From the IMG/VR virus record IMGVR_UViG_3300025806_000112, positions 1 through 32,576 of that record: DNA of 32,576 nucleotides; one strand, given 5' to 3'. The translations under genes were made by a program, and so were the position numbers. Below the pieces are notes generated by a model. The model searched no databases, was not told the DNA's origin, and saw nothing but the letters and a program-made list of their open reading frames with translations. The stretch comes from a virus. Of this stretch, positions 1-32,576 are shown piece by piece. Numbering within the stretch: position 1 is the first letter of the stretch; each line of letters starts with the position of its first letter.

Positions 1-1
1 T

Positions 2-1816
2 AAAGAAGATTTCCAAATACTGTCGGCGCGTGACCATTGCAGACTTAGGCCGGGCATGTATTTAGGTTCAACCTCAAAAGAAAAAGTCGAAAGATTCATT
101 AGCGGTCAGTGGGGCAATTATGAATACGTTCCTGCTATTATCAAAATGGTTGATGAAATCATTGATAATGCTATTGATGAAGCTATCCGTACAAACTATG
201 AATACGCAAATCAAATCTCGGTCAACGTCAACGGAAATTCAATTGAAATTTCAGACAATGGCAGAGGTATTCCTCAAGCAGAAATCCTAACACCAGACGG
301 AGATAAAATTCTTCAACCTGTCGCAGCTTGGACAAGAACTAATGCAGGTTCTTCATTCAATGATAACCGTACTACAATCGGTGCTAACGGTGTAGGTTCG
401 GCCTGTACAAACTTCATGTCAACAAAGTTTCATGGCTCTACTTGGTCAAAAGGAAATCGCGTCGACGTCGATTGTACAGATGGCGCCGCTGATATTAAAT
501 GGGATACTTCAAAGAAAGCCGGTAATGGTACTCTTGTACGGTTTACACCTGACTTTGATTTGTTCTCTATTAACACACTTGATGAAATTGACATTGAGGC
601 ATTCATTGAAGATAGATTAGCGTCACTTGAGATTGCATTTCCTGAGATTGCCTTTAAGTTCAATAAGCGTAGACTGAAAGCCTCTACTATTCGTAAGTAT
701 GCTGAAATGTATACTTCTGATAATGAAGCAAGCATTGTTATATCGCAAGGTGAGAATTCTTCTTTCTTTGTTGCTTCATCTGAAGATGGGTTTAGAACAA
801 CTTCGTATATCAATGGTGTTAATACCCGACAAGGTGGTACGTATGTCGATTACATTACTAATGGTATTGTCGATGAACTTATCAAAATGGTTAAACGTAA
901 ATATAAAATTGATGTAGCGAAATCTACTTTTAAGTCAGGTTTTACATTCGTATTGTTTGCTCGTAACTTTAAAGATCCTAAGTATGACAGTCAAACGAAA
1001 GAAAGGCTGACATCTAATTTATCTGAAGTAAAAGTACATTATGATGGCGATTCCTTTGATAAAATTGCGCGTAAGATTATGAACGCTGAAGATATCATTG
1101 GACCTATTGTCGAAGCACAGCTTGCAAAGAAGATTGCTGCTGATAAACGTGCTGCTACTCTTGCTCAAAAGAAACTCAAAAAGGTTCGAGTCGCAAAACA
1201 CATTGCTTCGACCACACGTGATTCTACTTTGTTTATTACCGAAGGCGATAGCGCAATTGGTTATTTCCTTAAAGTTCGTAATCCAAAGACAAGTGGTGCA
1301 TATCCATTACGTGGTGTTATTATGAATGTTTGGGATATGAAACCTGCTGATGTACTTAAGAATAAAGAACTTGGAGAATTGGTTGCAATACTTGGACTCG
1401 ATATTAATGATCCTGATAGTGTAGATCGTATGTACTATAATGGCATTGCAACGTTAACCGATCAGGATCATGATGGTATTGGTCACATCATGCCATTGCT
1501 AATTGCTTTCTTTTATAAATTCTGGCCTCGATTGTTTGAAGACGGTAAAGTTCATGTTGCAAGAACGCCTATTCTCATATCGTCAAAAGGTAAAGACGTT
1601 AAGTGGTTTTATACGTATGATGACGCGGCTAAATTCAAAACTGAATCTACAGGCTATCACCATCGTTACATAAAAGGTCTTGCATCACATACCGAACAAG
1701 AATACGATAAGATTATCAATACGCCAAATCTTGATACTATTACTATCGACGACCCTAATTGGTTTGAAATTATTTATGGTAAAGATAGTCAATTAAGAAA
1801 AGACTGGTTGACGTAA
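2..1816 (+). CDS. 39: Type II DNA topoisomerase, large (ATPase/TOPRIM) subunit, 5'-truncated
   Basis: ATPase and TOPRIM subunit of the phage topoisomerase; with gp52 it relaxes DNA and supports replication. The frame is open from position 2, reading KEDFQILSARDHCRLRPG before the first ATG at 56. This matches the N-terminal part of the T4 gp39 family, so the gene starts upstream of the window and 56 is an internal Met. GHKL ATP-binding motifs are visible: EIIDNAIDEA near 150-180, SDNGRGIP near 250-275 and GANGVGSA near 381-405. The TOPRIM domain is in the same chain: TEGDSA near 1238-1255 and TDQDHDG near 1457-1475. T4 splits this chain into gp39 and gp60; here it is one gene, as in many T4 relatives. 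A hairpin terminator and a new promoter follow. Confidence 0.95.
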   Translation, partial: KEDFQILSARDHCRLRPGMYLGSTSKEKVERFISGQWGNYEYVPAIIKMVDEIIDNAIDEAIRTNYEYANQISVNVNGNSIEISDNGRGIPQAEILTPDGDKILQPVAAWTRTNAGSSFNDNRTTIGANGVGSACTNFMSTKFHGSTWSKGNRVDVDCTDGAADIKWDTSKKAGNGTLVRFTPDFDLFSINTLDEIDIEAFIEDRLASLEIAFPEIAFKFNKRRLKASTIRKYAEMYTSDNEASIVISQGENSSFFVASSEDGFRTTSYINGVNTRQGGTYVDYITNGIVDELIKMVKRKYKIDVAKSTFKSGFTFVLFARNFKDPKYDSQTKERLTSNLSEVKVHYDGDSFDKIARKIMNAEDIIGPIVEAQLAKKIAADKRAATLAQKKLKKVRVAKHIASTTRDSTLFITEGDSAIGYFLKVRNPKTSGAYPLRGVIMNVWDMKPADVLKNKELGELVAILGLDINDPDSVDRMYYNGIATLTDQDHDGIGHIMPLLIAFFYKFWPRLFEDGKVHVARTPILISSKGKDVKWFYTYDDAAKFKTESTGYHHRYIKGLASHTEQEYDKIINTPNLDTITIDDPNWFEIIYGKDSQLRKDWLT

Positions 1817-1818
1817 AG

Positions 1819-1838
1819 GAATATGGATATTCTTTTTT
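1819..1838 (+). terminator. Weak AT-rich intrinsic terminator after topoisomerase large subunit
   Basis: GAATAT (1819-1824), GG and ATATTC (1827-1832) form a 6-bp palindrome that can fold as a short stem, directly followed by six Ts (1833-1838). It begins 3 nt after the stop codon and lies just upstream of the next promoter. The stem is short and AT-rich, so efficiency is doubtful. The T-rich part is also shared with the promoter cassette at 4198-4268, so it may be an upstream promoter element instead. Confidence 0.5.
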
Positions 1839-1853
1839 GTTCTAATACAGCCG

Positions 1854-1882
1854 TTGACATCAAAGTTGATTCTTGATATAAT
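1854..1882 (+). promoter_or_regulatory. Sigma70-type promoter (early)
   Basis: TTGACA at 1854-1859 and TATAAT at 1877-1882 with a 17-bp spacer: a perfect consensus host promoter. The predicted start is near 1889, leaving a short leader before the DUF551 gene at 1913. It would also serve gp52, which overlaps that gene by 1 bp. About 70 bp around it is nearly repeated at 4198-4268. Confidence 0.9.
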
Positions 1883-1912
1883 AGTACCATAAATTGAATT
1901 GAGGAATAAAAC

Positions 1913-2107
1913 ATGAGTAATTGGATTAGCGTTAAAGATGAAATGCCTGGGTTAGAACACACGATGGTCATCGTTGACTTTTACGGTGGTAACGTAGGTG
2001 TAGGATATCCCCATAAAGGAAAAATCCTCGATGAACCTATGGGTATGTTATTTAACGGTGTAACACATTGGCAACCGATGCCTGCACCATTTAAGGAACA
2101 AGAGTAA
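1913..2107 (+). CDS. DUF551-type small protein
   Basis: 64 residues. It opens with NWISVKDEMP and ends with VTHWQPMPAP, the two conserved ends of the DUF551 family (typically W-I-S-V...P at the start and THW-P-P at the end). The function of this family is unknown; it is common in phages and prophages. A GAGGAAT ribosome site precedes the ATG. The stop overlaps the gp52 start by one base (TAATG), so the two are likely translationally coupled and both are transcribed from the promoter at 1854. It sits between the two topoisomerase subunit genes; whether it affects the enzyme cannot be told from sequence. Confidence 0.85.
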   Translation: MSNWISVKDEMPGLEHTMVIVDFYGGNVGVGYPHKGKILDEPMGMLFNGVTHWQPMPAPFKEQE

Positions 2108-3417
2108 TGGAATATAGTTTATCAGAAATGGCAAACAACGAAATAAAAGGTTTTGCTTTATATACAATTGAAAGCAGAGCTATTCCGTCAATTTGTGATG
2201 GGATGAAGCCAGTTAATCGCTTTTACTTGTACTCGTCTTTAGTCAATACCGCAAAAGACTTCAAAAAGGTATCAGCCGTTTCCGGTATTGTATCAGATTA
2301 TGGATATAACCACGGAGAAGCTAGTGCTGCAGGTGCAGGCCAGTTAATGGCCGCAACGTGGAATAACAATGTTTGTTTGATTGAAGGTCGTGGATCTTTT
2401 GGTACACGTCAAGTGCCTCAAGCAGGTGCCGCTCGATATGTTTACACCAGATTACATCCTAACTTTAATAAGTATGTTAAAGATATTGATCTTGTACTTC
2501 AGCATGAAGATCCTGAGCATATTCCGCCTAAATTCTATATGCCAGTTATACCGCTCGTATTAGCAAATGGCACAAAAGGTATTGCTACTGGTTTTGCAAC
2601 AAACATACTGCCGCGTTCTACAAAAGATTTAATTAATGCGTGTAAAGAATACATCACAACTGGTAAGATCAAGAAAAACCTTCCAATTATATTTCCTGAC
2701 TTCAAAGGCAAAACTGTGGCAATGCTTGATAATCAATATGATTGTTATGGAATTGTAAAACGTGTTAACAGCAATACAGTTGCTATCAGTGAAATACCTT
2801 ATGGTACTGATCGTGAAACCTATGTAAAGATACTTGATAAACTTGAGAGCGAGAATAAAATATCTGGCTTTGAAGATCAGTGTTCATCTGATGGTTTCAC
2901 GTTTGAAGTAAGGTTTAAGCGTGCCGATCTTGCTAAGTTAAAAGAAGATCAGTTAATTGCTTTGCTTAAACTTAAAAAGTCACATACTGAAAACCTAAAT
3001 GTAATTGATTGGAACGGTACTTTACGTCAATATGACGACCATAAACAATTAATCATTGACTTTATTGAATATCGTATGGCAAATTTCGTTAAGCGTAGAA
3101 TTGAATTACGCAAAGCTGAAACGTCGGAAGCATACCGTTGGTTAACCGTTAAAAAGGAATTCGTTAGTGCCGTACTTGATGAGGTTATTAAATTCAAAGG
3201 TCGAAAGAAAGCTGATGTTACTAAACAGATTTTAACTGAAACCTTTGCAACCGAAAGCGATGCCGATCGTTTACTTAAGATGAACATTATGTCACTTACG
3301 GCTGAAATGGTAAAAGCTCTTAAAGAACAGATCAAAGCAGCTCAAGATGAACTTAAGTATTGGAAAGGAACTAATGAAGCCGAACAGTTTAACTTAGATC
3401 TTCAAGAACTATCCTAA
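2107..3417 (+). CDS. 52: Type II DNA topoisomerase, medium (DNA cleavage) subunit gp52
   Basis: 436 residues, against about 442 in T4 gp52. DNA-breaking/rejoining subunit of the phage topoisomerase, homologous to GyrA/ParC. Visible family features: IPSICDGMKPVNR near residues 26-38; DYGYNHGEAS near 64-73; GRGSFGTRQVPQAGAARYVY near 94-113, which carries the catalytic tyrosine (Tyr111 directly after Arg110 is the best candidate by analogy with Arg-Tyr in GyrA); and the IATGFATNILP motif near 158-168. The C-terminal part is helical and charged, as expected for the coiled-coil arm. It follows the DUF551 gene with a 1-bp overlap. In T4 genes 39 and 52 are well separated; here only one small gene lies between them. 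Confidence 0.96.
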   Translation: MEYSLSEMANNEIKGFALYTIESRAIPSICDGMKPVNRFYLYSSLVNTAKDFKKVSAVSGIVSDYGYNHGEASAAGAGQLMAATWNNNVCLIEGRGSFGTRQVPQAGAARYVYTRLHPNFNKYVKDIDLVLQHEDPEHIPPKFYMPVIPLVLANGTKGIATGFATNILPRSTKDLINACKEYITTGKIKKNLPIIFPDFKGKTVAMLDNQYDCYGIVKRVNSNTVAISEIPYGTDRETYVKILDKLESENKISGFEDQCSSDGFTFEVRFKRADLAKLKEDQLIALLKLKKSHTENLNVIDWNGTLRQYDDHKQLIIDFIEYRMANFVKRRIELRKAETSEAYRWLTVKKEFVSAVLDEVIKFKGRKKADVTKQILTETFATESDADRLLKMNIMSLTAEMVKALKEQIKAAQDELKYWKGTNEAEQFNLDLQELS

Positions 3418-3441
3418 TAACTAAACGATCTAATAAAGTTA

Positions 3442-3470
3442 TTGACATGGACGTCAATTTGTATTATAAT
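3442..3470 (+). promoter_or_regulatory. Sigma70-type promoter (early)
   Basis: TTGACA at 3442-3447, TATAAT at 3465-3470, spacer 17 bp. It lies just after gp52 and drives the small early genes from 3505. It shares the upstream TCTAATAAAGTT and the downstream TATAATAG with the other promoters in the window. Confidence 0.88.
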
Positions 3471-3504
3471 AGATCTATAAATTAATAAAGGAAATTGAAG
3501 TATT

Positions 3505-3735
3505 TTGGTAAACATTAATAAAGCGGTTTTTAAAGAAACCAGTGAAATCGTAATCTCAGGTTTAGTTGTTAACTATCCACTGTCAATTGTAATAATATGG
3601 CTTATAGTTGAAGTCATGGATATAACAAATGCCATCGCAATTGCTTCTATATCAACCGCAATAATGACCGTCTTTGCTTACCTTCGGGTTTATACGATAC
3701 GGTTAAAGAATCATAAAAGAAATGATAAACTGTAA
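3505..3735 (+). CDS. Small two-helix membrane protein
   Basis: 76 residues from a TTG start; no ATG is available near the N-terminus. AAGGAA at 3488-3493 is an acceptable ribosome site, though slightly far. Two hydrophobic segments (about residues 16-37 and 41-62) are followed by a basic tail (RVYTIRLKNHKR), which suggests two inner-membrane helices with the C-terminus in the cytoplasm. The layout F-K-E-T-S ... TIRL resembles small phage membrane proteins of the DUF7220 type; this is recalled rather than tested. It is first in the transcript from the promoter at 3442. The exact start is uncertain. Confidence 0.65.
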   Translation: MVNINKAVFKETSEIVISGLVVNYPLSIVIIWLIVEVMDITNAIAIASISTAIMTVFAYLRVYTIRLKNHKRNDKL

Positions 3736-3764
3736 ACATTACTTTAAATTTTAGGAGTATTACA

Positions 3765-3917
3765 ATGCAACATTCAGTTGTAAAACCATCACACCGCAAT
3801 TTCGTCGCAAAGTGGGCAAGGAAATATAACTTGGCTCATGTTGAAGTAGACCGTAAAGCTGAAAGCAAACGCGGCAAAATCAAGCATAAGAAACGTGGTG
3901 ACGATTATGAGTTTTGA
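3765..3917 (+). CDS. Small basic hypothetical protein (50 aa)
   Basis: 50 residues beginning MQHSVVKPSHRNFVAKWARK, rich in Lys, Arg and His, with a KRGKIKHKKRG stretch before the C-terminus. A strong ribosome site (TAGGAGT at 3752-3758) precedes the ATG. Its end overlaps the next gene's ATG at 3907 by 11 bases, as is normal in compact phage operons. Not recognised. The charge suggests nucleic-acid or ribosome contact, but that is only an inference. Small proteins of this kind starting MQHSVxKPxHRN occur in T4-type marine phages as far as I recall. Confidence 0.7.
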   Translation: MQHSVVKPSHRNFVAKWARKYNLAHVEVDRKAESKRGKIKHKKRGDDYEF

Positions 3918-4188
3918 TTTTAATGATTTTGGTTTCACTGCAGTCAATGAAAACGAACTTGAGGTAGTACAAAACGCCGCCGCGGCCGTTGAGTTAACAT
4001 CAGCTGAAATGGAATCATCGTTATTAGAACTTCGTGGTAAGTTGGATGCAATGCATTCTGCGGTAATCCCATTACTGAATAACTTGAGTGCTAATCCTGA
4101 ACGTGATTACATATATTGGCCTGGAGCTAAACGTACTGAAGTCATTGAAGCGTTCAAAGCAAATCTATTGCAAATAAAAGACAAATAG
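3907..4188 (+). CDS. Conserved T4-type marine phage protein (93 aa)
   Basis: Starts at the ATG at 3907 (MSFDFNDFGFTAVNENELE). An in-frame GTG at 3895 would add four residues but lacks a better ribosome site. The protein is helical, with an alanine/glutamate-rich middle and the C-terminal signature IPLLNNLSANPERDYIYWP near residues 55-73, followed by an EAFKANL helix. This N- and C-terminal pair is familiar from small hypothetical proteins of cyanophages and other marine T4-like phages; no function is known. It follows the 50-aa gene with an 11-bp overlap. Confidence 0.8.
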   Translation: MSFDFNDFGFTAVNENELEVVQNAAAAVELTSAEMESSLLELRGKLDAMHSAVIPLLNNLSANPERDYIYWPGAKRTEVIEAFKANLLQIKDK

Positions 4189-4223
4189 TTATAAGTATAT
4201 TCTTTTTTGTTCTAATAAAGTTG

Positions 4224-4252
4224 TTGACACAATGCGCTACTGTTGATATAAT
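4224..4252 (+). promoter_or_regulatory. Sigma70-type promoter (early)
   Basis: TTGACA at 4224-4229, TATAAT at 4247-4252, spacer 17 bp. The flanks (T-rich block upstream, TATAATAGTACCATAAATTGA downstream) are nearly the same as at the 1854 promoter, so the two are copies of one cassette. It drives the small-gene run from 4289 to 5445. Confidence 0.9.
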
Positions 4253-4288
4253 AGTACCATAAATTGATAACAACCATTTGGAAATATT

Positions 4289-4447
4289 ATGAAATACTTT
4301 ATTATACAATCGCTTAAAAACCGTCGCGGCATCTGGGTTGAGGAAGAGGATGTTGCTGAAATTCTCGAACATTACTTCGCAGGTCATAAGAAGGTGACCA
4401 AGACTGAAATCTCTGAAGAAGAGTACTTTCACAGTATTTACGGGTAA
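4289..4447 (+). CDS. Small hypothetical protein (52 aa)
   Basis: 52 residues starting MKYFIIQSLKNRRGIWVEEE and ending EEEYFHSIYG. A TTGGAAAT ribosome site lies before the ATG, and it is the first gene after the promoter at 4224. Residues 19-32 (acidic, then AEILEHYF) look like one amphipathic helix. Not recognised. The compact operon position and good ribosome site support it being real; function unknown. Confidence 0.7.
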   Translation: MKYFIIQSLKNRRGIWVEEEDVAEILEHYFAGHKKVTKTEISEEEYFHSIYG

Positions 4448-4458
4448 GGAATTATATT

Positions 4459-4596
4459 ATGACAAAAGCAAAACGTTTAAAATTAATCGCAAAGTGTGTA
4501 AAGAAAGTAAATGCTGAAAGACGCATGGAAAGTAAGGTGAAGAAGCAGGTACTTAAAAGTCGTGAGAAGATGAATACGTTAAACGTGGAGTGGTAA
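4459..4596 (+). CDS. Very small basic protein (45 aa)
   Basis: 45 residues, MTKAKRLKLIAKCVKKVNAE then a continuous Lys/Arg-rich helix-like stretch to LNVEW. The stop is one base before the next ATG (TAACATG), and AAGGA at 4446-4450 is the ribosome site. Likely one basic amphipathic helix that could bind nucleic acid or a host enzyme; this is inference only. No family recognised. Confidence 0.65.
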   Translation: MTKAKRLKLIAKCVKKVNAERRMESKVKKQVLKSREKMNTLNVEW

Positions 4597-4597
4597 C

Positions 4598-4945
4598 ATG
4601 AGTACAACTGAAAAAATCGTAACGATGTTACGTGATAGGTCAGCAGTTGGCCTTGATAAGTATGGAGTTTCTATTGATCGTAATGATTTAACATTTGATG
4701 AATGGTGTCAGCATGCCATCGAAGAAATGCTTGATGGCGCTCAGTATTTACAAAGAGCAAAAGATGTTTACAATGAAGCGGATAAGTTGGTAAAACCTCT
4801 TAACTATGCTAGCTTCTTAAGGCTGTGTCGTGACCCAGAGAAATGGCGTTATGGTGACGAAGTTACGCCAAAGCAATTACTAGACATTTATAAAAAGCTA
4901 GTAGTTAATGGTTATATTAGTGAAAAGGGGAAGTCAGGTGAATAA
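4598..4945 (+). CDS. Conserved phage protein with QHAIEE motif (115 aa)
   Basis: The N-terminal half has the pattern R-x-x-x-G-x-x-KYG-x-x-x-DRNDL-x-x-x-EWCQHAIEEMLDGAQYLQRA (residues about 12-54), which is frequent in phage proteins of unknown function. The paired acidic residues in the helix after QHA recall the all-alpha MazG/dATPase-like pyrophosphohydrolases, but I cannot show the full metal-binding set. The C-terminal half (after about residue 60) is different and unrecognised, possibly a small added helical domain. Overlaps the next gene by 8 bp. Nucleotide metabolism is possible but unproven. Confidence 0.75.
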   Translation: MSTTEKIVTMLRDRSAVGLDKYGVSIDRNDLTFDEWCQHAIEEMLDGAQYLQRAKDVYNEADKLVKPLNYASFLRLCRDPEKWRYGDEVTPKQLLDIYKKLVVNGYISEKGKSGE

Positions 4946-5216
4946 AGTTGATGATATGAGTTATGTATTAGAATCGCTTCGCAATAATACATGTGTAGTT
5001 GAATTTACCAAAAAGAATGGTGAATTTCGGAAAATGCGATGCACCACTGATGCAAACAAAATTCCTGGGTGCGATATTCCTGAAGAAGGAATTGCATTAA
5101 CAAGTGAAACTCATAGTGCAGTTAAGTGTTATGATGTTGAAGCACAAGGTTGGCGTTCCTTTATTATTGAAAACGTTTTGAAGTTTAGTTTAGTTGAGGT
5201 TGTCAATGATTTCTGA
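4938..5216 (+). CDS. SH3-like beta-barrel phage protein
   Basis: 92 residues from a GTG at 4938. This start is chosen because AGGGGAAG at 4925-4932 is well spaced before it and because homologues begin near the L-R-x-N-T-C-V-V-E-F-T-K strand; an in-frame GTG at 4908 has no such site. The sequence VVEFTKKNGEFRKMRCTTDA, then IP, then YDVEAQGWRSFIIENVL fits the small SH3-fold proteins common in T4-like phages (x-V-x-F-T-K-x-x-G...M-K-C-T-L...W-D-x-E-x-x-G-W-R-S-F). Function unknown. It overlaps both neighbours (8 bp and 11 bp), so it is translated as part of a coupled run ending with gp33. Confidence 0.75.
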   Translation: MNKVDDMSYVLESLRNNTCVVEFTKKNGEFRKMRCTTDANKIPGCDIPEEGIALTSETHSAVKCYDVEAQGWRSFIIENVLKFSLVEVVNDF

Positions 5217-5445
5217 AGAAACTGATTTCATAACGTCGATGAAGTTTGCTATGATGGTTGAAAACATGGTACACAATACTAATGCTGGCTATATCGAATC
5301 AGTATTAAAAATCTGTGAAGATAACAGCATTGACACAATGGATGCATCACGTTTAATTAGCACTCCATTGAAGTCAAAAATTGAAGCTGAAGCTGTCGAG
5401 TTTAATTATATTAAATCCGATAGTAATAGCAGATTACCAGTATAA
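5206..5445 (+). CDS. 33: Late transcription co-activator gp33-like
   Basis: 79 residues from the ATG at 5206 (GAGG at 5196-5199 is the ribosome site). The core YIESVLKICEDNSIDTMDAS, then LISTPLKSKIEAEAVEFNYI fits the gp33 family of T4-type phages. T4 gp33 bridges host RNA polymerase (beta flap) and the sliding clamp to activate late promoters. Context agrees: T4 also groups genes 33, 59 and 32. It is shorter than T4 gp33 (about 112 aa), as is usual for the marine versions. Its presence matches the TATAAATA late promoters later in the window; the late sigma gp55 is not in this window. Confidence 0.75.
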   Translation: MISEETDFITSMKFAMMVENMVHNTNAGYIESVLKICEDNSIDTMDASRLISTPLKSKIEAEAVEFNYIKSDSNSRLPV

Positions 5446-5450
5446 AGTTG

Positions 5451-5479
5451 TTGACATCCGATCATTTGTTTGTTATAAT
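5451..5479 (+). promoter_or_regulatory. Sigma70-type promoter upstream of gp59
   Basis: TTGACA at 5451-5456, TATAAT at 5474-5479, spacer 17 bp. It begins five bases after the gp33 stop and would start RNA near 5486, just before the gp59 ribosome site (TAAGGAAC at 5491-5498). It shares TATAAAGTTGTTGACA and TATAATAG with the other promoters. Confidence 0.88.
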
Positions 5480-5503
5480 AGCTACTCAATTAAGGAACCA
5501 AGT

Positions 5504-6091
5504 ATGTCATTAGATCCGTATCACTGTTATTATCTGTACAACGCAATGCGATTACATTTCACCAGTGATTACGATGCTAATAAGTATAAGTTCAAAACTA
5601 GTGCCAACCCAAAGTCTTATTACAAAAGACGTGATAAGTATTTCTTTGGTAAGTTGGCACGTAGGTTTGATGATACTAAATCTTTATTGGATTATTACGT
5701 TGCCCATTTTGCTAAAGGAAACAATTGGGTTGGTGATATGATTACCAATGAAGATACTTACAAAAATTGGCAACGTATTAGTCAGTCGTTAGGTTATACT
5801 TTTAAGTCTGATTTGGAGAAGTTTCAATTTGATGTTGAAGCCTTTGATGAAATTGTAAAGTATTCTGAGCCTTATCCATTAGTTATACAGAAGTACTTAG
5901 GAGGTGAGATTTGCTTAGAAACACTCGTTATATTAAATAAGTTAACTAAGTTCGTCAGTCGTGTCGATAAAGAAATAAACGATACAATTGTGTGGCCCGA
6001 CGTTAAAGATCTTATATATAATTATGACCCATTCCTAGAAGTAGATTTGGGCGTAACTAAAAAAATTATATTAGATACGTTTACACAATAA
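5504..6091 (+). CDS. 59: DNA helicase loader gp59
   Basis: 195 residues against 217 in T4. Loads the replicative helicase (gp41) onto gp32-covered forked DNA. The signature KRRDKYFFGKLARRF near residues 41-55 matches T4 KRRDKYFFQKL, and the following WVGDM (T4 WIGDI), the KFQFDVEAFDEI stretch and the C-terminal VW-x-D pattern keep the same order. The ATG at 5504 is chosen over upstream in-frame codons, because those would overlap gp33 in another frame and the promoter at 5451 lies between. gp32 follows, as expected from the T4 33-59-32 group. Confidence 0.93.
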   Translation: MSLDPYHCYYLYNAMRLHFTSDYDANKYKFKTSANPKSYYKRRDKYFFGKLARRFDDTKSLLDYYVAHFAKGNNWVGDMITNEDTYKNWQRISQSLGYTFKSDLEKFQFDVEAFDEIVKYSEPYPLVIQKYLGGEICLETLVILNKLTKFVSRVDKEINDTIVWPDVKDLIYNYDPFLEVDLGVTKKIILDTFTQ

Positions 6092-6155
6092 TGTTTTATT
6101 ATTAAAAGTTTTTGAATCATACAGATATACAAAAATATACACCGGAGAAGTACAT

Positions 6156-7064
6156 ATGTCATTCGCAAAATTAAAGCAAAGTCGTTCTAAAGGTATTGAT
6201 GCCTTAGTAAAAGCAGCCGAAGCAGCATCAGGCGCAAACAATTCTAAAAATCGTGATGATGGTTTATGGAAGCCAACTCGCGATAAAGCCGGTAATGGTT
6301 ATGCCGTTATCCGTTTCCTACCACCGGCTGAAGGTGACGATCTTCCATGGGTAAAATACTGGGATCACGGTTTCCAAGGTCCAACTGGTCTTTGGTATAT
6401 TGAAAACTCATTAACTTCAATTGGCGGTGAAGATCCTGTTTCTGAAATGAACAGCGAACTTTGGTCAAGTGGTCTTGATGAAGATAAACAAACTGCTCGT
6501 GATCGCAAACGTCGCCTGCATTATGTTTCTAACATCTACGTAGTAAGCGATCCTGCTAATCCTGCTAATGATGGTCAAATCTTTCAATATAAATTTGGTA
6601 AGAAGATCTTTGATAAAATTATGGATGTTATGCAACCACAGTTTGATGATGAGACGCCAGTTAATCCTTATGACTTTTGGGAAGGTGCTGACTTTAAGAT
6701 TAAGATTCGTAAAGTTGAAGGTTGGGTCAATTATGATAAGTCTGAGTTCGCAGGTGCTTCACAGTTCATGGCGGGTGATGACGATAAGTTAGAAGAACTA
6801 TATGCTCAGATTAAACCATTATCGGTATATACTGATCCTAAGAACTATAAAACTTATGACGAATTGAAGACTAAGTTAATGCGTGTTCTTGGTGAATCTC
6901 GTCCAATGACTACCGCAGAACGTGTCGACCTTGATACTAAAGCTGAAGCACCGGTAAGGAAAGAAGCACCTGCTAAATCTGAAAAGATAGCAGTTGACGA
7001 TACTCCTACTAGTACTGAAGAAGATGACTCATTGAGTTACTTTGAGCAATTAGCAAACAGCTAA
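6156..7064 (+). CDS. 32: Single-stranded DNA-binding protein gp32 (zinc-less type)
   Basis: 302 residues, T4 length 301. Coats ssDNA during replication, recombination and repair. The N-terminal basic KLKQSRSK (residues 5-12) is the cooperativity (LAST-like) region. The core keeps RFLPP, HGFQGPTGLWYIE, LHYVSNIYVVSDPANPANDG and FGKKIFDKI. The C-terminus is acidic (EEDDSLSYFEQLANS), the protein-interaction tail. The zinc-binding Cys residues of T4 (after WYIE) are replaced (N-S-L-T-S-I-G-G-E-D-P-V-S-E-M) and no cysteine is seen anywhere in the protein. Cyanophage gp32 proteins have a similar segment. The ribosome site is GGAG at 6144-6147; I see no consensus sigma70 or late promoter in the 64-bp gap before it. 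Confidence 0.97.
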   Translation: MSFAKLKQSRSKGIDALVKAAEAASGANNSKNRDDGLWKPTRDKAGNGYAVIRFLPPAEGDDLPWVKYWDHGFQGPTGLWYIENSLTSIGGEDPVSEMNSELWSSGLDEDKQTARDRKRRLHYVSNIYVVSDPANPANDGQIFQYKFGKKIFDKIMDVMQPQFDDETPVNPYDFWEGADFKIKIRKVEGWVNYDKSEFAGASQFMAGDDDKLEELYAQIKPLSVYTDPKNYKTYDELKTKLMRVLGESRPMTTAERVDLDTKAEAPVRKEAPAKSEKIAVDDTPTSTEEDDSLSYFEQLANS

Positions 7065-7084
7065 ACAGTTTAAATGAATAAAGG

Positions 7085-7108
7085 AGGGGATCGTTAAGAT
7101 CCCCTTTT
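7085..7108 (+). terminator. Intrinsic terminator between converging gp32 and tape measure genes
   Basis: GGGGATC (7086-7092), loop GTTAA, GATCCCC (7098-7104), then TTTT (7105-7108). A 7-bp GC-rich stem in the 42-bp gap between gp32 (plus) and the tape measure stop (minus, 7107-7109). The T-run favours ending plus-strand transcription; the same stem could also weaken read-through from the other side. The T-run overlaps the minus-strand stop codon. Confidence 0.85.
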
Positions 7109-10055
7109 AGTATGCGGGACTATATGCCATTGATCTAATTAAATCATCAATTCCACGGTTATTGTTATTCACAATAGTTGTATTATTTGATGAAGTATTA
7201 TTAACCGCACTTGTATTGATTGCTGAAACTACAGCATCAGTTCCTGATTGTTTATCCATATCACTTAGTTGATTATTAGCAATCTGTGCGTCCCTTAATG
7301 CCGAAACTGGTTTATCAGACTCCAAGTTGGGTGATACCATATCGCCACCAAACATTTCCTTTAGGCCAAGTGGATCAGGCATCATTGACATTATAGAACT
7401 AGTATCGCCACCAAACATTTCCTTTAGGCCAAGTGGATCAGGCATCATTGACATTATAGAACTACTATCGTCACCAAACATTTCCTTTAGGCCAAGTGGA
7501 TCAGGCATCATTGACATTATAGAACTACTATCGTCACCAAACAACATTTCGCTAATACCAAGCGGATCAGGCATCATTGACATTATAGAACTACTATCGT
7601 CACCAAACATTTCCTTTAGACCAAGCGGATCAGGCAGCATTGAATTAATCTTTTCAAGTGGTGCATAGCCACGCTTAGCCTCGTCAACTTCAACTCTGCC
7701 GTCATTTAAGCGTGCTTCCGGCGGCGCATCTTGAGCCTTTGTTACTAAGGCACTTTCCTGTAGTGCCTGCTCTTTCATTATAGCGTTTTCTACGATTGAA
7801 GACGTGCTACTCGTTTCGAGGTCAAATCCTTTGAAATTACTAGCTTCTTGGTCTTTTTGTTCAGGAAACGAATAAGCTTGAGGCTCTAAAGTAACTTCGC
7901 CATCAACAACTTTAACACCTAACGCTTCACGTTTAGCAACTTCTTCTTGAATAAATTTATAATCTTCAGCGTTTAGTGTATCGGAGCTTTTCAATATTGA
8001 TTTAAGTTCGCCTGTTGATACATCAGTAATAGCGCTACGATCTATTGAAGCATCAGTAAATAAGCCGCCATCATTAAAGAAATCAGACGTTGCCTGTTCA
8101 CTTGCTTTCTCAGTTTTTGTCACTTTAAGTGCAGCAATTTCTTCGTTAAGTTCAGTAATTTCTTCGTTAAGTTCAGCTGCAACTAAAGGATTAGTATCAG
8201 GATCTTCAGCTTCTGCCTTCCTAGCTTTAATAGCTTCTTCTTTACGCGCAATATCTTTATCTTCTTGAGTCATATCAGCATCGTCACCGGTGCTAACTCC
8301 TATTGATTCTAATATGCTATCAGGTATAAACGACTTTGCCCAATCTGGTATTATAGCAGCAATAAACGATTTTATAGCATTACCTATTGTTTCAACCAAA
8401 CCTACAACAAGATCTTTTATTGCTGTGAATGGTGATAGAATAATATCAATGATGCCGCCGAATATACTGCTCAGGCCGCCAAATATTAAGCCAAGATCGA
8501 ACGTAAATATGCCTTTTATAATATCAAAGATACCGCTAAAGATTTCGCCGAACCCGTTAAATAGGTCGCCGATAAGTGCACCAAATACTTCAAACGGTAC
8601 AGAGATTACATCAAATACGCTCTTGAATAAATCAATAACTAATCCTATTTTCTCTTTAATTATATCGACAAAACTAAATGAGTCAAGCATCTTTGAAAAG
8701 TTATCAAAGCCTAAAGCATCGGCAATCCAAGAAATTAAACCCTTAGGAATATCAAGTATAATACCGATGAAGTTACCAATGAAACTGCTAAAGAATTCTT
8801 TCAGCCCTTCAAAGATTGAACCTGTATCGCTAAACACGTCAAACGCATCACTAAATGCCTCGACCAAACTGTATATTGCAATACCTATAGCTGCGACTAC
8901 GGCCGCAATTGCTAAAACTGGACCTGCGCCTAATGCACCTAACACACCACCTATGGTAGCGAACACACCACCTATAACACCTAATGATGTGCCCACAGTC
9001 GCAATGCCTGCAGTGATTGAACCAATTACACTAATAACGCCCATAATTGCTGCTATAACACCAGCAATGGCTAATACAGCTGAAACTAATGGATTATCTT
9101 TCACAAAGTCTTCAAGACCTTCGGTGCTTCCACTAAATAGATCAGTGATTGCAGTTATACCTTGCGTAAAGACTTTCATAACCTCGTCTAATATCTCCAT
9201 TGCTTTTTCTGGAGCAACGAACAACATTATCAAACCAGCTATACCAATACCTTTTGCAGCGCCGCCGGCTATTTGTCCTAAACCTTCTCCAAGCTTTGAA
9301 ACACCATCATTTAAGTTAGTCATTGCGGCAGCCATCTTACCTGTTACGGTATTCGATTCACGTATGTCTTCTTGAGACTTTTCTGACTTTCCAGCATCAA
9401 TAGTTAGGTTTGAAAAGGCCTCAAGTTGATTAAGCGCGATTTCGCGAGATTCAGCTGATGAGGTGTCCAATGTGCTTCTTAAACGTTCAAATTCTTCGCT
9501 TAACTGTTCACCATTGTTTAGTTCTTTAAGACTGACTGATATATCAGATGTAATATTATCAATGTCGACTTTTATTTTTTGGTCTGATAATGCAACTTTA
9601 AGTTCTTCGATAGAATTGGGGGTAATAACAGTTTCACTAGATGTATTGCTGGCGGTTTCCTTTAATGACTCAGTAGTTTCCTTTATTGCTGCGGTAGTGT
9701 CCTTTGAAGCCATGACTATAGCTTTGTTAGAACTAACAGTTTCACTAGGAACGCTTTTAATATCAGTTTCGGTTTTTAGCTTCTGTTTGGATATAACGTC
9801 TTTAAGTTCTTTAATTGACTCGTTTATATCTTCAAAGATTTTGGCATCTTGAATGCTTTCTTCAGTTTCTAATTTCTGCATTGAACCAGTCATGCTATCT
9901 GATACTAATGCAAAACCGATTTCAAGTGTTGCCCCAAGAGATTTGAAACTATCATTGATAGCATCAAATATTTCATTAAGGTATATTGATTCGCTTTCTT
10001 CAATACTATCTGAAGATTCTTTAATTTGGTTTATAACAGCCGTTAGTGTTGACAT
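7107..10055 (-). CDS. Tail tape measure protein (gp29-type role)
   Basis: 982 residues; sets tail length and is packed inside the tube. The N-terminal 260 residues are helical and charged with many Ser/Thr/Glu heptad-like stretches. Residues about 270-580 are strongly hydrophobic and glycine-rich (membrane-like helices), typical of tape measures. A charged helical part follows, then five tandem repeats (residues about 806-905) and an Asn-rich end. By the usual 0.15 nm per residue, the tail would be near 147 nm (inference). The ribosome site is GAGGAAATAG just before the ATG. It lies directly after the assembly chaperone genes, the expected place. Sequence similarity to T4 gp29 itself (590 aa) is not visible to me. 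Confidence 0.85.
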   Translation of the reverse strand: MSTLTAVINQIKESSDSIEESESIYLNEIFDAINDSFKSLGATLEIGFALVSDSMTGSMQKLETEESIQDAKIFEDINESIKELKDVISKQKLKTETDIKSVPSETVSSNKAIVMASKDTTAAIKETTESLKETASNTSSETVITPNSIEELKVALSDQKIKVDIDNITSDISVSLKELNNGEQLSEEFERLRSTLDTSSAESREIALNQLEAFSNLTIDAGKSEKSQEDIRESNTVTGKMAAAMTNLNDGVSKLGEGLGQIAGGAAKGIGIAGLIMLFVAPEKAMEILDEVMKVFTQGITAITDLFSGSTEGLEDFVKDNPLVSAVLAIAGVIAAIMGVISVIGSITAGIATVGTSLGVIGGVFATIGGVLGALGAGPVLAIAAVVAAIGIAIYSLVEAFSDAFDVFSDTGSIFEGLKEFFSSFIGNFIGIILDIPKGLISWIADALGFDNFSKMLDSFSFVDIIKEKIGLVIDLFKSVFDVISVPFEVFGALIGDLFNGFGEIFSGIFDIIKGIFTFDLGLIFGGLSSIFGGIIDIILSPFTAIKDLVVGLVETIGNAIKSFIAAIIPDWAKSFIPDSILESIGVSTGDDADMTQEDKDIARKEEAIKARKAEAEDPDTNPLVAAELNEEITELNEEIAALKVTKTEKASEQATSDFFNDGGLFTDASIDRSAITDVSTGELKSILKSSDTLNAEDYKFIQEEVAKREALGVKVVDGEVTLEPQAYSFPEQKDQEASNFKGFDLETSSTSSIVENAIMKEQALQESALVTKAQDAPPEARLNDGRVEVDEAKRGYAPLEKINSMLPDPLGLKEMFGDDSSSIMSMMPDPLGISEMLFGDDSSSIMSMMPDPLGLKEMFGDDSSSIMSMMPDPLGLKEMFGGDTSSIMSMMPDPLGLKEMFGGDMVSPNLESDKPVSALRDAQIANNQLSDMDKQSGTDAVVSAINTSAVNNTSSNNTTIVNNNNRGIDDLIRSMAYSPAY
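7341..7640 (-). repeat. Five tandem repeats in tape measure C-terminus
   Basis: Coding-strand units start at 7640, 7577, 7511, 7448 and 7385. Four are full (63, 66, 63 and 63 bp) and the last is 45 bp. Each encodes MMPDPLGLKEMFGDDSSSIM plus Ser, with small changes: MLP in unit 1; GISEML with one extra residue in unit 2; GGD in units 4 and 5. DNA identity between units is very high, so the array is recent or kept alike by recombination. The phase is kept: unit lengths are multiples of three. Confidence 0.97.
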
Positions 10056-10319
10056 CTATTTCCTCGACATATAACTTGAAAATCCCATGAACGCTCCCAC
10101 TATTGAGCCACACATAAGATAAAACATTACTATAATATCTATAAGGATCTTTAGACGGTCGTCTGGAATTATAGGACTCAAAATAACAATAGTTAAAATA
10201 AAAGCCGCAACTAACGTGGACGTTGCCATATTTCGTTGAGCTAATAATTTCCCACGATAGATCGCTAATTCCTTTTCGTCCACTTTATTATCGCCGTTTA
10301 TGTCGAGGTCGTTACTCAT
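10056..10319 (-). CDS. EF-hand small membrane protein
   Basis: 87 residues. Residues 6-17 (DINGDNKVDEKE) form a full calcium-binding EF-hand loop: Asp6, Asn8, Asp10, Val13, Asp14 and Glu17 are in the canonical places. Two hydrophobic helices follow (about 33-53 and 58-80), with a short basic end (MSRK). The TAA stop lies directly next to the tape measure ATG, and its own ATG starts 5 bases after the end of the frameshift ORF, so it is inside the tail assembly operon. Function unknown. It could be a membrane factor acting with the tape measure at DNA entry, or a small protein carried in the tail; both are guesses. Confidence 0.8.
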   Translation of the reverse strand: MSNDLDINGDNKVDEKELAIYRGKLLAQRNMATSTLVAAFILTIVILSPIIPDDRLKILIDIIVMFYLMCGSIVGAFMGFSSYMSRK

Positions 10320-10324
10320 TACTT

Positions 10325-11205
10325 TTACCGCCTGTTATTGCGTTCTTGAATCTTTTGATTCTCTTCTTCAATGTGAGCCGATAATAATGCAACGTAGATC
10401 TGTCTTTCCCAAGGTGCCATAGCCTCAAGTTCACTTAAAGAATACTTGTGAAATTGGACCATGGCAAAATTAGTCTTATAATAATTCTCAAGAGAATCGT
10501 GGGAAAGACCAATTAGAAAAAATTCTTCAGACCCTCAATAGTCAGCTCGTTAGTTGCACCACACTTCATACAATTAAATTTTGAATCGAGAACCGCGTGT
10601 GGGGTGTCTTTTAATGCATCAGCTATTGTTTTTAATTGCATCGATGATAATGACTCAATAAATTCAATCAGCTCTTTTGTTGTATAATCATCACTTGAAT
10701 GTATTTCATCACTGGTGTAAATAGTATCAATACATGATACAATTGTTGACAGCTCATCAGTATTCTCTTCTTCAGACATACGCTCAGCATCTTTAAATGA
10801 TGGGTACTTTAACACAATGCCTACTTCATCGGTCAATTTGATTTTAAGATCGGTTTCTGTTTCTGTTACTCTACAGTCTTCAAGGTTCAATGAAACTTCA
10901 TTGCTATGTTGACATTCTTTACATTTAATTAAAACATCAGAAGTTTCGCCAATTGACTTTGACCTAATTTTAATAAACAAGTATTCAAAATCATACATTG
11001 TTAGTTTGCTTGCATCAATTTTGCCTAATGTGCAAGACGTTATTAAATCGCGTGCAGCTCGGATCATTTGCCCTTTATCACCAGATTCTTTTGCTAAAAG
11101 CAACATCTTTTGGTCTTTTACAGTAAAAGGCTTATAGGTAATCATCTTCTTTGTTGATGGGATCTTAACTTTGTAAGTTACGGAATTCAGTTTTGGGAGT
11201 GCCAT
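10325..11205 (-). CDS. Tail assembly chaperone long form, made by -1 frameshift (gp26-type + 63 aa)
   Basis: Proposed product of complement(join(10325..10516,10516..11205)): 293 residues, the 230-aa gp26-like protein extended by 63 residues. The extension begins LIGLSHDSLENYYKTNF, and its end (MAPWERQIYVALLSAHIEEE) resembles the conserved part of tail assembly chaperone downstream ORFs. The shift site is T TTT TTC (10522-10516) immediately before the 0-frame TAA. The only Met codons in the extension's N-terminal part (10462 and later) lack a ribosome site, so frameshifting is the natural way to express it. Position upstream of the tape measure matches G/GT of lambda. Seen: slip site, frame, stem; inferred: function and efficiency. 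Confidence 0.75.
10402..10522 (-). promoter_or_regulatory. Programmed -1 frameshift signal with long-range stem
   Basis: On the minus strand the heptamer T TTT TTC (10522-10516) is read in frame just before TAA (10515-10513). After a 6-nt spacer, GTCTTTCCCA (10509-10500) is perfectly complementary to TGGGAAAGAC (10411-10402): ten pairs, five of them G-C. The 88-nt loop contains a smaller hairpin, ATTCT-CTTG-AGAAT (10497-10484). Slip site, spacer of 5-9 nt and downstream structure are the three standard parts of a -1 signal. Confidence 0.75.
10513..11205 (-). CDS. 26: gp26-type baseplate hub / tail assembly protein (short form)
   Basis: 230 residues (T4 gp26 is 208). The opening MALPKLNSVTYKVKIPST-KK, then KPFTVKDQKMLLLAKES, the YLFIKIRSKSIGE segment near 75-87 and the LTDEVGIVLKYP segment near 124-135 fit the T4_baseplate (gp26) family as found in marine T4-like phages. 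Two Cys pairs, Cys95/Cys98 and Cys212/Cys215 (CKEC and CMKC), could bind one zinc ion. In T4 gp26 is classed as a baseplate hub component needed for hub assembly. Here its place before the tape measure and the frameshift site at its last codons suggest a lambda gpG-like chaperone role (inference). The ribosome site is GAGGTAAATA before the ATG. Confidence 0.85.
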   Translation of the reverse strand: MALPKLNSVTYKVKIPSTKKMITYKPFTVKDQKMLLLAKESGDKGQMIRAARDLITSCTLGKIDASKLTMYDFEYLFIKIRSKSIGETSDVLIKCKECQHSNEVSLNLEDCRVTETETDLKIKLTDEVGIVLKYPSFKDAERMSEEENTDELSTIVSCIDTIYTSDEIHSSDDYTTKELIEFIESLSSMQLKTIADALKDTPHAVLDSKFNCMKCGATNELTIEGLKNFF

Positions 11206-11238
11206 TATTTACCTCAATAGTTTATTAAATTGTTTAGT

Positions 11239-11778
11239 TTATTTATCGACCGATTTATCTATGATGTATCTATCATACGCAAATGTTACGGTTAATCGGG
11301 TTATATCGTTTTCATTTACGTTGCTAAGTTCTATCGATGATTGAACAATTGGGTATGCTTTTTCAAGAGTTACGTTATAAATCTTTTTATTAGTTGTGTC
11401 CAATTGATGTATATTCACCGTGCTAGCATACGTGTCTTTATATCCTAGCCTATAAGTGTCGGGGTCAATAATTTCAGCCATCCATGCATCAAAGAATTTT
11501 TTAGTTTGGTAATCATTAGTTAGGAGGAACGTTATAGTGACAGGATCATCTATAAATGTATAAACCGTTTTAAGAGTTTCACGGTTAGTGGTATATTCTG
11601 AAGTTCCTAAAGTTCGCCCAGGCAGTGTTACGCTTTCAGCTAATACAATTCCATCCACGCCCTCAAATGCTTTAATACCTGATATGCGTTTAGCAATGTC
11701 GACTGACCATTTGTTTGATCTGGCTAATCCACCTCCACCTCTTATACTTGCCTTTAAAGTATCAATGGTTGAACTCAT
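11239..11778 (-). CDS. gp19-fold tail tube or tube-initiator protein
   Basis: 179 residues from the ATG at 11778. This start is preferred over the ATG eight codons upstream because GAGGAAAAAC precedes it and it overlaps the upstream gene's stop in an ATGA unit. The segment ESVTLPGRTLGTSEYTTNRE followed by a D-P-V-T-I-T-F strand and a KKFFDAWMAEI helix matches the T4 gp19 layout (A-L-P-A-G then strands, then a K-F-V-D-W helix). It is either the main tube protein of this tail or a gp54-like initiator; the place right before the chaperone and tape measure favours a tube or tube-end role. I cannot separate these by eye. Confidence 0.7.
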   Translation of the reverse strand: MSSTIDTLKASIRGGGGLARSNKWSVDIAKRISGIKAFEGVDGIVLAESVTLPGRTLGTSEYTTNRETLKTVYTFIDDPVTITFLLTNDYQTKKFFDAWMAEIIDPDTYRLGYKDTYASTVNIHQLDTTNKKIYNVTLEKAYPIVQSSIELSNVNENDITRLTVTFAYDRYIIDKSVDK

Positions 11779-12362
11779 ATGTTTTTCCTCGATTCGGCCC
11801 AAACTTTACTTTGTGAAGCCTTTTGAAATTGCTGTGTTGGTAAGAACGTCGCTATCTCCCACTCAGGAGGTTCAATCAAAACAATGCGTGAATCTATTTG
11901 AGAAGTTAAATACCTCTTGAAACAAGGTTTGAAGTGTTTCATTTTTGATATACTTTTAAGCAATTGATAACTGACTTTAAATTTAGTAGTTTCGTCATAC
12001 CTTTTATTGTTTGTAGTTTCAAGTAAACCATCAAATAATATTGCTCTAAGTTTAGGCGGTAGGTAATGGAGGTTCAATCCGTAAAACCCATCTTTAGTAC
12101 GTTCAACCATTATGACTAACGGAAACGAATCATAATAAGGCAAAGTCTTACGATGCTTTGGATCATAGAAAAAATGATAGAGAGAGCCAACACCGACACG
12201 TTGTCTTTTAATCAATGCAGGATCTTTTAGAATATTCTGACGGTTGAGGTCGTTCATATTCTTTAGTTTATTCATAAACCATTGCGCCGATTCTTTTGTG
12301 CGAGGTTGTACTCCACCGCGAAATGCTTGTATCTCAAGACTTCTGAAAATTGATTTATCCAT
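11775..12362 (-). CDS. Conserved T4-type marine phage virion-associated protein
   Basis: 195 residues. Recognisable conserved blocks: YHFFYDPKHRKTLPYYDSFP near residues 62-81, GFYGLNLHYLPPKLRAILFD near 92-111, and a C-terminal block with W-E-I-A-x-F-L-P-T-x-x-F-x-K-A near 166-180. This arrangement is common in T4-like marine phages next to gp4 or the tail genes, usually without a named function; no T4 homologue is clear to me. The ribosome site is AGGAAAAAG. It lies between gp4 and the tube-fold gene, so a role in head or tail joining or virion assembly is plausible but unproven. Confidence 0.75.
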   Translation of the reverse strand: MDKSIFRSLEIQAFRGGVQPRTKESAQWFMNKLKNMNDLNRQNILKDPALIKRQRVGVGSLYHFFYDPKHRKTLPYYDSFPLVIMVERTKDGFYGLNLHYLPPKLRAILFDGLLETTNNKRYDETTKFKVSYQLLKSISKMKHFKPCFKRYLTSQIDSRIVLIEPPEWEIATFLPTQQFQKASQSKVWAESRKNI

Positions 12363-12389
12363 CTTTTTCCTATAAACTTAAATTACCTA

Positions 12390-12418
12390 TTGACATATCT
12401 TTATTATTTTGTTATAAT
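12390..12418 (+). promoter_or_regulatory. Sigma70-type promoter facing against the tail genes
   Basis: TTGACA at 12390-12395 and TATAAT at 12413-12418, spacer 17 bp, followed by AG as in the four early promoters. All genes around it (7107-13015) are on the minus strand. RNA starting near 12425 would pass through the palindrome and the 33-bp repeats and then be antisense to gp4. No plus-strand ORF with a ribosome site follows. Confidence 0.8.
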
Positions 12419-12467
12419 AGATTAGTCAATCGGGGAGTGAGTAGATATACAGATATTATTTATTGGT

Positions 12468-12483
12468 AGATTAATATTAATCT
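12468..12483. repeat. 16-bp perfect palindrome
   Basis: AGATTAATATTAATCT reads the same on both strands. It lies about 43 bp downstream of the predicted start of the plus-strand promoter at 12390 and directly before the tandem repeats. It could be a dimeric protein site or an RNA hairpin; there is no T-run after it, so it is not a clear terminator. Confidence 0.85.
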
Positions 12484-12569
12484 GTACAAATATATATTAT
12501 TTAACTAGTAAATAGTGCACAAATATATATTATTTAACTAGTAAATAGTGCACAAATATATATTATTTA
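12483..12569. repeat. 33-bp tandem repeats, 2.6 copies
   Basis: Copies at 12483-12515, 12516-12548 and 12549-12569 (partial). The unit begins TGCACAAATATATATTATTT and continues with AACTAGTAAATAG; copy 1 has T for C at base 3 and is otherwise identical. Very AT-rich, with a near-palindromic TTTAACTAGTAAA core and GTGCAC at the joints. The third copy runs into the last codons of gp4. Together with 12363-12482 it makes up the 200-bp gap between gp4 and the next gene, which holds no credible ORF. Confidence 0.97.
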
Positions 12570-13015
12570 CCTAAAAGACGGATTCCCATGCCTTTTATAG
12601 TATTTTCAGTCCAAATAGCAAAGGTACAACCATTATCGAGAGCAAATTCAGTAGCAGCCTTCCATTTAGACATGTTCTTTGCGTATGTCATCTGTTCACG
12701 AATATATCGTTTAGTTTTACGAGTTGGTTTCTTAGGTGGCTCTGTTTCTTTTGCTGGTTTTATTTCAATTAACCATTTCTTGCCATCCGTAGATTCAAAA
12801 TATACATCAATAAAATATCTATGCCGTTTATTATCAGTTGCGCACGTGTATGGAATTACTACTTCTTCAGCAGCCCATTCTTTTACTGAAGTGTTAGCAT
12901 CAAGCCATCTAAACACCGACCGTTCCCACCCAGACCTATAAACACACTTGGTCACGTCGCCGGCATACTTTGCTGGATTTTTAACTTTATATGTACCTTT
13001 ATAGAAATGTGCCAT
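12563..13015 (-). CDS. 4: Head completion nuclease gp4
   Basis: 150 residues, the same length as T4 gp4 (gp50/4). Needed to complete filled heads before tail joining; the family has a restriction-endonuclease-like fold. Visible: YKGTYKVKNPAKYAGDV at the N-terminus, YRSGWERSVFRWLD near 27-40, then the nuclease core F-I-D-V-Y-F (near 68-73) with K-x-W-L-I-E-I-K-P (near 80-88), i.e. the D...E-x-K metal site. The C-terminus is basic. Start supported by AAGGTATT before the ATG and a late promoter on the minus strand at 13050-13057. Its stop codon lies inside the 33-bp repeat array. Confidence 0.92.
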   Translation of the reverse strand: MAHFYKGTYKVKNPAKYAGDVTKCVYRSGWERSVFRWLDANTSVKEWAAEEVVIPYTCATDNKRHRYFIDVYFESTDGKKWLIEIKPAKETEPPKKPTRKTKRYIREQMTYAKNMSKWKAATEFALDNGCTFAIWTENTIKGMGIRLLGK

Positions 13016-13022
13016 AATACCT

Positions 13023-13030
13023 TATAAATA
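13023..13030 (+). promoter_or_regulatory. T4-type late promoter for the baseplate block
   Basis: Perfect TATAAATA. With the usual T4 spacing the start would be near 13036, giving a short leader to the gene at 13072. It faces a minus-strand late promoter 19 bp away. Confidence 0.8.
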
Positions 13031-13049
13031 TAATTAAAGATTATACAAC

Positions 13050-13057
13050 TATTTATA
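13050..13057 (-). promoter_or_regulatory. T4-type late promoter for gp4 and the tail block
   Basis: TATTTATA on the plus strand is TATAAATA on the minus strand. The expected start is near 13044, leading into gp4 (13015) and the minus-strand tail genes. Starts from the two facing promoters would overlap by about 9 bases. Confidence 0.75.
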
Positions 13058-13071
13058 CCAATGGGAAGAAG

Positions 13072-13815
13072 ATGGCAAAAGCAGATAAGAGAGACTTTAG
13101 GTACCCAACTAGCAGTGGATCAATTGGTCAGTTTATAATATTCTATAGATACACCCATAAAAAAACAGCATTTGGTAGCATAACTTTAGCTGCGCCTAGC
13201 GGGTTTACAATTGGAGATGGTGCTTCTTATGGAAACATCGACCTAGGAGTACTTGGTGGTGACAAAAAGACCGCGGCTGCTACTGAGACTACTGCCGGTG
13301 CTGCACCGTCACGTGAAGCTATGGGTATGGCCGGTTTAGGATTATCAATCATCGGTGGTGGTAGTGGTCCAGTAGCAGCAGCAAGCAATCTTTTTTCAAC
13401 AAAAAACAGTATAGCAAAGAATCCAAACACCGTAACACAATTTAGTAATAGTAATGTTCGTAGCTATTCATTTGAATTTACTTTAGTCCCAAATAGTTTA
13501 GCTGAGTGGAAAGAGATAAAGGGTATCGTCAATTCTTTTAGAGAATCGTTATATCCTGAAAAGCTAGGCGCTGCAAGCTTACTATTAAATTACCCAGATA
13601 AATGGAAATTCTCGTTTGAAGACGGGGCCCAGTCACAAGTCCCAGGGTCATGGTATTGCTTTTTGACTGACATGTCAACATCATACAATAATTTTGGTAA
13701 TGCCTATCACGAAGACGGTGTGCCAAATGATGTGAAAGTTACCTTGACTTTACAAGAAACTAAAGCGTTAAGTCGTGGAGATATACAAGACTTAGCAAAT
13801 GGAGGCAGCAGATAA
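13072..13815 (+). CDS. Baseplate tail tube cap (gp48-like)
   Basis: 247 residues. The beginning RDFRYP, then IGQFIIFYRYTH and a Gly-Ala-rich variable middle, followed by RSYSFEFTLVPNSLAEWKEI, VNSFRESLYP, NYPDKWKFSF and a final DVKVTLTLQETKAL strand, is the pattern of the gp48/gp54 tube-cap family, which shares the tube fold with gp19. T4 gp48 is longer (364 aa). The cap joins the baseplate to the first tube ring. It is the first gene behind the late promoter at 13023, with GGGAAGAAG as ribosome site. Its stop and the next start share one base (TAATG). gp54 is the main alternative. Confidence 0.65.
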   Translation: MAKADKRDFRYPTSSGSIGQFIIFYRYTHKKTAFGSITLAAPSGFTIGDGASYGNIDLGVLGGDKKTAAATETTAGAAPSREAMGMAGLGLSIIGGGSGPVAAASNLFSTKNSIAKNPNTVTQFSNSNVRSYSFEFTLVPNSLAEWKEIKGIVNSFRESLYPEKLGAASLLLNYPDKWKFSFEDGAQSQVPGSWYCFLTDMSTSYNNFGNAYHEDGVPNDVKVTLTLQETKALSRGDIQDLANGGSR

Positions 13816-14648
13816 TGGCATTCTTCGGAGCATTTCCAAAAACAAAATATGATTACCCTGGTCACAATAATACTGAAATAGTCGATATATTTAGAACCGC
13901 AAGTGCTGTTGATAGTGGTGTTGACAGGGCAGCTACATACCAAGTGTATTCTTTAGGTGACCAAAGACCAGACCAATTGGCAGAAGAACTATATGGAAAT
14001 CCTGAATTGCATTGGACTTTCTTTGTTGCTAACGTACACCTTAGAAACGGTTGGCCATTATCATACTCGGCATTGGAAAATTATATTGCAAAGAAATATA
14101 ACGGTTTTGCTATGACCTTATATAGAAACGATGTTAACGTTTCAGTTATTGGTGGTGTTGAGACGCCTGGAGATGAACCCGAGTCTAATACCATTGCGGG
14201 TGGCTTTCCTATAGGCTCAATTATAACTGGTACCGGTCATCCCGCGATTGCTACAGCAGAGGCCGAAGACATCCCAGCAATCGATCCTAGCGGAGCCACG
14301 GCTGAAATAATTGGCCGCAGTCCTGATACTAATACTTTATATTTTAGATATACTTCTGATAATATATTTACCGATGGTGAACAATTCTTGGTACGTGATA
14401 GCAATAACGAAACCTATAACATTAATGAGAAATACCTAATACAAGATTGGAAAGCAGCACCACACCATTATGAAGACGCTAATGGCGAATACATTACAAA
14501 TCAAACAAATTTGAACTATAGTGACTATAGCGTTTCATACAACACATATGAGTCTGACCTTAACGACGATCGAAAAAATATAAGGATAATACGAGAAGAA
14601 TACATTGAGGATTTTGTAATTGCATATAGGAAGGCGATAAATGAGTAA
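13815..14648 (+). CDS. 53: Baseplate wedge subunit gp53
   Basis: 277 residues against 196 in T4. The family core is clear: Y-x-x-G-D-Q-R-P-D-Q-LAEELYGNPELHWTFFVANVH, then NGWPLS and a Y-I-A-K-K-Y helix (about residues 48-95), comparable to T4 gp53 PEELANAIYGNPQLYWVLL then YYGWI. A roughly 100-residue Gly/Thr/Ala-rich insertion (about 110-215) follows, then the C-terminal NIRIIREEYIEDFVIAYRKA helix near 256-275. gp53 holds the six wedges together around the hub. It overlaps the gp27 gene by 8 bp. Confidence 0.88.
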   Translation: MAFFGAFPKTKYDYPGHNNTEIVDIFRTASAVDSGVDRAATYQVYSLGDQRPDQLAEELYGNPELHWTFFVANVHLRNGWPLSYSALENYIAKKYNGFAMTLYRNDVNVSVIGGVETPGDEPESNTIAGGFPIGSIITGTGHPAIATAEAEDIPAIDPSGATAEIIGRSPDTNTLYFRYTSDNIFTDGEQFLVRDSNNETYNINEKYLIQDWKAAPHHYEDANGEYITNQTNLNYSDYSVSYNTYESDLNDDRKNIRIIREEYIEDFVIAYRKAINE

Positions 14649-15912
14649 CAACGATGATTATGCCGGAAAATACAAACTCGTTAGCGTAAAACTTAAAAAT
14701 GCAGATGGTAACGAAGCTGATATTAGGCTTATTATAAAAGAAATACAGATTCATGAGTCAATTAATATGACATTTGCTTTGTATTCATTCCACATCATTG
14801 ATGCTGTTATGCTATTAGAAAATCTAGGTGTAACAGGCTCAGAGCAAATAACTTTAGAAATATTATTGAAGGACACTGATACCCTAAAAACCATAGAACT
14901 TTCAGTTATTGATTATGGTGGATATAGCAGACCAAATAACCAATCACAAACATATACTATTACTGCTATAAACCAAACTGCAATGAATGCATCCGTGAAG
15001 CGTATTAGTACAGGCGTTAATGGGAGTGCTTGCGGAATTCTTCAAGACTTATATAGTGAGATTGATCAGAAGAACCCAATAACATTAGAAGACGCCGCAG
15101 ATGAAGGCAACTTTGGCGGAATCATTCCAAACCTTACTTATCGAGATGCATTTGCATATTTGATTTCAAAAGCACAGACTACTAATAATGGTATGTTTTT
15201 CTTTTATGAAACCATTTGGAATGGACAAGTGATTAATAGTTTTGAAAACATGATTAGTTCGGATATTATAGGAAAGTACAGTTTAAATGACGGTGCTGAA
15301 TCTGGCCAAGATAGCGATTTTAATGAGTCGATAGCATACAAAATAAAAAGCATACAATCCGATTTTGGTCTATCAGCCTTTAAAACCTTTAAAGAAGGCG
15401 GTGCTACGTCTAAAACTCATATGATTGATATATCAACTAAAGAATATACTGAGTATTTTTTTGATATAAGTAAGGATGATATGCCATCTTTTAGTAAAGA
15501 CTACGTTGTCTCAGATAATTATCATATAGATTTAGCTGACACTGAAGGAGCTTATTTTGTTTCAAACCGAAACGTAAAAGCATATGATGGCAAGTTTGAA
15601 AATTTTAGTCAACACACCGACACAAGCTTATACAAAAAGCGAGCACTGCTTAGTAATTTATATGCAATGTCGCATACTATTGATATAACTGGGTCAGATA
15701 GTATTTCTTCTGGCAAAACTTTAGAAATTGCATTGCAGCAAGCTACCGATCCTACAATAGTTGATGTACACCACGATGAAATGTTGAGCGGCAATTATCT
15801 TATTACTGAAGTTGTTCACAAGTTTAATGATAATGGTGTGTATTATGCAACTGTTACTATTAAGAAAGATTCTTTTGATAGAAAGTTAATGATGAGAGGA
15901 GGAATATTTTGA
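14641..15912 (+). CDS. 27: Baseplate hub protein (gp27-like)
   Basis: 423 residues (T4 gp27 is 391). Forms the trimeric hub ring that carries the gp5 spike and adapts six-fold to three-fold symmetry. Beta-rich N-terminal domain with E-I-Q-I-H-E-S-I near 30-37 and IDAVMLLENLGVTGSEQITL near 53-72, which is the usual phage hub (P2 gpD / T4 gp27) strand pattern; middle part with YRDAFAYLISKAQTTNNGMF near 171-190; C-terminal strands end in D-R-K-L-M-M-R-G-G. Position directly before gp5 and after gp53 fits. Its TGA overlaps the gp5 ATG by one base. Confidence 0.82.
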   Translation: MSNNDDYAGKYKLVSVKLKNADGNEADIRLIIKEIQIHESINMTFALYSFHIIDAVMLLENLGVTGSEQITLEILLKDTDTLKTIELSVIDYGGYSRPNNQSQTYTITAINQTAMNASVKRISTGVNGSACGILQDLYSEIDQKNPITLEDAADEGNFGGIIPNLTYRDAFAYLISKAQTTNNGMFFFYETIWNGQVINSFENMISSDIIGKYSLNDGAESGQDSDFNESIAYKIKSIQSDFGLSAFKTFKEGGATSKTHMIDISTKEYTEYFFDISKDDMPSFSKDYVVSDNYHIDLADTEGAYFVSNRNVKAYDGKFENFSQHTDTSLYKKRALLSNLYAMSHTIDITGSDSISSGKTLEIALQQATDPTIVDVHHDEMLSGNYLITEVVHKFNDNGVYYATVTIKKDSFDRKLMMRGGIF

Positions 15913-16808
15913 TGGAATGGTTTACCGGAGTGATTGAAGATATAAATGACCCAATGATGATGAACCGAGTTAGGGTTCGCTGTTTTGGTATTCATACTAA
16001 TAACCTATCAAAGATAAAACTTGAAAATTTACCATGGGCTTTAGTAATGTTACCAACTACATCATCGGGTGTAAACGGTTTAAGACAGTCTATACACGGC
16101 CTATTAAACGGCTCGTGGGTGGTTGGTTTCTTTAGAGATGGTGCAGGTAAACAAGATCCGATTATAATGGGAACTGTTGCAAGCACATCATTAGTTGGGC
16201 CAGACAAAACTGTTGGGTTTAACGATCCAAGTGGTACTTATCCTAAAGCAACTCACATTGAAGAACCTGATGTAAATAGATTGGCAAGAGCTGGAGATAA
16301 AGAAACTGATATTCCAACCTTAAAAACTGATTCGGTTACAACTGAAGTACCTGATGCGCTTGGTGCCACTTGGTCAGAACCAGTTACTCCTTATGCACCT
16401 GTATATCCATTCAATACTGTTAACGAAAGTTTATCTGGTCACGTTAACGAAGTAGATGATACTAAAGGCGCTGAAAGATTGCATGAATATCATAAGTCAG
16501 GAACCTTTAAAGAAATACATCCTGATGGCACAACTGTTACTAGAATCAAATTAGATAACTACGAAATAGTATATGGAAACGATTTCTGCAATGTAAAAGG
16601 TAATGTTGCATTGACAATTAACGCAAACTGTTCTACTTATATAAAAGGTAACTGGGATGTTAAAGTTGATGGCGAAGTAAAACATGTATTTGCTAAAACT
16701 TTAACAACTGAGGTAGGCGGTGATGTCACTGAAACGTTTAGCTCTAATCAAACTACTAAAGTATCGGGTAATATTGATATTGATGCTACAAGAGTTGACA
16801 TTAACTAA
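15912..16808 (+). CDS. 5: Central spike / hub protein gp5, no lysozyme domain
   Basis: 298 residues from the ATG at 15912 (AGGAGG at 15897-15902, 9-nt spacing; the gp27 TGA overlaps). A TTG one codon upstream is also possible. Residues 1-95 form the OB-fold (WFTGVIEDINDP...NRVRVRCFGIH...GSWVVGFFRDGAGKQDPIIM), then a linker, then residues about 185-298 with HEYHKSGTFKEIHPDGTTVT leading into a repetitive beta-helix (GNVALTI, GNWDVKV, GGDVTETF, GNIDIDA). The T4 lysozyme domain between OB-fold and beta-helix is missing, as in other marine T4-like phages, so this protein makes a puncturing spike without its own cell-wall enzyme. Confidence 0.92.
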   Translation: MEWFTGVIEDINDPMMMNRVRVRCFGIHTNNLSKIKLENLPWALVMLPTTSSGVNGLRQSIHGLLNGSWVVGFFRDGAGKQDPIIMGTVASTSLVGPDKTVGFNDPSGTYPKATHIEEPDVNRLARAGDKETDIPTLKTDSVTTEVPDALGATWSEPVTPYAPVYPFNTVNESLSGHVNEVDDTKGAERLHEYHKSGTFKEIHPDGTTVTRIKLDNYEIVYGNDFCNVKGNVALTINANCSTYIKGNWDVKVDGEVKHVFAKTLTTEVGGDVTETFSSNQTTKVSGNIDIDATRVDIN

Positions 16809-17320
16809 TGAGTGTTTTATCGATACCGCCAAACTTCCCGTTTGGTCAATTTGAAAACACTTTAACTATCACTGATGGCCTTGGAACTTTTGTTAATGAG
16901 AACAGAGCAAACGCTGCCGAAACAAAACCATATGAATCTAAAACGGTTTCATTTGTTGCGGTCGGTAGCTCTGACAGCCAAGGCGCATTAGTTACTACTG
17001 CATCCGGAATGCCACCGGGGATTAATTTTGTTGATGAAGGGTCTGGTAAATTGCATCTTGTCGGAACGCCAAGCGATTCGATTATACCAACATATTCTGG
17101 TAACGTATACGAAAAGGGTAATGGTAGTGTTAGTACAGGCGGTACTCCTTCATCATATACATTAGGCGATGCTGTTAACATTTATAAAGAATTTACTGTT
17201 ACTGTTAAAAGCAAAGATAATGCAACAGCTCAATTAGTTTTACCATTGTTTGTCATAAAGGATTGGAACACTGAAATGAATAGTTTAGTAAATAAAGTTA
17301 ATAGCGAATATCCGGAGTAA
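16808..17320 (+). CDS. Putative Ig-fold (He_PIG-like) virion protein
   Basis: 170 residues. The centre has S-G-M-P-P-G-I-N-F near 66-74 and GSGKLHLVGTPSD near 78-90, the P-P-G-L-x-x-D-x-x-x-G-x-L-x-G-T-P pattern of putative Ig (He_PIG) domains. An F-T-V-T-V-K strand and a long hydrophobic strand (AQLVLPLFVIKDW) end the fold, then a short helix. It overlaps gp5 by one base and precedes the PAAR tip, so it probably belongs to the spike or hub. No T4 homologue recognised; could decorate the spike or assist its folding. Confidence 0.7.
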   Translation: MSVLSIPPNFPFGQFENTLTITDGLGTFVNENRANAAETKPYESKTVSFVAVGSSDSQGALVTTASGMPPGINFVDEGSGKLHLVGTPSDSIIPTYSGNVYEKGNGSVSTGGTPSSYTLGDAVNIYKEFTVTVKSKDNATAQLVLPLFVIKDWNTEMNSLVNKVNSEYPE

Positions 17321-17323
17321 TTT

Positions 17324-17614
17324 ATGGCAAGACCTGCAGCAAGAGACGGTGATTTAGACACTGGCCACGGACCCTGGCCCCCACGTGCTAATACATCAAA
17401 AAGCAGTAACGTTTTTGTTAATGGTAAAGGTTCTTTACGAAAAGGTGATTCATATGATGTTCACTGTGTTGGGTCAAGCTGTCATGTAGGTGCAGCAAAG
17501 AAAGGATCAGGAACGGTATTCATTAATGGGCGTGATGCAATGCGAATAGCTGATCCAATTACATGCGGTTCCTTTATTGCTCAAGGATCTAATAATGTTT
17601 TTATTGGCAAATGA
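17324..17614 (+). CDS. 5.4: PAAR-type spike tip protein (gp5.4)
   Basis: 96 residues, T4 gp5.4 is 97. Sharp tip of the central spike, capping the gp5 beta-helix. It opens ARPAARDGD, with G-H-G-P-W-P-P-R, then repeated V-F-V-N-G-K-G / V-F-I-N-G-R-D / V-F-I-G strands that give the pyramid its three-fold layers. His15, His47, His54 and Cys81 (with Cys48 and Cys53 near) are candidates for the metal ion at the apex. The gap to the previous stop is 3 bp. Neighbour order gp5, Ig protein, PAAR, gp25 is consistent. Confidence 0.93.
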   Translation: MARPAARDGDLDTGHGPWPPRANTSKSSNVFVNGKGSLRKGDSYDVHCVGSSCHVGAAKKGSGTVFINGRDAMRIADPITCGSFIAQGSNNVFIGK

Positions 17615-17616
17615 TA

Positions 17617-17687
17617 ATAAATACTAACTATTAAATAGTAGTATAAGAAAATGTTTATAAATATTAACTATTAGATAGGAGTATTAA
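17617..17687 (+). repeat. 40-bp-offset duplication of a late promoter/leader
   Basis: Copy A 17617-17647 and copy B 17657-17687 match at 26 of 31 positions. B has a perfect TATAAATA and an AGGAG ribosome site for gp25. A has AATAAATA and AGTAG in the same places, so A looks like a decayed (or weaker) copy. The shared part includes TAACTATTA just after the promoter box. Confidence 0.85.
17656..17663 (+). promoter_or_regulatory. T4-type late promoter for gp25-gp6 block
   Basis: Perfect TATAAATA, expected start near 17669, about 19 bases before the gp25 ATG with AGGAG (17677-17681) in the leader. Same box-plus-TAAC arrangement as at 31670. Confidence 0.82.
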
Positions 17688-18086
17688 ATGAGTATCGTAT
17701 CAGCTTTAAAAGCGGAGTACAGTGATTTCGACCTTACGTTAAAACCGCATCCTGAAAGAGGTGACATTGTTCCGCTTAAAGATCTTGCTGCGGTGAAGAA
17801 CTCAATTAAAAACATACTTAATACTAGGCCTGGAGAAAGACCTTTCGCTCCGACCTTTGGTTGCGATTTATATAACTATTTGTTTGAGCCGGATGATATA
17901 ATAACAAGAGCAGCAATAAGACGAGCTATTAATGACAGCTTACTCACGTTTGAGCCTAGATTTAAAGTCAAAGACATTGACCTAAGCACGGACAATAATA
18001 ACACTTACCATATCACTATCAGCGGCATTATTATAAACTCGCAAAGAGATGTAGATATAACCCTTCTTATTAAGAGATTTTCATAA
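17688..18086 (+). CDS. 25: Baseplate wedge subunit gp25
   Basis: 132 residues, exactly the T4 length. Small wedge protein that joins the sheath start to the wedge (gp6/gp53). The family core is K-x-S-I-K-N-I-L-N-T-R-P-G-E-R-P-F-A-P-T-F-G-C-D-L near residues 37-60, then Y-N-Y-L-F-E and a two-strand end (YHITISGII, QRDVDITLLIKR). It sits behind its own late promoter and ends immediately before the gp6 ATG. Confidence 0.97.
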   Translation: MSIVSALKAEYSDFDLTLKPHPERGDIVPLKDLAAVKNSIKNILNTRPGERPFAPTFGCDLYNYLFEPDDIITRAAIRRAINDSLLTFEPRFKVKDIDLSTDNNNTYHITISGIIINSQRDVDITLLIKRFS

Positions 18087-19952
18087 ATGGCTAATACAGT
18101 TTCCAATATATCAAATTTAGACTTTACGTCAATCCGTCAAGAACTTAAAGACTTTTTGCAGGATCAAGAAGAATTCATCGATTACGACTTTGAAGGGTCC
18201 GGCATTAGTTCACTTGTAGACCTTCTTGCTTATAACACTCATATGAATGCAATGATGGCGCATTTGACGGTCAATGAACCATTTCTTGAAACCGCTCAAT
18301 TAAGATCTAATATTGTATCACATGCATATACTTTAGGTTATATACCTAAGTCAGCTGAATCTGCAAAAGCTACTTTAGACGTAGTGGTTACTGGGACTGC
18401 GGCATCACCTACGCAAATAGTGTTTCCTGATGGGTTTAAATTTAGCGGAAAGATAAACAGTAAAGAATATACGTTTATTACCGACAACTCTTATGTAGCA
18501 ATTAAAGACGCTAATAACCAATTTACTTATAATGATGTTAGTGTTATTGAGGGCAAGGCAAAGACTGATAGGTATAACGTCGATGGGTTAATACCTAATC
18601 AGCAATTTATACTGACTTCTGATAACGCTGACATAACTACTCTTAAAGTTACGGTATACGAGAACGCTTCTGCAACTATAGGTGAAACTTACACGTTATT
18701 TACTGAAATTGCAACAGTCGGGCCACGACAAAGGGCGTACTTTCTTAAAGAAAACCAGTTCGGCAAATACTCGGTGTTCTTCGGTGATAATAATATTTCG
18801 TTAAAACCGACTAATGGAAGCGTTATAGAATTAACGTATATTGAGACTGTGGGTAAAGCCTCGAATGGCATAAATGATTTGAATGCGGCTACGCCAATTA
18901 CCGATATTGATCCGACAGTAGCTTCAGTTGCAACATCATTCTCAGGCGATCTTTTATATACATTCGGTGGGCGGGTAAAGGAAGGCGACGAATCAATACG
19001 ACGGAACGCACCTATTTATCATGCTACTCAAGATCGCGCTGTGACTGCAAATGATTACCGTAGTCTTATTTTAAATAGATTTCAAGAACTTGTTGATTGC
19101 TCGGTATGGGGAGGCGAAGAAGCTGATCCGCCTATATACGGAAAAGTATTCATTGCTCCAGCTGTACCTGCCGGTGAAAAAATACCATCATCGCTTAAAA
19201 GCAACATTCTTGCGTATCTTAAAAACAAAAATATCGGCGCAATAGTTCCAGAGATAGTTGATAGCGAATACGCGTTTATTGAACTTTTTATTGGTGTTAA
19301 TTATAATCCAAATAAAACTCAACTATCAGAAGCCAATCTTAAAGAATCGGTTCGTTCATATGTTACACGATATAACAATGAAATATTGAACAGGTTTAAT
19401 ACCGTCTTCAGAGCATCTAACTTCTTAAGTGATCTTGATTCATTAGACGAAGGAATCATAAGTTCAGTTACTCGAGCAAAATTGTATAAGATACTTTTAC
19501 CAAATCCAACAAAGCCTGAAGATTATTCAATTAAGTTCCCATGTAGAATTTATGCCGAATTTGGCGAGGAAGGTGGCACTATACAGTCAAGTGTTTTCCA
19601 AGTTGAAGGTGTCAACATGCGTGTTGGCGATGAATTTATCACTGATGACCCTTTACGTTTAAGACTATTCTTTTATGATGCAGTTACAGGCAATAAGATA
19701 AACCAATATAATAACGTTGGATATATCGATCTTGAAAAGGGCGAAGTTGTAATTACGAATGTTAAGTTTGACTTAGCAAATCCAATTACACTTAAAGTTC
19801 AACCAGATTCATATGACATTGCCCCAATTTATAACCAGTTGATATACATCAAGACTGAGGATGTTAACATTGAAATGCGACTCGATACCATATCGGTAAA
19901 TGGCTCAAATGGTATTGCCGCGTTTAAAACTTTCAGTCGCCACGAGGATTAA
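18087..19952 (+). CDS. 6: Baseplate wedge subunit gp6
   Basis: 621 residues (T4 gp6 is 660). Core wedge protein whose dimers form the continuous iris of the baseplate; Baseplate_J-like. N-terminal FTSIRQELKDFLQDQEEFID with DLLAYNTHMNAMMAHLTVNE near residues 47-66 is the conserved gp6 start. FFGDNNISLKPTNGSVIELTY near 231-252 (shown in part) and APIYHATQDRAVTANDYRSL near 304-325 carry the J-type centre, where V-T-x-x-D-Y is typical. C-terminal beta-rich domain. It follows gp25 with no gap; 6 bp to the next gene. Confidence 0.95.
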   Translation: MANTVSNISNLDFTSIRQELKDFLQDQEEFIDYDFEGSGISSLVDLLAYNTHMNAMMAHLTVNEPFLETAQLRSNIVSHAYTLGYIPKSAESAKATLDVVVTGTAASPTQIVFPDGFKFSGKINSKEYTFITDNSYVAIKDANNQFTYNDVSVIEGKAKTDRYNVDGLIPNQQFILTSDNADITTLKVTVYENASATIGETYTLFTEIATVGPRQRAYFLKENQFGKYSVFFGDNNISLKPTNGSVIELTYIETVGKASNGINDLNAATPITDIDPTVASVATSFSGDLLYTFGGRVKEGDESIRRNAPIYHATQDRAVTANDYRSLILNRFQELVDCSVWGGEEADPPIYGKVFIAPAVPAGEKIPSSLKSNILAYLKNKNIGAIVPEIVDSEYAFIELFIGVNYNPNKTQLSEANLKESVRSYVTRYNNEILNRFNTVFRASNFLSDLDSLDEGIISSVTRAKLYKILLPNPTKPEDYSIKFPCRIYAEFGEEGGTIQSSVFQVEGVNMRVGDEFITDDPLRLRLFFYDAVTGNKINQYNNVGYIDLEKGEVVITNVKFDLANPITLKVQPDSYDIAPIYNQLIYIKTEDVNIEMRLDTISVNGSNGIAAFKTFSRHED

Positions 19953-19958
19953 TCGACA

Positions 19959-22199
19959 ATGGCATATAGCGAAGACATTAGATTAAATGAACTGATACCT
20001 GACTCGATCTTTCCGGCTGCAGAAAATTATGTTGCCTTATTGAAAAAGTATTATGAGTATATGAATCTTGAGGACAACCCTTCAAACCTTATAAATCTTG
20101 ATACTAACCAACGTGATCTTGAAACTGCAAGCAAGCTATTCTTAAGTAGGATTTACCAAGAGATAGGCGAATCATATTTTCCTAACCCTGATGTTGAGTC
20201 AGACACAGCAACAGTATTATCAAACTTAAACGTAATATACCGCGCCAAGGGTTCGTTAGAATCAATAAATGCTTTATTTAGTATTGTTTTTGGCGAGCAA
20301 GTAGAATATTGGTTACCTAAGACCTTGCTATTCAAAACGTCTCAAGGCGATTGGCAACAAGATTATTCTGTTACATGCGACATTATTTCAGGCGATGTAA
20401 TTGATCTTATTGGTGTTTTTGCGACGGTTACTACACAGCTTCCTGGGCAACCAGTTCAAACTTTTGATGTTGAAATAAACCGAATAGAAATACTTGATGA
20501 TACTAAATGTAGAATATACATTTCAAGATTTAGTGTTAATGCGTTCTATGAAGGATCGGTAATTACTCATAACGATGTTGAATGCCGTTTAACCGCGACT
20601 ACTAATATAATTCTTAACAGAGTTTCTGATGGAGAAGGCTTCGGCCGCGGCGTATTATACAGCTTAGATTCATTGCCGAGAAATACCGTAAAAGACAATT
20701 TAGGTATATACTCTCAAGGTGTTTCTGACCGGTTGGGCAAGTATTTTAATGAGGCGGTGTCTCAAAGGCGGTATCTTGAAGACGGTAACCGAATTGACCG
20801 TTATGGAATAGAAGTGGTAACTCGTAATAGTTATACTGATGGGTTAATAATTGAAGATGTAATACGCGATTACGCGACATACCGAACAATAAAGTACGGC
20901 AACATTTTAACTAATGTGAGTTATGGTAGTGATGGGTCTAGACGTGTATCAAGAAAAACTGATGATGAAACAAACCCAGCACCTAATGTAAAAATTGATT
21001 GGGATGTTATCATTGAAGAAATGATAAAAATTGCTGATGGTGTTACAGGCGGTACCTTTGAAGCGTTCTTTAACGAGGATGTTGGAGGTCGACTTCGTGG
21101 TAACATATCTGTGACTGATCCTGTAACCAATACTATAACTTTAGATGATGTTGAAATTCTTGTTAGGCGTTTAATGGGGTTTCCTATTAAAGCAGAACAA
21201 TTTACGTGGATACAAACTAATATTGAAACTGCTCTATTAGCAATAGCTTATCCTCAGCCTACTCCAAATTCTAATGGTAGTTTAAAAATTCTGCCAATAA
21301 CATTAAGCGAAACCGGTGGAATCGCAACTGAAAGACTAAGTGTACTTGGCTATGATTATCCAGAAACTTTTGTGTCGGTAATATATCCGGACGAAACCAG
21401 TGACCCAGCCATTTACATAATGACTTCGGAGTTTGTTGCTAGGTCGTCTGGTTATTATAATGACGTTACTGGTTTTACTTCTGATAGTTCAAAAATTCAA
21501 GATAACGATTTTTACCAAGACTATTCATACGTAATAAAGTCAGGTGTTACCTTTGATCAATTCCGTAACGTGATTTATAAAATGACTCACCCCGCAGGAA
21601 TGAAGGTATTTAGTGAACAACTAATTAGCCAAACTATTGGGATAACCTCAGACATTGATACGTTACTCGCATTTATTTACAACCGTTTATTTTATGACTT
21701 GGCCTTTTCAGTCGATAATTATGACCATTTTGTAATGACTAAACCACGGTTTGATGAAGCCTTTTCAGGGGATGGCATAGATCAGAAAACATTCACAAAG
21801 CAATTACAAGATATTGCCGAATCGTTAGAGCATTCTTATGAATATACTTTCACAAAAATTCTCGATGAAACTTTATTACTTGACCAAATTGATGATTCTA
21901 AATACATAATGACTAAAGCGTTCATTGATCAGGCTAATGCTAGTAATATAAATAGTTATAACCTAACAAAAGTAATATTAGATATTGCACACGTTGATAG
22001 CGAAGGCTTACCTTTACTATTTGAAGTTAGCAAAGGCTTTACTGATAACGTTATCGTTACTGATACCGGCGGCGTATATACATATAGTTTCTATTATGAT
22101 TACCAAACCGAAGGGCTATACGTTGAGGATGGGCTGAACAGCGATATCCCAGGCATTGGCTATGTAGGACTTACAGCAATAAACCCGTTTAATACTTAG
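19959..22199 (+). CDS. Baseplate wedge protein, gp7-like by position
   Basis: 746 residues (T4 gp7 is 1032). N-terminal LNELIPDSIFPAAENYVALL, then KKYYEYMNLEDNP and an R-A-K-G-S-L-E-S-I-N-A-L-F-x-I-V-F-G-E segment near 94-112 look like the N-terminal part of T4-type wedge proteins that follow gp6 in marine phages. Middle part beta-rich. Residues about 593-690 have degenerate repeats of about 19 residues (M/F/L-T-K-x-x-x-D). The C-terminal end is Tyr/Gly-rich. Order after gp6 favours gp7; direct sequence likeness to T4 gp7 is not clear to me. Confidence 0.6.
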   Translation: MAYSEDIRLNELIPDSIFPAAENYVALLKKYYEYMNLEDNPSNLINLDTNQRDLETASKLFLSRIYQEIGESYFPNPDVESDTATVLSNLNVIYRAKGSLESINALFSIVFGEQVEYWLPKTLLFKTSQGDWQQDYSVTCDIISGDVIDLIGVFATVTTQLPGQPVQTFDVEINRIEILDDTKCRIYISRFSVNAFYEGSVITHNDVECRLTATTNIILNRVSDGEGFGRGVLYSLDSLPRNTVKDNLGIYSQGVSDRLGKYFNEAVSQRRYLEDGNRIDRYGIEVVTRNSYTDGLIIEDVIRDYATYRTIKYGNILTNVSYGSDGSRRVSRKTDDETNPAPNVKIDWDVIIEEMIKIADGVTGGTFEAFFNEDVGGRLRGNISVTDPVTNTITLDDVEILVRRLMGFPIKAEQFTWIQTNIETALLAIAYPQPTPNSNGSLKILPITLSETGGIATERLSVLGYDYPETFVSVIYPDETSDPAIYIMTSEFVARSSGYYNDVTGFTSDSSKIQDNDFYQDYSYVIKSGVTFDQFRNVIYKMTHPAGMKVFSEQLISQTIGITSDIDTLLAFIYNRLFYDLAFSVDNYDHFVMTKPRFDEAFSGDGIDQKTFTKQLQDIAESLEHSYEYTFTKILDETLLLDQIDDSKYIMTKAFIDQANASNINSYNLTKVILDIAHVDSEGLPLLFEVSKGFTDNVIVTDTGGVYTYSFYYDYQTEGLYVEDGLNSDIPGIGYVGLTAINPFNT

Positions 22200-22212
22200 A
22201 GGAAAACCAAAC

Positions 22213-22698
22213 ATGTTACTTGATGAAAATTTAAAAGCTAGTGGTAAATTAAGAATTACCAAAATTAAAAGTGATGGGACTAAAGAAATCTCATTACATA
22301 AAAACCTTGTAGTTGATGTAGGACTTGCATACATTGCTCAGCGTATGGTTAATGCCGGTGGTGTTACTGGCGAAAACAGCGGTCACCTTTTTCCAGCTCA
22401 AATGAGTCATATGGGAATTGGTGAAGGCACCGCTGCACCTATCGCAGGTAATACTGCTTTAGGAACTACTACCACTTTAGGTCGTCAACCTTTAACTACC
22501 GCAGCGGTTAACGTTGATAACATTACATATGAAGCAACATTTAACCCAGGGCAAGGAACTGGTGCTTTAGTTGAAGCTGGTATATTCAATAGCGCTACAG
22601 GCGGTGTTATGTTATGCCGTACGCAATTTCCAATTGTAACTAAAGAAGCCGATGATACTATCATCATCCAGTGGACAGTTTCAATCGCAGCAGCTTAA
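22213..22698 (+). CDS. Small virion protein, tail fibre/adaptor type
   Basis: 161 residues. N-terminal strand region followed by NLVVDVGLAYIAQRM near 36-50 and SHMGIGEGTAAPIAGNTALG near 71-90, then T-Y-E-A-T-F, VEAGIFNSATGGVMLCRTQF and a terminal IIQWTVSIAAA strand. This N-L-V-x-x-x-G...M-G-V-G-x-G-T-x-x-x-A-x-x-x-T-x-L pattern occurs in small structural proteins of several tailed phages, usually near baseplate or fibre genes. No T4 counterpart known to me. GAGGAAAAC precedes the ATG. Lies between the gp7-like and gp8 genes, so probably a baseplate periphery part. Confidence 0.7.
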   Translation: MLLDENLKASGKLRITKIKSDGTKEISLHKNLVVDVGLAYIAQRMVNAGGVTGENSGHLFPAQMSHMGIGEGTAAPIAGNTALGTTTTLGRQPLTTAAVNVDNITYEATFNPGQGTGALVEAGIFNSATGGVMLCRTQFPIVTKEADDTIIIQWTVSIAAA

Positions 22699-22710
22699 TA
22701 AGAGTTAACT

Positions 22711-24306
22711 ATGCCAGCAATAATAAAGTCAAATATTCGCAGTGAAATAGCGAAAACGTTTTACGGTGGTTTACAAGCAAAAACTACCCAATTGTATTTT
22801 ATGCTTGGCCGTGAGGCTGCATGGGCAAATGACCTATTGCCTCCAGCGCCTTTATCGTCAGGGGCATACGAAGTCGAGACTAGGAGAGACTCAGTAAGGT
22901 TTCAATCAGTTTCGTTATCTAATGTTTCTCTGATGGCCGAAAGGGAAAATTGGTTTGCTGGTGTGGTTTATGATATGTATGATACTAGGTCAACAACCGT
23001 CGAATTAGCAAATGCAAAAATGTTTGTTTTAACTGAAGACTTTAATATTTACAAATGCATCTTTAATAATTACGGTGCAACCTCTGAAAATATGCCGAGC
23101 GGTGTTGGTACAGAGTATGTTGAGCAGGCCGATGGGTATGTTTGGAAATTCATGAAGTCACTATCGAATCTTGAAAGAACTCGATACCTAACTCCCAATT
23201 ATATGCCAGTATCAGATGTTATAAGTGCCGGTTTTTTTGACGGCGGCATAGAATCAGTTGTTATAGAAAACGGCGGTACTGGATACGATGCAGCTAATAC
23301 TGAGTTTGACTTAACGTCACAAGATGGTTCAGGCGCAGTTATTGTGCCAATTATTACTAACGGAGTTATAACAGAGTTCGTTGTACAAAACCAAGGATCA
23401 GGTTATACTCAAGCATCAATAGTTGTTTCTACTCCAGACGCAAATCAGCCACAAGGAGAAGGCGCAGTCATTACAGCTGTTATTGGTGGTATAAATTTAG
23501 AAACCTCTCAAGCTGACGTCGCACTGGCTGCGGTCGATGGCGAGATATCTTCTATCTATATAAATGGAGTTGGCACGAATTATACTTCAGCTTTAACCAC
23601 CGCAGCTATAATCGGTGATGGTGCAGGTGCAATTATTACACCAATTGTTGAAGATGGTGGTATAACAGGATTCAGCTTTACTAATAGAGGTAGCGGCTAT
23701 ACAAATGCTACCATAGCAATAACCGGTGATGGTGTAGGATTTAATGGCGATGTTATTTTAGCGCCTGAAGGCGGACACGGATCATCGCTTGTTAGAGAAT
23801 CTTATGCTGATGCTATAGTTGCATTCTTATCAGATATTGACTCAACCATACTTGGCGTGAACACACCTGATCTTGAATACCGACAAGTAGCAATGATAGT
23901 TAACCCATTTAAGTATGGCGCGATTACTAATTCTAGATTCAGAGGTGACTCCGGTACTAGTGCTTGGTTAATAACTGACCCTGGGATTACTACAACTGCA
24001 TATACTGTTGGTGACTACTTAAAATTATCTGGAGGGACTAACGAATTAATGCTAGTTGCGGCGGTTGAAACTGGCAAATTGTTATTACAAATTAAGGACG
24101 AATATGTTCCGGCTGAAGACGATGTTTACGATAAAGTTGACGCTAATTCTGTTGTAATAAATAGTTCTATACTAACTGTTCCTGATGCGATAACTCCACC
24201 AACGGTTGATAGGTTTTCAGGACAAATGCTGTTTATTGATAATAGAGCGCCGTTCAAGACGTTATTGAACCAAATAGCGAACATAAGAACGCTAATCAAA
24301 TTTTAA
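22711..24306 (+). CDS. 8: Baseplate wedge subunit gp8 with large repeat insertion
   Basis: 531 residues against 334 in T4. Matching ends: N-terminal R-S-E-x-A-K-T-F-Y then YFMLGREAAWANDLLPPAP (T4 FITFGRSEPWSSN...FAPP), ADGYVWKFM near 147-155 (T4 GDGYVWEYL), RQVAMIVNP near 391-399 (T4 RQISIITNP), and the end SGQMLFIDNRAP then IRTLIKF (T4 SGEMIYMENRPP...NILFTF). gp8 is a wedge part on the baseplate rim. The extra length is mostly between residues about 177 and 350: a Gly-rich beta region with four G-x-G-Y-type turns at about 188, 228, 285 and 325, i.e. two copies of a 97-residue unit. Confidence 0.93.
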   Translation: MPAIIKSNIRSEIAKTFYGGLQAKTTQLYFMLGREAAWANDLLPPAPLSSGAYEVETRRDSVRFQSVSLSNVSLMAERENWFAGVVYDMYDTRSTTVELANAKMFVLTEDFNIYKCIFNNYGATSENMPSGVGTEYVEQADGYVWKFMKSLSNLERTRYLTPNYMPVSDVISAGFFDGGIESVVIENGGTGYDAANTEFDLTSQDGSGAVIVPIITNGVITEFVVQNQGSGYTQASIVVSTPDANQPQGEGAVITAVIGGINLETSQADVALAAVDGEISSIYINGVGTNYTSALTTAAIIGDGAGAIITPIVEDGGITGFSFTNRGSGYTNATIAITGDGVGFNGDVILAPEGGHGSSLVRESYADAIVAFLSDIDSTILGVNTPDLEYRQVAMIVNPFKYGAITNSRFRGDSGTSAWLITDPGITTTAYTVGDYLKLSGGTNELMLVAAVETGKLLLQIKDEYVPAEDDVYDKVDANSVVINSSILTVPDAITPPTVDRFSGQMLFIDNRAPFKTLLNQIANIRTLIKF

Positions 24307-24321
24307 TCGAGGAAAGACTGA

Positions 24322-27300
24322 ATGACAATTAATTTCAACACCGACCCATATTATGATGATTATGATGAGTCGAAGAATTTCCATCGAATTCTTTTTCGCC
24401 CAGGGTTATCGGTGCAGAACCGTGAACTGATCCAGCTTCAGACAATTTTGCAAAAGCAAATCGAAAGACACGGCTCTCACGTATTCAAGGAAGGTGCAAA
24501 AGTTTTTGGTGCGGAATTTACTTATTCAGAAAATCTTGATGCAGTAAAAGTTGAAGACTTATTCGGTGTTGAATATGTAGAAGATTATGCTGAAGAACTT
24601 ATTGGTAAAACCATTACAGGCGCAACTAGCGGAGTCACCGCAACCATACTTGCTTACACGAAATCTAATAATACTGACCCGTTAAGCTTCTATATTAACT
24701 ATACTTCAACTGGCACCGACCGCGTTACAACTAAGTTCCAAAATAACGAAGAATTAACTAGTAAAGACGCTGTTTTTAATTATCCAGCGGGATCAGCATT
24801 CGCAAAGACTTTAGTAACTGAAACTACCGGTGTTGGTATTGGTGCTTCAATTACTCAAGGTGTTTACTATGTAAAAGGCTACTTTGTATTAGCCGCTCCG
24901 CAGTTTCATATAGTTTCAAAATACGATACAGACTTTAGCGGTAAGATTGGTTTAAAGATAGTAGAGAGTATTGTTAGTTCAAGCGAAGACGAATCACTAC
25001 TTGATAATGCTGGTGGGACTCCTAACTTTGCTGGCCGTGGTGCTGATCGTTATGTCATTGATTTAGTATTATCGGCAGTAAGCCTCACAGATGAGCCAAT
25101 TGACTTTATTGAAATTGAACGTGTATCGTATGGGCAGGTACTATCAAAGACCCGTACAACGCCTTATAATGAACTTGCTAAAAACCTAGCAAGACGTACA
25201 TTCGATATTAACGGCAGTTTTGTAATTAATCCATTTAGACTGAAGATTAAAGAAGCTTTAAATAATTACCTTAATAACGGAGTCTATAATTTAGGTGAAA
25301 CTTCAAATTATGGTAACTTGATAGACAATGATGATTTTGCTGTTGCTCAAATAAGCGAAGGTAAGGCTTATATTGACGGGTATGAAGTAGAATCAATTGG
25401 TTCTAAGTTTTTAGATATAGAAAAGCCAAGAGACTTTAGAACTGTTAATAACTCAGCAATCCCAATGGAGGTTGGTAACTATATTCGCGTTACGAATATG
25501 GAAGGTCTTCCGGATACGGTTGGAGCTGGTTCTATAATTTCATATCCTGAAATACAATTTTACGATACAGCAAATGCTGTTGACGGTACGCCCAATGGCA
25601 ATATGATAGGTGTTGGACGTATAAGAAGCATGGAATTTGATAGCGGTGATGAGTCTGCGGTAAATAAGTTACTCGACGATACTGCGGTATATAAGATGTA
25701 CTTGTTTGATATTAAAATGATGCAAAAGATATCATTTGCTGCCCATGCTACTAATCCTACAATAACTATTGCTCCAGGGTCATTGCTTAGAGGCGCGACC
25801 TCAGGCGCAACTGGTTATGTTCACTCTTACTTAGAAACTGGTACAAACCCAGCCACTAACCAAACAGTCATATACTTAACGAGTGTTTCTGGTGTATTTT
25901 TAGCTGATGAAAACTTAATATCTAATAGTGCTGATAGTGCTACCGCCTACGAAATACAAATATCTGGTACCACTGACTCAGTCGAAATTGCAGCTATAGA
26001 ATCGTATTCATTTGATTCCGTAAAACAATTATATTATGATGATCCTGCCGCAGACGGCGAGGTACCTTCTACAGGCGATCTTGTTTTGGAAAATCAATTT
26101 GCTCTTTCTGGTACGATCCAAACAGTTCATAACGAAGAAGAAGTTATCGGTTTTAACACAAAGTTTACCACTGAATTGCGCCCGGGCGATGTAATCATTA
26201 TTGGCGGTGCCGAAAGAATAGTATCAGACGAAGTGGAAATAACTGATACTACGTTATCATTAACTGATACCGCAGGAACTACAGGTACAGCTGTCTCGAT
26301 ACGTAAACGCGCATTCATAAACGATCAAGAAAAGAACTTATCAATACGACAGCTTGCAAAGCCATATATTAAAACTTTAAAGCCGGCCGGCGTTTCTGAA
26401 AGTAGTATTACATACCGCAAACAGTTTTACGCAACCGCTAACTCGAGTGGAATATTTACTATAAACGAACCAAGTTCTAAGTTTGCAATAGTTACTAATG
26501 ATGATTATCAAATAACTATCGTAGAAGGCGGCACAAATCCATATGTCGCTGGTGACATTGTAAATGCTGAATATTTAAAAGGTTTAGGTGGTGGCGTGTC
26601 TGGCGAAGGTACAAGTTCTCTTGTAATTACTGCACCACTTGTTTTTAACGACGGAACAAAAGTTAAAATTAATACAACCATTATACGAGATACCGCAACT
26701 AGTAAAACAAAAACTGCTGTACGCTCAGCCCAAACTAAAATATTAAATAAGAAAGCGACTAACGGGTTAAAGCCTTATGGCACGTCTGCACACCATGCTG
26801 AAATATCATTAGGCGTATCTGACGCTTTCAAACTGCTTGCGGTTTATGATTCTAACTCTCTTACAGCCGATGCTGTTACTCCTACAATGTCGTTTATAAA
26901 TTCCGAGGGTAATTTCGTTGCAAAGGAAACCATTACTGGTACCGATTCTGGTGCTAGTGCAATCATACTAAATAACTCTTCGCCGTTAAATTATATTTTA
27001 TTGTCTTCAATAGAGTTTCTCCCTGGAGAGATTATATCTGGTGCAACTGGAAGCGCTACGGCCGGAACGCTAATCGCCGGTTCTAAAGTTATAACATCTA
27101 GGTATTTACTTGATACCGGACAACGTGATAACTATTACGATATATCTAAAATTGTTTTAAAGCAAAGAGCACCTAAACCTGCAGGACGGCTCCTTGCTAT
27201 ATACGATCACTTTGATCATGGCACTGGTTTATATTTTGATGTTGACTCATATGCATCTGTTGATTATGCAGAAATACCGTACTATTCGTCAACTCGTATC

Positions 27301-30300
27301 GATCCTGACGCAACTAATACGACAGGTGTATTTGACTTAAGGACTGCCATTGATTTCCGTCCAAGAGTTGCTAATACTGGAACAGTAACAGGCGATGTTA
27401 GAACGGTTAATGAAAATTCTTTTGACTTTTCATCAAGAGTTTATAGCGGCCCTGGGTCATCTGCTACGCCGATTCCTAAAGATAACTCATTATTTGATTA
27501 CGGGTTTGAATATTACTTAGGTCGTTCTGATACAATTTGGTTAACAACTCAAGGTGAATGGGTAACGGTAAAAGGCGAACCTTCAGAAAGTCCAGTATTG
27601 CCTGAAGAAATTGCTAACGCAATGAAGATCGCCGATATATTCATGTCTCCTTATGTTCTTAATGTTGATGATATTGAGGTTGAAATTAAATTACAGAAAC
27701 GTTATAGAATGGAAGATATTGATAAGATAACGCAGCGAGTCGATAATATCGAATATCATACGTCGTTATCATTACTCGAAAGTAGTGTTGAGTCTCTACA
27801 AGTTAAAGATAGCAATGGTTTAGACCGATTTAAGTCAGGTTTCTTAGTTGACAATTTTGGTGGTCATAAGACAGGCGATGCTGCGCATCAGGATTACCGT
27901 TGTGCAATTGATATGACTAACGGTATTCTTCGTCCTAAGTACAATACGAAAAACATTGAATTGATTGAAAAGACTACAACGACTCCGGGGTATGTTGTCA
28001 ACGATAACATAGCAACTATTGCGTATGTACATCTTTCGTCTATTGAACAGCCTTTCGCAACTAGAATAGAAAGTCTAACACCGGTATTAACGTCGTCTTG
28101 GATTGGTAGTATTGCACTTACTCCTTCGGCTGACTCATGGTTTGAAAATAAGCAAGCTCCAGATATAACTAAAAACATTGAAGGAAACTACAACGCAGTA
28201 TTAACTACTAATAAAAATTCTTTAGGTACGGTGTGGGGAGCAGCGCAAACTTCATGGACAGGTGTTGTTAGTGAAAGATTGCTATCATCTAGGAGAAGCA
28301 GCCGACTTGATTCGATATCTAGCGTTGGCAATCAAATTACGGCAACGTCATCAGTACGAACAACTTCAAGATTCCTTCAAACTAGCTCGTCGTTAAATAC
28401 GCAGCAAGGGATACGTTCATCCTTAGTTGAAAGAGTTGATACAAGACTTGAAGGCAATCGTACAATAGCAAACGATATTATACCGTTCATGCGTAAAAAG
28501 GAAATTACATTTAGCGGCAGCGGGTTTAAACCGTTCACTAGAGTTTATCCTTTCTTCGATAATATCAACGTTTCTAGGTTTGTTACTCCAGCCGGCGGAA
28601 GCGTTGTTGGTACTAAAGTCGAATTAAGTAATATTGTCGAGGCTGGATCTTGGACTACTATTTCAAGAATCCAACTTGCTGGGTTTTGGTCACAAAACCG
28701 CACGACCGCTAATACTATATTCAGCGTACAAACTTCACCTGATAATATTAATTGGTCATTAGCTAATAGCGCAACGTTTGGTTCTGCAACAGAAGCCAAT
28801 GTTAATACGCCAAATTTAACGCTTTCACCGAATAGTGTTAATGGAGAGTTATACATCCGTATTTGGTTTAATAACCCTGATTTTATGGCGTTTAATCAAT
28901 TTGTAGTGTACGATCAAGCCGGTGTCGCAATCCCAAGTTCGCGTATAGAACTCCACAACCATCTTGGTTGGTTCAATGCTCAAAATTCGGTTAAGACAGC
29001 AGGTTATGCAGTGAGTAATTGGAGAAAAATTAGAACTGCTAACATGACGTTTAAAATTATAGATGGTCCTAAGACTACTATACCGTCAGGCGGCAAACTG
29101 CAAACTTTTAATAATGATTCTCTCGATGCAACTGCTTTAGTGACGGACGCGACTGGTACGGTAAGTGGTATCTTTACTATACCGGATCCAAACATTATTG
29201 GTAATCCTAAGTTTAGGACTGGTGATAGAACGTTAAGATTAACATCAAGCTCTACAAACGGCGAGGCAGGTATTACTACTGCAGGTGAAACTGAATTTAC
29301 TTCAAAAGGTATTCTAAAAACAAAACAACGTACGTTTGTTGCAACACGTAACGCTACAGTTAAACGTGAAAGCGTTAATCGTAGCTTTATTTCAAATGTT
29401 TCTAGAGTAACTAGTCGTACAACTACTCCAGTTACTACAACGAGAACTTTCACACGAACTTGGGGCGATCCTTTAGCACAGTCATTCCAAATCACGACTG
29501 AAGGCGGCGAGTTTTTAACAAAGGTTGATGTATTCTTTGAAAGCAAAGATAATTTCATTCCGGCGCGATGTGAATTACGCGAAATGGAAAATGGTCTACC
29601 AACATCACGGATAATTCCGAATAGCGGTGTTTCGTTAGATCCTGAGTATATTAACGTTTCATCGGGTGGTACTGTTGCAACTACGTTTGAATTCTCTGCT
29701 CCAATATATGTTAAAGAAGGTATTGAATTAGCATTGGTATTGTTATCTGATTCTGAAAATTATCGGGTGTTCATATCTAAGTTAGGCGAATTAAACCTTG
29801 CCGATCAGGCTGTAGTATCACGTCAACCGTACTTAGGGGTATTATTCAAATCTCAAAACTCGGCTACATGGACTGCGTATGATAATGAAGATCTGAAGTT
29901 TACCATATATCGTGCTAAATTCGATATAGGATCAACTACATTAAGTTTGCGAAATGCTAATATCGGATTAGAAACATTAATTCAAGATCCTATTGAAATG
30001 TTTGAAGGTTCTAATCAAATTGAAGTATTCCACGACGACCATCAAATGCATCAAGATGATAACGCAGTTGAAATCCGAAATGCTACATCTGGAATATACA
30101 GCGCACTGACTACAGTTTTAGCATCAGGCGGCTCAACGTTCGGTTTCAATGCAACGCCTGGGATGAGTACTACCGGAAACGTTATGTTTAAACTTTATCG
30201 CGATGTTACAGGTTTGGATATTAATCCTGATAAGGTTGATAGCGAAAATCGTCAAGGCGAAATTATAACTGCTGATATTTCTGAAGCTGGTGGCATTATT

Positions 30301-31290
30301 ACCGCAACTAACTTGACGCGTAATATTGATACTTTGCAGGATGCTGCAATTGATTTTGCTATTGGCGATGTAATTGAATTATACGTGTTTAATGGCGTTA
30401 ATATGAACCAAATTAATAAAGTTCATCCGGCATTACATACATATAATATGGATTCTTATGTAATTGAATTGACTGAAGGTACCGCAACAGAAGCCACTCA
30501 GTTTGGTGGCAATAAGGTCCAATCTTCACATAACGCCTTGGTAAATTCATATCAAATAATGGTGCCAACTGTTGTACATAATAATACTCAATTAAGTACA
30601 CAACTTAACTTAGTCACAGGTACTTCGTTTAGTGGAAACGAAACATCATTTGGTACATCAATATCTGACTTAACTAATACCGTTGATATGATATCTCTAA
30701 GTAATGCGGGTATGATTGCTAGTCAAGCTAATGAGGTTGCTAAGTTGGGAAGCAATGAATCCGCGAGAATCGACTTCATAATGACAACTAATGTCGATAA
30801 CCTTTCACCGGTTGTTGACTTGGAACGAGCTTCAATAAGCACATTTGCGAATAGATTAGAATCAATAAGTAACGAACTTGGTGTGTATCCTAGTTCAACT
30901 TATGTTGCGCCAACTGAGCCTGAAGGCGATAGTGGAGAATCAATTTATATCACTAAACGGGTACAGCTTGAAAATCCTGCTTCAGCTTTGAAAGTATATC
31001 TTGATGCAGCCTTATTGAATAACGCAGATATACAGGTAATGTATAAAATATTGCGTTCAGATGATTCGGTTGAATTTGATGAAATTGGCTGGGTATATTT
31101 TAATGGCGATGGTTCTCCTGATGACGTTGTTAACCCATCTTCAAATGTTGAGGAGTTCAAGGAATACGCATTTGGTGCTGATACATTACCTGAATTTATT
31201 GGGTTCTCTGTTAAGATAAGAATGACTGGTACTAACAGTTCAACACCGCCATTAATTAAACGGCTTAGAGCTTTAGCCTTAGCCATATAA
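24322..31290 (+). CDS. Giant DUF4815-type baseplate/tail structural protein (2322 aa)
   Basis: N-terminal NTDPYYDDYDESKNFHRILF then RPGLSVQNRELIQLQTILQK and H-V-F-K-E-G (residues 5-58) is the DUF4815 start seen in structural proteins of marine T4-like phages after gp8. Later family blocks: DLRTAIDFRPRV near 1010; F-S-G-S-G-F-K-P-F-T-R-V-Y-P-F-F-D near 1395-1415; F-L-T-K-V-D-V-F-F-E-S-K-D near 1730; and a YRVFISKLGE to VLFKSQNSATWTA stretch near 1815-1855. The end has ITKRVQLENPASALKVYLDA and GTNSSTPPLIKRLRALALA. Several G-A-T-S-G-A-T turns recur (about 97, 490, 872, 907). It occupies the place of T4 gp9/gp10-type rim proteins and may hold fibres; exact role unknown. GAGGAAAG precedes the ATG. 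Confidence 0.85.
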   Translation: MTINFNTDPYYDDYDESKNFHRILFRPGLSVQNRELIQLQTILQKQIERHGSHVFKEGAKVFGAEFTYSENLDAVKVEDLFGVEYVEDYAEELIGKTITGATSGVTATILAYTKSNNTDPLSFYINYTSTGTDRVTTKFQNNEELTSKDAVFNYPAGSAFAKTLVTETTGVGIGASITQGVYYVKGYFVLAAPQFHIVSKYDTDFSGKIGLKIVESIVSSSEDESLLDNAGGTPNFAGRGADRYVIDLVLSAVSLTDEPIDFIEIERVSYGQVLSKTRTTPYNELAKNLARRTFDINGSFVINPFRLKIKEALNNYLNNGVYNLGETSNYGNLIDNDDFAVAQISEGKAYIDGYEVESIGSKFLDIEKPRDFRTVNNSAIPMEVGNYIRVTNMEGLPDTVGAGSIISYPEIQFYDTANAVDGTPNGNMIGVGRIRSMEFDSGDESAVNKLLDDTAVYKMYLFDIKMMQKISFAAHATNPTITIAPGSLLRGATSGATGYVHSYLETGTNPATNQTVIYLTSVSGVFLADENLISNSADSATAYEIQISGTTDSVEIAAIESYSFDSVKQLYYDDPAADGEVPSTGDLVLENQFALSGTIQTVHNEEEVIGFNTKFTTELRPGDVIIIGGAERIVSDEVEITDTTLSLTDTAGTTGTAVSIRKRAFINDQEKNLSIRQLAKPYIKTLKPAGVSESSITYRKQFYATANSSGIFTINEPSSKFAIVTNDDYQITIVEGGTNPYVAGDIVNAEYLKGLGGGVSGEGTSSLVITAPLVFNDGTKVKINTTIIRDTATSKTKTAVRSAQTKILNKKATNGLKPYGTSAHHAEISLGVSDAFKLLAVYDSNSLTADAVTPTMSFINSEGNFVAKETITGTDSGASAIILNNSSPLNYILLSSIEFLPGEIISGATGSATAGTLIAGSKVITSRYLLDTGQRDNYYDISKIVLKQRAPKPAGRLLAIYDHFDHGTGLYFDVDSYASVDYAEIPYYSSTRIDPDATNTTGVFDLRTAIDFRPRVANTGTVTGDVRTVNENSFDFSSRVYSGPGSSATPIPKDNSLFDYGFEYYLGRSDTIWLTTQGEWVTVKGEPSESPVLPEEIANAMKIADIFMSPYVLNVDDIEVEIKLQKRYRMEDIDKITQRVDNIEYHTSLSLLESSVESLQVKDSNGLDRFKSGFLVDNFGGHKTGDAAHQDYRCAIDMTNGILRPKYNTKNIELIEKTTTTPGYVVNDNIATIAYVHLSSIEQPFATRIESLTPVLTSSWIGSIALTPSADSWFENKQAPDITKNIEGNYNAVLTTNKNSLGTVWGAAQTSWTGVVSERLLSSRRSSRLDSISSVGNQITATSSVRTTSRFLQTSSSLNTQQGIRSSLVERVDTRLEGNRTIANDIIPFMRKKEITFSGSGFKPFTRVYPFFDNINVSRFVTPAGGSVVGTKVELSNIVEAGSWTTISRIQLAGFWSQNRTTANTIFSVQTSPDNINWSLANSATFGSATEANVNTPNLTLSPNSVNGELYIRIWFNNPDFMAFNQFVVYDQAGVAIPSSRIELHNHLGWFNAQNSVKTAGYAVSNWRKIRTANMTFKIIDGPKTTIPSGGKLQTFNNDSLDATALVTDATGTVSGIFTIPDPNIIGNPKFRTGDRTLRLTSSSTNGEAGITTAGETEFTSKGILKTKQRTFVATRNATVKRESVNRSFISNVSRVTSRTTTPVTTTRTFTRTWGDPLAQSFQITTEGGEFLTKVDVFFESKDNFIPARCELREMENGLPTSRIIPNSGVSLDPEYINVSSGGTVATTFEFSAPIYVKEGIELALVLLSDSENYRVFISKLGELNLADQAVVSRQPYLGVLFKSQNSATWTAYDNEDLKFTIYRAKFDIGSTTLSLRNANIGLETLIQDPIEMFEGSNQIEVFHDDHQMHQDDNAVEIRNATSGIYSALTTVLASGGSTFGFNATPGMSTTGNVMFKLYRDVTGLDINPDKVDSENRQGEIITADISEAGGIITATNLTRNIDTLQDAAIDFAIGDVIELYVFNGVNMNQINKVHPALHTYNMDSYVIELTEGTATEATQFGGNKVQSSHNALVNSYQIMVPTVVHNNTQLSTQLNLVTGTSFSGNETSFGTSISDLTNTVDMISLSNAGMIASQANEVAKLGSNESARIDFIMTTNVDNLSPVVDLERASISTFANRLESISNELGVYPSSTYVAPTEPEGDSGESIYITKRVQLENPASALKVYLDAALLNNADIQVMYKILRSDDSVEFDEIGWVYFNGDGSPDDVVNPSSNVEEFKEYAFGADTLPEFIGFSVKIRMTGTNSSTPPLIKRLRALALAI

Positions 31291-31301
31291 TTATTGATAA
31301 C

Positions 31302-31327
31302 ATTGGGGTCTCGTAAGGGATCCCAAT
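31302..31327 (+). terminator. Hairpin after the 2322-aa gene (possible weak terminator)
   Basis: ATTGGGGTCT (31302-31311), loop CGTAAG, GGATCCCAAT (31318-31327): ten pairs including two G-T wobbles. It starts 12 bases after the stop. No T-run follows (ATTCTAAAC), so it may be a transcript-stabilising or processing stem instead of a terminator. It lies 26 bp before the next start codon. Confidence 0.5.
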
Positions 31328-31353
31328 ATTCTAAACTGCTGTGGAAAATTCTA

Positions 31354-31662
31354 ATGAAAAGTTTTAAACAATTTATTGAAGAAAAAGATAGCCGTCTTGA
31401 TAAGGCAGGCGTTAAAGGTTTTAATAAGCCAAAGCGTACTCCAAGCCACCCAACAAAAAGCCATGTTGTAGTTGCTAAGGAAGGCGATAAGATTAAGACT
31501 ATTCGCTTTGGTGAACAGGGTGCTTCTACTGCAGGCGATCCTAAGAAAGGCGAGTCTGATAAAATGAAAGCCAAACGCAAATCATTTAAAGCACGGCATG
31601 GTAAGAATATTGCTAAAGGTAAAATGAGCGGTGCCTATTGGGCCAATAAAGAAAAGTGGTAA
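31354..31662 (+). CDS. Basic DUF6321-like virion-associated protein with CTS-like N-terminus
   Basis: 102 residues from the ATG at 31354. An upstream in-frame ATT/ATG-like extension from 31294 covers the hairpin and is not believable. The N-terminus MKSFKQFIEE resembles the T4 capsid-targeting peptide (MKTYQEFIAE in IPIII, cut after Glu). The rest is strongly basic: G-F-N-K-P-K-R-T-P-S-H-P-T-K-S-H-V-V-V-A near 23-42, I-R-F-G-E-Q-G, and a C-terminal KARHGKNIAKGKMSGAYWAN block. This block pattern is common in marine T4-like phages (DUF6321, from memory). Possibly packed in the head or injected; function unknown. Confidence 0.8.
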   Translation: MKSFKQFIEEKDSRLDKAGVKGFNKPKRTPSHPTKSHVVVAKEGDKIKTIRFGEQGASTAGDPKKGESDKMKAKRKSFKARHGKNIAKGKMSGAYWANKEKW

Positions 31663-31669
31663 TTGCGTT

Positions 31670-31677
31670 TATAAATA
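31670..31677 (+). promoter_or_regulatory. T4-type late promoter
   Basis: Perfect TATAAATA followed by CTAAC, as at the gp25 promoter. The expected start is near 31683; AAAGGAT (31696-31702) is the ribosome site of the next gene. Confidence 0.82.
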
Positions 31678-31708
31678 CTAACAGTATTACAAATAAAGGA
31701 TAAGTTAA

Positions 31709-32056
31709 ATGAAAAGTTTTAGCGCATACCTCAAAGAAAATTATAAAGCAGCCATTGAAGAAGGTAAAATGAAAGAGTTTCATGATATGGTTGCTAAAGG
31801 CATGACTCCAGCTCAAATTGCTAAGAAAATTGATATGCCAGTTAAAGTTGTTGCTGAGTTTATGAAAGACATGCAGAAAGAATCTAACTCAGTTGAAGAA
31901 GGCGGGCTATGGGATAACATTCATGCTAAGCGCAAAAGAATCAAGAAAGGTTCTGACGAAAAGATGAGAAAGCCAGGGTCAAAAGGTGCACCGACAGATC
32001 AAGCCTTTAAAGATGCTCAAGAAGAAGAAACCACTTCTTACAAGAAAAAACGCTAA
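31709..32056 (+). CDS. Basic small protein with CTS-like N-terminus and HTH-like segment
   Basis: 115 residues. MKSFSAYLKE at the N-terminus is a second match to the M-K-x-x-x-x-(F/Y)-(I/L)-x-E capsid-targeting/gp21-cleavage pattern. Residues about 30-53 (GMTPAQIAKKIDMPVKVVAEF) look like a helix-turn-helix of the resolvase/sigma type. The C-terminal part, GGLWDNIHAKRKRIKKG then KMRKPGSKGAP, is a basic block that recurs in marine phage proteins. It starts behind the late promoter at 31670 and ends one base before the next GTG start. A DNA-binding protein carried in the head is one reading (inference). Confidence 0.8.
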   Translation: MKSFSAYLKENYKAAIEEGKMKEFHDMVAKGMTPAQIAKKIDMPVKVVAEFMKDMQKESNSVEEGGLWDNIHAKRKRIKKGSDEKMRKPGSKGAPTDQAFKDAQEEETTSYKKKR

Positions 32057-32057
32057 A

Positions 32058-32279
32058 GTGACTAACGCAAGTGTGGGCGCACATAAAGATCTTGTAAGGG
32101 ATCCTAATTCACACGCAATTATTAATACTAATAAGAAAGCATATCAAGAAGCAATGGATGCCCATAGGCTGGCAAAGTCAAAAGACGAACGCATACAGAA
32201 ACTTGAAGATAACGTTTCTGACATGGATAACAAACTTTCAAAAATACACGATATGTTGATTGCGCTCACTAATAATTAA
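32058..32279 (+). CDS. Small coiled-coil protein (73 aa)
   Basis: 73 residues from the GTG at 32058, one base after the previous stop (TAAAGTG), so it is probably coupled to that gene. No ATG lies between this point and GAHKDLVRDPNSHAIINTNK. The first half has V-G-A-H-K-D-L-V-R-D-P-x-S-x-A-I-I-N-T-N-K, which resembles small conserved T4-type proteins. The second half (about 35-70) is a Leu/Ile heptad coiled coil ending LIALTNN. Codons upstream in frame overlap the previous gene and are not needed. Function unknown; probably a late, virion-linked protein. Confidence 0.75.
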   Translation: MTNASVGAHKDLVRDPNSHAIINTNKKAYQEAMDAHRLAKSKDERIQKLEDNVSDMDNKLSKIHDMLIALTNN

Positions 32280-32287
32280 TATAAATA
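32280..32287 (+). promoter_or_regulatory. T4-type late promoter for the fibre-type gene
   Basis: Perfect TATAAATA directly after the TAA stop of the preceding gene. The expected start is near 32293, giving a leader of about 39 bases to the ATG at 32332. Confidence 0.8.
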
Positions 32288-32331
32288 AAACATAATTCTG
32301 TCGAAACTCATTACAAAGGTAAATTCAAGAA

Positions 32332-32576
32332 ATGGCAACTTTAACGCTTAGAAGTACAAAAGGAGCTCCTTTGACCTTCGCTGAATTGGATAGTAACTTT
32401 ACTGATCTAAATAGTGAAGCAGTCAAAAACCTTACATACGTCGCACCAAACTTGGTCATTACTCAAGGCGACGATACGTCACTAAGTGTTAACATTCGTG
32501 ACATCGTTACTTATTCAAGTCTTAATGCCAATGGCGATGTTGGTACAGGGTCAACCCAAGTTGCTCGCGGTAATCA
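32332..32576 (+). CDS. Tail fibre-type structural protein, 3'-truncated by window end
   Basis: 81 codons visible. The start MATLTLRSTKGAPLTFAELD then SNFTDLN is the N-terminal pattern of many marine phage fibre and virion proteins (T-L-R-S-x-K-G-x-P-L-T-F-A-E-x-D-x-N-F). The following part is Gly/Ser/Thr/Val-rich, beta-like. AAAGGT at 32315-32320 serves as ribosome site with a rather long spacing. The rest of the gene lies outside the window. Confidence 0.85.
   Translation, partial: MATLTLRSTKGAPLTFAELDSNFTDLNSEAVKNLTYVAPNLVITQGDDTSLSVNIRDIVTYSSLNANGDVGTGSTQVARGN

Follow-up and report, generated by a model that had tools for sequence, protein, structure and literature searches.

A conserved poly-T slip signal and a candidate programmed -1 frameshift in the gp26-like putative tail-assembly chaperone gene of an uncultured T4-related phage

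The window, meaning the whole analysed stretch of 32,576 nt from the IMG/VR record IMGVR_UViG_3300025806_000112, originates from an uncultured lineage whose gp6-like wedge protein is about 33% identical to those of Pelagibacter and Methylophilales phages. The locus considered here is read from the minus strand and includes a gp26-like gene (11205-10513) coding for a putative short tail-assembly chaperone of 230 aa, the equivalent of G or TAC-N, with a tail-tube-like gene (11239-11781) located 5′ of it in the same direction. Between the chaperone and the tape-measure genes there is a gene (10319-10056) coding for a putative small membrane protein of 87 aa, its membrane character being judged from sequence alone, which matches phrog_27150 (7.9e-10), a family with no assigned function. 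It is followed by the gene for a tape-measure protein of 982 aa (10055-7107; phrog_58, tail length tape measure, 4.5e-17), the presumed client of the chaperone. The gene order, i.e. tail-tube-like gene, chaperone, 87-aa protein and tape measure, matches the position of G/GT between the tube and the tape measure. The tape-measure protein has near-perfect tandem repeats (DDSSSIMSMMPDPLGLKEMFG) close to its C-terminus (7327-7668), and a 361-codon open frame on the plus strand (8290-9375) lies antisense to its gene, being probably a codon-bias artefact.

Both coding parts of the chaperone locus were found to be homologous to the T4 gp26/gp51 families. The 230-aa protein matches the Pfam family T4_baseplate (PF12322, 7.8e-61) and phrog_150, annotated as baseplate hub (5.1e-66), while a T-like domain of 63 aa encoded with its stop codon in the -1 frame (10516-10325) matches phrog_634, annotated as baseplate hub assembly catalyst (4.2e-26), and aligns with the last 45 columns of phrog_150 as well. 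The gp26-like protein of the window possesses two CxxC pairs (CKEC and CMKC) resembling a zinc ribbon, instead of which many cyanophage relatives carry DDGET/NPKT-type loops.

The gp26-like gene ends with AAG AAT TTT TTC TAA (10527-10513), where the slip heptamer T TTT TTC (10522-10516) is in frame and immediately precedes the 0-frame TAA (10515-10513) terminating the short form. These features agree with a preliminary description of this DNA, which had proposed a programmed -1 frameshift on the basis of a slippery heptamer placed directly before the stop, a -1 frame of 63 codons with no start codon that has a ribosome site, and a downstream stem. The -1 frame, LIGLSHDSLENYYKTNFAMVQ...NNRR, extends from 10516 to 10328 and is closed by TAA at 10327-10325; the only ATG before its conserved core is residue 19 (10462), which lies inside the domain and has no Shine-Dalgarno sequence, and no GTG or TTG occurs earlier. 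After a 6-nt spacer, GTCTTTCCCA (10509-10500) forms a perfect 10-bp match with TGGGAAAGAC (10411-10402), enclosing a loop of 88 nt. The same inspection revealed an element absent from that description, namely the Shine-Dalgarno (SD)-like sequence GAGGG (10536-10532), located 9 nt 5′ of the heptamer.

Relatives were collected either via the gp26 part or via the T part alone, the latter being not selected for the slip site since they were retrieved through the T part only. Wherever the two parts occupy different frames (172 loci), the T part is without exception read in -1, and an in-frame TTTTTT[C/T/A/G] precedes the gp26 stop by 0-24 nt. The same holds for all 91 representatives remaining after redundancy reduction at <80% nucleotide identity, in which the last base of the heptamer is C in 63, T in 18, A in nine and G in one. 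The less usual T TTT TTG was found at the same place in Rhizobium phage P10VF (L091:2400-2700). Upstream in the gp26 genes, in-frame T TTT TTN occurs at only 16 of 20,544 codon positions, and just five of 75 Phe-Phe pairs elsewhere in these genes are encoded as TTT-TTC, so the slip signal is far above chance. None of the 12 loci whose long form is encoded in frame has a poly-T slip. The frameshift layout is also present in phages of Pelagibacter, Pseudomonas, Caulobacter, Rhizobium, Aeromonas and Vibrio. The comparison of homologues suggested in the preliminary description thus showed conservation of the heptamer, of the -1 reading frame and of the pairing arms, and as far as can be judged from sequence the signal is real and is kept in every examined relative with the split-frame layout.

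The regions on both sides of the heptamer were compared with synonymous recodings. For the 27 nt 5′ of the slip, the mean anti-SD pairing energy across the 91 representatives was -6.88 kcal/mol vs -5.34 (sd 0.15) for the recodings, so that this SD-like element, which precedes the heptamer by about 9 nt, lies approximately 10 sd past the synonymous null. Folding of the 129 nt downstream gave a mean z of -2.24 (n = 91), with z = -4.95 for the window. The stem was analysed in a gapless alignment of 36 sequences of the window's group, in which 86% of the cells are paired, compared with 38-61% when the arms are slid. Its covariation score was 0.170 vs 0.100 for shuffled alignments, with none of 500 shuffles scoring as high (relatedness ignored), and RNAalifold recovered most of the helix unaided. 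Covariation involves both the 5′ arm, GUCUUUCCCA, and the 3′ arm, UGGGAAAGAC, the latter being located within the codons for PWER. Two of the pairs link third codon positions on both arms, i.e. synonymous sites, and covary: CTT..GAA with CTC..GAG (p = 6e-4) and a second pair (p = 1.8e-5; Fisher test in both cases, relatedness ignored). There are exceptions, pair 15-108 being unpaired in 15 and pair 8-115 in 16 of the 36 sequences. In the other group of relatives, a local hairpin is often found in place of the long-range stem (mean z -1.61 for the first 60 nt). The retention of the heptamer, of the -1 reading frame and of a stem with compensatory changes supports the proposed programmed -1 frameshift.

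The -1 part also offers a link to T4 gp51. According to a 2010 review (PMC3004832), gp51 is essential and its function is unknown, and it is required although absent from the particle. T4 gp51 matches PF12322 over residues 1-201 (3.9e-52), and in phrog_150 (282 columns) it covers columns 13-280; T4 gp26 ends at column 235, before the T part. Pairwise BLASTP of T4 gp26 against gp51 gave 2e-6, and profile comparison backs both halves of the gp51 match. When the sequences are aligned jointly, the junction predicted for the fusion, FF-RL/LI, coincides with VFKLL of T4 gp51 with no gaps. Judging by these alignments, T4 gp51 is a paralogue of gp26 that spans its full length and ends in the same T-like domain, which is why the predicted frameshift product is colinear with it. 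The preliminary description knew of no such shift in T4 itself and was right, as in gp51 the T-like domain is already attached.

A search of 18 genomes divided them into 11 with the frameshift layout and one gp26-family gene, and seven with a two-gene layout comprising a short and a long gene, namely T4, RB43, four further T4-type genomes and one Campylobacter phage; no genome of the 18 had both layouts. The Campylobacter phage was considered as a candidate for a single in-frame form and rejected, since a second, short copy is located about 9 kb away. By gene content, T4-type phages have two genes where the window phage has one gene and a slip site. It is a clean case of frameshifting and gene duplication as alternative routes to one protein pair, and the comparison suggests a direct role for T4 gp51, which should be the long-form chaperone.

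The main competing explanation is that the gp51/T part is a separate small protein, produced by termination-reinitiation or from its own start, as the annotation of cyanophages assumes (e.g. S-PM2 gp51, 57 aa). In public records the two parts are indeed annotated as distinct genes, and an ATG is present in the -1 frame of 37 of the 91 representatives, mostly a few codons from the gp26 stop, where independent initiation would be possible. However, the 'gp51' start is annotated at differing, inconsistent places or the gene is omitted, and 33 of the 91 representatives, the window included, lack any ATG, GTG or TTG between the last upstream stop of the -1 frame and residue 12 of the T part, i.e. 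before the conserved core, so the protein is conserved in a frame that needs no start codon. The preliminary description had named a well-supported separate start in homologues among the findings that would speak against frameshifting; the downstream ORF has no conserved start. Separate translation also fails to account for the universal slip site, for an SD-like element that precedes it by about 9 nt or for the colinearity with T4 gp51, and is considered here very improbable. It is instead proposed that the T-like domain would be translated only as part of a fusion with a total length of 293 aa. Because the public records split or truncate the gene, listing gp51 as a short 'catalyst' whose start varies, many annotations of T4-like phages lack the predicted long-form protein.

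Slippage of the RNA polymerase on the T run, rather than of the ribosome, would suit runs of at least six T, which reach eight T in some relatives (e.g. C48C1), but most of the runs consist of only six T followed by C, their register is fixed as X XXY YYZ, and the conserved SD-like element together with the covarying downstream stem suits ribosomal stimulation, which makes transcriptional slippage less probable still. Gene decay or a sequencing error has hardly any chance of explaining the split ORF since, despite homopolymer runs being error-prone, three contigs (L001-L003) carry a gp26 identical to that of the window and the same layout recurs in 91 lineages with <80% identity, a cross-lineage conservation that refutes it.

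A programmed -1 ribosomal frameshift yielding two forms of one tail-assembly chaperone is thus regarded as very likely, judging from the conserved sequence features. Most ribosomes would terminate at the TAA, yielding the 230-aa short form, while a minority, held by the SD-like GAGGG behind and the stem ahead, would slip from TTT-TTC to TTT-TTT and produce the 293-aa long form with the T-like domain. On the model of lambda G/GT, coating of the tape-measure protein, whose gene lies just downstream, would fall to the short form, and recruitment of tail-tube subunits to the long form. In T4-type phages the same two products would come from the paralogues gp26 (short) and gp51 (long).

The proposed scheme resembles lambda gpG/gpGT, in which ribosomes slip into the -1 frame close to the 3′ end of the gene preceding the tape measure and a long form with a C-terminal T domain results (PMC5009743). 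The chaperone of the window differs in its length (about 230 aa vs 140), and its binding to the tube and the tape measure is suggested by analogy. No sequence homology between it and lambda gpG was detectable with hhalign (0.2%). A Foldseek search of the PDB with AlphaFold2 models of a T4-type gp51 and of the window gp26 gave no significant match, the values for the HK97 chaperone gp14 (2ob9) being below significance (E 2.6-3.4, prob 0.30 and 0.12), and no solved structure was found by sequence. Since neither the sequence nor the fold comparisons with lambda and HK97 are significant, it is the position and organisation of the genes that point to membership of the G/GT chaperone family.

The -1 frameshift signal of E. 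coli dnaX combines an upstream SD-like element, a slip heptamer and a downstream stem. The signal in the window has the same three parts and differs in its T TTT TTC slip and its stem over an 88-nt loop, as well as in being viral, dnaX being a cellular gene.

A 2016 review described the G-T frameshift as widespread in long-tailed phages 'except T4' (PMC5009743). The chaperone genes of T4-like phages were later identified and named by Vladimirov, Gautam and Davidson (2022, Virology 566:9-15), as cited in two subsequent papers: the PRFect paper (PMC10885494) refers to that work on T4-like phages in which the short and the long form each have their own gene, and the Adele paper (PMC12846349) on T4-like phages with poly-T slip signals in the gene for the short form. 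Going by these citations, the kind of system is already known, because the T4-like chaperone genes were named there and the work was later credited with the poly-T signals. The window shares with the T4-like gp26/gp51 chaperones the same gene families and a short and a long form, and differs in its uncultured lineage and in that the SD-like element and the covarying long-range stem were measured here. The window is a well-supported further case, to which the present analysis mainly adds the strength of the RNA evidence.

More broadly, there may be an even chance that the T4 superfamily has retained a frameshift signal of three parts (SD-like element, T TTT TTN and structure) with a lineage-dependent downstream stimulator, represented in the window's group by the 88-nt-loop stem that extends into the PWER codons and in many cyanophages by local hairpins, and that the essential 'hub catalyst' gp51 of T4 is the frameshift product made a separate gene by duplication. 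Elsewhere in the window (56-3417), two genes of 586 and 436 aa flanking a small ORF (1913-2107) appear to code for type II topoisomerase subunits.
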